From assembly GCA_016873675.1 (NCBI GenBank), contig VGWG01000008.1:1-53006 (forward strand): a stretch of 53,006 bases of DNA, given 5' to 3'. Positions 1 to 53,006 of the stretch are shown here, piece after piece. The stretch comes from Lentisphaerota bacterium (GTDB taxonomy: Bacteria; Verrucomicrobiota; Kiritimatiellia; RFP12; JAAYNR01). The position numbers were made by a program, and so were the translations under genes. Each line of letters opens with the position of its first letter. Positions within the stretch are counted from its first letter, which is position 1. The notes below the pieces were generated by a model. The model was not told the DNA's origin and did not search any database. It saw only the letters and a program-made list of their open reading frames with translations.

Positions 1-1179
1 GTCGCACTCGATGCGAATCACGGGGCACAGCCAGGTCCGGAGCGCGCGCGGCAGTCCCGTCAGCTCCACCACATCGTCCTCCTGCCTGACCTCCAGGGCC
101 TGTCCGGTCGACACCACCACGGCCCGCCGGACCGGGGTCATAAATCCGTTGAGAATGAGCCGCTGATTGCGGTCCCAGAAGCGGATCGCCACATACACAT
201 TGCGCCCCCGTCGGGTCAGACGACCGTAGGGCAAATAGTCTCTCGTCACCACGGCACCGGCGCCATAGATTGCCTCTCCGTTGGTTTTGAGCCATTTGCC
301 GACCACCGACATGCGCAGTAGGAACGAGAGGGGAAGCACGCCGCTGCTCCTGGGGTTCAGCGCGAGCAGGAGGTTGCCGCCCCCGCTCGCGGCGGTCACC
401 AGATGGTCGACCAGGACATCGGATGCGCACCAGGGTTCGCCACAGGCGCAGGCTTGATGATGAGCGGTCGGCGTCTGGACGGAGGCCCAGAGGCTGGATA
501 CGGGGGGACGATCCCCGGGATCGATGACCGTGAAATCGCCCGTGAATGCGCCCGGTCCACACCGGTTATTGATGATGATCGCGGGTTGAAGCTGACGGGC
601 GAGCGCAACAATCCCGGCGATTCCCCAGTCCTCCTGAGCATACGGTCCAGCGTCGTCGAGCCATAACAGGTCAATCGGCCCGTAGTTCGTCAGCAGCTCG
701 CGAAGCTGGTCCCGTGCGCAAGCGCGGATAGCCTGCCATCCGGCCGGGTCGCCGGCCGGGCCGCGCCAGAACGCCGGCAACCGCCAGTCGGCCAAGCTGT
801 AGGCCACGCCCACCCGCAGCCCGGCATCCCGGAACGCCTTCACGTAGTCGCCAAACAGATCGCGCTTGGGCGTCTGGGCGCCGGCCGCATAGTGGGTGGT
901 CGCCGTCTGCCACAGGCAGTAGCCATCCGGATTGCGCGCCGTCAACACGCTGAAGCGCAACCCCGCCTCGCGCGCCGCCGCAGCCCAGGCCTCGGGGTCG
1001 TATTTTTTCGGATTCCACCGACACGCCGCCCGGGCATACGCCTGCTGGTCCATGTGCTCGCGCCGCAGCGCCTGCATGCCGCGGCCGTAAACAGACGCCG
1101 GCCCCCATTGAATGAACAATCCAAAGCGGGATTCGTCAAACCACCGCCACACGGGCGGCACAGGTGTCTTTTCGTTCAT
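1..1179 (-). CDS. alpha-L-fucosidase, GH29 family (3' end beyond window)
   Basis: Glycoside hydrolase that releases L-fucose from glycans. Translating the minus strand from the ATG at 1179 gives 393 uninterrupted codons that run off the left edge, so the C-terminus is missing. The N-terminal stretch WFDESRFGLFIQWGPASVYG is the characteristic GH29 opening, followed by the barrel segments AYARAACRWNPKKYDPEAW and DLLWLDDAGPY (about residues 165-175). The latter lies where GH29 enzymes carry the nucleophile Asp, usually in a WFDG-like motif; here it reads LWLDD. ASGGGNLLLALNP matches the conserved GNxLLNxxP region. No signal peptide is visible, so it is probably cytoplasmic or the start lies elsewhere. 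It is divergent from the tadC-like gene. Family is firm; substrate is inferred. Confidence 0.85.
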   Translation of the reverse strand, partial: MNEKTPVPPVWRWFDESRFGLFIQWGPASVYGRGMQALRREHMDQQAYARAACRWNPKKYDPEAWAAAAREAGLRFSVLTARNPDGYCLWQTATTHYAAGAQTPKRDLFGDYVKAFRDAGLRVGVAYSLADWRLPAFWRGPAGDPAGWQAIRACARDQLRELLTNYGPIDLLWLDDAGPYAQEDWGIAGIVALARQLQPAIIINNRCGPGAFTGDFTVIDPGDRPPVSSLWASVQTPTAHHQACACGEPWCASDVLVDHLVTAASGGGNLLLALNPRSSGVLPLSFLLRMSVVGKWLKTNGEAIYGAGAVVTRDYLPYGRLTRRGRNVYVAIRFWDRNQRLILNGFMTPVRRAVVVSTGQALEVRQEDDVVELTGLPRALRTWLCPVIRIECD

Positions 1180-1259
1180 GCCCCCATGATACCCGAGATC
1201 GTCCGGGGTCGCAACAGCAAGAAAGCAAGAGCGGAACGCAAATCATCCGCTTTTGGTGT

Positions 1260-1287
1260 TTGACCCCTCAAGCGGTTCTGTTACAAT
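1260..1287 (+). promoter_or_regulatory. sigma-70 promoter of the tadC-like/FHA/PEGA genes
   Basis: TTGACC at 1260-1265, a 16-bp spacer, then TACAAT at 1282-1287. It lies 44 bp before the ATG at 1332. Nothing else is coded in the 1180-1331 gap, which separates two divergent genes. Confidence 0.7.
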
Positions 1288-1331
1288 GCTGGCGTCTTGT
1301 GACCGTTGTGACATCCGGGTATTTTTTACCT

Positions 1332-2243
1332 ATGACCGCTCTTCTCCAGTTCGCCGCGATTCTCGGCTGGGCCGGCTGCGCTGCCGGCCTGGTCTGGTAT
1401 ACGCTGAACGCCGCCCGTCAAATCACGTACGCGACTCTGGCCGATGGTCGGCGGCAGCGCCGCGTCATCCCGCTGGTGTTCCGACTGCTCCTGCCGCTCG
1501 CCCCCAATGTGGAGCCCTTTTTCGCCAGGCCCGCCTTCGCTTCGGCTCGGGTCACGCTGGGGGGAAAGCTCACCGCCGCAGGGTATGAGGGGGTGATCAC
1601 ACCGACCGAGTTTCTGGCCCTCAAACTGCTGGTTCCGGTCGTCTTCGGTTCGGCGTGGTTCATGCTGCTGCGTCTGGCGATCGGCATCTTCCCCGAAATC
1701 GCAGCCAACGCCCCGCTCATGACTGTGGGCGGCTGCCTCCTGTTCTACCTCTATCCCCTGCTCTGGCTGAGAAGCGTCCTGGCCGCCCGCCACCGATCGA
1801 TCCAACGGGCGCTGCCGTTCGTGCTGGACCTTCTGACCCTCGCCGTCGAGGCCGGACTCGACTTCATGACCGCCCTGCAGCGCAACTGCGAACGCCGTGC
1901 CCTGGACCCTCTGAACGAGGAGCTGATCTATGTCATTCGCGAAATTCAGCTCGGGGCGCCGCGCCGCGTCGCCCTGCGCAACCTCTCCGCCCGCGTGGGG
2001 CTCAGCGACCTACGTTCGGTCACGTATGCCCTCATTCAGGCCGACGAGTTGGGGGTCAGCATCGGCGCCATCCTCCGCATCCAGTCGGATCAGATGCGCC
2101 AGCGGCGGTTCGAGCGGGCCGAACGCCTCGCCAACGAGGCCCCCGTCAAGATGCTCGGCCCGCTGATGCTCTTTATCTTTCCCGCTGTCTTCATTATCCT
2201 GCTCGGCCCCACCCTCACGCAGGTTAGCGGGCAGCTTTTCTGA
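1332..2243 (+). CDS. type II secretion system F family / TadC-like inner-membrane protein
   Basis: Predicted 303-residue inner-membrane platform protein of Tad (Flp) pilus or type II secretion-like machines. The start at 1332 (MTALLQFAAILGW) follows a good promoter; the frame is open further upstream, but that part would overlap the promoter. Hydrophobic segments are near residues 4-24, 94-115, 125-148 and 275-295. The T2SSF domain covers about residues 160-290, with the amphipathic core LPFVLDLLTLAVEAGLDF and the C-terminal helix MLGPLMLFIFPAVFIILLGP, as in TadC. No TadA ATPase or TadB partner lies in the window, and it is followed at 24 bp by an FHA protein. Role in pilus assembly is by family. 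Confidence 0.82.
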   Translation: MTALLQFAAILGWAGCAAGLVWYTLNAARQITYATLADGRRQRRVIPLVFRLLLPLAPNVEPFFARPAFASARVTLGGKLTAAGYEGVITPTEFLALKLLVPVVFGSAWFMLLRLAIGIFPEIAANAPLMTVGGCLLFYLYPLLWLRSVLAARHRSIQRALPFVLDLLTLAVEAGLDFMTALQRNCERRALDPLNEELIYVIREIQLGAPRRVALRNLSARVGLSDLRSVTYALIQADELGVSIGAILRIQSDQMRQRRFERAERLANEAPVKMLGPLMLFIFPAVFIILLGPTLTQVSGQLF

Positions 2244-2267
2244 CCCCCGTAACACCGCTGTGATGCC

Positions 2268-3593
2268 ATGACACACCCCCACCCACAGACCTTCGCGCTG
2301 ACCGTCGAAGCCGGGCCCTGCAAGGTCGGGGAAATGTTCATGCTGCCCGTCGGCCGCGCGCAAACGCTCGGCCGAGCGTCCGATAATCCCATCGCCATTC
2401 CCGATCCCCTCCTCTCCCGCAACCACTGCCGCTTCGAGCGGATCGGCGACGCATTGTGGGTGATCGATCTCGACAGCGCCAACCAGACGCTGGTCAATGG
2501 GCTGCCGGTTGCGCGCAAGCAACTTCTTCCGGGCGACGCCATCACCGTCGGCGACACCCGCCTCCGCATCACGGCGGAGGGGCCCGCCGTCGCGCCGGTC
2601 GCGCCGGTCACCACCGTTGCCGCGCCGATCATTGATCTCGGCCTGAACACCGATTCCTCCGGCGCCGCGGCGCGCCACAACCTCCGGCCGATCCTCTATA
2701 TCGTCGCCGCCATCGTCGTCCTGCTCCTCGGTGCAACCCTGATCATGACATCCCCCGACACGGGCTCTCAGCCAGCCAACCTCCCGCCCCCCCCGCGAGA
2801 CGAAACCCTGCAAATCATCTACGAGAAGATTGAGGCGACACCCGAATCCATTTTTCGCTACGAACTCACCCTGTCGCCGGATCGCGTCCTCGCTGTCCGC
2901 ATCGACGATCTTTCGCAAAATCGCTCCATCCGGAAGGATAAAACGATCGCCCCCGATCTGATTCAGGACTGGGTGCGCACGATTGTATCGAGCGGATTCC
3001 TTTCCCTCGACCCCTCCTATCTCGCCGCCAGCATCAACCGGGGCGAGAGCGAGTCGCGGGATCTGACCGTCATCATCGGCCGCCGCGTCCACCGCGTGCG
3101 GGTGTCCAACCGCAAGGACCCCGAGGCGTTTGCGAGCCTGCGCGACAAGCTGGAGACGTTCGGCTTGAGCGAGTTGGGCTTCTGGGCGCTCCAATATTCC
3201 GCAGACAAGCTCACGGAACTGGGCCGCGATGCGCTGCTCGTCGCGCAGAAGCGGATGAACGAGCGCGATCTGAGCTACGGCAACATCGCCGCGGCCATCA
3301 ACAGTTTCCGAGAGGCCGAGGTCTGTCTGGAGACCGTCGATCCGAAACCGGCCTTTTTTCCGGAGATCCTCAGCGGCAAAGAGGAGGCCATCGCCGAGCT
3401 GAACCGCCGCCACAAGGAGTACCGGTTTCTCGCCGACCGCGCCATCAATCTCGAGAACTGGGAGGCCGCCCGCGCCCAGCTTCGCGTCATCTGCGAACTC
3501 ATTCCTGACCGGTCGGACGACCGCCACCGCGAGGCCTCCAGCAAGTTGCTCGACGTTGAGAAGCGCCTTCAGGCGCGTCGCAAGGACCGGTGA
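2268..3593 (+). CDS. FHA-domain membrane protein with TPR-like C-terminus
   Basis: 441 residues. Residues about 25-105 form a forkhead-associated domain, a phosphothreonine-binding module: conserved points visible are LGRASDN, LLSRNHCRFE and TLVNGLPV. A single membrane span lies at about 141-160 (ILYIVAAIVVLLLGATLIM), preceded by an Ala/Val/Pro-rich linker. The remainder has no motif I can name; the last 130 residues (from LSYGNIAAAINSFREAE) are helical and look like TPR-type repeats. FHA domain is thus cytosolic if the N-terminus stays inside. It sits between the tadC-like and PEGA genes with 24 and 18 bp gaps, so it is probably co-transcribed. Exact role unknown. Confidence 0.8.
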   Translation: MTHPHPQTFALTVEAGPCKVGEMFMLPVGRAQTLGRASDNPIAIPDPLLSRNHCRFERIGDALWVIDLDSANQTLVNGLPVARKQLLPGDAITVGDTRLRITAEGPAVAPVAPVTTVAAPIIDLGLNTDSSGAAARHNLRPILYIVAAIVVLLLGATLIMTSPDTGSQPANLPPPPRDETLQIIYEKIEATPESIFRYELTLSPDRVLAVRIDDLSQNRSIRKDKTIAPDLIQDWVRTIVSSGFLSLDPSYLAASINRGESESRDLTVIIGRRVHRVRVSNRKDPEAFASLRDKLETFGLSELGFWALQYSADKLTELGRDALLVAQKRMNERDLSYGNIAAAINSFREAEVCLETVDPKPAFFPEILSGKEEAIAELNRRHKEYRFLADRAINLENWEAARAQLRVICELIPDRSDDRHREASSKLLDVEKRLQARRKDR

Positions 3594-3611
3594 GGGGAGG
3601 CCTGACAAACT

Positions 3612-5033
3612 ATGCGTTTGAAAAACCAGTCATCCGCTTCGGAAAGCGCCACGACGGGGCGATTGCCCCTGAACGATCCCGCGCATCGCAAGCCTTTCGG
3701 CCTGACCGTCCTCTGTGTCATGACCGCCCTGCTGGCCCTCGCCGGCAAGCGCGCCGAGCCGGTCGCCACGCCCGCCGCCGAATTGCAGATCATCTCCGTT
3801 CCCGATGGCGCCCGGGTGCTCATCAACCGCGTGGAGCGCGGTGCGACCCCGCTGACCGTCTCGGATCTCCCCCCGGGCGAGCATTTGGTGACCCTGATCA
3901 AGCGCGGCTATCGCGACCACTATGAAACGGTCGTGCTCGGCGCCAATGGCCGCCGCATGCTCGATGTCACCCTCGAACCGCGTGTCGCCATGCTCATCGC
4001 CCACAGCATCCCGCGTGGCGCAACCGTTTCCGCCGGCGGGGTCGACTTGGGTGTGACCCCGATCCTGATCAACTCCCTGGTCCCCGGCACGCACCGGATC
4101 CGTTTTAGCCTGCCGGGGTTTCAGCCGACTGAACGGGAGGTGATCGTGTCGGAACGCACGCCCGTGAAGGTCGCCGTCGAGCTGCGTTCCGACTCCGCCA
4201 CACTCACCCTCGCGAGCGACCCGCCGGGCGCGGCGGTCGCGGTCAACGGCATCCCGCGTGGCACGACGCCCTGCGTCGTTGAGCGAATCCCCGAGGGCGA
4301 GGCCGTTGTCGACCTCAGCGCCGAGGGCTTCATCACGGTGAGCCAGACCGTCAAGCTCGCCGCAGGCGAGACTCAGACCTTGAACGTCACCCTGTCGCCG
4401 AAACCCGCCCGGCTGGTCGTAACCTCCCGGCCGCCGGGCGCCCGCGTGTACGTCAACAACGAGCGCCGCGGTGACACCCCCCTCACCCTCCCCGAACTCG
4501 CGCCCGGGACCTACCGCGTCCGCGTCGAACAGGATGGCTATGATCCCCTCGCCCGCACGCTCGAGCTCGTCCGCGCATCCGACACGATCGAGGAGTTCGG
4601 CCTCACCTCCAACACCGGTCTGATTCAACTGACCACAACGCCCGCCGACGTCGAAGTTTTCGTGGCCGGCAAGACCTTGGGCAAGACGAAAACGGGCCCG
4701 GACGAGACCACCAATCTGTCCAACCCCTTGCTCATCGGGGGACTCAGCGTCGGAACCCATGCGCTCAAGCTCGTCCGCAAAGGGTGGGCCGAAAAAACCA
4801 TCGAGATCACCGTGAAACGCGGCGAAACGCTGACGCGCCACGTCGCGCTGGATCGGCTCTTTATCCCCGATTACGAGGTGATCACCGTCTCGGGAACCGT
4901 CTATCGCGGCGTCTTCGACGCCATCACCGAGCTGGGTGTGTGTATGGAAACCGCGCCCGGCGTGATGACCGTCATTCCGATCAAGGACATTCGCAAGCGC
5001 GGCAGCCTTCGGGATGACGCGCCCAAAGAGTGA
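3612..5033 (+). CDS. PEGA-domain repeat protein
   Basis: 473 residues. A hydrophobic anchor at about 29-45 (FGLTVLCVMTALLALAG) is followed by at least five tandem PEGA-type repeats of about 70 residues. Each has the beta-rich pattern 'PxGAxVxxxxxxxGxTPLxxxxLxPGxHxVxxxxxGY': clear copies begin near SVPDGARVLINR, SIPRGATVSAGG, SDPPGAAVAVNG, SRPPGARVYVNN and TTPADVEVFVAG. The last 50 residues form a different small domain ending in a charged tail. PEGA repeats occur in surface or periplasmic proteins of uncertain function, possibly binding the cell wall. An RBS-like GGGAGG lies 11 bp before the ATG. Last gene of the tadC/FHA/PEGA group. Confidence 0.85.
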   Translation: MRLKNQSSASESATTGRLPLNDPAHRKPFGLTVLCVMTALLALAGKRAEPVATPAAELQIISVPDGARVLINRVERGATPLTVSDLPPGEHLVTLIKRGYRDHYETVVLGANGRRMLDVTLEPRVAMLIAHSIPRGATVSAGGVDLGVTPILINSLVPGTHRIRFSLPGFQPTEREVIVSERTPVKVAVELRSDSATLTLASDPPGAAVAVNGIPRGTTPCVVERIPEGEAVVDLSAEGFITVSQTVKLAAGETQTLNVTLSPKPARLVVTSRPPGARVYVNNERRGDTPLTLPELAPGTYRVRVEQDGYDPLARTLELVRASDTIEEFGLTSNTGLIQLTTTPADVEVFVAGKTLGKTKTGPDETTNLSNPLLIGGLSVGTHALKLVRKGWAEKTIEITVKRGETLTRHVALDRLFIPDYEVITVSGTVYRGVFDAITELGVCMETAPGVMTVIPIKDIRKRGSLRDDAPKE

Positions 5034-5044
5034 CGTTCACCTCT

Positions 5045-5144
5045 GAGGCTCTTGCAAAACCCCGTGTGGCATGGGCGTCCCGCCCATGAATCACGGGAAA
5101 GAGGTCCGTACCACTTTGGATGACAGGGGGGGTGCATGAGCCTC
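5045..5144. repeat. 100-bp MITE-like element E1 with inverted ends and 4-bp flanking duplication
   Basis: Left end GAGGCTCTTGCAAAACCCC (5045-5063); right end reads inward on the other strand as GAGGCTCATGCA, so the outer 12 bases match at 11. CTCT lies directly outside both ends (5041-5044 and 5145-5148). Inside is an 8-bp palindrome CATGGGCG-TCC-CGCCCATG (5070-5088). It fills the gap between the convergent PEGA and msrBA genes. The same end sequence recurs at 8758-8776 (minus) and 52733-52751. Confidence 0.65.
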
Positions 5145-5149
5145 CTCTA

Positions 5150-6097
5150 TCAAAACCGCCGGACCGGACGGTGGCAGTAAGGCGTCGTCCCCTTCTGAAA
5201 ATAGTAGTCCTGATGGTAGGCCTCCGCAGGCCAGAACCGCGCGGCGGGCCGAATTTCGGTGACGACAGCAAAACGGTTTTCCCGCAACCGTGCGACCAGC
5301 GCCTCGGCGGTTTTCTTCTGCGCCTCGTTCCGATAAAACACCGCCGAGCGGTACTGCTCGCCGATGTCAGGCCCCTGCCGGTCGCGCTGCGTCGGGTCGT
5401 GGATTTCGAAGAAGAGCCGTGCAAGCGCCTCGTAATCGGTCTGGCGCGGATCATAGCAGACCTCAACCGCTTCGATGTGGCCCGTCCCTCCCGCGCAGAC
5501 CTGCTGGTAGGTGGGATTCTCGACGGACCCACCCGTGTAGCCGCTCACCACACGAATCACGCCGGTGGCCTGTTGAAGATAATACTCAACGCCCCAGAAG
5601 CAGCCGCCCGCAAAAACCGCCCGCGCAAAACCGGCGGTCTCGATCGCCGCATCGCCCACAAAGGCCAGCGAGAGCGAATTGACGCAGTGGCGCGTGTTGC
5701 GCGGCGTCAGCCGCTCGCCGACGAAGACGTGGCCGAGATGGCCGTCGCACGTGGCGCAGACGATCTCGGTGCGTCGGCCATCCGCATCGGGCACCCGCCT
5801 CACCGCGCCCGGAACCTCGGCGTCAAACGCGGGCCAGCCGCACCCCGAGTCAAATTTGTCCGAGGAGCGGTAAAGCGCCGCGCCGCACCGGCGGCACGCA
5901 TAGACGCCCGCCGCGTCATGGGTGTCAAACGCGCCGGAGAACGGCGGTTCCGTTCCCTTGCCGACGATCACGCGCGTCTCCTCGGCCGTCAACGTCCTCC
6001 ACTCCGCTTCCATGAGGTCCGCTCCTTTCACCACGCCCGCCGCCGCGAGCCATACCGCCACGCCGCACAGGACACTCCGCGTGAATGGGTTGCGCAT
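5150..6097 (-). CDS. msrBA: bifunctional methionine sulfoxide reductase B/A, exported
   Basis: 315-residue fusion that reduces both stereoisomers of methionine sulfoxide in proteins. An N-terminal signal peptide (about residues 1-25, SVLCGVAVWLAAAGVVKGA) sends it to the periplasm. MsrB comes first (about 30-155): two CxxC zinc motifs (CRRCG, CATCDGHLGHVF) and the catalytic Cys in RHCVNSLSL. MsrA follows (about 160-310) with the catalytic motif GGCFWGVEYY, the GYTGG loop and HxxDPTQ region. The order B then A is the less frequent arrangement compared with MsrA-MsrB fusions. Together with the superoxide reductase elsewhere in the window it points to oxidative-stress defence. Convergent with the PEGA gene, separated by element E1. 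Confidence 0.93.
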   Translation of the reverse strand: MRNPFTRSVLCGVAVWLAAAGVVKGADLMEAEWRTLTAEETRVIVGKGTEPPFSGAFDTHDAAGVYACRRCGAALYRSSDKFDSGCGWPAFDAEVPGAVRRVPDADGRRTEIVCATCDGHLGHVFVGERLTPRNTRHCVNSLSLAFVGDAAIETAGFARAVFAGGCFWGVEYYLQQATGVIRVVSGYTGGSVENPTYQQVCAGGTGHIEAVEVCYDPRQTDYEALARLFFEIHDPTQRDRQGPDIGEQYRSAVFYRNEAQKKTAEALVARLRENRFAVVTEIRPAARFWPAEAYHQDYYFQKGTTPYCHRPVRRF

Positions 6098-6226
6098 GGA
6101 TCAATCCTCCGTCCCGCCCTGCTCTGAACCGATGACCGAGGCCTCGTCGCCAACAACAAACAAAACCTGTTGTCAATAGGATAAACGAGAAGCGGGGGGA
6201 TTGCAACCGTATCCCATACTGCAGAC

Positions 6227-6255
6227 TTGACGGTTCGGCGGCGATTCCGTATAAC
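6227..6255 (+). promoter_or_regulatory. sigma-70 promoter of the tRNA-Gly/tRNA-Ser/lpxI/lpxB unit
   Basis: TTGACG at 6227-6232, 17-bp spacer, TATAAC at 6250-6255, about 24 bp before tRNA-Gly. No other promoter-like sequence is seen between the tRNAs and lpxI. Confidence 0.75.
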
Positions 6256-6279
6256 TAACACGCTTTCACCTCATTCGAA

Positions 6280-6353
6280 GCGGGTGTAGTTCAATGGTAG
6301 AACTCCAGCCTTCCAAGCTGGCCACGAGGGTTCGATTCCCTTCACCCGCTCCA
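6280..6353 (+). tRNA. tRNA-Gly (anticodon TCC)
   Basis: Cloverleaf with acceptor GCGGGTG/CACCCGC, D-arm GTTCAATGGTAGAAC, anticodon stem CCAGC/GCTGG with loop CTTCCAA (anticodon at 6312-6314), T-loop TTCGATT, discriminator T and genome-encoded CCA. First gene after a strong promoter and 19 bp upstream of tRNA-Ser. Confidence 0.96.
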
Positions 6354-6372
6354 ACCCCGCGTCGACCGTTCC

Positions 6373-6460
6373 GGAGGGATGGCTGAGTGGTTTAAAGCAT
6401 CGGTCTTGAAAACCGACGTGCCGCAAGGTACCGGGGGTTCGAATCCCTCTCCCTCCGCCA
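6373..6460 (+). tRNA. tRNA-Ser (anticodon TGA)
   Basis: 88 nt with encoded CCA. Acceptor GGAGGGA/TCCCTCC, anticodon stem TCGGT/ACCGA with loop CTTGAAA (anticodon at 6407-6409), a long variable arm typical of class II tRNAs, and T-loop TTCGAAT. Its CCA end is only 17 bp from the lpxI start codon. Confidence 0.96.
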
Positions 6461-6477
6461 GATCCTGGAAGCTCGTT

Positions 6478-7332
6478 ATGTCCGCCACCCTACCCGAACA
6501 CCTCCTGATCATCGCGGGCCGGGGAACGTACCCCCTGCTGCTCGCCCGCAGCGCGCGGCAAGCCGGCGTCGCCCGCATCACGGTAGCCGCCGTGCGCGGC
6601 ATGACCTGCCGGGAACTCCGCGCGTTTGCCGATGACTGCGCCGTGTTCGGCGTCGGCGAGGCCGGACGGATGCTCGACTGGGCCGAACGCGCCGGCATCC
6701 GCCACGCCGTGATGGCGGGCCAGATCACCCCGGCCGCCCTCTTCTGCACCCGCTTCGACGCCTTCTCCCGCGCCATCCTACGCTCGCTCACCGTCAAAAA
6801 CGCGCACACGATCTTCGGCGCGCTCGCCGAACAGCTCACCGCCCGCACCATCACCGTCCTGCCCGCCTCGCAATTCATGGACGCCCACCTGCCGCAACCG
6901 GGCACGCTCACCCGGCGCGAACCCGACCCGCGCGAATGGAACGACATTCGCTTCGGCCTCGACGTCGGCATGCGGGTGTGCGACCTCGACATCGGCCAGA
7001 CCGTGGTGGTGAAGGACGGGATGATCCTCGCCGTTGAGGCCTTTGAGGGGACCAACCGGACGATCCGCCGCGCCGGCACGCTCGGTGGTGCGGGTGCCGT
7101 CGTCGTCAAAGTCGCCAAGACCGGCCATGACATGCGCTTCGACATTCCCGTCATCGGCGCCGACACCCTCCCCATTCTCCGCAGGGCTCGCGTCTCCGCC
7201 CTCGCCCTCCAGGCCGGCCGCACGCTCTTGCTCGACCGCGAGGCCGTCATCCGCGCCGCTGATCGCCTCAACATCGCCATCGTCGCCGTGGACTCGGGAC
7301 TGCCGGCGCTGCGCACGGGGGACGCCCCATGA
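6478..7332 (+). CDS. lpxI: UDP-2,3-diacylglucosamine pyrophosphatase, LpxI type
   Basis: 284 residues. Hydrolyses UDP-2,3-diacylglucosamine to lipid X in lipid A synthesis, replacing LpxH in many non-gammaproteobacteria. The family signature is visible at the C-terminal half: VVVKDGMILAVEAFEGTNR, then GAVVVKVAKTGHDMRFDIP and a conserved IGADTLPIL. N-terminal AGRGTYPLLLARSARQAG is also typical. The ATG at 6478 is preferred because an in-frame ATG at 6379 lies inside tRNA-Ser; GGAAG precedes the start. The stop overlaps the lpxB start by 4 bp (ATGA), so the two are translationally coupled, the usual lpxI-lpxB order. Confidence 0.92.
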   Translation: MSATLPEHLLIIAGRGTYPLLLARSARQAGVARITVAAVRGMTCRELRAFADDCAVFGVGEAGRMLDWAERAGIRHAVMAGQITPAALFCTRFDAFSRAILRSLTVKNAHTIFGALAEQLTARTITVLPASQFMDAHLPQPGTLTRREPDPREWNDIRFGLDVGMRVCDLDIGQTVVVKDGMILAVEAFEGTNRTIRRAGTLGGAGAVVVKVAKTGHDMRFDIPVIGADTLPILRRARVSALALQAGRTLLLDREAVIRAADRLNIAIVAVDSGLPALRTGDAP

Positions 7333-8504
7333 ACACGCCCCGCCGCATTCTGATCCTCGCCGGCGAGCCTTCGGGCGACCAGCACGCCGCCGCCCTGATG
7401 GCGGCGTTGCGAAACCGGATCGGCGCTTCCACCGAATTCCGCGGCTGCGGCGGCGACGCCATGCGCGCGGCCGGCGCCGTCCTGCTCTATCACACCGATC
7501 AGACCGCCGTGATGGGGTTGGTGGAGGTGCTCAAGCAGATCCGGTTTTTCCGCGGCATGATGCGGCGGATGCTGGCCGAGTTGGACGCCTGGAGGCCCGA
7601 TCTGGTGCTGACCGTGGACTACCCCGGCTTCAACACCCGTTTCGCCGCCGCCGCGCATGCCCGGGGCTATCCCACCGTCCACATGATCTGCCCGCAGGTC
7701 TGGGCGTGGCACCAGTCGCGCATCCCGAAGCTCGCGCGGATTTTCGACCACCTGCTGGTCTTCCTCCCCTTCGAACCCGCCTGCTTCGCGGGGACGGCCC
7801 TTCCCGTCACCTTCGTCGGCCACCCGCTCGTGGATCGCGCGGCGGAGACCTTTGCCGAACCCGAAGCCCCGCTGCCGTGGGCCAACGCCGCGCACCGTCT
7901 CGCCCTCCTCCCCGGCAGCCGCCGCAACGAAATCGCGCGTATCTTTCCGACCATGCTCGCCGCCGCAGCCCGGCTGGACGCCGAATTGCCCGGCGGCTGC
8001 GCGTGCGTGGTGCCAACACCCAATCCCTCCATCCGCGCCTACGCCGAGCAGGTCGCCACGGCAGCCAAAGAGCGTCCGCCACGCCTGGCCTTTGTCGACG
8101 GCCAGGCCCGCCAGGTGCTTCGTCAGGCGCACGCCGCCATCGTCGCCTCGGGGACCGCCACTCTCGAGGCCTGCCTCATGCGCTGCCCGACCGTTCTGGC
8201 CTACCGCATGCACCCAGTCACCGCCTGGGTCTTCCGGCGGCTGGTCACCGGCACCCGGCATGCGGGGCTGGCCAACATCCTCGCCGAGCGATGCGGCCTC
8301 TCGCGGGAGGCCGTCATGCCGGAACTGCTGCAGGAGGCGTTCACGCCCGAACGGGCGATGGCGGCGGTCCGGCCGTATCTCACCGACCCGGCCGCCCGCA
8401 CCCGCACCCTCGCCGCCTACGACGCGGTCAACCGCACCCTCGGCCCCGGCCGGGCCGCGGAGCGCGCCGCCGAGGTCATCTTCGGCATCCTGCAACACGC
8501 GTAG
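7329..8504 (+). CDS. lpxB: lipid-A-disaccharide synthase
   Basis: 391-residue GT19 glycosyltransferase that joins lipid X to UDP-2,3-diacylglucosamine at the inner face of the cytoplasmic membrane. Family motifs: N-terminal LAGEPSGDQHAAALM, middle PQVWAWHQSRIPKLARIFDH, LLPGSRRNEIARIFPTMLAA, and the C-terminal SGTATLEACLMRCPTVLAYR donor-site region followed by NILAERC. Length is normal for the family. Coupled to lpxI by a 4-bp overlap, it consumes the product of that enzyme. The unit begins with two tRNA genes, and no internal promoter is evident. Confidence 0.95.
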   Translation: MNTPRRILILAGEPSGDQHAAALMAALRNRIGASTEFRGCGGDAMRAAGAVLLYHTDQTAVMGLVEVLKQIRFFRGMMRRMLAELDAWRPDLVLTVDYPGFNTRFAAAAHARGYPTVHMICPQVWAWHQSRIPKLARIFDHLLVFLPFEPACFAGTALPVTFVGHPLVDRAAETFAEPEAPLPWANAAHRLALLPGSRRNEIARIFPTMLAAAARLDAELPGGCACVVPTPNPSIRAYAEQVATAAKERPPRLAFVDGQARQVLRQAHAAIVASGTATLEACLMRCPTVLAYRMHPVTAWVFRRLVTGTRHAGLANILAERCGLSREAVMPELLQEAFTPERAMAAVRPYLTDPAARTRTLAAYDAVNRTLGPGRAAERAAEVIFGILQHA

Positions 8505-8780
8505 GCCCGGTCAGAGCGCAATGGCGCCGACTTCAGGCCATGTCGGCGTCAGCCTGGAGCCGGCCTGCCCTCAGGCCGGCAGGTGTATGGGATTGCCAAC
8601 GGCCGGGGTGAGGGCACCCCGGCTCCAGGCCTGACGGCCTGCAACGAGCGCAGCCCCTGCACCGTTGGGTGTTGGGTTTTGGGCAACGGGTACGATTATT
8701 CTGACTCCTGAATTCTGACTACTGACTCCTGACTCCTCTCTTGCAAACACCCCAGAGGGGGTTTTGCAAGAGCCTCCCGG
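8505..8780. repeat. repeat-derived spacer between convergent lpxB and serA
   Basis: No gene. CCCGGTCAGAGCG occurs at 8506-8518 and again at 8776-8788, bracketing the spacer. The right side holds tandem TGACTCC/TTCTGAC units (8698-8736) and an imperfect hairpin CTCTTGCAAACACCCC-AGAG-GGGGTTTTGCAAGAG (8738-8773) whose right arm carries the end sequence of element E1 on the minus strand (8758-8776). The left part contains smaller GGCCTG/CAGGCC palindromes. The hairpin could serve as a bidirectional terminator. Confidence 0.55.
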
Positions 8781-10358
8781 TCAGAGCGTGACGCATATCG
8801 CCGAATGGGCCTTGATTTCCCGACCGATCTCGGCGACCAGCTTCTCCTCAACGGGCTGGTAGAGCTTGAAGATGGCCAGCGAGCGGTTGGTCCGCGTGTC
8901 GTGCGGGTTGCGGATATCCTCGATGTTGAACCCGGCGTCGGCGAGCGTGCGGCTGATCGTCGCGATCACACCCGGGCGGTCGTCATAGAGGAAGAACAGC
9001 GTGGACCCGTGGGGGACGAAGTAAAGATGGTCGAACTCGTTGATCCGCGAGACCATCAGCACGCCCTCGGCAACCGTGCCTCGGACGCTGGTCCGCTTGA
9101 GCTGGTTGTCGGTCTGTTCGACGATCAGGTCAATGGTGATGGAATTGGCGAAGCCTTTTTGCGGTTCGATCGCGCGGTTGACGTAATCAATCCCCATCTC
9201 CTTGATGAACGCGGCGGCGGCCTTGTAGTCGTTGTAGCGGTCGAAGTCGGCCCAGATCCCGGAGAGGATCGGCACGAGCAGCCAGTTGGCATAGGGTTCG
9301 AGCTGCCCGTAGAAGCTCGTTTCGATCATGGTGATGGGCAGCGAGCGGCCGGAAAGCTCGCGGGTCACGCGCGAGAGGATGTAGGCCAGTTCGCAATAGG
9401 TCTTGTCGAGCCCCTCGGGAATGTCACGGTTGACGATGAAGGTCGCCACCCCTTTTTCGTCCAGATCAATCAGTTCCCGCGCGGCGCGCTCCGCAGCGAC
9501 ATAGTTTGCTTCGTGCGTGCTGGCGCCGAGGTGCGGCAGCATGATGTCGGCGATGTCGGCGATCGGCTTGGGGCCGGCCTCATCCTTGGGATAGACGTCG
9601 TTGAGCAGACGGAGCTTCTTCGCGGCCTTGATCTCGCGAAGGGCGGCCTCGTCAATGATCCCCGCGCGGGCGCAGTTGACCAGCGTCGCGCCGGTCTTCA
9701 TGAGGGCGAGCAGGTTGCGGCCGATCAGATTTTTGGTCCCTTCGCCGCCCGGGATGTGAAGCGTAATGATGTCGGATTCGCGGAACAGCTCGTCGAGCGT
9801 CACCGGCTCGATCCCATAATCACGGACCCGGTCCCCCGGAACCAGAGGATCGAAACCCAGCAAGCGGCACTCGAAGCCCTTCAGGCGCTTGGCGACGAGC
9901 CGGCCGATGTTGCCCAGGCCGACAATACCGACCGTCTTACCGGTGAGCTCGCGTCCCATAAACGCCTTCTTCTCCCATTCGCCACGCCGGGTCGACGCAT
10001 CGGCGGGGATGATGAACCGGGCGTCGGCGAGGATCATGGCGATCACCTCTTCGGCCACGGCGTTGGCATTCGCGCCGGGAGTGTTCATCACGTCCACGCC
10101 CCGCTTGCGGGCGTGTTTGGTGTCGATGGTGTCAAAACCGGCTCCCGCCCGCACGATCACCCGCAGATTGGGGAGCGTGTCAATTAATCCGGCCGTCACC
10201 TTCTCGCTGCGGACGATGAGTGCATAGGCGTCGGGATGGGCCTTGGCGAGGTCCTCGATGGGCGTCTTGGCGTCCTGCACCACCGCATAGCCGCCGTTGT
10301 TCTTGAGGATGTCGGTGGCCACCGAATCGAGCTTGGTCGGAATGAGTACCTTTTTCAT
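8781..10358 (-). CDS. serA: D-3-phosphoglycerate dehydrogenase, long ACT form
   Basis: 525 residues. Oxidises 3-phosphoglycerate to 3-phosphohydroxypyruvate, the first step of serine synthesis. Substrate-domain motif VIVRAGAGFDTID; NAD-binding GIVGLGNIGRLVAKRLKGF; catalytic region LVNCARAGIIDEAAL and MLPHLGASTHEANYVA. After the catalytic half comes an allosteric-substrate-binding domain (about residues 310-440) and a C-terminal ACT domain (LYDDRPGVIATISRTLADAG), so serine feedback is plausible. The stop codon lies within the right copy of the 13-bp direct repeat. Divergent from the BamD-like gene. Serine made here would feed CysE, encoded further on. Confidence 0.96.
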   Translation of the reverse strand: MKKVLIPTKLDSVATDILKNNGGYAVVQDAKTPIEDLAKAHPDAYALIVRSEKVTAGLIDTLPNLRVIVRAGAGFDTIDTKHARKRGVDVMNTPGANANAVAEEVIAMILADARFIIPADASTRRGEWEKKAFMGRELTGKTVGIVGLGNIGRLVAKRLKGFECRLLGFDPLVPGDRVRDYGIEPVTLDELFRESDIITLHIPGGEGTKNLIGRNLLALMKTGATLVNCARAGIIDEAALREIKAAKKLRLLNDVYPKDEAGPKPIADIADIMLPHLGASTHEANYVAAERAARELIDLDEKGVATFIVNRDIPEGLDKTYCELAYILSRVTRELSGRSLPITMIETSFYGQLEPYANWLLVPILSGIWADFDRYNDYKAAAAFIKEMGIDYVNRAIEPQKGFANSITIDLIVEQTDNQLKRTSVRGTVAEGVLMVSRINEFDHLYFVPHGSTLFFLYDDRPGVIATISRTLADAGFNIEDIRNPHDTRTNRSLAIFKLYQPVEEKLVAEIGREIKAHSAICVTL

Positions 10359-10454
10359 GCTTCTATAGTCCCCTGGGTTTCTGCTATCCTAACCTGGTTT
10401 CGGATCGCGACCCCCCAGTGTCACGGGGAATGCCGCATCCAAGCGAGGGCTTAA

Positions 10455-11516
10455 ATGTACCACTCTGCACAACCGATATCAAGTTATCGCGTGTCCGCGC
10501 GTGTGACGCGAACGCTGCTGGGCATTCTGGCGTTCGCGGCGGCCCAGCCTGCGGCGGCCCAGCGCAACCTGCCCGATGATCCGTTGCCGACGGCCACGGC
10601 CGAGGGTCCGGCCATCGACCGCAAGGAGCCGTCTTTTTTTGGCCGGCCGGTCGAGCGCACCCCGGCAGCCCAGTGGCAGCGTGTCGAGCGTCTGGAGGCG
10701 GCCAAGCAGCTCAAAGCCGCAAGCCGGGCGGCAAACGCGCTGGTCCGCACGTGGCACCATTCCCCCGAGGCGGCCCAGGCGCAGTTGGCCGTGGCCCGCC
10801 TCCACGAGGCCCGCAACAATCCCGCTGCCGCATTTGACGAATACCAATACCTGATCGACCATTTTTCCGGGCTGTTTCCCTTCCAACACGTCTTGGATCG
10901 GCAGTATCAGATTGCCAATCATCTGCTCAAGCCCCAAAAAACCTTCCTCGGACTGGCGATGAACACCATGGAAGACGTCCGCATCCGCTTCGAACAGATC
11001 GTGCGCAATGCGCCCAACTGGGAACGCGCGCCCGACGCCTTGCTCAAGTCCGCCTTGTGCCACGAGTTGGATGACGACCCCCTCGCGGCGGCCGAGGCCT
11101 ACGCGCAGCTTCAGACGCGCTACCCAGCCGCGCCAGCCGCCCTCGCTGCGGCGGCCGAGGAGATCCGCATCCGGAGAGCCCTCGCCTGGAAGTATCCCAT
11201 GGACGAGGCCATGACGCGCCGCGCGATCGCCGCCATCGACAGCGCGCTGCACGCCTACGGCGCGCGCCTCAACCGCGACGAACTCGCCTCTTGGCGGGCC
11301 GATTTGAGCGACGCGGCGATGAACCGCACCTACGCGCGGGCGGCGTTTTACGATGGCAAGCGCAAGCAGCCGCGCGCGGCGCTCACCGCCTACCGCGAAT
11401 TTCTCCGCGTCTATCCCGACTCCCCCCACGCCGAGACCGTCCGCAGCCGCATCCGCGAGCTGGAGGGCGCGACGGCCGATGCATCCCTCTCAACCCCCAC
11501 AGGAGTAACACCATGA
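10455..11516 (+). CDS. exported TPR protein, BamD-like
   Basis: 353 residues. A signal peptide (TRTLLGILAFAAAQPAAAQ, ending near residue 36) but no lipobox Cys, unlike true BamD lipoproteins. The mature part is helical with TPR-like units: AAQAQLAVARLHEARNNPAA and a later ALTAYREFLRVYPDSPHAET resemble the BamD/YfiO repeats that bind outer-membrane assembly clients. GAGGG sits 6 bp before the ATG at 10455; a later GTG at 10491 would also keep the hydrophobic core. It overlaps the LptE-like gene by 4 bp, so it probably works in outer-membrane biogenesis. The BamD assignment is by similarity of pattern only. Confidence 0.65.
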   Translation: MYHSAQPISSYRVSARVTRTLLGILAFAAAQPAAAQRNLPDDPLPTATAEGPAIDRKEPSFFGRPVERTPAAQWQRVERLEAAKQLKAASRAANALVRTWHHSPEAAQAQLAVARLHEARNNPAAAFDEYQYLIDHFSGLFPFQHVLDRQYQIANHLLKPQKTFLGLAMNTMEDVRIRFEQIVRNAPNWERAPDALLKSALCHELDDDPLAAAEAYAQLQTRYPAAPAALAAAAEEIRIRRALAWKYPMDEAMTRRAIAAIDSALHAYGARLNRDELASWRADLSDAAMNRTYARAAFYDGKRKQPRAALTAYREFLRVYPDSPHAETVRSRIRELEGATADASLSTPTGVTP

Positions 11517-12022
11517 AGAATGCCGTACTGCTCACGATTCTGGCCGGCTGCATCTCCGCCGGTTGCGCGTCCTACCGTTTCGGCAACCCCGTCCCGGAGA
11601 GCCGCCGTCGGCTCGCCGTGCCGGTCTTTGCCAATGCCGTCAACCAAGCCGAGGCCGAGGCCGTGGTGACTGAGGCGCTCCGCCGCGAAATCATCCGCGA
11701 AGGCTCGTTCACGCTGACCCCCGCTGATCGCGCGGCGCTTACCCTCACGGGAACGGTCACGGGCTACACCCTCAAGCCGATCCGCTATGAGCAGAATACC
11801 AGCAGCACGCCGGTCGAATACCGCGCCACGCTCACGGCTCAGGTGACCCTTGTCGACGCCACCACCGGCGCCGTTGTCGTGACCGCTTTCACGCAGACGT
11901 CCGAGACGACCGTTGCGGCTGGGGCTGACCTACAGACCGCCAAAGCTTCGGCCCTGCACCGCGCCGCGCAAAGCCTGGCCCGTTCTATCCTCCTGGAGGC
12001 CGTCACCCGCTGCAGCGAGTAA
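11513..12022 (+). CDS. LptE-like outer-membrane lipoprotein
   Basis: 169 residues starting at the ATG that overlaps the upstream stop codon. A short lipoprotein signal contains a good lipobox, LAGC (Cys13), with a second candidate SAGC at Cys18. The mature protein is a small alpha/beta domain with the LptE pattern: YRFGN near the start, RRRLAVPVFANAV, then alternating strands around TLTGTVTGYTL and YRATLTAQVTLVDATTG, ending in a helix. LptE plugs the LptD barrel and helps deliver LPS to the outer leaflet. Context (TPR assembly-like protein upstream, lipid A genes nearby) agrees. No lptD lies in the window. Confidence 0.75.
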   Translation: MKNAVLLTILAGCISAGCASYRFGNPVPESRRRLAVPVFANAVNQAEAEAVVTEALRREIIREGSFTLTPADRAALTLTGTVTGYTLKPIRYEQNTSSTPVEYRATLTAQVTLVDATTGAVVVTAFTQTSETTVAAGADLQTAKASALHRAAQSLARSILLEAVTRCSE

Positions 12023-12118
12023 TGCGTGCGTTTTTCATCGACTTTCGTGCCGCGCATTTGACACACTACCGGCTCATTTCTGGCCCAGGCATCGGGCATC
12101 GGCGTTGAAGGCTGACTT

Positions 12119-13333
12119 ATGGAACCACTAGCACCTATAACAGGCGGGGTCACTGCGGCGCGGGGTTTCCGCGCGGCGGGGGTCGAAGCCGCGATCAAAT
12201 ATCCGAATCGGAAGGATTTCGCCTTGCTGGTCTCGGACACGCCGGCCGCGGTTGCGGCCGTGTTCACGACCAACCGGGTGGCCGCAGCCCCGGTGCAACT
12301 GGATCGCGAGCGCGTCGCGGCGGGCCAGGCCCGGGCTGTGGCGATCAACAGCGGCTGCGCCAACGCCTGCACCGGCGAACAGGGGATGGCCGACGCGCGC
12401 GAAATGGCCGCGGCTGTGGCTGGGGCGCTGGGCATCGACGAGCGGCTGGTGCTGGTCTGCTCGACGGGCGTGATCGGCGTCACGCTGCCGATGGCCCGCA
12501 TCCGCGCCGGCGCGGTTCGAGCCGCCGCGGCGTTGAGTCCGACGGGCGGGGATGATGCCGCGCACGCGATCCTCACCACCGACACGGTCGACAAGCAGGT
12601 GGCCGTTCGAATCGAGATTGACGGCCACGACGTGACTGTGGGAGGCATGTGCAAGGGCTCTGGAATGATCGAGCCCCTGATGGCCACCCTCCTCGGCTTT
12701 GTCACCACCGATGCGGCGATCGGCGCGCGCGCCCTCGACACGGCGTTGCGCCAGGCCGTGGATGTGAGCTTCAACCGGGTGGTAGTCGACGGCGACCGCA
12801 GCACCAACGACACCCTGATCGCGCTCGCCAACGGCGCGGCCGGCAACCGCCCCCTCGACCCGGCCCATCCGCGCTGGGGCGCGTTTGTCGCCGCGCTGAC
12901 GCACGTGTGCACCGAACTGGCGAAAAAGCTCGTGCTCGACGGCGAAGGCGCGACCAAATTTGTGACCGTCCGCGTAACCGGGGCCCGGAGCGACGGCGAC
13001 GCGCAGAAGGCGGCCCGATCCATCTCTAAGTCGGCGCTGGTGAAAACCGCCTGGTTCGGCAATGACCCCAACTGGGGACGGGTCATTGCCGCCGTCGGCT
13101 ATTCCGGGGCCGATGTTGACGACCAGCAGGCGCAAATCTACTACGGCGAAGTCTGCGCGTATGACCGCGGCCGGGTGGCCGATGCCGCGCGACTCAAGGA
13201 ATTGCAGGCGGTCATGCGCCATCCGGCGTTTGACGTGACGGTGAATCTCAACCTCGGCACGGGGACCGACACGATCTATACCTGCGACTTCTCCTATGAC
13301 TATGTGAAAATCAACGCGGATTACACGACGTGA
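12119..13333 (+). CDS. argJ: glutamate N-acetyltransferase / amino-acid acetyltransferase
   Basis: 404 residues. Transfers acetyl from N-acetylornithine to glutamate (and possibly from acetyl-CoA), making the acetyl cycle of arginine synthesis. The self-cleavage site is visible in KGSGMIEPLMATLLGFVTTD: cleavage is expected before Thr190, which becomes the catalytic nucleophile of the beta chain. NGCANACTG-type loop appears as INSGCANACTGEQG, and the C-terminal DPNWGRVIAAVGYSG is diagnostic. Start ATG at 12119 has GAAGG close upstream. First gene of argJ-argB-argD-argG, 35 bp before argB. argC, argF and argH are not in this window. Confidence 0.96.
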   Translation: MEPLAPITGGVTAARGFRAAGVEAAIKYPNRKDFALLVSDTPAAVAAVFTTNRVAAAPVQLDRERVAAGQARAVAINSGCANACTGEQGMADAREMAAAVAGALGIDERLVLVCSTGVIGVTLPMARIRAGAVRAAAALSPTGGDDAAHAILTTDTVDKQVAVRIEIDGHDVTVGGMCKGSGMIEPLMATLLGFVTTDAAIGARALDTALRQAVDVSFNRVVVDGDRSTNDTLIALANGAAGNRPLDPAHPRWGAFVAALTHVCTELAKKLVLDGEGATKFVTVRVTGARSDGDAQKAARSISKSALVKTAWFGNDPNWGRVIAAVGYSGADVDDQQAQIYYGEVCAYDRGRVADAARLKELQAVMRHPAFDVTVNLNLGTGTDTIYTCDFSYDYVKINADYTT

Positions 13334-13367
13334 TCCGAGACCCACGCTCAGGCCGGATGCCGAAACC

Positions 13368-14246
13368 ATGCAGAAGTATATTGAAAAAGCGAACGTGCTG
13401 ATTGAGGCCATGCCCTACATCCAGGATTTCAAGGGGTGGGTGGTGCTCGTCAAGGTCGGCGGCAGCGTGATGGAGTCTGCCGAAAACATTGAACGGCTGC
13501 TCACCGACATTGCCTTCATGAACACCGTCGGCATCCGGCCGGTGCTGGTCCATGGCGGAGGCAAGGCGATCTCGCGGGGCATGGAACGGGCGGGGATCGC
13601 CCCGCAGTTTGTCCAGGGGCTGCGCGTGACCTGCGCGGCGACCATCGGGGTGGTCGAGCAGGTCCTCAAGCAGGAGGTCAACGCCCAGGTGGTGCGCCTC
13701 CTCCAAAAACACGGCGTCAACGCCAGGCCGCTGCACGGCGACTGGATCTTCCGCGCCGAGAAGAAGACCGGCCGTGACCCGACGACGGGCGAATCGCTCG
13801 ACTGGGGCTATGTGGGCAGCCCGGTCGCCGTGGACGCCCGCCCGGTTCGCGAGATGCTCGATGCGGGGCTCCTCCCCGTCATCACACCGCTTGGCACGGG
13901 ACCCGACGGTCAGTTGTACAACATCAATGCGGACACGGCCGCCGCGGCTCTGGCCATGGCGCTGAAGGTTCGCAAGTTGGCGTTTATTTCGGATGTGCCG
14001 GGCTTGCTGCGGGACGTGACGGATGCGGAATCGCTCATCACGACGTTGCGGGTCGGCGAGGTGGCCGCGCTCAAACAGGCGGGTGTCGTGGGCGGCGGAA
14101 TGCTGCCGAAGTTGGACAGTTGTGTGGAGGCGATCCGGGCCGGGGTGGGTAAAGTCCACCTGATCGACGGCCGGATGGCGCATTCGCTGCTGCTCGAAGT
14201 GTTCACAAAAACAGGTGTAGGAACGGAGATCATTGCCGATGAGTAA
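13368..14246 (+). CDS. argB: acetylglutamate kinase
   Basis: 292-residue amino-acid kinase that phosphorylates N-acetylglutamate. Motifs: VLVKVGGSVM (phosphate loop; the more common wording is KYGGxAM), VLVHGGGKAISRGMERAGI (substrate loop), NINADTAAAALAMALKVRKL (nucleotide and substrate binding) and GGGMLPKLDSC near the C-terminus. The N-terminal helix (YIEKANVLIEAMPYIQDF) is the kind that mediates hexamer formation and arginine feedback in sensitive enzymes, so feedback control is possible. The stop overlaps the argD start (14239-14246), suggesting coupled translation. Confidence 0.96.
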   Translation: MQKYIEKANVLIEAMPYIQDFKGWVVLVKVGGSVMESAENIERLLTDIAFMNTVGIRPVLVHGGGKAISRGMERAGIAPQFVQGLRVTCAATIGVVEQVLKQEVNAQVVRLLQKHGVNARPLHGDWIFRAEKKTGRDPTTGESLDWGYVGSPVAVDARPVREMLDAGLLPVITPLGTGPDGQLYNINADTAAAALAMALKVRKLAFISDVPGLLRDVTDAESLITTLRVGEVAALKQAGVVGGGMLPKLDSCVEAIRAGVGKVHLIDGRMAHSLLLEVFTKTGVGTEIIADE

Positions 14247-15435
14247 GAGCGCTGATATTGCCGCATTGTTCAACCAGTATGTCATGCACACGTATAGCCC
14301 CTCGGTCACCCTGACCAGCGGGCACGGCTGCAAGGTGCGTGACGCCGACGGAAAGGCCTATCTCGATTTCACGGCCGGCATCGCCGTGCTCAACGTGGGC
14401 CACACCCACGCCAAGGTGGTGAAGGCCGTGCAGGATCAGGCGGGTGCGCTGATTCATAGCTCGAACCTGTTTTACACGCCGAATCAGGCGCTGCTGGCGC
14501 AACGGCTCTCCAAGTTGTCGCTGGGCGGCAAATGCTTCTTCTGTAACTCGGGCACCGAAGCCAACGAAGCGATGGTCAAGCTGGCGCGCCTGTGGGGTCA
14601 CGAGACGGGCAAATATGAAGTGATCACCATGCGCAATTCGTTCCACGGCCGGACGCTGGCGATGTGCGCGGCAACGGGCCAGAGCAAGGTGCAGAAGGGC
14701 TTTGACCCCCTCCCGCTCGGCTTTGCCCATGCGGCGTTCAACGATCTCGAATCGGTGCGCGGACTGGTCAACGCGCGCACCGTCGCGGTGATGGTCGAAG
14801 CCGTGCAGGGCGAAGGCGGCGTGATACCCGCGACCCAGGAATTCATGACGGGCGTGCGCAAGCTGTGCGATGAGAAGGGGCTGCTCATGCTGTGCGACGA
14901 CATTCAGTGCGGCATGGGCCGGACCGGCCACTGGTTCGGCTGGCAGAAATACGGCATCAAGCCTGACGCTTTCACGCTCGCCAAGAGTCTCGCAGGCGGC
15001 GTCCCGATGGGCGCGCTGATCGCCGCGCCGAACCTCTCCGATGTGTTCCATCCGGGCAACCACGCATCAACCTTTGGCGGTAACCCGCTGGCCTGCGCAA
15101 CGGCCCTGGCCGTGATTGACGTGATCGATGAGGAGGGGCTGGTCAAGCGCGCGGGTGAGGCGGGCGTCCTTTTCCGCGAGGGTCTGCAGGCCCTGGTCGA
15201 CAAGTATGAGAAGGTGATCGAGGTCCGCGGCGAAGGCCTGATGATCGGCCTGGTCGTAGAGGGTCCAGCCAAGGATATCGTCACCGCCTGCCGCGAAATG
15301 GGTCTGCTCTGCTGTGTCGCGGGCGAGAACGTGGTCCGATTCCTCCCCCCGCTCAATGTCAAGGACGACGAGCTGGAAGAGGCGCTGGAAATGGTCGGCG
15401 ACGCCCTGGAACAGGTTTATAACCCGGAATCGTAA
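14239..15435 (+). CDS. argD: acetylornithine aminotransferase
   Basis: 398-residue class III PLP aminotransferase converting N-acetylglutamate semialdehyde to N-acetylornithine. Visible features: FCNSGTEANEAMVKLAR (cofactor phosphate binding), MRNSFHGRTLAMCAATGQ, LLMLCDDIQCGMGRTG (Asp that contacts the pyridine N), and the Schiff-base Lys in FTLAKSLAGGVPMGALIA. ATG at 14239 is chosen over a TTG two codons earlier. It overlaps argB and is 15 bp from argG. Related enzymes can also act on succinyldiaminopimelate, but the arg context fixes the main role. Confidence 0.95.
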   Translation: MSKSADIAALFNQYVMHTYSPSVTLTSGHGCKVRDADGKAYLDFTAGIAVLNVGHTHAKVVKAVQDQAGALIHSSNLFYTPNQALLAQRLSKLSLGGKCFFCNSGTEANEAMVKLARLWGHETGKYEVITMRNSFHGRTLAMCAATGQSKVQKGFDPLPLGFAHAAFNDLESVRGLVNARTVAVMVEAVQGEGGVIPATQEFMTGVRKLCDEKGLLMLCDDIQCGMGRTGHWFGWQKYGIKPDAFTLAKSLAGGVPMGALIAAPNLSDVFHPGNHASTFGGNPLACATALAVIDVIDEEGLVKRAGEAGVLFREGLQALVDKYEKVIEVRGEGLMIGLVVEGPAKDIVTACREMGLLCCVAGENVVRFLPPLNVKDDELEEALEMVGDALEQVYNPES

Positions 15436-15450
15436 GCGAAAGGCACAATC

Positions 15451-16692
15451 ATGGCGCTCACCCTGCAAGACCTGAAACACGAGAAAGTGGGAGCCTGCGT
15501 GTCGGGCGGACTCGACAGCCGCACGATCGCCAAGGTGCTCACCGAAAACGGCGTGGACGTTGTCGCGTTCACTGCCGATCTGGGACAGCCCGACGAGGTG
15601 GACATCGCCGACATCCGCAAACGGATGAAACCGTGCGGCGTCGACACGATCCTGGTGGATCTCAAGCGGGAGATGGGCGAAGCCTGCTTTGAAGTGATCG
15701 AGGCTCAGGCCATGTACGACGGCGGCTACTGGAACTCGACCGGCATCGGCCGGGCCGTGACGGCCCGGGGCCTCATCGGCGCCATGCGCAAGAAGGGATG
15801 CACGGTGCTGTCGCACGGAGCGACCGGCCGCGGCAACGACCAGATGCGCTTCGAACGCTACACCAATGTCCTTGCGCCGAAGATGAAGGTCTACGCCCCC
15901 TGGCGCGACCCCGAGCTGCTGGAGCGGTTTCCGGGACGAACGCAAATGGCCGCCTACCTCGCGAGCTTCGGCATCTCCGCGCCGGCAGGCAAGAAGGACA
16001 AGAAGTATTCGACCGACGGCAATCTGGCGGGCCTGTCGCACGAGGCGGAGGACCTCGAGAGTATCGAGACGCCGATGATGATCGTCACGCCGACCATGGG
16101 CGTGTGGCCGATGCAGGCGCCGGACAAGCCCGAAAAGGTCGCCATCCGCTTTGAGAAGGGGCGCGCCGTGGCGATCAACGGCAAGGCCGTCGATCCCGTG
16201 CGCGCCATGATGCTGGCCAACACCCTCGGCGGCCGCAACGGCATCGGCATGAAGCACGCTCTCGAAAACAGGATCATCGGCACCAAGAGCCGCGGCGTCT
16301 ACGAGGCGCCCGGCATGGAGCTGCTCGGCGCCGCCCTGCGCTTTCTCTATCAGGCGGTCCTCGACCGCCGCGCGACCGCGCTGTTCCAGCAGCTCTCCAA
16401 GCTCGTGGCCGACCAGATCTACGACGGCCGCTACTACGACCCGATGACCCAGGCCGCGCGCGCCGCGATTCGGGTCTTTGCCCGTCCCGCCAGCGGCACG
16501 GTGACCGTTTCGCTCTACAAGGGAAACATCTTCTTTCACGCGCTCAGCGACTGCCCCGCCTCGCTCTACAACGAGGCCGATTCCTCGATGGAGGCCAGCA
16601 ACGGCCTCAATCCGGTCAGCTCCCAGGGCTTTGCCGAAATTCAGAGCGTCGAAGCCCGCATGATGGCAGTGGCCCGGCAGATTCGGCTGTAA
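15451..16692 (+). CDS. argG: argininosuccinate synthase, divergent form
   Basis: 413 residues. Condenses citrulline and aspartate with ATP. Family features: SGGLDS near residue 19, DLGQPDEVDIADIRKR, STGIGRAVTARGLIGAM, HGATGRGNDQMRFERY, YSTDGNLAGLSHEAEDLE and TPTMGVWPM. The PP-loop reads SGGLDSRTIAK where most ArgG have SGGLDTS, and the segment order is nearest the ArgG family as a whole rather than the E. coli subtype. Being last in argJ-argB-argD-argG supports a true ArgG, but a related activity cannot be excluded from sequence alone. Confidence 0.88.
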   Translation: MALTLQDLKHEKVGACVSGGLDSRTIAKVLTENGVDVVAFTADLGQPDEVDIADIRKRMKPCGVDTILVDLKREMGEACFEVIEAQAMYDGGYWNSTGIGRAVTARGLIGAMRKKGCTVLSHGATGRGNDQMRFERYTNVLAPKMKVYAPWRDPELLERFPGRTQMAAYLASFGISAPAGKKDKKYSTDGNLAGLSHEAEDLESIETPMMIVTPTMGVWPMQAPDKPEKVAIRFEKGRAVAINGKAVDPVRAMMLANTLGGRNGIGMKHALENRIIGTKSRGVYEAPGMELLGAALRFLYQAVLDRRATALFQQLSKLVADQIYDGRYYDPMTQAARAAIRVFARPASGTVTVSLYKGNIFFHALSDCPASLYNEADSSMEASNGLNPVSSQGFAEIQSVEARMMAVARQIRL

Positions 16693-16716
16693 CCGGGAAC
16701 ATTTCGGGACGCCGAC

Positions 16717-17358
16717 ATGTCTAACCCCCGTGAGCAGAGTCAGGAACGCGCAACCGAGGAGGCCCGCGTGAATGACCTCGTGCACAAGGCTCAGGAGGGG
16801 AGCATGGAAGCCGTCGACGAACTGGTGCGCACGTACCAAACGCCCATTTTCAACCTGGCTTACCGCATGGTGAACCAGCGCGAAGAGGCGTGCGACCTGA
16901 CCCAGGAGATCTTTATCAAGGTCTGTCGTGCCATCCGGTCGTTCAAAGGCCGGTCGCGGTTCTCCACCTGGCTCCAGGCGCTCGCCATCAACACCTGCCG
17001 GAGCCGGCGGCAGCGCCTGAGGCGCATCGGCTTCTTTGAGGCAACCTCGCTGGATGCCGTGCCTGAGGGGGCGGATGCCCCTTCCCCTCGCCATGAACCG
17101 GTGGACGCCGGCGACCGACCTGAAACCGAGCTTGTTCGTCACGAGACCCAGGAGATCGTGGGCCGCGCCATCGCGACACTTCCAGAGGATTTCCGAGAGG
17201 TAATCGTCATGCGCGATATCCAGGGTCTGAGCTATGAGGAAATCGCCGAGGCGACGGGCTGCCAGACCGGCACCGTCAAGTCACGCCTCTCGCGCGCCCG
17301 CGCCAAGGTCAGGGATGAGCTGTTACGGGAGGGTCTGCTATGCCGTGTGAACGGATAA
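16717..17358 (+). CDS. ECF RNA polymerase sigma factor
   Basis: 213 residues. Region 2 runs from YQTPIFNLAYRMVNQREEA through DLTQEIFIKVCRAIRSFKG and RFSTWLQALAINTCRSRRQ; region 4 is VIVMRDIQGLSYEEIAEATG followed by TGTVKSRLSRARAKVRDEL, the helix-turn-helix that reads the -35 element. A linker of about 45 residues joins them. It overlaps the zinc-finger anti-sigma gene by 19 bp, the usual partner arrangement, so its activity is likely controlled by release from the membrane-bound partner. The stimulus cannot be read from sequence. Overlap with the 25-bp-distant arg operon suggests possible read-through. Confidence 0.93.
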   Translation: MSNPREQSQERATEEARVNDLVHKAQEGSMEAVDELVRTYQTPIFNLAYRMVNQREEACDLTQEIFIKVCRAIRSFKGRSRFSTWLQALAINTCRSRRQRLRRIGFFEATSLDAVPEGADAPSPRHEPVDAGDRPETELVRHETQEIVGRAIATLPEDFREVIVMRDIQGLSYEEIAEATGCQTGTVKSRLSRARAKVRDELLREGLLCRVNG

Positions 17359-18563
17359 AAGCGTGGATGAGCGACCATCTCGATGGCCGTCTGGATGCCG
17401 CGCGCGTCCGGGATCTGAACGCGCATCTGGCCGGTTGCGAAGCCTGCCGCCGCGAGTGGAACGATCTGCGGCAGACGGTGGCGCTCATCCGCAGCTTGAC
17501 GCCGCTCGCCCCGCCCGTCGACCTTGTAGACTCGGTCCGCCAAGGCCTCGCCGCTTCCCGGCCGACACGTCTGGCGGTGTTTTGGCGTGTGCTCAATCGA
17601 CCGCAGATACGCGTTGCCCTGGCGGCATCGGTGGTCATCCTGGTGGGGTTCTATGGCTGGCGGAACCTGACTATCAGCCCGGTCACCCCTGAAGAATGCG
17701 TGTCTGCTGCCTGCAGACAGGTCGATGCACCGGCCGTCGACACGCTGGCTGACGCGATGAAGGTGCCCCCCCCCACTGTTGTCGGCAAAGATCAGGACCT
17801 GGCACCACGCCCTGCAGATGCCCCGGTGACGGTGATTGCCCCAGTCGGCGGTAATCGCCTCGAAAAAATGCCCGCCGCTCAAGCGGAGGAACGCCATTCC
17901 CTGCAAAGACGCGATGGGATCTGGGAGAAGCGCGAATCCAGCGACCCGTCGGCCGACGAAAAGCGACAGCCTCCCGGGCTGAGCATCGGGGACGCATCGC
18001 TTGAACGCGAGGAGCCGTCCGTCGTTACCTTCGCAGCGCGGGCACAACGGATGCCTGAAGCCGTCACCGAACCAGTCGCGGCGGCGGAGGAACGAGCCGT
18101 GGCATTTGAGGCAGGAGCCGACGCTTCCGATGACGGCGTGACTCTGGATGCGGCCGCAGCGCCGTCTGTCGCCAAGCGCGTGGCGAAGGCACCCCTCGCG
18201 TCCCGCATGGCAACCGACGTGCATCCGCTCCAGCGGGAGATCGTCCTGACCGGCGGCGATCCCGCAGCCGCCCGCCAGATTCTGGCACGCTACGTCGTGC
18301 GTGCGAAGACCCGGGAAATGAAGGAAGGCTATACGGCTGCCGCCAGCCGGGTGACCTCGTCGGATAAAGCCAAAGCCGACACCGCCGGCCTTTCGGGCTG
18401 GATCAACGCAGCCGATTACGACCGGCTGCTGGCCGATCTCAAGGTCGCCGGAACCGTCACCTTCCGTCCGGTCGAGCCGTCCGAAAAGGACGCCCAGGCG
18501 ACACCGGCCTCCGAGTCCGGCCGGGTCTGGGTCTCCATTATCCTTCCGCCACCCGAGACGTGA
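17340..18563 (+). CDS. membrane-bound anti-sigma factor with zinc-finger HC2 domain
   Basis: 407 residues. The N-terminal 60 residues form an anti-sigma zinc-binding domain: H29-x3-C33-x2-C36 (LNAHLAGCEACRREW) with Cys3 as a possible fourth ligand. One membrane span is at about 89-107 (VALAASVVILVGFYGW). The remaining 300 residues would be periplasmic: a low-complexity Ala/Pro/Glu-rich stretch (about 120-290), then a compact C-terminal part (RQILARYVVRAKTREMKEGY onward). That long tail is the probable signal-sensing region and is much bigger than in typical RsiW-like proteins. ATG at 17340 lies inside the sigma gene. Convergent with rlmN; stop codons are 2 bp apart. Confidence 0.88.
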   Translation: MPCERIKAWMSDHLDGRLDAARVRDLNAHLAGCEACRREWNDLRQTVALIRSLTPLAPPVDLVDSVRQGLAASRPTRLAVFWRVLNRPQIRVALAASVVILVGFYGWRNLTISPVTPEECVSAACRQVDAPAVDTLADAMKVPPPTVVGKDQDLAPRPADAPVTVIAPVGGNRLEKMPAAQAEERHSLQRRDGIWEKRESSDPSADEKRQPPGLSIGDASLEREEPSVVTFAARAQRMPEAVTEPVAAAEERAVAFEAGADASDDGVTLDAAAAPSVAKRVAKAPLASRMATDVHPLQREIVLTGGDPAAARQILARYVVRAKTREMKEGYTAAASRVTSSDKAKADTAGLSGWINAADYDRLLADLKVAGTVTFRPVEPSEKDAQATPASESGRVWVSIILPPPET

Positions 18564-18565
18564 CG

Positions 18566-19639
18566 TCATTCATGGGGCATGTCGGCGGCGAGCATGCCGC
18601 AGGCGGCGTAGATGTCCTTGCCGCCGCTGTAGCGCCGGATGACGGGGGCGGCGAGATGAAGGCGCAGGGCGTCGCGAAACGCATTGCGCTCGGCGTCATC
18701 CGGCGGACGAAAAGCGCCGGTGTCATCGTTCACATCGATCAAATCGATTTGCACCGGGAGGTCGCCCACCCAGTCGGCGAGCGCTCGCGCGTCATCGGCG
18801 GCGGTGTTGAAGCCGGAGATGAGGATCCAGGCGAGCGTGATGCGTCGGCCGGTCGCGGCGTGGTACTCGGCAAGCGCGGCGCGCAGGTCGCCGGACGGGT
18901 GGACCGCCTCGACCGGCATGAGGGTGCGCCGCTTGGCGGCATCGGCCGAGGTGAGGGAAACGACCAGTTTGAAGGCGTGCGGCTCGCGCGCGAGCCGGCG
19001 GATGCCCGGGACGATGCCGACGGTGGAGAGGGTGATGGCCTTGGCGGCGATGGCGAGGCCCGAGGGTTCTGAAAAAACGCGCGCCGCCTGCAGGACAGCA
19101 TCGATGTTCAGGAGCGGCTCCCCCATGCCCATGAAGACGACGCCCCGCACGGGCAGGGACGTGTCGCGCCGGATCTGGGCAACCTGGGCGACGATCTCCC
19201 ATGGTTCCAGATTGCGCGCGAAGCCGATCCGGCCCGTCGCGCAAAAGGCGCAGCCCATCGCGCAGCCCGACTGCGAACTGACGCAGACGACGGCCTTGGC
19301 GGCGCCGGGCCGGTGAGCGAGAGGAATGAGCACCGCCTCGAAACGCGCGCCGTCGGCGGCGGCAAAGAGGTACTTGCAAAAACCATCGACGGCCGACACC
19401 CGGCGGTCGACAAGCGTCAGACGGGGGATGCAGAGGTGGCGTCGGATCTCGCCAAGCCAGCGCTGTGAAATCGTGGAGTCATCCTCGGGCCATGCACCCT
19501 GCCGCAAGGCAGACGATTGGAGCTTGCGCGCCAAGCGCGGCGTCATGCCGAGCGTACCGAACCGGTCAACCAGCTCCCGCGCCGTCAGGGCCGTGACGGG
19601 ATATTCCGTGCTTTGCGCATCGGCCGTCATGGGAATCAT
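18566..19639 (-). CDS. rlmN: 23S rRNA (adenine-2503-C2)-methyltransferase
   Basis: 357-residue radical SAM enzyme that methylates A2503 of 23S rRNA and, in some bacteria, A37 of tRNAs. The cluster-binding triad is in SQSGCAMGCAFCATG; VRGVVFMGMGEPLLN follows. The second catalytic Cys lies near the C-terminus in DIYAACGML. The first ATG is at 19639; a second, in-frame ATG at 19630 (three codons later) has a better-spaced AGGA, so the true start may be either. A 12-bp inverted repeat lies in the leader. Not in an operon with its neighbours. Confidence 0.94.
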   Translation of the reverse strand: MIPMTADAQSTEYPVTALTARELVDRFGTLGMTPRLARKLQSSALRQGAWPEDDSTISQRWLGEIRRHLCIPRLTLVDRRVSAVDGFCKYLFAAADGARFEAVLIPLAHRPGAAKAVVCVSSQSGCAMGCAFCATGRIGFARNLEPWEIVAQVAQIRRDTSLPVRGVVFMGMGEPLLNIDAVLQAARVFSEPSGLAIAAKAITLSTVGIVPGIRRLAREPHAFKLVVSLTSADAAKRRTLMPVEAVHPSGDLRAALAEYHAATGRRITLAWILISGFNTAADDARALADWVGDLPVQIDLIDVNDDTGAFRPPDDAERNAFRDALRLHLAAPVIRRYSGGKDIYAACGMLAADMPHE

Positions 19640-19657
19640 TTCCTGTTATCCCTGACG

Positions 19658-19696
19658 AGGGTTCAGGCGCGTGGGTTACCGCGTCGCCTGAACCCT
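19658..19696. promoter_or_regulatory. stem-loop in the rlmN leader
   Basis: AGGGTTCAGGCG (19658-19669) and CGCCTGAACCCT (19685-19696) form a perfect 12-bp stem with a 15-nt loop, 18 bp upstream of the rlmN start. It could be an mRNA-stabilising leader hairpin, a terminator-like element or an operator. No T-run follows on either strand. Confidence 0.5.
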
Positions 19697-19862
19697 CTGG
19701 CGCGGCTTTTGTGTGATGTTCGGGGCTGCGCCCCATCGTCTGTTGCGCGGCACTATACCGCGCCCGACATAAACGGCGCAATAGTCGCATATTCTGAAAC
19801 GTTTGTCACCCTTTCCTGATAATATGGACATTGCTAAGAGAGAAGTAACCTGAATTGCTGTC

Positions 19863-19890
19863 TTGTCACAGAAGCGGCTCGCATTGTAAA
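19863..19890 (+). promoter_or_regulatory. candidate mutS promoter
   Basis: TTGTCA at 19863-19868, 16-bp spacer, TGTAAA at 19885-19890, 44 bp before the mutS ATG. The rest of the 19697-19862 gap is unremarkable apart from an AT-rich patch near 19820. Confidence 0.45.
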
Positions 19891-19934
19891 CTGCGGCCTG
19901 CACACGGCTCGTGCGGACGGGGAGGCGCAAAGGA

Positions 19935-22442
19935 ATGGCTGCGGGGCAGGACGATCTGACGCCGATGATGCGGCAATACCGGCGGATCAAGGGCGAGTTG
20001 CCGGAAGGGGTTGTGCTCCTCTTCCGGCTCGGCGATTTTTACGAGATGTTCTTTGAGGACGCGCGCCGCGCCGCGCCGATCCTGGGCGTGGCGCTGACGC
20101 AGCGGGGCGGCACGCCGATGTGCGGGGTGCCTTATCATGCGCTTGACGGCTACCTGGCCAAGCTGATCCGGGCTGGCGTGAAGGCCGCAGTCTGCGACCA
20201 GATGGAGGACCCCGCCGCCGCGAAGGGGATCGTGCGGCGCGAGGTGACGCGCGTCGTCACCCCCGGCACGGTGACCGAGGACGCGATTCTCGACGCCACG
20301 CGCAACAACTACCTCGCCGCCGTCTCCGTCGGACCCAGCGGTTTCGGCATGGCGCTCTTTGACCTTTCCACCGGCGTCTTCACCGTCGAGGCGGTTCCCG
20401 GCACCGAGGCCCTGCGCGAAAACCTGCGGCGGCATGCGCCCAGTGAATTGCTCGTGGGCGCCGAAGCCCGGCGTGGCGCGGCGTTGGCCGGGGCGCTCGC
20501 CGACTGCGGCGCGGCGGCGGTAACCGAGGGGGACGACTGGACGTTTGAATATGACGCGGCGTATGATCGGCTGGTCCGCCATTTCGCCGTGCATTCGCTC
20601 GATGGATTCGGCTGCGAAGGCGCCCCCCTACTCGTGGGCGCGGCTGGCGCGTTGCTGCATTACGTGGTCGACGAATTGCACCACCGTGTGGGGCATGTCC
20701 GTCGGCTCCAGGTGCGCCACGGCGAGGACTTCCTCCTTCTTGACGAGGCCACCTGTTCCAACCTCGACATCCTCCCCTGCCGGGGCCGATCGGCCCAGGC
20801 GACGCTGCTCGGTGTGCTCGACAACACCCGCACGCCGATGGGCGCTCGTCTCCTGAGGGCCTGGCTGACCCGCCCCTTGCGGCGGATCGCGTCCATCAAC
20901 GCCCGGCTCGACGCGGTGGAGCGCCTGATGAAAGACCGCCCCCTGTTGAACGGGTTGCGCGGACGGCTGGCGGCGGTGCGCGATCTGGAACGGCTGATCG
21001 CCCGTATCGGCGCGGGGCGCGGCAACGCGCGCGACCTGCAGGCGCTGGGCGCGTCGCTGCTGCCCGTGCCCGGCCTGCGTGAATGTGCGGCAGGCGCTGG
21101 CGACGGGCTCCTCGCGGCGGCGGCGGCGGAGCTCCATCCGCTGCCCGACCTGGTTGATCTAATCGGACGCGCCATCGCCGAGACACCGCCGATCAGCCTC
21201 CGGGATGGCGGACTCATCCGCGAGGGATACTGCCCCGATCTCGACGAGCTCCGCCGGATGGCCAGCGACGGGCACGCCTGGCTCGCCCGGTATCAGGCTC
21301 AGGAGCAGGAACGCACCGGAATCAAGACCCTCAAAGTGCGTCATAACAAAGTCTTCGGGTACTACATCGAAGTCTCGAAAGGGCAGGCCGGCGCCGTTCC
21401 GCCCGAATACGAGCGGCGGCAGACGCTCGTCGGCGCCGAGCGGTTCATCACCCCCGATTTGAAGGTTTACGAGCAGAAGATCTTCGGGGCGCAAGACCGG
21501 GCGCAGGCGATGGAGTACGAAATCTTCTGCACCCTGCGCGACCGGACGGTGGAGCAGACGGCCGCCATCCAACAGACCGCCGACGCCATCGCGCAGCTCG
21601 ACGCGCTGGCCTCGCTGGCCGATCGTGCGCTGGCGCTGGACTACGCGCGCCCGCAGGTGCATGCGGGCGACGAGTTGGTGATCCGCGAGGGGCGCCACCC
21701 CGTGATCGAGCAACTGCCCGGCTCCGAACGGTTTGTCCCCAACGACACCCGGTTGGACGGGCGCCGCAACCAGGTGGCCGTGATCACCGGGCCCAACATG
21801 GCGGGCAAGTCCACCTACATCCGGCAGGTCGCGCTGATCGCGGTGATGGCCCATGCCGGATCGTTCGTTCCCGCGCGCGAGGCGCGCATCAGCCTGCTGG
21901 ACCGCATCTTCACACGCGTCGGGGCGGGCGACGACCTCGCCCGGGGCCGAAGCACCTTCATGGTGGAGATGCAGGAGGCGGCCAACATCCTCAACAACGC
22001 CACGTCTCACAGCTTGATCGTGCTCGACGAGATCGGCCGCGGCACCAGCACCTTCGACGGCATCAGCATCGCCTGGGCGGTGGCCGAATATCTCCACAAC
22101 ACGCCTCAGGTCAAGGCCAAGACGCTGTTCGCGACCCACTACCACGAGCTGACCGATCTCGCGCTCACCCTCACAGGCGTCAAGAACTACACCGTCCAGG
22201 TGCGCGAGCATGGCGACGGCATCGTCTTTTTGCGGAAGATTGTGCCGGGGGCGGCCGACAAAAGCTACGGCATCCACGTGGCGCGGCTCGCCGGCATGCC
22301 CGGCGACGTCGTCGAGCGGGCGCGGGAGATACTGGCCAACCTCGAGGAGGGCGAGATCGAGGCGGGGCTGCCCAAGCTGGCCAAGACCGCGCGCCGCAAG
22401 GAGAACGAACTGCCGGGACAGATGACGCTGTTCGAGCTTTAA
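19935..22442 (+). CDS. mutS: DNA mismatch repair protein MutS
   Basis: 835 residues. Recognises base mismatches and small loops and recruits MutL. The N-terminal mismatch-recognition domain has the FxE motif (RLGDFYEMFF). The core and clamp domains follow, and the ATPase has Walker A GPNMAGKSTYIRQ (about residue 619), GAGDDLARGRSTFMVEM and Walker B SLIVLDEIGRGTSTFDG, then ATHYHELTDL. The C-terminus (ELPGQMTLFEL) is short. ATG at 19935 with AAAGGA directly upstream is preferred over a GTG eight codons earlier. Stop TAA is shared head-on with the stop of kdsD. MutL is not in the window. Confidence 0.97.
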   Translation: MAAGQDDLTPMMRQYRRIKGELPEGVVLLFRLGDFYEMFFEDARRAAPILGVALTQRGGTPMCGVPYHALDGYLAKLIRAGVKAAVCDQMEDPAAAKGIVRREVTRVVTPGTVTEDAILDATRNNYLAAVSVGPSGFGMALFDLSTGVFTVEAVPGTEALRENLRRHAPSELLVGAEARRGAALAGALADCGAAAVTEGDDWTFEYDAAYDRLVRHFAVHSLDGFGCEGAPLLVGAAGALLHYVVDELHHRVGHVRRLQVRHGEDFLLLDEATCSNLDILPCRGRSAQATLLGVLDNTRTPMGARLLRAWLTRPLRRIASINARLDAVERLMKDRPLLNGLRGRLAAVRDLERLIARIGAGRGNARDLQALGASLLPVPGLRECAAGAGDGLLAAAAAELHPLPDLVDLIGRAIAETPPISLRDGGLIREGYCPDLDELRRMASDGHAWLARYQAQEQERTGIKTLKVRHNKVFGYYIEVSKGQAGAVPPEYERRQTLVGAERFITPDLKVYEQKIFGAQDRAQAMEYEIFCTLRDRTVEQTAAIQQTADAIAQLDALASLADRALALDYARPQVHAGDELVIREGRHPVIEQLPGSERFVPNDTRLDGRRNQVAVITGPNMAGKSTYIRQVALIAVMAHAGSFVPAREARISLLDRIFTRVGAGDDLARGRSTFMVEMQEAANILNNATSHSLIVLDEIGRGTSTFDGISIAWAVAEYLHNTPQVKAKTLFATHYHELTDLALTLTGVKNYTVQVREHGDGIVFLRKIVPGAADKSYGIHVARLAGMPGDVVERAREILANLEEGEIEAGLPKLAKTARRKENELPGQMTLFEL

Positions 22443-23425
22443 ATCAGCTTCACCCGCGGCAGATCCTGAATATCCACGCAGCCGACGAGCCGACAGGCAT
22501 CATCCACCACGGGCAGATCGTCGATCTTATACTTTTCGAAGATGCGCAGGACATCCACGGCGAGCTGGTCCGCGCGGACGTGGATGGGGTTGGCGGTCAT
22601 CACCGTGCGCAATTCCTGGGCAAGGACGCCGGGGTTGGACGCCAGCAGCCGACGCAGATCGCCGTCGGTGAAGATGCCGGCCAGAAGCCCGTCCGGCGTG
22701 GCGATGCAGGCCGAGCCGCATTTGGCGCCGGTCATCGCCATGATCGCGTCCTGAACGGTCTTGTCGGGGGCGAGGACGGCGATCCGCTCGCCCGTGCGCA
22801 TGATGTCGCGCACGCGATAGAGCAGGGCGCGGCCGATGGCGCCCGCAGGATGGAGCAGGGCGTAATCCTTCTTCTCAAAACCGCGGGCGTCAATCAGCAC
22901 CATGGCGATGGCGTCGCCCACGGCGAGCGTGGCGGTGGTGGAGGTGGTGGGCGCGAGGTTGAAGGGACACGCCTCCCGCTCGATGCAGACCAGCAGGACG
23001 ATATCGGCGCACTTGGCGAGCGAGCTGCCGGGGTTGCCCGTCAGCGCGATGATCGGGATGCCCAGCCGGCGGACTGCGGGAATCAGCGCGAGCAGCTCGT
23101 CCGATTCGCCGGAGTAACTCAGGGCAAGCAGGATGTCGTTGGGCGCGATGAGGCCCAGGTCCCCGTGCAGCGCCTGCGTGGGGTTGAGCATCACACTGGT
23201 CGACCCCGTGCTGGCCAGCGTGGCGGATATCTTTTCCGCGATATGCAGGTTTTTTCCGACCCCGGTCACGACAATCTTGCCGCCTTCGGCGAGCGTGCGC
23301 AGCAGCCGGTCAATCGTTGCGCAGAAACTGTCGCCGAGGGCTGCGGCCGCCTGTTGCAGCCCGCTGGCCTCGGTTGTGAGCACCTGCTGCGCGCGTGTGA
23401 TGTAGTGTGTCTTGGTCATACCCAA
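22439..23425 (-). CDS. kdsD: D-arabinose 5-phosphate isomerase, KdsD/KpsF family
   Basis: 328 residues. Interconverts ribulose 5-phosphate and arabinose 5-phosphate, the precursor of Kdo for LPS. An SIS domain covers about residues 30-180: GKIVVTGVGKNLHIAEKISA, LNPTQALHGDLGLI and ALSYSGESDELLALIPAVRR. Two CBS domains follow (about 200-325: KTVQDAIMAMTGAKCGSA and HVRADQLAVDVLRIFEKYKI), which usually bind adenosine nucleotides or CMP-Kdo. Last gene of the purF-like/kinase/M24/kdsD minus-strand run, 75 bp after the peptidase. The 3' end overlaps mutS. Confidence 0.93.
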   Translation of the reverse strand: MGMTKTHYITRAQQVLTTEASGLQQAAAALGDSFCATIDRLLRTLAEGGKIVVTGVGKNLHIAEKISATLASTGSTSVMLNPTQALHGDLGLIAPNDILLALSYSGESDELLALIPAVRRLGIPIIALTGNPGSSLAKCADIVLLVCIEREACPFNLAPTTSTTATLAVGDAIAMVLIDARGFEKKDYALLHPAGAIGRALLYRVRDIMRTGERIAVLAPDKTVQDAIMAMTGAKCGSACIATPDGLLAGIFTDGDLRRLLASNPGVLAQELRTVMTANPIHVRADQLAVDVLRIFEKYKIDDLPVVDDACRLVGCVDIQDLPRVKLI

Positions 23426-23500
23426 ATCATCCTTCTGGAGTCCGTATAATGGGTGCCTGCATGCAACGCCGGCGTGGCGCCCGCCTCCGTTACCGGGGCA

Positions 23501-24619
23501 CTAAGAATAAGGCGCTTCGCGCGCGTCGTCAATACGGCTGTTCGGAAATCCCGAGAGGACCTCGCAACCGGTCGGGGTGATGAGCACCACATCTTCGATG
23601 CGGACCCCCAGCTCGCCGGGCAGATAGACCCCGGGTTCGACCGTCACCACCATCCCCGGGCGGATCACCGTCTTGCAAGACGCGGCACAGGCGGGAGCCT
23701 CATGCACCTCCAACCCGAGCCCATGTCCGAGGCTGTGCCCGAAGGCTCCTCCGTGGCCGGCGCGGTCAATCACGTCGCGGGCCAGGGCATCAACCTCCGC
23801 GCCGGTCATCCCCGGCCTCAGCTTGCGGATGACGGTGCGGTTCGCACGGAAGACCAGCGCGTGGATCTCGCGAAACCGCGCGGAGGGGCGTCCGCAACAC
23901 ACGGTTCGCGTCAGGTCGCTGCAGTATCCGCCGAGCTTGAGTCCCGCATCGAGCAGCAGCGGCTGGCCCGGCAACCACGGATCATCTCCCGGCACGTGGT
24001 GGCATTCGGCGCCGTTGGCGCCAACGCAGACCACGGCGTCAAAGGCCTCACCGTCGCCCAGCGTGTCGGCCTCACGCCGGACCGCCTTGCGAATATCCTG
24101 TTCAGACTGCCCCGGCCGCGCGCCGCGCAACACCCGTTCAAACAGGCGGTCATTCGCGCGGATCACCCGCCGCAGCGCCGCCTGTTCGGCCGGCGATTTG
24201 ATGGCGCGCTGCCCGGCGATGAGGCTGTCCACATCGGTCCATCCGGCAATCTGGGGCAGCGCCTGCTGCTGGGCGGTGTGGACCGCCACCGCCAACGAGC
24301 CTTCGTAGCCGGCCCGGCGCCAGGATCGGGTCAACCGGCGTAAGATCCGCCTGGCCTCGTCGCCGCGGCCGCAGTCGCCGCACGGCATCCAGGCGAGTGC
24401 GCGGCGGGCGGCGATCAGATAGCGGAAATCGGTGAGCAGGGCCGGGCCGCTGCGGACATCCACGGCGAGGATGCCGTTGGAAGAGGCGAATCCGGAGTAA
24501 TAGAGCCGCGCGATCGGCGACCGGACGAGCGCGCCGTCCAGCCCCGTGCGGCGCAACGCATGCATCAGCCGCTCGCACCGGCTGCGGCATTCCGCCGCCG
24601 AAAACGCTCCAGCCATCAT
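23501..24619 (-). CDS. M24 family aminopeptidase, Xaa-Pro type
   Basis: 372 residues, creatinase/aminopeptidase P fold. The N-terminal creatinase-like domain includes LYYSGFASSNGILAVD and LLTDFRYLIAARRAL. The catalytic pita-bread domain shows the dinuclear metal ligands: LLLDAGLKLGGYCSDLTRT (two Asp), GHSLGHGLGLEVHE (His), VVTVEPGVYLPG (Glu) and VRIEDVVLI (Glu). Such enzymes remove N-terminal residues before proline. GGAGG lies 8 bp before the ATG at 24619, with a second ATG immediately after. It starts 19 bp after the kinase stop. No signal peptide, so cytoplasmic. Confidence 0.9.
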   Translation of the reverse strand: MMAGAFSAAECRSRCERLMHALRRTGLDGALVRSPIARLYYSGFASSNGILAVDVRSGPALLTDFRYLIAARRALAWMPCGDCGRGDEARRILRRLTRSWRRAGYEGSLAVAVHTAQQQALPQIAGWTDVDSLIAGQRAIKSPAEQAALRRVIRANDRLFERVLRGARPGQSEQDIRKAVRREADTLGDGEAFDAVVCVGANGAECHHVPGDDPWLPGQPLLLDAGLKLGGYCSDLTRTVCCGRPSARFREIHALVFRANRTVIRKLRPGMTGAEVDALARDVIDRAGHGGAFGHSLGHGLGLEVHEAPACAASCKTVIRPGMVVTVEPGVYLPGELGVRIEDVVLITPTGCEVLSGFPNSRIDDAREAPYS

Positions 24620-24638
24620 TCTGTCGTCCTCCGAAGGG

Positions 24639-25340
24639 CTAGTTCAACTCGCCATATTTCTCAAGCAACTCGCGTTCCTGCTGCTTAAGCGCGCGCTGAC
24701 TCAGCGAGAACCGGTAACCCCTGATCCGCCACCATTTACGGTTGCGCAACTGCCAGAGGAGCACCCATTCGCGCGCCTCGCCCATCGTGCCGGGAACCAG
24801 CCGCATCCAATGCTTGTAAATGCCCGACAAATCGATCCACTCCATCCGCTTGCGGATCTGACCGGGCATCCACCGGATGTTGATGGCGGAGGGAAAATCA
24901 AGCAGCATCGGCGCGCCGGCCGCGTCCATGAGAATATTCCCGGCGTTGCGCAGGTCCAGATGGGCAATGCCGCGGGCATGCATGGCCTGCACCAGCGCCT
25001 CCAGACGGTGAAAGAACGTCACCGGCACATCCCCGGCGGAGAGGTTCCGCAGCGGAGACCCCTCCACAAACCGCTCGCCCAGCGCGAACCGATCCATCCG
25101 GAACGCTCCCGCGGGTATCCCCGGCAGCCCGTGCAGTTTGCGCAACACGCGCAACTCGCGCCAAACCATCCAGACGCCCCCGGTCCACCGCCACAGCGCC
25201 ACGCACGCGCGGAAGTCTTTCACCACCCAGGGGACGCCGTTCACCTCCACGCGCCACACGTCGGCATTGCACCAGTGTCCGTGATGCAGACGTGTGCGGG
25301 CGACACTCTCGAATAGGTTGCGTGTGAACACCTGCGCCAT
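24639..25340 (-). CDS. small kinase of the InaA/RIO (LPS kinase-like) type
   Basis: 233 residues starting at the ATG that overlaps the purF-like stop codon (ATGA). It keeps the core of the protein-kinase fold: a Lys in PWVVKDFRACVA, the catalytic loop HLDLRNAGNIL (about residues 122-132; Asp and Asn in the HxDxxxxN pattern), and the metal-binding segment LLDFPSAINI in place of DFG. The size and this pattern resemble Kdo/heptose kinases and RIO-like lipopolysaccharide kinases. A basic, Arg/Trp-rich C-terminal half (RKRMEWIDLSG, NRKWWRIRGYRF) suggests membrane contact. The presence of kdsD in the same run fits an LPS-core kinase, but the substrate is not proven. Confidence 0.7.
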   Translation of the reverse strand: MAQVFTRNLFESVARTRLHHGHWCNADVWRVEVNGVPWVVKDFRACVALWRWTGGVWMVWRELRVLRKLHGLPGIPAGAFRMDRFALGERFVEGSPLRNLSAGDVPVTFFHRLEALVQAMHARGIAHLDLRNAGNILMDAAGAPMLLDFPSAINIRWMPGQIRKRMEWIDLSGIYKHWMRLVPGTMGEAREWVLLWQLRNRKWWRIRGYRFSLSQRALKQQERELLEKYGELN

Positions 25341-26818
25341 CAGCCTTCCGCCGTGATCGGCTTTTGCCGAGCACACGAGGCCGCCCCGCACTGCCGGCAA
25401 CCGCTGCCGCACGAGACATCCTCGCCCGTCCAGCAGAACGTGCAAATGTTTTTGCGCGGGAGGCCGATCGCATCGGCCAAGTCCTGCACACGCTGATACT
25501 TGAGCGACGTCAGGCCGAGCCGTTTCTGGATACGCCCGACCATCTCCTGATGCCGCCCGCCATCGGGATCGACATAATCCCGGGGGTCAGCCGCGTCGCC
25601 CTCCAGTTCCTTGATGGTGCGGCGCGCGGCGAGGTCCTGCTCGCTCGTGGAGCGGGAGAAGTTGAGAAACTTGCAGCCGAAGAGCAACGGCGGGCAGGCG
25701 ATCCGCATGTGGATCTCGCGCGCGCCGTCGTCGTAGAGCCTGTGCACCTGGTCGCGGAGCTGAGTGCCGCGAACGATCGAGTCGTCGCAGAAGATCAGGC
25801 TTTTTCCGCGAATCAGGTCGGCAATCGGAATCAGCTTCATCCGGGCAATCAACTCGCGATGCTCCTGAACCGAGGGCATGAAGCTCCGCGGCCAGGTGGG
25901 TGTGTATTTGACGAACGGCCGCGCAAAAGGTATGCCCGCTGCGCGGGAATACCCCAGCCCATGCCCCATGCCGGAATCGGGGATTCCGGCCACAAAATCG
26001 GCGCGCAACCCGCCGTCGTGCTTCGCCAGCGCCTCGCCGCACCGGTAACGGACACTCTCCACGTTTTGCCCCTCGTAGGACGACGCGGGGTACCCGAAAT
26101 AGACCCATAGAAAGGCGCAGATCGCGAGCTCGGCGCCCGGCTCGCGGCATGTCTCGACGCCATCCTGCGTCAGCCGGACAATCTCGCCCGGGCCCAGGTC
26201 ACGCACCGGCAGATAGCCCAGATTGGGCAGGCTGCACGACTCCAGCGCGAAAGCGCGCGCATCGCCCTTTTCCCCCAGCGTCACGGGCGTCCGTCCGTAG
26301 CGGTCGCGGGCCGCGAACAGGGTTCCGTCATCCTTCAACACCAGCACCGAGCAGGACCCGCAAATCCGCTCCTGGGCATAGCGGATGCCAGCCTCGAACG
26401 AATCCTGCGTATTGATCAACGACGCAACCAACTCGGTCGGATTGACCCCGGCGCGGCTCATTTCAGAAAACTGCACGCGGTGCTTGGCGTAAAGCTCGGC
26501 CACCAGCTCCGGCAGGTTGGTCACCACGCCGACCGTGACAATCGCAAACGTGCCCAGATGCGAGGCGATGATCAGGGGCTGGTCCTCAAAATCGCTGATC
26601 ACTCCCACGCCCGCACGGCCCTTGAAGAGGTTGAAGTCGCCCTCAAACTTCGAGCGAAACTGAGACGTGCGGATGTCGTGAATCACCCGCGTGAAGCCAT
26701 CCTCGCCCAAAACCGCCATGCCCCCCCGCATCGTGCCGAGATGCGAATGGTAGTCGGTACCGTAGAACAGATCGGTCACGCAATCGTGCTTGGCCACCAC
26801 GCCGAAAAAACCGCCCAT
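25340..26818 (-). CDS. amidophosphoribosyltransferase-like protein with Gly in place of the catalytic Cys
   Basis: 492 residues, PurF fold. The N-terminal Ntn-glutaminase domain begins MGGFFGVVAKHDC, where standard PurF has MCG with Cys1 as nucleophile; here it is Gly. The rest of the domain is well kept (HLGTMRGGMAV, and ARDRYGRTPV later). The phosphoribosyltransferase domain has IFCDDSIVRGTQLRDQ (PRPP loop, near residue 340). A Cys cluster at the C-terminus (ICTFCWTGEDVSCGSGC) resembles the Fe-S ligands of the Bacillus-type enzyme. Start at 26818 is chosen on the family motif; the frame extends 12 codons further. Could use ammonia, take amide from another subunit, or do another job. A paralog may exist elsewhere. 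Confidence 0.82.
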   Translation of the reverse strand: MGGFFGVVAKHDCVTDLFYGTDYHSHLGTMRGGMAVLGEDGFTRVIHDIRTSQFRSKFEGDFNLFKGRAGVGVISDFEDQPLIIASHLGTFAIVTVGVVTNLPELVAELYAKHRVQFSEMSRAGVNPTELVASLINTQDSFEAGIRYAQERICGSCSVLVLKDDGTLFAARDRYGRTPVTLGEKGDARAFALESCSLPNLGYLPVRDLGPGEIVRLTQDGVETCREPGAELAICAFLWVYFGYPASSYEGQNVESVRYRCGEALAKHDGGLRADFVAGIPDSGMGHGLGYSRAAGIPFARPFVKYTPTWPRSFMPSVQEHRELIARMKLIPIADLIRGKSLIFCDDSIVRGTQLRDQVHRLYDDGAREIHMRIACPPLLFGCKFLNFSRSTSEQDLAARRTIKELEGDAADPRDYVDPDGGRHQEMVGRIQKRLGLTSLKYQRVQDLADAIGLPRKNICTFCWTGEDVSCGSGCRQCGAASCARQKPITAEG

Positions 26819-26869
26819 ACTCAAACACTCCCGTTGAGAGCCAACAACCCACATCTGACCCGAATCAGC

Positions 26870-26898
26870 AGAATACCCTACTTCGGCGGGCCGCTCAA
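26870..26898 (-). promoter_or_regulatory. promoter of the purF-like operon
   Basis: On the minus strand TTGAGC (26893-26898), a 17-bp spacer and TATTCT (26870-26875), about 52 bp before the ATG at 26818. It shares the gap with the divergent metX-metW promoter. Confidence 0.55.
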
Positions 26899-26941
26899 CC
26901 TAAAACCTAAAATTAGAATTGCTGCAGCCAGCAATGAGTCC

Positions 26942-26970
26942 TTACCAGACGCGCCGTTTTATGATACAGT
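26942..26970 (+). promoter_or_regulatory. promoter of the metX-metW operon
   Basis: TTACCA at 26942-26947, a 17-bp spacer and TACAGT at 26965-26970, 41 bp before the ATG at 27011. No SAM- or T-box-like riboswitch is visible in the short leader. Confidence 0.5.
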
Positions 26971-27010
26971 GACGCCCGAACAAAACGCGACTTGGGAGCA
27001 CACATTCAGC

Positions 27011-28867
27011 ATGTCCAAGGCCACAACCAGTTCTGATTCGGTCGGTGTCGTCGAGCCGCAGACGCTGCGACTGAATCTGCCGCCGGGCGGTCTCCGCCTC
27101 GAGCGGGGCGGTCTTCTGCCGGAGGTGGACATCACCTACGAGCGTTGCGGGACACTCAACCCGGCCGCCGACAATGTGATTTTTGTCTGCCACGCCCTGA
27201 CCGGCGACGCCCACGTCACCGGCATTCGCCCCGGCGAAACCCGACCGTCGGGCTGGTGGCAGGATATGATCGGGCCGGGACTCGGGATCGACACCCGCCA
27301 CTATCACATCGTCTGCGCCAACATCCTGGGCGGATGCAAAGGCACCACGGGACCCGCATCCATCAATCCCGCAACCGGGACACCGTATGGCTCGCAGTTC
27401 CCGGAGATCACCGTCGGCGACATCGTGACCGTGCAGCGCCTGCTGCTCGACCAACTCGGCATCCCGTATCTGGCGGCGGTGATCGGCGGCAGCTTCGGCG
27501 GCATGCAGGCGCTGGAATGGGCGATCCGCTATCCGGATTTTGTCGGCCGCAGCATCGTGATCGCCGCAGCCGCCAGCCTCAACACTCAGGCGCTGGCCTT
27601 CGACATCATCGGCCGCCAGGCGATCGTGCAGGACCCCGCGTGGCGCCACGGCGATTACTACGACCGCGCCGACGGACTCGGACCGCCCAGGCAGGGACTG
27701 GGCAGCGCCCGCAAGCTCGCGCACGTCACCTACCTCTCGCAACAACTGATGGAGACAAAATTCGGGCGCGAGAAACGGCCCGAATGGCTGAACGCCGACG
27801 ATGCGTTTCACGCCGAGTCGCGCCGCACCTTCCGATCCTATTTCCAGATCGAGAGCTATCTCGAACACCAGGGCGCCAAGTTTGTGGAGCGGTTCGACGC
27901 CAACTCGTACCTCCACATCACCCGGGCCATGGACGATTACGATCTGGAAGATGCATTCGGCTCGCTCGACAAGGCTTTTGCCGGGGTCAAGGCGCAGATG
28001 CTGATCGTCGCCCTCAGCGGCGACTGGCTCTTCAAACCTGAACAGTCGGCCGAACTGGTCACCGCGCTGATCCGCAACCGCAAGCGGGTCTCGTACTGCC
28101 ATCTCGACGCCCCGGCCGGCCACGACGCCTTCCTGACCCATATCGCCGACTTGAAGCGGGTGATCCGCGCCTTCCTGCCGTGGGTGGGGACGCCGGAGAC
28201 CGGCGGCAACACCGTCAGTGGCAACCGGTTTGACGAGCTGGAGGACGCGATCATCGTCGGCCTCGTCCAGCCCGGCAGCCGCGTCTTGGACCTCGGCTGC
28301 GGCGACGGCGCCCTCATCTCCAGGCTCGAACGCGAACGACAGGTGGCCGGCACGGGCGTGGACATTGACCTCGGCCATATCGTCCGCACGATCGACGCCG
28401 GACACAACGCCCTCCTCGAAGACATCAACGACGGGCTCCAGATGATCCCCGATGACTCGTATGACGTGGCCGTTCTGGGCGAAACCCTTCAGGTCGTGCT
28501 CCGCCCGCGCGATGTGCTCCACCAGATTCTGCGGGTCGCCCGCGAAGCCGTGGTCGCCTTTCCCAACTTCGGCTATCTCCCCGTCCGCGGAGGCCTCCTT
28601 CTCGCAGGCCGCATGCCCAAGGCCAAAGCCCTTCCGTATGAATGGTACGACACGCCCAACATCCACCTCTTCACCCTCGCCGACTTCCTCCGCCTGTGCG
28701 CACAGGACGGCATCACGGTGAAGCGAATCCACGGCCTCTCCCGCAGTTGGATCGGCCGCCTGCTATGCCGCCTCGGCTTCCACAATCTGGGCGCCGACCG
28801 CGTCATCGCCCACGTCACCCGCCCCTCAAACACGGACCGTCCAAACCCGGTCACGGATGATCCCTAA
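27011..28867 (+). CDS. metX-metW: homoserine O-acetyltransferase fused to MetW
   Basis: 618 residues, two proteins normally encoded side by side. Residues about 15-395 are a MetX alpha/beta hydrolase: nucleophile Ser161 in GGSFGGMQALEW, oxyanion region CHALTGDAHVTG, Asp338 in LSGDWLFKP and His371 in PAGHDAFL. It acetylates (or succinylates) homoserine for methionine synthesis. Residues about 410-605 are MetW, a class I methyltransferase-like domain: VLDLGCGDGALIS (from Val425), GVDIDLGHIVRTID, VLGETLQVVLRPRDVL and FPNFGYLPVRG. MetW is needed for MetX activity in some bacteria. A short linker (TPETGGNTVSGNR) joins them. No frameshift or stop is present, so the fusion is real as read. Next gene is cysE, 11 bp on. 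Confidence 0.95.
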   Translation: MSKATTSSDSVGVVEPQTLRLNLPPGGLRLERGGLLPEVDITYERCGTLNPAADNVIFVCHALTGDAHVTGIRPGETRPSGWWQDMIGPGLGIDTRHYHIVCANILGGCKGTTGPASINPATGTPYGSQFPEITVGDIVTVQRLLLDQLGIPYLAAVIGGSFGGMQALEWAIRYPDFVGRSIVIAAAASLNTQALAFDIIGRQAIVQDPAWRHGDYYDRADGLGPPRQGLGSARKLAHVTYLSQQLMETKFGREKRPEWLNADDAFHAESRRTFRSYFQIESYLEHQGAKFVERFDANSYLHITRAMDDYDLEDAFGSLDKAFAGVKAQMLIVALSGDWLFKPEQSAELVTALIRNRKRVSYCHLDAPAGHDAFLTHIADLKRVIRAFLPWVGTPETGGNTVSGNRFDELEDAIIVGLVQPGSRVLDLGCGDGALISRLERERQVAGTGVDIDLGHIVRTIDAGHNALLEDINDGLQMIPDDSYDVAVLGETLQVVLRPRDVLHQILRVAREAVVAFPNFGYLPVRGGLLLAGRMPKAKALPYEWYDTPNIHLFTLADFLRLCAQDGITVKRIHGLSRSWIGRLLCRLGFHNLGADRVIAHVTRPSNTDRPNPVTDDP

Positions 28868-28878
28868 AGGAGTTGTTC

Positions 28879-29805
28879 ATGGAAAAGTGGCTCGACCAAC
28901 ATCTGCCCAAACTGGTGCGTGATCTGTCGCCCTGCAACGACTGCCCCTTGTCCAACACCGAAAAGGAGGTCAATCTCCCCGGCCAGCGGGCGGTGGTGGA
29001 GGTTTTGGAGCAGTTGATCGGCATTCTGTTTCCCGGTTGCCACGGCCATGCGCCGGTCACGCAGGACACCTGCGAACAGGGCTTGCGCAAGATTCTCGCC
29101 GAGACCGCCGTCAGCCTGCGCGACCAGATTCAGCGGGTTTTCGAATATCAGTGCGCGTTCGAAAAATGCAGAAGCTGCGGCGATTGCAGGGAACGGGCTG
29201 GTGCGGTGGTGGCCAAACTGCTCGACGCGCTGCCGGGCATCCGCGCCGCTTTGCGCGAGGACATCCAGGCCGCCTACGAGGGCGACCCCGCAGCCCGATC
29301 AACCATGGAGATCGTGCTGAGCTATCCCGGTGTCTATGCGGTGAGCGTTCACCGCCTGGCCCACGCCCTCTACGCGGCGGGCGTCCCCCTCCTGCCTCGG
29401 GTCTGGAGCGAGCACGCCCACTCCCGCACCGGCATCGACATCCATCCGGGTGCAACCATCGGCTCGGGGTTCTTTATTGACCACGGCACGGGCGTGGTCA
29501 TCGGCGAGACCTCCATGATCGGCTCGCACGTCAAGCTCTACCAGGGTGTCACGCTCGGCGCCTTGAGCTTTGCCAACGACGAGCAGGGCAACCCGATCAA
29601 GGGGATCAAACGCCACCCGGACGTGGGCGACCACGTCGTGATCTACGCCGGCGCCACGATCCTGGGGGGCGAAACCGTCATTGGCCACCACTCGACCATC
29701 GGCGGCAATGTCTGGCTCATCCATTCCGTGCCGCCCCATTCCAAGGTTTACAACCAGCAGCCCAAGCCGCTCATCCGGGAATCCGGCCAGACACCGGCCC
29801 CGTAA
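28879..29805 (+). CDS. cysE: serine O-acetyltransferase
   Basis: 308 residues. Acetylates serine with acetyl-CoA to O-acetylserine for cysteine synthesis. AAAGGAG precedes the ATG at 28879; an earlier TTG is not favoured. The N-terminal 100 residues are unusual, with a Cys-rich region (CAFEKCRSCGDCRER at about residues 93-107 and CNDCPLS near 19) that might bind metal or sense redox. The catalytic left-handed beta-helix follows: VYAVSVHRLAHALYAAG, TGIDIHPGATIGSGFFIDHG, GVVIGETSMIG and GVTLGALSF. It is closest to the EpsC/long-helix type. Grouping with metX-metW links cysteine and methionine supply. Confidence 0.92.
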   Translation: MEKWLDQHLPKLVRDLSPCNDCPLSNTEKEVNLPGQRAVVEVLEQLIGILFPGCHGHAPVTQDTCEQGLRKILAETAVSLRDQIQRVFEYQCAFEKCRSCGDCRERAGAVVAKLLDALPGIRAALREDIQAAYEGDPAARSTMEIVLSYPGVYAVSVHRLAHALYAAGVPLLPRVWSEHAHSRTGIDIHPGATIGSGFFIDHGTGVVIGETSMIGSHVKLYQGVTLGALSFANDEQGNPIKGIKRHPDVGDHVVIYAGATILGGETVIGHHSTIGGNVWLIHSVPPHSKVYNQQPKPLIRESGQTPAP

Positions 29806-29828
29806 CCACCGTTGGGAACGTGATCGCC

Positions 29829-30488
29829 ATGTCCTTTCAAGGCCACCTCAAATATGGAACGTCGCTCCTGCATGTCGGCGAGGAGCGCCTCAAGCAGGCG
29901 CTTCTGCCCCGCGTGCCGCTCTGGATCGAGACCTACCACCTCACGCTCACGACCGTCCTCTGGTCGGCGCTAATCCCGCTTTTCTGCCTCTTCGCGCGCA
30001 CCTCCGCCCAGTGGTTGTGGGCCGTCAATGCCTGCATCATCGGCCAGTACATCACCGACCTGCTCGACGGCGCCGTCGGCCGCGCGCGCAATACCGGCCT
30101 CAAGAAGTGGGGCTATTATGTCGACCACTTTCTCGATTTTATTTTCTTGAGCGCGATTTTCTTCGGCTACGCGGTCCTGCTTCCCGCCTCGTTCCATAAG
30201 ATGATCCTGTTCACGCTGGTCATGTTCACCGGCTTCATGATCCACTCTTTTCTGGAGTTTGCCTGCACCAACCGCTTCGCGATCTCCTATTTGGGCGTCG
30301 GGCCGACGGAGATCCGCCTGCTCTTTATCGCGATCAACGTGCTGCTGGTGATTTTTGGCAAAACGTATCTGGCCGCCGCGCTCCCGTATGCGGTCGCCGC
30401 CTCGCTCTTCGGCTTATTCGTCACCGTCTACCGCACCGCGCGCCACCTGTGGCACATTGACATGATTGAAAAAAACAAACCCTCATGA
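29829..30488 (+). CDS. CDP-alcohol phosphatidyltransferase family membrane protein
   Basis: 219 residues with about five to six hydrophobic segments. The active-site signature D-x2-D-G-x2-(G)-R-x8-G-x3-D-x3-D is visible as DLLDGAVGRAR followed by GYYVDHFLD. Members transfer a phosphatidyl group from CDP-diacylglycerol to an alcohol (glycerol phosphate, serine, inositol). Substrate cannot be told from sequence; the unusual N-terminus (SFQGHLKYGTSLLHVGEERL) has no match I recognise. ATG at 29829 is preferred to a GTG three codons before. It overlaps the next gene by 4 bp. Confidence 0.78.
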   Translation: MSFQGHLKYGTSLLHVGEERLKQALLPRVPLWIETYHLTLTTVLWSALIPLFCLFARTSAQWLWAVNACIIGQYITDLLDGAVGRARNTGLKKWGYYVDHFLDFIFLSAIFFGYAVLLPASFHKMILFTLVMFTGFMIHSFLEFACTNRFAISYLGVGPTEIRLLFIAINVLLVIFGKTYLAAALPYAVAASLFGLFVTVYRTARHLWHIDMIEKNKPS

Positions 30489-31207
30489 ATGCTCCCTTTC
30501 GCAAACGCTTTCTGACCGCACTGGCCTTGATGACCATCGCCGGCGGCTTGATCTGGTGGGGCGCGAAGCCCGTCATCCGGATGTGCGGTCTGGCCGCGCT
30601 CGCCGCTTCGGCCCTGAGTCTCGCCCTCTCGGCCCGCGACCTGCGCCATCATCGCCGTCACGCCAAGACCTATGTCCGCCACTTCGCGGTGGCCTATGCG
30701 CCCCATTTCGTGCTTGCCATCCTCTTGGCTCACCTCCTCCGCGCTTGGGTCCTCTTTGCCCCCCCCACCCTCTCGCCGCTGCTGGCGGTCGGCGGCGTGC
30801 CGCTGCGCGAACAACTCGACGCCGACACGGCCCGCCTGCTCGCCCTCAGCGGCAACCCCGATGCCGACATCCCCGTCTGCCACACGATCACCACGCGCTA
30901 CCAGACCTTCTACCAGATCGATCCCGTCGCCGACCCCCGCAGCCATGCCGACGCCTTTCTGCTCGCCTTCGCCGCCCTGCTGCGCGAGAACGCGCTCCGC
31001 ACGACCCCGCACGACGCCATCACCGATGACCGCGCGGCGACCCGCCTGGCCGCCAGCGCCGCCTATCTCCCGCTCGTCCGAAACAACAGCCCCGACAACC
31101 CCCTCCTGCCGCTGATCGACGCCGATCTGAAGACCCTGCCTGCGCGGCTCCTGCGCCCCCTGCGCTTCCCCCTGCACGCGCTGCGCCGGTATGCGATCGA
31201 GGAGTAA
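30485..31207 (+). CDS. hypothetical membrane protein
   Basis: 240 residues; I do not recognise the family. Three hydrophobic segments are predicted at about residues 9-27, 30-50 and 67-91, followed by a soluble domain of about 150 residues rich in Ala, Leu and Arg. There is a motif-like stretch HTITTRYQTFYQIDPVADP and no obvious catalytic signature. The start overlaps the CDP-alcohol phosphatidyltransferase stop (ATGA) and the stop is 4 bp from the nspC start, so translation is probably coupled. It might assist or regulate the phosphatidyltransferase. Confidence 0.6.
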   Translation: MNAPFRKRFLTALALMTIAGGLIWWGAKPVIRMCGLAALAASALSLALSARDLRHHRRHAKTYVRHFAVAYAPHFVLAILLAHLLRAWVLFAPPTLSPLLAVGGVPLREQLDADTARLLALSGNPDADIPVCHTITTRYQTFYQIDPVADPRSHADAFLLAFAALLRENALRTTPHDAITDDRAATRLAASAAYLPLVRNNSPDNPLLPLIDADLKTLPARLLRPLRFPLHALRRYAIEE

Positions 31208-31211
31208 GTCC

Positions 31212-32390
31212 ATGAATCCCCAGACGATCCCCACCCCCGCCTTTGTCGTCGACGCCGCCGCCCTGGACCGCAATGTCGCGATCCTGGCTCAGGTCAAGGC
31301 GCGCACAGGCTGCACCATCCTCCTCGCGCTCAAGGCATTCTCCATGGTTGCGGCGTTCGACCGGATCCGTACCCGGCTGGACGGCGTCTGCGCCAGCTCG
31401 CTCCACGAAGCCCGCCTGGGCCGCGAAGGCTTCGGCGGCGAGGTGCATGCCTTCGCTGCGGCCTTTTCCGAAACCGACTTCCGGGAGATGCTGCCGCTGA
31501 TCGATCATGTCACGTTCAATTCCTTTCGCCAGTGGCGTCAGTTCCGTCCCCTGCTCGAGGCCGCCGGCCATCCCATCGCCGCCGGCTTGCGCATCAACCC
31601 GGAACACAGCGAGGGACACACCGCGCTCTACGACCCCTGCGCCCCCCGCTCGCGCCTCGGCATCCGGCGCGACGCCTTTCAGGGCGAGTCGCTCGACGGG
31701 CTCACCGGCCTGCACTTCCACTGCCTCTGCGAACAGAATGCGGATGTGCTGGAGCGGACGCTGGCGGCGGTCGAAGCCCGCTTCGGGGATCTGATCCCCC
31801 GCTTCGCGTGGATGAATTTCGGCGGCGGCCATCACATCACCCGCAGCGATTACGACGTGGATCGGCTGTGCCGTATCCTCACTGATTTCCGCGCGCGCCA
31901 CGCCGACATGACGGTCATCCTCGAACCGGGAGAGGCCGTCGCCCTCAACGCCGGCGTTCTGGTCGCCACGGTTCTCGACGTGGTGGTCAACGAAATCCCC
32001 ATCGCCATCCTCGACGTCTCGTGCACCTGCCACATGCCCGACGTGCTGGAAATGCCTTACCGTCCGCGGGTCTACCGGGGCGAGGCGTGGGACGGCCGCG
32101 CCGACGCGCCCGCAGGCGCCGAGTTCGGCGGCGCGCCCGGCGAGAAATCCTGCACCGTCCGCCTCGCCGGCCCCTCGTGTCTGGCGGGAGACTGCATCGG
32201 CGACTATTCGTTCGCACGCCCCCTCCGCCCCGGCGACCGGCTGGTCTTCGAAGACATGGCCCACTACACCATGGTCAAGACAAACACCTTCAACGGCATC
32301 AACCTGCCCGCCATCGTGCTGCGCCAACCCGACGGCACGCTGACCGGGGTCCGCCGCTTCGGCTATGCCGACTTCGCCGCGCGGTTGTAA
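31212..32390 (+). CDS. nspC: carboxynorspermidine decarboxylase
   Basis: 392 residues, fold III PLP enzyme. Decarboxylates carboxynorspermidine or carboxyspermidine to the polyamine. The PLP lysine is in ALKAFSMVAAF (about residue 38), EPGEAVALNAG binds cofactor phosphate, and the second-subunit catalytic Cys is in LAGPSCLAGDCIG. FNSFRQWRQF and GLRINPEHSEGH are family motifs. ATG at 31212 is chosen since a frame 7 codons longer starts inside the upstream gene. Carboxynorspermidine dehydrogenase is not in the window; speA, 15 kb away, supplies agmatine for putrescine. Confidence 0.93.
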   Translation: MNPQTIPTPAFVVDAAALDRNVAILAQVKARTGCTILLALKAFSMVAAFDRIRTRLDGVCASSLHEARLGREGFGGEVHAFAAAFSETDFREMLPLIDHVTFNSFRQWRQFRPLLEAAGHPIAAGLRINPEHSEGHTALYDPCAPRSRLGIRRDAFQGESLDGLTGLHFHCLCEQNADVLERTLAAVEARFGDLIPRFAWMNFGGGHHITRSDYDVDRLCRILTDFRARHADMTVILEPGEAVALNAGVLVATVLDVVVNEIPIAILDVSCTCHMPDVLEMPYRPRVYRGEAWDGRADAPAGAEFGGAPGEKSCTVRLAGPSCLAGDCIGDYSFARPLRPGDRLVFEDMAHYTMVKTNTFNGINLPAIVLRQPDGTLTGVRRFGYADFAARL

Positions 32391-32418
32391 CCCGGCCAAC
32401 CCGGACTTCTGAAACAGT

Positions 32419-34446
32419 ATGTCACGCTTGCCCTTCAGCATCGCCGCAACCGCATCCCACTCGGGCGCTCGCGCGGCGGAATTTGAGACCCGGCATGGCC
32501 GGGTTCAGACGCCGGTGTTCATGCCGGTGGGCACGCAGGCCACGGTCAAATGCCAGACCGTGGATTCGCTGCGTGAGGCCGGGTCCAGCGTGCTGCTGGC
32601 CAACACCTACCACCTCATGTTGCGCCCCGGCGCAGCCGTATTTGAGCAATTCGGGGGCATTCACCGCTTCATGCAGTGGGATCGCCCGGTGCTGACCGAC
32701 TCCGGCGGCTACCAGATTTATTCCATGCCGCAGGATTGCCGGCTCACCGAGGCAGGCGCGCAGTTTCAGAGTTATATTGACGGGCGCTGGGTCCTGCTCT
32801 CCCCGGAGACCAGCATCGCCATGCAGCGGGTGATCGACAGCGACATCATGATGCCGCTGGATCACTGCATTTCGTCCACGTCACCCCGCGCCGAAGCCGA
32901 ATCCGCGATGGCGCGAACGCACCGCTGGGCGCTGCGAAGCCTGGAGGCGCGCGGCGATTCGCCGCAGGCGCTGTTCGGCATTGTGCAGGGCGCGGCATTT
33001 CCCGACCTGCGCGAGGCCAGCTCCGCCTATTTGACCAGCCTGCCGTTCGATGGCTTTGCGGTCGGCGGCCTCGCCGTGGGCGAGACGCGGGAGCAGCGCG
33101 AGGATCTGACCGCCGCCGCCACCGCCGGTCTGCCGCATGACCGGCCCCGCTACCTGATGGGCGTCGGCACGCCGGTGGATGTGCTCGAGGCGGTGCATCG
33201 CGGCGTGGACATGTTTGACTGCATCATCCCGATCGCGCTCGCTCAGCGCGGCACGGCCTATACCTCGGAAGGCCGCCTGCACATGCGGCGCGGGTGGTAC
33301 CGGCTGCAGGATCAGCCTCTGGATCCGGGCTGCGCGTGCTCGACCTGTCGCCACTATTCACGGGCGTATCTCCACCACCTCTTCAAATCGGATGAAGCGC
33401 TGGGGTGGCATCTGCTGGGACTGCACAACCTCCATTTCTACCATCACCTGACCCGGGAGATCCGGGCGCGCATTGTGGCGGGTGATTTTCTCGCGTACTA
33501 CCGGGCGCAGCGGGAAGCCTTGGCGCGCGTCGATGGCGACTCGCCGGGCGCGCGCCGTCCGCAGCCGCGGCCCGTGCCACGCCTGCGGCTGGGTGACTAC
33601 GAAGTGCAGCGGGCGGAAGCGGGGTTTTCCAGCATTCGCCACTGCAGCTCCGGCGAGGTCATGCATTCCGTCAGCAATCCGGTCGAGGAGTCGCGCCGGC
33701 TGTATGTGGAGCAGTCCGGGCTGACCGGGCGTCTGCGCCTTCCGGAGGCGCCGGAACTGGTGGTGTGGGATGTCGGCCTGGGCGCTGCAACCAACGCGAT
33801 GGGAGCGGTGCGCTGCTGGGAAGCCGCACAGGCAGACGGCCGGCCGATCCGCCCGATGCGGATCATCAGCTTTGAGCGCGACCTCGATTCGCTGCGCCTG
33901 GCCGTTCGCCACGCGGCCCATTTTCCGCATCTGCACCATGCGGCGCCCAGCGCCATTCTCCAACACGCCTGCTGGGCGCATGCCACACGCGGGCTGCACT
34001 GGACCCTGCTGGCGGGTGATTTTAGCGAGCACCTGACGTCGGCACCCCGGCCGGATCTGATTTACTTCGACCCCTTCTCCTACAAGACCGACGGCGCGCT
34101 CTGGACGGCCGCGATGATGGCTCGGATCTTTCAGGCCTCGGCTCCGGGCGAAACCGCGCTCTTCACCTATACCGCCTCCACCGCCATTCGCGCGGCGTTG
34201 CTGGCGGCCGGTTTCTATGTCGCGCGCGGCGTGCCCACCGGACCCAAGGCCGAAACGACGGTGGCGTGTACGCATCCGTCCTGCTTGTCCGTTGCCGGGG
34301 TTGCGGCGCCGCCGCTGCTGGATCATCAGTGGCTGGAGCGCTGGGATCGCAGCGGCGCCCGTTATCCATCCGATATCGCGTCCGACGCACAGACCGAATT
34401 TGCCCGGCAGATCTTCGCCCATCCGCAGTTTGCTGGCCAGACGTAA
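32419..34446 (+). CDS. tgt: queuine tRNA-ribosyltransferase fused to an MnmC-type methyltransferase domain
   Basis: 675 residues. Residues 1-370 are Tgt, which exchanges guanine-34 for preQ1 in tRNAs with GUN anticodons: Asp94 in LTDSGGYQIYSM, nucleophile Asp267 in VDMFDCIIP, and zinc ligands Cys305, Cys307, Cys310, His336. The segment after Asp267 (PIALAQRGTAYTS) differs from the usual PTRNARNG. Residues about 385-655 resemble the SAM-dependent part of MnmC (DUF752): VVWDVGLGAATNAMG (from Val448), LIYFDPFSYKTDGALW, LFTYTASTAIRAALLAAGF. MnmC makes the last step of mnm5U34. Both halves thus act on wobble base 34. The FAD half of MnmC is absent. No stop or frameshift separates the parts. Confidence 0.9.
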   Translation: MSRLPFSIAATASHSGARAAEFETRHGRVQTPVFMPVGTQATVKCQTVDSLREAGSSVLLANTYHLMLRPGAAVFEQFGGIHRFMQWDRPVLTDSGGYQIYSMPQDCRLTEAGAQFQSYIDGRWVLLSPETSIAMQRVIDSDIMMPLDHCISSTSPRAEAESAMARTHRWALRSLEARGDSPQALFGIVQGAAFPDLREASSAYLTSLPFDGFAVGGLAVGETREQREDLTAAATAGLPHDRPRYLMGVGTPVDVLEAVHRGVDMFDCIIPIALAQRGTAYTSEGRLHMRRGWYRLQDQPLDPGCACSTCRHYSRAYLHHLFKSDEALGWHLLGLHNLHFYHHLTREIRARIVAGDFLAYYRAQREALARVDGDSPGARRPQPRPVPRLRLGDYEVQRAEAGFSSIRHCSSGEVMHSVSNPVEESRRLYVEQSGLTGRLRLPEAPELVVWDVGLGAATNAMGAVRCWEAAQADGRPIRPMRIISFERDLDSLRLAVRHAAHFPHLHHAAPSAILQHACWAHATRGLHWTLLAGDFSEHLTSAPRPDLIYFDPFSYKTDGALWTAAMMARIFQASAPGETALFTYTASTAIRAALLAAGFYVARGVPTGPKAETTVACTHPSCLSVAGVAAPPLLDHQWLERWDRSGARYPSDIASDAQTEFARQIFAHPQFAGQT

Positions 34447-34763
34447 GAATGGAGGGCTTCGCGGTCACGTGCCCGCTCGCCCCGAGAATCCCACACCTGG
34501 TATCCGGTTCTCATGACTTCTTCCCCGAAGTAGTGGTGGCGGGAGCGATCATAGCACGCCCCTACCCTGTTGAAACGAAAACGGACATGCATCGCGTTGC
34601 GGATCCGTTTTTTGCATGTCGCATGATTGATTTACACCGAAAAACCTAATAAAAACAGCTTTTCAGGGGTAAAAGTGTGTTTGTAATTGTGTGGGGTTTT
34701 TGCGCCCGTTTTTCATCCTGTTTCAGAGGGTTAAGCCCACACAGAGAAAATCGGTCTGAGAAA
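34447..34763. other. gene-free spacer downstream of tgt
   Basis: 317 bp without a supportable gene, less GC-rich than its surroundings from about 34630 onward. It contains a possible tgt terminator, AAAACGGA (34578-34585) and TCCGTTTT (34604-34611) followed by TT. An alternative, overlapping stem GACATGCA/TGCATGTC (34584-34591 and 34613-34620) shares bases with it, so only one can form. Confidence 0.4.
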
Positions 34764-34810
34764 CAAAAAAGCCCGGTTTTATTGGTGGTTGCCAACAAAA
34801 CCGGGCTTTA
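34764..34810 (-). terminator. rho-independent terminator of tRNA-Pro
   Basis: On the minus strand an 11-bp stem, AGCCCGGTTTT and its complement (34797-34807 and 34770-34780), with a 16-nt loop, followed by TTTTTTGTTT. It is 4 nt from the tRNA CCA end. Confidence 0.9.
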
Positions 34811-34813
34811 AAG

Positions 34814-34890
34814 TGGTCGGGGAGGGGGGATTTGAACCCCCGACTTTTTGGTCCCGAACCAAACGCGCTACCAGGCTGCGCTACTCCCCG
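34814..34890 (-). tRNA. tRNA-Pro (anticodon CGG)
   Basis: 77 nt with encoded CCA. Acceptor CGGGGAG/CTCCCCG, anticodon stem TTTGG/CCAAA with loop TTCGGGA giving CGG, T-loop TTCAAAT. A promoter and a terminator make it a monocistronic unit. Confidence 0.95.
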
Positions 34891-34917
34891 ATGACCTGTG
34901 AGGTCAAGTGGGTTCGT

Positions 34918-34946
34918 ACAATAGCTGAATCTGGCGGTTACGTCAA
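34918..34946 (-). promoter_or_regulatory. promoter of tRNA-Pro
   Basis: On the minus strand TTGACG (34941-34946), a 17-bp spacer and TATTGT (34918-34923), 27 bp before the tRNA. Its -35 box is 17 bp from that of the divergent manA promoter. Confidence 0.75.
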
Positions 34947-34963
34947 AAAGAATCTTTAACTCG

Positions 34964-34992
34964 TTGACCCGTTCGCCTTCTCCCCTTACAAT
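34964..34992 (+). promoter_or_regulatory. promoter of manA
   Basis: TTGACC (34964-34969), a 17-bp spacer and TACAAT (34987-34992). The expected transcription start is near 34999-35001, so the manA ATG at 35003 would be almost at the transcript 5' end. Confidence 0.7.
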
Positions 34993-35002
34993 GATCGGCG
35001 CT

Positions 35003-35983
35003 ATGGACTTCCCCGTTTATCCGCTGGTTTTTAAACCGGCCTACAAGGACTATGTCTGGGGCGGATCCCGCATCGGGTCGGCGTTTGGACGTCAGGGCGT
35101 GCCGCCGATCTGCGCCGAATCGTGGGAGCTGTCGGCCCATCCCGACGGCCTGAGCCGGGTTGCCACCGGCGCGCTCGCCGGCCTCTCCCTCGCGGATCTG
35201 ACCCTGTGCCACGGCGCCGCGCTGGTCGGTGCCCGCGCCCCCGATCCCACCCGCTTTCCTTTGCTCTTCAAGCTGATCGATGCCCGTGATCGGCTCAGCG
35301 TGCAGGTCCACCCCAATGCCGCGACTGCGGCACAGCATGGCGGCGAGCCCAAGACCGAGATGTGGGTGGTTCTGGATAGCGAACCCGGGGCGTTTATTCA
35401 TGTCGGGCTGAAGCCCGGCGTCGGACCGGACGATCTGCGCCGGGCGCTCGAAACGAAACAGGCGGGCGACTGTCTGAACACACTGGCCGTCCAAGCCGGC
35501 GACGCCATCCTGATACCCGGTGGCTTGGTTCACGCGATCGGCGCCGGCTGCCTGATCTATGAGGTCCAGCAGAATTCCAACACCACCTACCGCCTCTATG
35601 ACTGGGACCGCCTCGGCAGCGATGGCCGGCCCCGCCCCCTCCACGTCGCGGAGGCGCTGGCGGTCATTGACTGGACGCTCCCTGCGCCGAAGCTGCTCCG
35701 CGAGGATCCCGCCGGAACGGCGGTTAACGTCTGGCACGACGTCCTGTCCAGCCCGTTCTTCCGCATGCGCCGCATCCGCCTCGAACACTCCGAGACCGTG
35801 ATCCGCGACAGCGGGAGCTTTCAGGCTCTTTTTGTCCATTCTGGCACCGCCTCCGCCACGATCAACGGCGTGACTGTGCCCCTCCCCTGTGGCACGAGCT
35901 GCCTGATTCCGGCGGCAGCTTCCCGCTGCACGATCAGGGCCGATGAACCCGCAAACCTCTTGCTGACCACGTTACCCGTATGA
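35003..35983 (+). CDS. manA: mannose-6-phosphate isomerase, type I, class I
   Basis: 326 residues. Zinc enzyme that interconverts fructose 6-phosphate and mannose 6-phosphate, supplying mannose donors for glycans. Conserved parts: PLVFKPAYKDYVWGG at the start, FPLLFKLIDARDRLSVQVHP, KTEMWVVLD, LIPGGLVHAIGAGCLIYEVQ and NTTYRLYDWDR. The metal ligands fall in the HP and H of those motifs. I chose the ATG at 35003 because the family's first residues follow it directly; an in-frame ATG at 34991 lies inside the -10 box. No Shine-Dalgarno sequence could fit before it. It overlaps the M50 protease start by 4 bp. Confidence 0.93.
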   Translation: MDFPVYPLVFKPAYKDYVWGGSRIGSAFGRQGVPPICAESWELSAHPDGLSRVATGALAGLSLADLTLCHGAALVGARAPDPTRFPLLFKLIDARDRLSVQVHPNAATAAQHGGEPKTEMWVVLDSEPGAFIHVGLKPGVGPDDLRRALETKQAGDCLNTLAVQAGDAILIPGGLVHAIGAGCLIYEVQQNSNTTYRLYDWDRLGSDGRPRPLHVAEALAVIDWTLPAPKLLREDPAGTAVNVWHDVLSSPFFRMRRIRLEHSETVIRDSGSFQALFVHSGTASATINGVTVPLPCGTSCLIPAAASRCTIRADEPANLLLTTLPV

Positions 35984-36768
35984 TCCAATCCTCCTATGAA
36001 ATCGCCCGGCCGTTCGGCATTCCGATCCGGCTGGATATGTCGCTGATCATTTTGCTGTTCTTTTTCGTCAGCGACACGGGTTCCCCGCTCTACGGTCTGG
36101 CAGCGGGCCTCGCGCTGCTGCTGTCAATCACGTTGCATGAATTGGGACACAGTCTGGTGGCCATGGCCTTCGGGTGCCGGGTGCGCGACATCACGCTGAT
36201 GATGATGGGCGGCTGCGCCACGCTCCTGAACATGCCGCGCAAAGCCTGGCAGGAGTTTCTGGTCGCCGCCGCCGGGCCAGCGGTCAGCCTGTCGCTGGGC
36301 CTCTCGGGATTCTGGATGGTCCACCACGTACCCCTTTCTGCCCCTGTGGCTGGCTTCATCTACCACCAGATCGGATGGCTCAATATCGTGCTCTGCATCT
36401 TTAACCTGCTGCCGGCCTTCCCGATGGACGGCGGACGAATCTTTCGCGCGATTCTGCAGCAATTTTTCATGTCGCGCGTCAAGGCCACGTGGATCGCCGC
36501 GCGCGTCGGCCAGTTTGTGGCGTTGCTGATGGCGGTCTCGGTAGGCTACTCCTTTCTGAGCGGGAACGCGCGTGGTTTCATGCTGATCCGCCTGCTCATC
36601 GCCTACACCATCTACCGCGCGGCTGAACGGGAGTATCAATCGGTTCTGGCCGAATCGCGCCAGGATGGGCCGTTCGACGGCTTCAAGGGGCCGCCCGGCG
36701 ACGAGGTGCTCATTTCGCCGCCGCCCTACCGCTCCGGCCGCGAATGGACGGATATCAAACGACTGTGA
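35980..36768 (+). CDS. site-2 protease-like zinc metalloprotease, M50 family
   Basis: 262 residues with about six membrane spans. The intramembrane zinc site is HELGH at residues 53-57, with the second conserved motif NLLPAFPMDGGRIFRAIL (Asp near 149) providing the third ligand. Such proteases cut membrane-bound regulators or substrates within the bilayer. This is the short form without a PDZ or CBS domain visible; the C-terminal 60 residues are hydrophilic and Pro-rich. ATGA overlap with manA, and 4 bp before GT4. Target unknown; the membrane anti-sigma factor elsewhere in the window is one speculative candidate, not linked by position. Confidence 0.88.
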   Translation: MIQSSYEIARPFGIPIRLDMSLIILLFFFVSDTGSPLYGLAAGLALLLSITLHELGHSLVAMAFGCRVRDITLMMMGGCATLLNMPRKAWQEFLVAAAGPAVSLSLGLSGFWMVHHVPLSAPVAGFIYHQIGWLNIVLCIFNLLPAFPMDGGRIFRAILQQFFMSRVKATWIAARVGQFVALLMAVSVGYSFLSGNARGFMLIRLLIAYTIYRAAEREYQSVLAESRQDGPFDGFKGPPGDEVLISPPPYRSGREWTDIKRL

Positions 36769-36772
36769 TGAC

Positions 36773-37918
36773 ATGCCGCACCCCCGATTTGCCTATGACG
36801 CGATGACGCTGCGCAAAGCCTACTCGGGCGTGGAAAACACGATTCACGGGTTTATCCGAGCGTGGGCGGCGCACGGACCGGAGCCGTTGCGTGTCTATGC
36901 GCCCGTCCGCACGCCGCTGCCCGTTCCAGACTCGCCGCAGGTTGACGTGTGCGCGGTCCACCTTCCGGCCTCCTCGCGGCTAGCCCGGATCGTCTGGGAG
37001 CACACGCGACTGCCGCGCCGCCTGCGGCAGGACCAGGCCGCGCTGCTGCACGCGCCCGCCTATGTCGCGCCGCTGGCCGCGCCGTGTCCGGTGGTGCTGA
37101 CGGTGCATGATCTGCACGTCTTCACCCATCCGGCGTGCTGCACCTTCGAGAACCGGCTTTACTACCGTCTCTTCCTCCCCCGCTCGATCCGCCGGGCGGG
37201 AGCGATCATCGTCTACTCGGAACACGTCCGCCGGATCGTCGCGGCGCGCTATCCGGATCAGGCGGATCGCATCGCGCTGATCCCGCCCGGCGTCGATCCC
37301 GATCTGGCTCCGGTCAGCGACCCGGAACGACTGGATGCCGTGCGTGCGGCCTGGCGTCTGCCCGGCCGGTTCATCCTGTTTGTCGGCGATCTCGCCCCGC
37401 GCAAAAACCTGCCGCGTCTGCTGGAGGCCTTCACGCGCCTGATCGCCGAACGGCCTGACCGGCGCGATGTGCACCTGGTGCTCGCCGGGGCGGGGGGGCT
37501 CAACCGCGTGCCGATTGACGCCCTGTGCGCGCGGCTCGGCGTGGCCGGTCGCGTACAGACGCTGGGTTATGTGCCGCGCGCCGATCTCGTGGCGCTGTAC
37601 AGCCTGGCGGCGGTGCTGGCGTTTCCCTCGCTCGATGAAGGGTTCGGACTCCCCGCGCTCGAAGCGCTGGCCTGCGGCTGTCCCGTGGTCTGCACGCCGG
37701 GCGGCGCCTCCGAGATTTGCGGTCCGGCGGCAGCGTGCTGCGATCCGCTCGACATCGCCTCGATCACCCGGGCGCTGGCCGGGCCGCTCGATCATCCCCT
37801 GTCCCGTCCGGCCCGCGCCGAAGCCGGCTTCGCCCGCCTCGCTCGTTACTCGTGGCCCGCCAGCGTGCCCGCCACGGCCGCGCTGTATCGGGAGGTGTGC
37901 GCGCGCACCGGTTACTAG
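36773..37918 (+). CDS. glycosyltransferase family 4 (GT-B) protein
   Basis: 381 residues with a GT-B fold. The N-terminal acceptor domain opens FAYDAMTLRKAYSGVENTI and the donor domain has RFILFVGDLAPRKNLPRLLE, RVQTLGYVPRADLVALY and the retaining-enzyme motif FPSLDEGFGLPALEALACG (E-x7-E). It adds a sugar, perhaps mannose in view of manA two genes upstream, to an envelope glycan. ATG at 36773 follows the M50 stop by 4 bp; the open frame extends upstream into the protease gene. Stop overlaps head-on with the fabG-like gene. Confidence 0.88.
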   Translation: MPHPRFAYDAMTLRKAYSGVENTIHGFIRAWAAHGPEPLRVYAPVRTPLPVPDSPQVDVCAVHLPASSRLARIVWEHTRLPRRLRQDQAALLHAPAYVAPLAAPCPVVLTVHDLHVFTHPACCTFENRLYYRLFLPRSIRRAGAIIVYSEHVRRIVAARYPDQADRIALIPPGVDPDLAPVSDPERLDAVRAAWRLPGRFILFVGDLAPRKNLPRLLEAFTRLIAERPDRRDVHLVLAGAGGLNRVPIDALCARLGVAGRVQTLGYVPRADLVALYSLAAVLAFPSLDEGFGLPALEALACGCPVVCTPGGASEICGPAAACCDPLDIASITRALAGPLDHPLSRPARAEAGFARLARYSWPASVPATAALYREVCARTGY

Positions 37919-38646
37919 ATACAGAGGCCGCCATCCACGGAGAGCACCTGGCCGGTTATGTAGGCGGCGTGCGGCGACAGGAAGAAGCGGATGACGGCGG
38001 CGATCTCGGCGGGTTCGCCGAAGCGGTTCAGGGGGATGGCGGTGAGCTGCTTGGCGCGGCGGGTTTCGGGCATGTCGGCGGTCATGTCGGTGGCGATGAC
38101 CCCGGGTGCCACGGCGTTGACGGTGATCCCGGACGGGGCCAACTCGCGAGCGACGGACTTGGTCAGGCCCAGGAGGCCAGCCTTCGAGGCGCTGTAGGCC
38201 GCGCGCATGAGGTCGCCAAGGAGGGCGGCATCGGACGAGACATAGACGATGCGTCCGCTCCGCTGGCGCATCATGCTGCGGATCACCGCTTTGGTGCAAT
38301 AGAAAGCGCCGTCGAGATTAGTGGCGAGGACGGCGCGCCAGTCCTCCACCGCAGTCATGGCGGTGAACTGCGTGCGGATCACGCCAGCGTTGCAGACCAG
38401 CCCGGTGATCGGGCCAAGCGCGGTCTCGACGGCCTTGACCATCGCGGCGGCCTGGACAGCGTCTGAGACATCGGCGCAGAAGGTCTGGGCGCGGCCGCCG
38501 AGGGCGCGAATTCCGGCCGCGACCGCCTCGGCCTCTTCGGCGCGCGACCGGTAATGAACCGCCACGGTCCAGCCATCGGCGGCCAGGGCCAAGGCTGTGG
38601 CGCGGCCGATGCCGCGGGATGAACCGGTAATCAGGCAGAGGGGCAT
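37915..38646 (-). CDS. short-chain dehydrogenase/reductase, FabG-like
   Basis: 243 residues, classical SDR. NADP-binding TGSSRGIGRATALALAADG, NAG motif (LVCNAGVI), catalytic Ser in VYVSSDAA and Tyr-x3-Lys in AYSASKAGLLGLTKS, then PGVIATDMT and the C-terminal TGQVLSVDGG. FabG-type enzymes reduce 3-oxoacyl-ACP, but many SDRs with this pattern have other substrates. It is the last gene of a minus-strand run beginning with superoxide reductase, 28 bp after the lipoyl protein. Stop TAG is shared head-on with the GT4 gene. Confidence 0.88.
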   Translation of the reverse strand: MPLCLITGSSRGIGRATALALAADGWTVAVHYRSRAEEAEAVAAGIRALGGRAQTFCADVSDAVQAAAMVKAVETALGPITGLVCNAGVIRTQFTAMTAVEDWRAVLATNLDGAFYCTKAVIRSMMRQRSGRIVYVSSDAALLGDLMRAAYSASKAGLLGLTKSVARELAPSGITVNAVAPGVIATDMTADMPETRRAKQLTAIPLNRFGEPAEIAAVIRFFLSPHAAYITGQVLSVDGGLCI

Positions 38647-38674
38647 AACGTGTCCAAGGTTCGGCGGTGCGGGG

Positions 38675-39160
38675 TTAGGTGTTGAGATAGGGCGTCAGGG
38701 CGGCTTCGTCCACCACCTCGACGCCGGTCTCGGCCTGGACGCGGGCAAGGTCGATGCCGTGCTGCTGCGCCAGACGGCGGGCCTTGGGGGTTGCCCGCAC
38801 ACGCGTCGCAGCCAGCGGCTGGGCGGCGGCGGCGGCAGCAGCGGCGGGTGCCGATCCGGTGGCGGACCGGTACGCGGCCAGGAGGGCGGCGTTCGCCGCC
38901 TCGGCGCCCGGGTCGGAAGCGCCCGGGTCGCCGATGATTCCGATGACATAGCCCGACGGGACCACGCTTGGAGGGGCCGCCAAAATGGCGAGCAGGGTTC
39001 CGGAGGCCGGTGCCTCCATGTCAAAGGCGGCCTTGTCGGTGGTCAGTTCGGCAATCGTCTCGCCCGCAACGACGCTGTCACCGAGTCGCTTGCGCCAGGC
39101 GGTAACGGTCACGTCAATGGTATTGGCGTCGAGCTGCGGAATCTGGATACGCGTGGTCAT
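38675..39160 (-). CDS. lipoyl-domain / E3-binding-domain protein without acyltransferase core
   Basis: 161 residues. Residues 1-80 are a biotinyl/lipoyl domain, with the modified Lys43 in ELTTDKAAFDMEAP. An Ala/Pro linker follows, then a peripheral-subunit-binding domain (about residues 120-155: RATPKARRLAQQHGIDL), the E3 contact of 2-oxo-acid dehydrogenase E2 proteins. The catalytic acyltransferase domain (normally another 230 residues with the HxxxDG motif) is absent and the frame ends cleanly. It might tether lipoamide dehydrogenase or act as an accessory carrier. The start overlaps the stop of the giant upstream gene (ATGA). Confidence 0.85.
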   Translation of the reverse strand: MTTRIQIPQLDANTIDVTVTAWRKRLGDSVVAGETIAELTTDKAAFDMEAPASGTLLAILAAPPSVVPSGYVIGIIGDPGASDPGAEAANAALLAAYRSATGSAPAAAAAAAAQPLAATRVRATPKARRLAQQHGIDLARVQAETGVEVVDEAALTPYLNT

Positions 39161-42100
39161 GGTCTGTTTCCCTCTTTTTCTTCAGCGGGCAGCTTGTCAG
39201 AAAGCGGCACAGGCGGCACGGGAATCATGTAGACCGGCGAGCGGTTTCCGGCGCGGTCGCTGACGCGGACATCGAGCCACACGGCATCGATCGGCCGGCT
39301 GACGCGGGAGGGGCGGATGGCGAGCTGTGCCGCGCGGCCACCCGTCCAACTCAGACCCTCGATGCCCGACATATCATACGCGGCGAAGCGGACAATGTGC
39401 GTGTCGCCATAGGGCGCGAGGACCGCCGCGCTCCGGATCTGGAACGCGCGTGCTCGCTTCTCCGGGAACGCAAGAACAATCTCGCGGAGATCGGGAACCG
39501 CATCGATGCCAGCCTCCGCGCGCAGAATGTCATGAATGTTGATCATGACATTTTGCCACTCGCCAGCCTGCCACGTGCGCGTGCCGAAGACGAACGGATG
39601 AGGCGCTCCAGGCGCTGGAAGTTGCAGGATGTAAGCGCCGTGGGTTTTCGGCTTAGCCGCCTTTTCGGGCACGGCCCTCGGCACGAGGCGGATTTCGACC
39701 ACAGGCGGCGGATTGGTGTCCCCTGCCAGTGTGCGGATGCTGAACCCGAACCATCCCCGTTTGCCCGTCTCCAAACCGGGGTTGTATCCGTAGGCGCGAC
39801 GCAACTGGGTAGCTCCAATATCCAGCGTCTTGAATTCAAACACGACCGATCCATCTTCGACCGTCTGGGTCTGGCCTTCGCCGACTTGATTGAAGAACTG
39901 GGCCAGGTTAACGTTGCTCGGCTGCCAGGCCTCGATGTTTTCCGGCGGGACGAGAGGGAGGACGGTGGGCGGCGTCTTGTCGTTGCCCGTGTCCAGCGTG
40001 ATCGGGATCTCATAACGGGGCAGGGTGTTGCCCGCGACATCGCTCACGCCGTTGATCGAGATCGTGAGGGTATCGCCCGGCCTGGTGGTCTGAAGTTGGC
40101 GGCGCAGGAGCCAGGGCCAGTCAATCTCAAGCTGAACGCGCGAGGCGGAGAACGACACACGTCCGTTGTCCTGGGCGAGCGCAAGCTCCGAACCGTTGCT
40201 CGCGAGCTTCATGTTGCGCAGGAAAGGCATGGCGGATCCGCCCTCGATGGTGACGTTCAGACAGGTCTTGTTATATCGGTCGGTTGCGGCGACGGCATGG
40301 GTGATCACGGGCGGCGTGCGATCCAGCAAAAACGGGAGGTCGGCGACAGGCGAGACGTGTCCCGCCGCATCGCGGCCCCGAACCACCAGGTGGTGGATTC
40401 CCTCGGGCAGCGCGTCGGTGGCGGGGGTTGTCACTGCGGCGTTTGAGGCATCGAGCCAGCGGACGGCCTCCTGTCCGGAGGCATCGCGCAACGCCCACGG
40501 TTGCGGGCCTTGCGCGAAGGCGTACTGGACGGCGGCAAAATCACCGTCGGCATCGTCGTACACCGCGCGGAAGGCGAGGACTCGCCCGGGGCCGACGGCC
40601 GGCCCCAAGGCGAGGTCGTCGATCAGCAGCGACGTGTACAGTCCGGTCTGATCCCGGACTTGGCGCGACCCGACACGCAAATCGCCGGGGCGGAAGTCCA
40701 GTCCGGTTGTCAGGGGCGCCTCGTTGGATACGGCCAGCGGCGAACCGAGCCACGTCTGCCAGGTGTCTTGTGTTGCGGCCAGACCGCCGAGGGTAGCGGG
40801 CAGCCCCCCGTTTTCGGTCAAACGCATCTGGAGCCGTCCAGCCACGAGCGAGACGCGGGACATCGCTTCGGCGCGGTAAGCGAATTGGATCAGCGGTGTA
40901 AGAAACGGGTCATAGGCAGGGGCGAGGCAGGCATCGAGCCGCGTCTGCTGGCCGCGGTTGGCGATCTTGAGAACCGTGCCGTAGCCGGCGCCGCCGCGCA
41001 TCAGGCTCACGACTGCACTGCCGGCAAAGGGACCGACATCGAAGGGCCGGTCGTCAAAGGTGGTCAGCCGCCCCTCGGGGAGTTCCAGAGCGAGGAGCAC
41101 GGGAGGGGTGCCCGGCTCCGGCGGTGACGCGAGCGCTTGGCGGAAGGTGCGGCCGTCGGCAAGCTCGACACGCACGACCGGCTTGCGGTTCTTCAGCTTG
41201 CGCGGCAGGAAAATGCGGGTGACGGCATTCCCAAACGTGAAGGTCGCCGTCTGGTCGTCGATCCAGACCGCGCGGGGCGGCAGGAGGGGACTGTTCCACG
41301 GAGTGGATGATGCAAGCGTGGCGGTATCGGGATTATCGGGGTCGCGCTCCGCAATGAGATCAAAAGAGGCATCGGACGGAACCGCCCATTCGATGCGCAC
41401 CCCTTCCGGAAAAGCCTCCGGCGGCAGCGCCAGAATGTGGAGCTGGCCCGGGGGGAGATCGGCGATGGCGGCGTTCACCTGATCCATGGCTTCATTCGCG
41501 ACGTTTCCGCTCACGTCCGGCCGGCCGCGAAAAACGGGGCGGAAATTGCGAACGGCATACCAGGTTCCCGGGGCGTTGCCCAGCAACCCCTGTTGCACAT
41601 CGCTGGGCTGGAGATTGCCGAACCCGTCGAGGCGGACGCTGAGGCCGGAACTCAGGACCTCGCTGGGAAGCCACGCATAGACGGGTGTCCAGACGGGCGC
41701 ATCGGCCGAAGGTGACGGCGGGACCGCGCCGGCCCGCCCCGCGATCCGCCGCGAGCCCCGGGTCTCGTCCGATCCGGTGATGACGAACGACCAGGCTTGG
41801 GTGGTCACAAAACCGTTAAGCGCGCCCGTTCCTGAGCTGAATTCAAGGTTGAAGGCCGCGTCGGCCGAACGGGCCAGATCGAAGCGCCACCCCAGGAGCC
41901 GGCTCGCCGCGACGGGCGGCAGCGTATTGGAGACCAGGAAGGTTCCGCCGCCGTGGTGGGCTGTCACGCACATTTCGGACCCTTCCTCGCCCCGGCGGAA
42001 ACGGACCACGGGACGTGAGACCGGATCGTCGGCGATCCAGCAGGCGTCGGTGAGCGCATCGGGAGAAAGACCGCATACGGCGGTCCGCAGCAGCGGCAGC

Positions 42101-44919
42101 GAAGCGTCATCAGCCCCATGGGTCACGACATCACTCGCGGCGGAGCGCGGATCGATCTCGCGGCAGGCGAACGGCCGCGGCCGGATCGTCTCGGCCGCGA
42201 TGCGGACACGGGCGACCATCATCGAATTGCGAAAGGTCCAGATGCCGAACGAACCGCTGGCGAGGGGGTCGGGATCGGTGAACTCCAGGGCGGGAAGGTT
42301 GTCAAAGATCACCTGCAACCGGTCGGCGACGCGGCGGAGGCGCACGCCGTACCACGCGCCATGGACATCGCGTTGGTTTCCGCGATCACTCCTCAACAAC
42401 GGCTCGTAGCCGCCCAGCCGGAAATTGCCCTCGCGGATTCGAGGCACCAGATAGCTCGTGCTGTTGGTGACCATCACGCCGTTGCGGAAGAGACGCGTGT
42501 TGTTTTGCGAATGATCGGGGTCCCACCCCGTGAGCGTCACGGTGTAGCCATCGCTGGTGGCGCCCCGCTTGGAGAGGACGGTCATGTTGATGTCGCCGCA
42601 CCGGTCATACCAGGTGTGCCGCATGCCGGCATAGATCTCGGCGCAGAAGTCGCCCGAAAAATCGTATTTTGCCCACAATGCGGCGAGCGAATCGCCATTC
42701 TCGCCGTTCATGTGGGACCAGGTGGGCTCGCACTGGAAGCGGTTGACCACCTCCCAGACGCCTCCATTGATCGTCCAGTTCTGGAGCGATTCGTTAAAGA
42801 GGGTGTCGAAGACGTTTTCACGGCGGACCAGCGATTGATGGAGCGCGGCCTCGTCAAAGCCCTCGACGCGGACGCGGCGCCCGGCGGCGGGCTGCGGGAG
42901 ATGGGCGGTCGCCAGCAGGCGGGAGTCGTCGCCGAGCCAGAACACATGGTCTTCAAGCCCCACGGTGTAGAGACGGTTTGAGCCGTTGACATCGGCCTCA
43001 TGAATCGGGACATTCGTGACCGCGACACGGAACTGGGGTTCGTCGCCCAACGCGGGGATGATGCCCAGAATCTGACCCTCGCGAATTTCGAGCCGGCAGA
43101 CGGCATTGGATCCCGCCTCGTCGGTGGCCAGATGGATCGCGGATGGCTCGGCGGTGACGGGCATGCGGAGGCGGATGCGGCGAATCATGTCGCCGCGCAA
43201 CCACGTGGCCTGTTCACGGGAGGTATGCCATTGCCCCTCGGGGGAGGCCCAATGCCGCATGAAGGGGTCCTTGACATACTGCATGTTTTTCTCAAACCGG
43301 TCCGCAAAGGCAGTCGATCGGGTCGTGTATTCCGGGAGGGTGGTCGAAACCCCGCGACCACCCGACACGGTGATCGCGCCCAGGCCTCCGAGCGGCAGGT
43401 CGGTGCGGTGGAAGAGGACCTGCCGATCGTCGGCAAAGGCTCGCAATTCGCCCGGCTGCAGGGCATCGAGCGTGAGCCGGATGTCGCGCCCGGGATTCAG
43501 GGGCCGCGTCATGCGATCCACGACGACGGCGCGGGTCCCCTCTTGACGCAGCAGGGTGAACACCCGGTTGGTGGCCGTCAACAGACAGGTGAAGTGCCAG
43601 GCGGGTGCAGCGGGCGTCCCGTTGCCGACCATCAGGCCCAGAATGACAGGCGCCTCGCTCCTCTCACACAAGAAGCGGGCGGAGAGGCGGTGCGGGGCAT
43701 CGGTATCGGATCCAAAGCGCCACATCCTGTCGCCCTGGCCCCTAAAGGCTAGGCTTGCAGCGCGCGGCAGGCGGACTTCGGTGTCCGTCCCGCGCCAGGC
43801 GACATCGCCGACGATCTGTCGGGTGACGGCCGCGAAGGCCTCGGCGCCGTCAAAGGGATACTCCTCGTGCGAGGCGGCTGAAAAATCATCAAACCGCGTG
43901 CCCTCCTCCGTACACGCAATGAGGCCGTAGCGTCCCCCCGGCGGCAGATCGGGACACGGGCGGTTCACGAGCTCGATCCCGTCGACGACGATCTGCAGAC
44001 GGTCGTCAAAGATCACCGCCTCGAGCTGAAGCCACTGACCCGGCGTAAGGTCCGTCTGGAACGCATGGAGCACCCTCCGCGTCAACCCGCGGGAGATCGA
44101 TCCGCGCCACAATTCAATCACCAGATGCTCGCTCACGGGATCGGTGCGCGCGGTGAGCCCGTGGCAATCGCCCGCCTCGGTCGCGAGAAAGACGATGCCA
44201 TTGACCCCGGAATTGTGTTGCACGGCGGCCCGCACCGAATACGAATCGCGGAACGTCTCGCCGGCGAGGATCACGGCGGAGGTGCCGGTGCCGAGGAGGC
44301 TATAGAAGTTCGGGCTGCGGACGGGCGTAGGCATGCGGCCGCCGCGAAGTTTGCCGATCTGCGAAGCGAGCCTGTTGGTCACGGCGTGCAGCGACCACGA
44401 TCCCTGGATCGGATCCCACATCCCCGAAAGCTTCTCCCCCTCCGGAACCATGAAGGCGTCGTCAAAGCGGAACGAGCCCAGCCGCTGGGTGTAGCTGTCG
44501 CGCTCCTCCTCGCCGGGCAACACCGAGGCCTCGACGGCGAGGGACACGCTGTTGGTTCCGAGTTCCCTGAAACGGGCGACCGGCGCATCCGCGACATAGA
44601 GCGTCCAGGCGCGCGGCTGACGCTTGAAGACCAGCCAAACCCGGTTTGTGGTGATCGGAGGCGGTGATTGGAGAAACACGCCATCGGCCGGTCCGTCCGA
44701 GCGGGTTGCGCCGGGCGTGATCCGTATGACGTTGGTCACTCCGTCATGCGCCAGCTGCACCGCCAGACCCGCGGCCGTCCAGCGGCACAAAACGGCACCC
44801 AGCTCCTTGCGACCGGCCAGCGTGAATTGGGGCTCAAATGCGACGGCATGCGCCGATGCACCGCACAGAAAGGCGGCAAGCGCGAAGAGACACCGCGTGC
44901 TTGAAAAAAAGGGCCGCAT
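39157..44919 (-). CDS. very large secreted protein with LamG-like domains
   Basis: 1920 residues from the ATG at 44919, where a clear signal peptide begins (MRPFFSSTRCLFALAAFLCG, ending in AHA). The open frame runs 85 codons further upstream, but that part would precede the signal. Several concanavalin/LamG or DUF1080-like beta-sandwich segments are visible, about residues 120-340 (SYSVRAAVQHNSGVNGI, QIVVDGIELVN), 440-580 and 700-930 (NWTINGGVWEVVNRF, GSFGIWTFRNS). Ig-like or cadherin-like strands come near residue 1450 (YDDADGDFAAVQYAFAQG, VRGRDAAGHVSPV). No catalytic motif or C-terminal anchor was found. Likely glycan binding or cell-surface adhesion; function not known. Confidence 0.75.
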   Translation of the reverse strand: MRPFFSSTRCLFALAAFLCGASAHAVAFEPQFTLAGRKELGAVLCRWTAAGLAVQLAHDGVTNVIRITPGATRSDGPADGVFLQSPPPITTNRVWLVFKRQPRAWTLYVADAPVARFRELGTNSVSLAVEASVLPGEEERDSYTQRLGSFRFDDAFMVPEGEKLSGMWDPIQGSWSLHAVTNRLASQIGKLRGGRMPTPVRSPNFYSLLGTGTSAVILAGETFRDSYSVRAAVQHNSGVNGIVFLATEAGDCHGLTARTDPVSEHLVIELWRGSISRGLTRRVLHAFQTDLTPGQWLQLEAVIFDDRLQIVVDGIELVNRPCPDLPPGGRYGLIACTEEGTRFDDFSAASHEEYPFDGAEAFAAVTRQIVGDVAWRGTDTEVRLPRAASLAFRGQGDRMWRFGSDTDAPHRLSARFLCERSEAPVILGLMVGNGTPAAPAWHFTCLLTATNRVFTLLRQEGTRAVVVDRMTRPLNPGRDIRLTLDALQPGELRAFADDRQVLFHRTDLPLGGLGAITVSGGRGVSTTLPEYTTRSTAFADRFEKNMQYVKDPFMRHWASPEGQWHTSREQATWLRGDMIRRIRLRMPVTAEPSAIHLATDEAGSNAVCRLEIREGQILGIIPALGDEPQFRVAVTNVPIHEADVNGSNRLYTVGLEDHVFWLGDDSRLLATAHLPQPAAGRRVRVEGFDEAALHQSLVRRENVFDTLFNESLQNWTINGGVWEVVNRFQCEPTWSHMNGENGDSLAALWAKYDFSGDFCAEIYAGMRHTWYDRCGDINMTVLSKRGATSDGYTVTLTGWDPDHSQNNTRLFRNGVMVTNSTSYLVPRIREGNFRLGGYEPLLRSDRGNQRDVHGAWYGVRLRRVADRLQVIFDNLPALEFTDPDPLASGSFGIWTFRNSMMVARVRIAAETIRPRPFACREIDPRSAASDVVTHGADDASLPLLRTAVCGLSPDALTDACWIADDPVSRPVVRFRRGEEGSEMCVTAHHGGGTFLVSNTLPPVAASRLLGWRFDLARSADAAFNLEFSSGTGALNGFVTTQAWSFVITGSDETRGSRRIAGRAGAVPPSPSADAPVWTPVYAWLPSEVLSSGLSVRLDGFGNLQPSDVQQGLLGNAPGTWYAVRNFRPVFRGRPDVSGNVANEAMDQVNAAIADLPPGQLHILALPPEAFPEGVRIEWAVPSDASFDLIAERDPDNPDTATLASSTPWNSPLLPPRAVWIDDQTATFTFGNAVTRIFLPRKLKNRKPVVRVELADGRTFRQALASPPEPGTPPVLLALELPEGRLTTFDDRPFDVGPFAGSAVVSLMRGGAGYGTVLKIANRGQQTRLDACLAPAYDPFLTPLIQFAYRAEAMSRVSLVAGRLQMRLTENGGLPATLGGLAATQDTWQTWLGSPLAVSNEAPLTTGLDFRPGDLRVGSRQVRDQTGLYTSLLIDDLALGPAVGPGRVLAFRAVYDDADGDFAAVQYAFAQGPQPWALRDASGQEAVRWLDASNAAVTTPATDALPEGIHHLVVRGRDAAGHVSPVADLPFLLDRTPPVITHAVAATDRYNKTCLNVTIEGGSAMPFLRNMKLASNGSELALAQDNGRVSFSASRVQLEIDWPWLLRRQLQTTRPGDTLTISINGVSDVAGNTLPRYEIPITLDTGNDKTPPTVLPLVPPENIEAWQPSNVNLAQFFNQVGEGQTQTVEDGSVVFEFKTLDIGATQLRRAYGYNPGLETGKRGWFGFSIRTLAGDTNPPPVVEIRLVPRAVPEKAAKPKTHGAYILQLPAPGAPHPFVFGTRTWQAGEWQNVMINIHDILRAEAGIDAVPDLREIVLAFPEKRARAFQIRSAAVLAPYGDTHIVRFAAYDMSGIEGLSWTGGRAAQLAIRPSRVSRPIDAVWLDVRVSDRAGNRSPVYMIPVPPVPLSDKLPAEEKEGNRP

Positions 44920-45046
44920 GAAAAGCCTTCTTCTAAAAGTTGTACCCGCACTAAGGCTAGCAGAAATCATGCCACCGGTGAAATGGCCGTGCAAAGGCCC
45001 CGGCTGTGGTGCGCCGATGGTGTTGCATGCCGGGGCGCATTCAGGT

Positions 45047-46696
45047 TCACTCCGTCTCGTCACAATCGAGCCGCACAGGCTTCGGTTTGATCGCAGGGGT
45101 TGTGGGGGGCTCGGACCATGCGATGGCGCCATCCGCGCCGACAAAGCCTGCGGCGACCGCCAGATTGGCGCCATAAAAGTCCGCTTCGGGGGTATAGACC
45201 ATCACATCGGGGATCCGGTCATAGCGATGGTTGTCGGGGAGGGCCGCGCCCCACGGAATGCCGCACTGTACCACCGCCGTGCGGTTGGTGTTGAACGGGC
45301 TTGCGGCGGTAAACCAGAGACCCTGGCCCGCGCGGGGAAAGACGCGCCCGCCGATGCGGAAGGTTTCGGCTGTGCAGGAAACACCGTTCCGCTCGAAGAT
45401 GCGGCGGATCAACGGACTCGACTCGGGCTCGCCCAAGACAAAGAGATTCAGCGCGTCTGCCTCCCGGGCGATCAGGAGCGGTTCCAAGACGGCGCGGGGT
45501 TTGCCATGGGCGAAACGCAGCCATTCATCGGCGCATGCATCCAGGCGGCGCTGCGCCTCAACATCGCTCAGGCTATCGGTTCCGCCGACCAGGACAAAGG
45601 GTTGCTGCAATGCGTTCTGCAAACGGCTGCCCGTTTCGCCCGTGCGCACGCCAGACACCGAGCCGCAGGCGTTGGTGACCGTGAGGTTGCCCTCCAGCCA
45701 GGCGGTGCCGACGGCGTTTGTCAGCATCTCCAGCGGCGCGCCATGGTCACCCACTGGATCGGCAATAAAGCGGGCATTGGGGTTGTGCGGCGCGACCGTG
45801 TCAAAGATCGCCCGGCCCTGGACCCAGCTGACCAAGCTGTCATTCTGGCCATGAACCGCGAGAATGGGCGTTGTTTTCAACCGATGCACCCATGCGGAGG
45901 CGAACTGGGCATCGACCAGCCGGCGCTGCCAGGGCGGCAGATCGTCGGGCTGCAGGTTGTGCCAGACGTAGAAATCACCGCGACCGGCGAGCACCATCAC
46001 CGCATTGAACCGTTCGGGATGGCGGGCGGCGATGCACCACGCGCCCAATCCGCCCATCGAATAGCCGACCAGGACGACGCGACGGGGATCGGTGCCATAA
46101 CGCGCCTGCATCTCGTCCATCACCCGGAGCACATCCTGCTCGCCGATCCCCTGAAAATCGGTGTTTCCCCGCCCGAAGGGGGCCACGATGCAGGCGCCGG
46201 TCCGATCCGCGACAGGGGTCAGGTCTTCGGGGAAAAAGGGAAGGTTGAAACGGTCATAATCCGGGGAATAGCCGTGCAGATAGACCAGCAGCGGCGCGGC
46301 CTTCCCCGACGTCCAGCCCGGGGGCAGGTAGCGAACGAACGGCTGGGCCGAATCGTCAACCGGACTGACATAGGCATCGATCCGGACACCCGGGAGCGGC
46401 GCGGGAGCGGCGTTCCCGGCCAGATTGCGGAGCGCGTCGCTGATGGCGGCATTTTCCCGGGCGCTCGCGTCCGACAAGTCGCGGTAGAGGTAGGGGTAGG
46501 CGTTGCGGTCGATGCGCTCCAGCAGCTCGATCCGGGCAACATGGAGGCGGACTCGCGCCACCTCCCATGCGCGCCAGTCTGAATCGGCTCGGAGCGGCAA
46601 GGCCCCCAGCAACAGCACGCCCAGGCGCGCCGCCGCGAGGGCGGCGCGGAAACGGTTCTCGCCTGAGCGGGCCGCAGTCCTGAGGCTGCCGGTCAT
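45047..46696 (-). CDS. secreted alpha/beta-hydrolase (esterase/peptidase-like)
   Basis: 549 residues. Signal peptide (AALAAARLGVLLLGALPLRA, near residues 17-37). The hydrolase domain has the nucleophile elbow GYSMGGLGAW (Ser about 211), a likely acid in HGQNDSLVSW and His in PVGDHGAPLE; the oxyanion region is LLVYLHGYSPDYDRF. It resembles PHB-depolymerase or S9-type feruloyl-esterase-like enzymes acting on plant or polymer esters. A further C-terminal beta-rich domain (about 330-549) has no match I recognise. The ATG at 46696 overlaps the superoxide reductase stop (ATGA). A 127-bp gap leads to the giant gene. Confidence 0.8.
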   Translation of the reverse strand: MTGSLRTAARSGENRFRAALAAARLGVLLLGALPLRADSDWRAWEVARVRLHVARIELLERIDRNAYPYLYRDLSDASARENAAISDALRNLAGNAAPAPLPGVRIDAYVSPVDDSAQPFVRYLPPGWTSGKAAPLLVYLHGYSPDYDRFNLPFFPEDLTPVADRTGACIVAPFGRGNTDFQGIGEQDVLRVMDEMQARYGTDPRRVVLVGYSMGGLGAWCIAARHPERFNAVMVLAGRGDFYVWHNLQPDDLPPWQRRLVDAQFASAWVHRLKTTPILAVHGQNDSLVSWVQGRAIFDTVAPHNPNARFIADPVGDHGAPLEMLTNAVGTAWLEGNLTVTNACGSVSGVRTGETGSRLQNALQQPFVLVGGTDSLSDVEAQRRLDACADEWLRFAHGKPRAVLEPLLIAREADALNLFVLGEPESSPLIRRIFERNGVSCTAETFRIGGRVFPRAGQGLWFTAASPFNTNRTAVVQCGIPWGAALPDNHRYDRIPDVMVYTPEADFYGANLAVAAGFVGADGAIAWSEPPTTPAIKPKPVRLDCDETE

Positions 46697-47088
46697 TGGA
46701 CGACGATGGCCTTGTCCGACTCCCACAGCCCGTGGATATTGCAGTAGGCGGTGGTGCAGAGCGTGCCGGACACGGTGATCTTGACCCGCGCGACGACGCT
46801 GCCGTCGGTATGGATCGGTCCCAGATTGGGGCCGGCAGCCGACTGCCCATGCGCGCTGAATTCAAACCGCCCGATCTCATACGACACCTTGGCGCCGTCG
46901 GGGATGAAATGGAGCGCGATCCACGCGATATGATGCTCCGTCGTGTTGGGGTGCGCGATTTCCTTACCCACCACCACGGAGACATTGAACAGTTCGCCCG
47001 CTTTCACCGTTGCGGGGGCGTCAATCACCGGAACGTGCTTCTCGCTCTTCCAATCGGCCGTCTTGACCAGTTCGCCCAGCTTGTTCAT
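46693..47088 (-). CDS. class II superoxide reductase (neelaredoxin)
   Basis: 131 residues. Reduces superoxide to hydrogen peroxide without making oxygen, typical of anaerobes. The catalytic iron ligands are visible: His18 (with Glu16-Lys17 in the EKH motif), His46, His52, Cys116 and His119 (AYCNIHGLW). The N-terminal rubredoxin-like Fe(Cys)4 domain of class I enzymes is missing, so this is the one-iron form. ATG at 47088 has GGGAG 8 bp upstream. First gene of the minus-strand run that continues with the esterase and giant protein. Confidence 0.93.
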   Translation of the reverse strand: MNKLGELVKTADWKSEKHVPVIDAPATVKAGELFNVSVVVGKEIAHPNTTEHHIAWIALHFIPDGAKVSYEIGRFEFSAHGQSAAGPNLGPIHTDGSVVARVKITVSGTLCTTAYCNIHGLWESDKAIVVQ

Positions 47089-47163
47089 GTGGATTTCTCC
47101 CTTTTTTCCGGTTGCCCCGCGCCACAAAACCAACTCGCAACGCTGACGACAACCGACGCGTGA

Positions 47164-47192
47164 AGTATAACACGACGGAATCGCGCGTGAAA
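47164..47192 (-). promoter_or_regulatory. promoter of the superoxide reductase operon
   Basis: On the minus strand TTTCAC (47187-47192), a 17-bp spacer and TATACT (47164-47169), 76 bp before the ATG at 47088. The adjacent AT-rich stretch 47205-47240 probably holds the divergent speA promoter, but no pair with normal spacing was found. Confidence 0.5.
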
Positions 47193-47284
47193 GGGTGAAA
47201 GTCCGTTATATTTTGTGATTGTTTTTTTGCCCATATGATGGCATGTTTCTCACCCGCGAATCCCAGAGGAGACTTAACCATACT

Positions 47285-49211
<1,927 letters not shown>

Positions 49212-49320
49212 GGCGGGGACTGCGTTTTTAAACCTGCTGGTGAAGGCGAAGGGAAGCGTTCTGGCGAGTCACGCACAGGTTGTGATGCGCAACCATCACC
49301 TGCACGATTAAGGGTGCACC

Positions 49321-50661
49321 ATGTTTGACCTCTCTTCCCCGCTCTACCGCGCCGCCGCCGCCGTCGCCGCGCGCCTCCGCGAGGCGGGCTGGCAGACCGT
49401 GTTCGCAGGCGGCTGCGTGCGCGACGCGCTGCTCGGCCGGCCGATCAAGGATATCGACATCGCCACGCGCGCGCCGCCCGAGGCGGTCGAGTCACTCTTC
49501 CCCAAAACGGTGGCCGTGGGCAAATCGTTCGGCGTGATCGTCGTGATCACCGACGAAGCCCCCTTCGAGGTCGCCACCTTCCGCGCCGACGGCGCCTATG
49601 CCGACGGCCGCCGCCCCGACGCGGTCCGCTTCACCTCCGCCGCCGAAGACGCCTCGCGCCGCGATTTCACGATCAACGGCCTCTTCTACGATCCCGCCGA
49701 CGGGACGGTCTCGGACTTCGTCAACGGCCGCGCCGACCTTGCCGCGCGCGTGATCCGCGCCATCGGCGATCCGGCCGCGCGCTTCCGCGAGGACCACCTC
49801 CGGCTGCTGCGCGCCGTCCGCTTCGCCGCCGTCCTCGACTTTGCCATCGAACCGGCCACCGCCGCCGCCATCCGCGCCTGCGCCCCGCTGCTCGCGTCGG
49901 TCAGCGGCGAACGGACGGGGACCGAACTCACCCGCATCCTGTGCGAGGCCCCCCGGCCGTCACGGGCGCTCGATCTGCTGCGAGAGACCGGACTCCTCGA
50001 CGTCGTGCTCCCCGAGGTCGCCGCCACGCACGGCTGCCCGCAACCGCCGCAATTCCATCCCGAGGGAGACGTCTGGACGCACACCTGCCTGATGATCGAC
50101 GCCCTCCCCGCGCCGCGGGATGCCGATCTGGCCTGGGCGGTTCTGCTCCACGATGTGGGCAAGCCGCCCACCCGCGAGAGCCGCCCCGATCCGGCGACGG
50201 ACGGCGCCCTGCGCCACCGCTTCCCCTGCCACGCGCCGCACGGCGCCGGCGTGGCCGCCGAGATCCTCGCGCGGCTGCGCCAGCCGGCCTCGCGCGTCGC
50301 GGCCGTCTCCGGCGCGGTCCGCCGCCACATGGCCTTCGTGGATTTCGACGCCATGCGCCCCGCCACCCGGCGGCGCCTGATCGGTTCGCCCGGCTTTGAC
50401 CTGCTGCTCGAACTGCACCGCCTCGATCTGACCTGCAGCACCGGCGATCTGACGACCTATGAGCACGCCCGCGCCTGCCGCGACGCCTTCGTCAACGAAC
50501 CGGTCCTCCCCGAGCCGTGGATTCGCGGTCGCGACTTGATCGCCCGCGGCCACCGCCCCGGGCCGGAACTCGGCAGGCTGCTCGAACGCCTCTACGACGC
50601 CCAACTCGAGGGCGCCTATCCCGACCGCGAATCACTTCTGGCATCGGCGCCCGCCCCCTGA
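49321..50661 (+). CDS. CCA tRNA nucleotidyltransferase / poly(A) polymerase family
   Basis: 446 residues. Adds or repairs the 3' CCA of tRNAs, or adds poly(A). Class II nucleotidyltransferase features: AGGCVRDALLGRPIKDIDIA (with the DxD metal site), RRDFTINGLFYDP, GDPAARFREDHLRLLRAVRF, ERTGTELTRIL. An HD phosphohydrolase domain follows (VLLHDVGKPPT, H-HD residues about 275-350). Which of the two activities applies cannot be settled; the tRNA genes here already encode CCA, so repair is likely. Isolated gene 110 bp after speA, convergent with the TPR gene. Confidence 0.88.
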   Translation: MFDLSSPLYRAAAAVAARLREAGWQTVFAGGCVRDALLGRPIKDIDIATRAPPEAVESLFPKTVAVGKSFGVIVVITDEAPFEVATFRADGAYADGRRPDAVRFTSAAEDASRRDFTINGLFYDPADGTVSDFVNGRADLAARVIRAIGDPAARFREDHLRLLRAVRFAAVLDFAIEPATAAAIRACAPLLASVSGERTGTELTRILCEAPRPSRALDLLRETGLLDVVLPEVAATHGCPQPPQFHPEGDVWTHTCLMIDALPAPRDADLAWAVLLHDVGKPPTRESRPDPATDGALRHRFPCHAPHGAGVAAEILARLRQPASRVAAVSGAVRRHMAFVDFDAMRPATRRRLIGSPGFDLLLELHRLDLTCSTGDLTTYEHARACRDAFVNEPVLPEPWIRGRDLIARGHRPGPELGRLLERLYDAQLEGAYPDRESLLASAPAP

Positions 50662-50664
50662 GGG

Positions 50665-51657
50665 TCATGGAGACTGGTTCTTCCGGAACATCGCGGTTAG
50701 GCGGCGGAGCCATGAACGGCCTTCCAGATCGCGCAAGACCTGTTCCTTGCCGAACTCAACACGCTTGAATCTTGCGATGTCCAGCGGCGCGCCCTCTTGC
50801 ATCCGTTCCACGGCCACTCGGTTTTGCCTGGCCGGTTCGTACTGCGAATCGATCTCGAGCGCGCGGTCCAGTTCTGTCAGCGCATCGGCCCGGCGACCCA
50901 GCTTGGCCAGGCATAGCCCCAGGTTGCCATGCGTCGGCGCGTTTCGGTCATTCATGGCGGCCGACGTGCGGAAACCAGCCAGCGCCTGGTCCCACTTGCC
51001 CTGTTCCATCAGCGCATACGCGCGGTCGAAAGCCTCCTGCGATTCCAGATAGGTGTCCAGATCGGTTCTGTTCTGCTTGAAGATGGCGGCAGCGACATCC
51101 GCCAGAAACCGCTTCGCCTGAGCCACCTCCGGCTCCTTTGGATCGCTCACCTCCACAACCTTGCGATAACCCCGGATCGCGCCGGCTATATCCAACTCCT
51201 TCTGGCAGGCGACGGCCTTGTTAAAATGGGCCTCGGTAAAATACGGAAAGATAGCCGTGGCCCTATCGAACCACGTGATGGACTCCTGGTGCTCGCCCCG
51301 GATGGCATGCAGAATCCCCATGCCGAAATGAACGGTATGGTTCGCGGGATGCTCGCGGAGCAGCCGTTCCATCGCCGCCCGCGCCTGGTCGTGCTTTCCC
51401 CGCTGGGCCAGTTGAGCCGCATCGTTGACGGCGCGCTCGACCTCAGGGTTAATCTCGGCGATGAAATGGCCGTCCGGCAGGGTTGCGCGCGCATGGCGTG
51501 CGGCATCGTACCGCTGAGCCGTGATGCGATGCGCGCAGTCGCCGCATGCTTCGTCACGTTGTCCGGCGCAACAGAGCGGGCAGATCTCCGCCATGTCCCG
51601 CCGGTTGCATGGGCGCTTGGCTTTGCGGATTCCACAAATCGGACAGATGGATTTCAT
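50665..51657 (-). CDS. TPR protein with an N-terminal zinc ribbon
   Basis: 330 residues. Starts with a Cys-rich module: CPICG (residues 5-9), a lone Cys, then CPLCC and CGDC within the first 45 residues, which looks like a pair of zinc knuckles. A run of TPR repeats follows from about residue 75, e.g. YFTEAHFNKAVACQKELD, APTHGNLGLCLAKLGRRAD and YEPARQNRVAVERMQ. A basic C-terminal tail ends the protein. A cytosolic scaffold is likely; no enzymatic motif. It lies convergent to the CCA enzyme and just 3' of the arsR scar. Confidence 0.78.
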   Translation of the reverse strand: MKSICPICGIRKAKRPCNRRDMAEICPLCCAGQRDEACGDCAHRITAQRYDAARHARATLPDGHFIAEINPEVERAVNDAAQLAQRGKHDQARAAMERLLREHPANHTVHFGMGILHAIRGEHQESITWFDRATAIFPYFTEAHFNKAVACQKELDIAGAIRGYRKVVEVSDPKEPEVAQAKRFLADVAAAIFKQNRTDLDTYLESQEAFDRAYALMEQGKWDQALAGFRTSAAMNDRNAPTHGNLGLCLAKLGRRADALTELDRALEIDSQYEPARQNRVAVERMQEGAPLDIARFKRVEFGKEQVLRDLEGRSWLRRLTAMFRKNQSP

Positions 51658-51717
51658 CTACAGAACTCCTTTTCCGAGCCTCCCCAGTAGCACTTTTTGT
51701 GTTCTGACTTCTCTCTG

Positions 51718-52386
51718 TTACATTGACCGCGCTGCGGGAAACCATCGGGTAGTCCGATTCGCAATCTTTACCAGGTGCAGCATGACGGGGACTTCGACAA
51801 GCACACCGACGATCGTGGCCAGCACGACCGGCGACGAAGCGCCGAAGAGCGAGATCGCCACCGCCACCGAGAGCTCAAAAAAATTGGACGCGCCGATCAT
51901 GCCGCCCGGCGCCGCGACATCATGCGGCAGGCAGAGCTTCTGTCCCGCCCGCCAGCCAGTAGCCAGTGCAACACTGGCTACTGGCTGGCGGGACCGTTTC
52001 CTTTGGCGCTCGCTCAGACTTTTCGGGGGACACATCAAAGCCGCCTCAAGATCTCTGGCATCCTTAACAACCGAATCGTCGCCCTTAAGCGCCTCCCTGA
52101 GCCATTTCAACACCGGTTTCACAGCCTTGAGCGCCGCGCCCTGCGGCAACCGGAAGTACGCCCACCGTCCGTCCTTGCGTGAGTCCACAAGCCCCGCCGC
52201 GCTCAGGATGGACAAATGCTTGGAAACTGTGGACGGCGCCAGCCCCAGCACCGCGATGATCTGGCAGACGCACAGTTCGCCGGTCCGCAGCATCATCAGG
52301 ATGCGCACGCGCTGAATATCGGACAGCGCCTTCGTGATTCGCAACGTCGACCGCATAGATTCATGGCGCATGACACCCCTACTCAT
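51718..52386 (-). pseudogene. arsR repressor joined in frame to a truncated acr3 arsenite transporter
   Basis: 222-codon open frame. Residues 1-115 are an ArsR-type winged helix, with ELCVCQI (the arsenite-sensing Cys pair), [19 protein letters not shown] (recognition helix) and [10 protein letters not shown]. Residues about 155-215 are the C-terminal tail of an ACR3-family arsenite exporter: [38 protein letters not shown] and ANRTTRWFP. About 80% of ACR3 is missing. The join (about 51942-52010) is a perfect 21-bp palindrome. The ArsR half may still work; the transporter cannot. A start at 52371 has AGGGG close upstream and is as likely as 52386. Confidence 0.85.
51948..51992. repeat. 21-bp perfect palindrome with 3-nt loop inside the arsR/acr3 frame
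   Basis: Left arm 51948-51968 and right arm 51972-51992 are exact complements (CCAGCCAGTAGCCAGTG core), with CAA as the loop. It begins in a short duplicated GTCCCGCC (51942-51949). It lies exactly at the arsR-acr3 join and stays in frame. Confidence 0.9.
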
Positions 52387-52431
52387 TTCGTCACATAACG
52401 AACTATATCAGATTATCGCCGCAGCCGTCAA
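52387..52431 (-). promoter_or_regulatory. arsR promoter and likely ArsR operator
   Basis: On the minus strand TTGACG (52426-52431), an 18-bp spacer and TATAGT (52402-52407). An inverted repeat TTCGT-N6-ACGAA (52387-52402) overlaps the start region, where an ArsR dimer would block transcription until arsenite binds. Confidence 0.55.
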
Positions 52432-52527
52432 GCGCGCCGAGGCCCTTCAAAATCGGCCCTTAAAATTTCAGCTTTCCGTTTTCAGCTTTCAGGGGCGCAT
52501 GGCAGTTCTGATGAGGTCGTTAATTCC

Positions 52528-52563
52528 TAATCGTAATCGTAATCGTAATCTTAATCTTAATCC
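52528..52563. repeat. hexamer array (TAATCG/TAATCT), six units
   Basis: Three TAATCG, two TAATCT and one TAATCC units in a row. The reverse-complement array GATTAC lies at 52978-53006 and continues out of the window. Confidence 0.9.
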
Positions 52564-52732
52564 CCCGCCCTTTGCCGATCCGGCTCGTAGACGGCTCCCG
52601 GCTCATGCACACGATCAGGGGATGTGCTACGGATCAATCCGACCAGCATGGAGACAATTCGAACGAGGATCTCTTTTCCCGGTTCAGCCTGCGCAAGCAG
52701 CTTCTTGACTGACCGACTCCTGATAAACAGTC

Positions 52733-52907
52733 GAGGCTCTTGCAAAACCCCTTCGGGGTGTTTGAAAGAGAGAAGTCAGGAGTCAGAATACAGGAGTCAG
52801 AATAGGAGAACACTTTGCCCGTGAGAGGGTTCCAATTCTGAATACTGAATTCTGGCTTCTGAATACGGCGCTTGCAGAACCGACGAAGGAGGTTTTGCAA
52901 GCGCCTC
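52733..52907. repeat. 175-bp MITE-like element E2 with 17-bp terminal inverted repeats
   Basis: Ends GAGGCTCTTGCAAAACC (52733-52749) and GGTTTTGCAAGCGCCTC (52891-52907) are inverted copies with one mismatch in 17. AGTC lies directly outside both (52729-52732 and 52908-52911). Each end also folds on itself: the left as CTCTTGCAAAACCCC-TTC-GGGGTGTTTGAAAGAG, the right as GGCGCTTGCAGAACC (52867-52881) with its partner at 52891-52905. The centre carries repeats of CAGGAGTCAGAAT. No coding capacity. Confidence 0.75.
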
Positions 52908-52977
52908 AGTCAGCTTCTCATGATCAAAACCCGTATTCATGGGTGACATTTTATGATCACATGCAGGAGCAAAGCAA

Positions 52978-53006
52978 GATTACGATTATGATTACGATTA
53001 CGATTA
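52978..53006. repeat. hexamer array (GATTAC), inverted copy, cut by window edge
   Basis: GATTAC, GATTAT, GATTAC, GATTAC and a partial unit. It is the reverse complement of the array at 52528-52563. Confidence 0.85.

Follow-up and report, generated by a model that had tools for sequence, protein, structure and literature searches.

The gene at positions 32419 to 34446 encodes a tRNA-guanine transglycosylase (Tgt) fused in one chain to an MnmC2/DUF752-like SAM methyltransferase, and the product of this fusion protein is probably a tRNA modification that has not been described so far. The window, i.e. the whole stretch of DNA that was analysed, comprises 53,006 nucleotides. Only one task is ascribed to bacterial Tgt, the insertion of preQ1 at G34 of the four GUN tRNAs. 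The existence of a second and widespread Tgt with kept chemistry, lost arginines and an amine methylase attached to it points to a hitherto unknown tRNA mark, and the fusion also offers a natural experiment on anticodon recognition by Tgt. Annotation pipelines would score the protein as an ordinary Tgt, which can hide a distinct enzyme. The reading favoured here, to which somewhat less than an even chance is given, is that of a dedicated second Tgt (TgtM), which would insert a preQ1-type base into a non-standard RNA target, where the base would then be N-methylated by the MnmC2-like domain.

Architecture and predicted fold

The coding sequence is one uninterrupted frame with an ATG at 32419 and a stop at 34446, and the 675 aa were assigned to the following parts:

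32419-34446, plus strand: Tgt-MnmC2-like fusion gene, single frame of 675 aa plus stop, with 75 single-frame orthologs
32419-33528, plus strand: tRNA-guanine transglycosylase domain, residues 1-370 (Pfam TGT, TIGR00430 above cut-off, TGT fold)
33529-33576, plus strand: linker, residues ~371-386 (pLDDT <50 at 375-383)
33577-34443, plus strand: MnmC2/DUF752-like SAM methyltransferase domain, residues ~387-675 (PF05430, NF033855, fold match to 3vyw, 2qy6 and 3awi)

The Pfam model TGT matched residues 16-365 of the fusion protein (E=3.6e-138) and Methyltransf_30 (DUF752, PF05430) matched residues 515-617 above its cut-off (E=1.4e-13). The NCBIfam model Q_tRNA_tgt (TIGR00430) was exceeded clearly (427.6 bits, cut-off 306.75). 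The score of 81.9 bits obtained with tRNA_MNMC2 (NF033855) at residues 411-616 lies below the equivalog cut-off of 136 bits and is nevertheless taken to reflect real homology. In a PDB sequence search the first half retrieved Tgts and the second half the Aquifex MnmC2 (3vyw). AlphaFold2 models were obtained for the whole fusion protein (pLDDT 89.1) and for the methyltransferase half alone (pLDDT 93.6, pTM 0.92). Foldseek assigned the Tgt half model to the TGT fold with a TM of up to 0.95 to 2ash, and the methyltransferase half model was matched best by PDB entries for MnmC2 of Aquifex (3vyw) and MnmC of E. coli, with 3vyw and 2qy6 as top fold matches. The Pfam and NCBIfam profiles revealed neither an archaeal-type PUA nor any additional RNA-binding domain in the fusion protein.

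A preliminary description of this DNA had placed a Tgt with its aspartates and zinc site in residues 1-370 and an MnmC-type methyltransferase (DUF752) in the second half. The former assignment is borne out by Pfam TGT, TIGR00430 and the conserved residues, the latter by PF05430, the NF033855 homology and the MnmC2 fold; the placement of the second half in an unrelated methyltransferase family, considered there as a refutation, was checked, and profiles and fold gave DUF752/MnmC2 instead. The FAD half of MnmC is missing as had been described: MnmC1 is absent from the fusion, and none of 25 fusion genomes, the source genome among them, showed it above cut-off.

Distribution and genomic context

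A scan of the contigs of bacterial genomes yielded 80 loci matching both halves of the fusion, 75 of which were extracted as one frame, including that of the isolate Geminisphaera colitermitum TAV2 (L030). Because the fusion recurs as one frame in 75 loci including an isolate, an assembly artefact, a frameshift or a sequencing-error join of two genes is ruled out. In the Tgt tree a single branch (SH-aLRT 99) separates the Tgt halves of the fusions from 39 ordinary Tgts, some of the ordinary Tgt rows having long branches. The fusion with its altered Tgt is a real and old protein.

Most carriers belong to Opitutales (Verrucomicrobiota); others are labelled Spartobacteria, Riflebacteria or assorted MAGs, the taxonomic labels of MAGs being unreliable. 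Within an even sample of the window's phylum, 9 of 214 genomes carried an intact fusion; there the model of the methyltransferase half gave 360-498 bits for intact fusions and at most 104 bits for every other DUF752 protein. As far as draft genomes allow absence calls, the fusion is absent from 19 other listed members of the window's order and from one of its family. The patchy presence together with the single clade suggests horizontal transfer in the history of the fusion. Phage origin was rejected, as phage records matched only the Tgt half, with less than 60% identity and none spanning 80% of the query.

Conserved gene neighbours were not found across the 80 loci, and no preQ1 riboswitch was detected in 12 loci at gathering thresholds. 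In the window, a PLP decarboxylase like carboxynorspermidine decarboxylase (31191-32390, plus strand; Pfam Orn_DAP_Arg_deC) lies 28 bases upstream of the fusion. It was rejected as an operon clue, since the adjacency was seen only in a 92% identical relative (L002). Two further proteins of the window were noted. One frame at 26480-28867 (plus strand) encodes a homoserine O-acetyltransferase-like alpha/beta hydrolase of the MetX type followed by MetW, i.e. a MetX-MetW fusion according to Pfam. The 2005-aa protein at 39157-45174 (minus strand) is probably an exported multi-domain protein; its sole Pfam match, to 3keto-disac_hyd, is sub-threshold (22.3 bits, cut-off 26.8).

A second Tgt beside an ordinary one

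The source genome contains another, ordinary Tgt on contig C75, where it is cut by the contig edge. An ordinary Tgt, whole or as contig-edge or broken pieces, was present in 45/45 fusion genomes checked, three of which (G156, G163, G173) showed it only as pieces. The gene queA was found in all 44 fusion genomes checked and QueC was strong in 19/22, including the source genome. With ordinary Tgt and QueA present the queuosine job is already filled, and because ordinary queuosine synthesis is in place the fusion is a paralog and an addition to it. The preliminary description had not noticed that the fused Tgt is the second one of its genome. The first idea, preQ1 as end product through lack of queA, was rejected (queA 80/80). 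A third, very divergent Tgt-like protein with a 389-aa frame, 323 bits and a very long tree branch was observed in one genome (L118, G149 C16:168000-170500).

Residues kept and changed in the Tgt half

Residues were counted in 75 fusion Tgts and 39 ordinary Tgts according to the Z. mobilis numbering. In the protein of the window the relevant sites are:

32698-32700, plus strand: Asp94 (Z. mobilis D102, catalytic), D in 75/75 fusions and 39/39 ordinary Tgts
33217-33219, plus strand: Asp267 (Z. mobilis D280, nucleophile), 75/75 fusions and 39/39 ordinary Tgts
33229-33252, plus strand: altered loop PIALAQRG (271-278), with Ala273 and Gln276 at the Z. mobilis R286 and R289 sites
33331-33426, plus strand: zinc site Cys305, Cys307, Cys310 and His336 (CxCxxC...H), 75/75 fusions

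The residues D102, S103, D156, C158, Q203, V233, E235, Y258, M260 and D280 as well as the zinc ligands were present in 75/75 fusions. This set includes C158 and V233, by which bacterial Tgt is tuned to preQ1 and against queuine (PMC3660597).

R286 and R289, which lie shortly behind the nucleophile, are arginine in 39/39 ordinary Tgts. At the R286 site the 75 fusions have glutamine (69), alanine (3), serine (2) or lysine (1), and at the R289 site glutamine (68), histidine (4), glycine (1), lysine (1) or arginine (1), so that lysine or arginine at either site occurs in only 1-2/75 and the arginines of ordinary Tgts are lost in almost the whole clade. In the 1Q2R complex both arginines presumably contact the U33-G34-U35 region. 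The N/H290 site is arginine in 73/75 fusions, and the E157 site is glutamine in 73/75 and histidine in the protein of the window. The ordinary loop PTRxAR(N/H)G is thereby turned into PxQLAQRG throughout the fusion clade. The segment after Asp267 had been called non-standard in the preliminary description, which proved right and became its most informative detail. The changes of the Tgt half go back to one ancestral event at the base of the clade and have been conserved since, and on this account the 75 sequences do not count as 75 independent events. Loss of K264 was dropped as a specificity change, since ordinary Verrucomicrobiota Tgts vary there too.

Residues and decay of the methyltransferase half

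The corresponding sites of the methyltransferase half are:

33766-33783, plus strand: SAM motif WDVGLG (450-455), with D451, G453 and G455 in 68/68
33874-33876, plus strand: Glu486 (E. coli MnmC E101, SAM binding), 68/68
34069-34071, plus strand: Asp551 (E. coli MnmC D178, methyl transfer), 68/68
34084-34104, plus strand: acceptor-side motif K556-T557-D558...W562, D558 in 64/68 of the clade

According to PMC3648344, SAM binding and methyl transfer by E. coli MnmC depend critically on E101 and D178, and the fusion keeps the equivalents of both. The acceptor side is changed: fusions carry KTDxxLW against (N/C)(P/T/S)xxW in other DUF752 proteins, with N or C in 10/10 non-fused relatives, and the N(P/T/S)xxW motif of MnmC2 is replaced by DGALW in the protein of the window. 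Where the function of DUF752 relatives has been tested, the methyl acceptor is a primary aminomethyl amine (PMC3648344). The closest relative of the fused methyltransferase half is a stand-alone protein (L115; G175, contig C21) with 154 bits, which keeps NPGMW.

In one genus (g111), represented by three species (G225, G228 and G237 with the loci L149, L150 and L148), the altered Tgt is combined with a decayed methyltransferase in a 571-aa protein. Its Tgt half has DQCIPST, PTQVAK(R/H)G and all catalytic and zinc residues. In the methyltransferase half SSGEVMHS and SFE are missing and GDF is changed to GPL; the protein ends before the catalytic Asp, and the NP/TD motif and the C-terminal third are lost. 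Downstream of the g111 genes no methyltransferase remnant was seen up to codon 150 in any of the forward frames. An ordinary Tgt is also present in each of the three species. The decay of the methyltransferase beside an intact Tgt half argues that the Tgt half has its own job, which outlives methylation, that the Tgt chemistry is primary and that methylation is a later tailoring step.

Genes of the U34 pathway

The gene mnmE, for which the preliminary description had proposed to look, was present in 29/30 fusion genomes. MnmE opens the ammonium route to nm5U34 (PMC3936742), so that the classical substrate of MnmC2 is available. According to work cited in the same paper, Aquifex DUF752 (MnmC2) functions without MnmC1 (PMC3936742), which leaves room for a role at U34. 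MnmL, as listed in PMC12548931, was found in only 3/35 fusion genomes; taken together with MnmC1 (0/25), the suppliers of nm5U are mostly absent. MnmM was found in 1/21 (G102). Besides the fusion, another nm5U methylase is encoded in two genomes, namely G149 (canonical DUF752) and G102 (MnmM). The fusion is usually the sole DUF752 protein of its genome, and a further DUF752 protein occurs less often in genomes with the fusion than another DUF752 protein does in those without it (2/44 vs 42/202, Fisher p=0.009, confounded by phylogeny), which could be due to replacement of MnmC2 or to phylogeny.

Proposed function and alternative explanations

A primary aminomethyl group is present at C7 of preQ1, the base inserted by bacterial Tgt, and at C5 of the uridine in nm5U, the acceptor of MnmC2. 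Since both share this group, insertion followed by N-methylation is the simplest reading. The Tgt half would insert a preQ1-type 7-deazaguanine by double displacement with Asp267 as nucleophile, at a target G whose context would be read differently from the U33-G34-U35 of ordinary Tgt. Once inserted, preQ1 would be N-methylated at its primary aminomethyl group by the tethered MnmC2-like domain. Because QueA builds on that nitrogen, N-methylation would oppose it; methylated preQ1 would be a poor QueA substrate and be kept out of the QueA/Q pathway. Two marks per cell would result: Q, made on GUN tRNAs by ordinary Tgt, QueA and the enzymes that follow them, and a mark of the N-methyl-preQ1 type on the target of TgtM. 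The specific product, N-methyl-preQ1 (7-methylaminomethyl-7-deazaguanosine), an undescribed nucleoside made by one dual-activity enzyme at a wobble or other G outside the GUN set, is put forward as a rather doubtful candidate. If true, it would be a second deazaguanine mark alongside queuosine in the same cell. The survey, which was confined to the open literature, brought up no description of a fusion of Tgt with MnmC, of a second Tgt in bacteria or of a tRNA nucleoside that consists of a methylated preQ1.

The preliminary description had proposed one protein for two wobble-base modifications, with the Tgt half inserting preQ1 into GUN tRNAs and the methyltransferase half converting nm5(s2)U34 to mnm5(s2)U34 in place of MnmC2. 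The kept MnmC2 fold and catalytic residues, the nearly general presence of mnmE, the rarity of other DUF752 proteins beside the fusion and the Aquifex enzyme acting without MnmC1 (PMC3936742) make this a live rival. It is a weaker one and on balance rather unlikely, given that an ordinary Tgt is already there, that the paralog lacks two otherwise invariant arginines, that KTDxxLW stands for NPxxW with the MnmC2 equivalog cut-off missed, and that G149 and G102 hold another nm5U methylase. As written, the claim is not supported: with the paralogy, the replaced arginines and the decay in g111, a step that tailors what Tgt has made is a better fit than a U34 methylase tethered to it without functional relation. 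The further suggestion of an action of the domain on queuosine or some other base came closer. In this direction, the same architecture and altered RNA target could be combined with methylation elsewhere, at another 7-deazaguanine side group (e.g. a Q-type amine) or at a neighbouring nucleotide of the anticodon loop. An acceptor motif unlike that of all MnmC2-like relatives examined and the tailoring character of the methyltransferase half speak for it; however, the acceptor of the tested DUF752 relatives is a primary aminomethyl amine (PMC3648344) and the Tgt half has a preQ1-type pocket, and we regard this variant as unlikely.

Other alternatives concern the Tgt half. Archaeal TgtA demonstrates that the Tgt fold can be aimed elsewhere, and with this precedent and the changed RNA-side residues, the modified site might lie outside position 34 of tRNA (in rRNA, in mRNA or at another tRNA position). 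This is improbable, considering that no archaeal-type PUA or extra RNA-binding domain accompanies the Tgt half, whose overall sequence is nearest to G34 Tgts. The Tgt half might also be only a scaffold that binds the anticodon loop and delivers tRNA to the methyltransferase, as the change of two otherwise invariant arginines could indicate. The invariance of catalytic, preQ1-pocket and zinc residues in 75 sequences speaks strongly against this, as does g111, where a dead methyltransferase and an intact Tgt half are the reverse of what a scaffold predicts; such a role is very improbable.

Comparison with known systems

The fusion resembles bacterial Tgt (TIGR00430; Z. mobilis, E. coli) in fold, the two catalytic Asp, the zinc site and the C158/V233 preQ1 pocket, but differs in the loss of R286/R289, the replacement of E157 by Q (H here), the ordinary Tgt alongside and the C-terminal methyltransferase. 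With MnmC2/DUF752, known as the N-terminal domain of E. coli MnmC and as stand-alone Aquifex protein (3vyw), it shares the SAM site, the E101/D178 equivalents and the overall fold; the Tgt partner, the lack of the FAD half, KTDxxLW for NPxxW and the sub-cut-off equivalog score set it apart. The stand-alone methyltransferase L115 has the C-terminal extension of the fused half, but is without Tgt and has kept NPGMW.

DUF752 is also the C-terminal half of another tRNA-modifying fusion, common in other Verrucomicrobiota, in which the N-terminal half is a radical-SAM protein of TIGR01212, a model we take to mark MnmL, and thus belongs to the classical mnm5U pathway. Such MnmL-MnmC2-type fusions of ~590-635 aa were read in L107 (G002) and L152 (G055), and L108 and L110-L112 are of similar length; a one-chain enzyme for cmnm5U to mnm5U is plausible. 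Their methyltransferase halves are distant and score no more than 78 bits with the fusion model, compared with 360-498 for members of the clade. Eukaryotic Tgt (QTRT1/QTRT2) is a further case of a Tgt family with a specialised paralog, yet QTRT2 has lost the catalytic Asp residues (PMC6165067), whereas the Tgt half of the fusion keeps its own.
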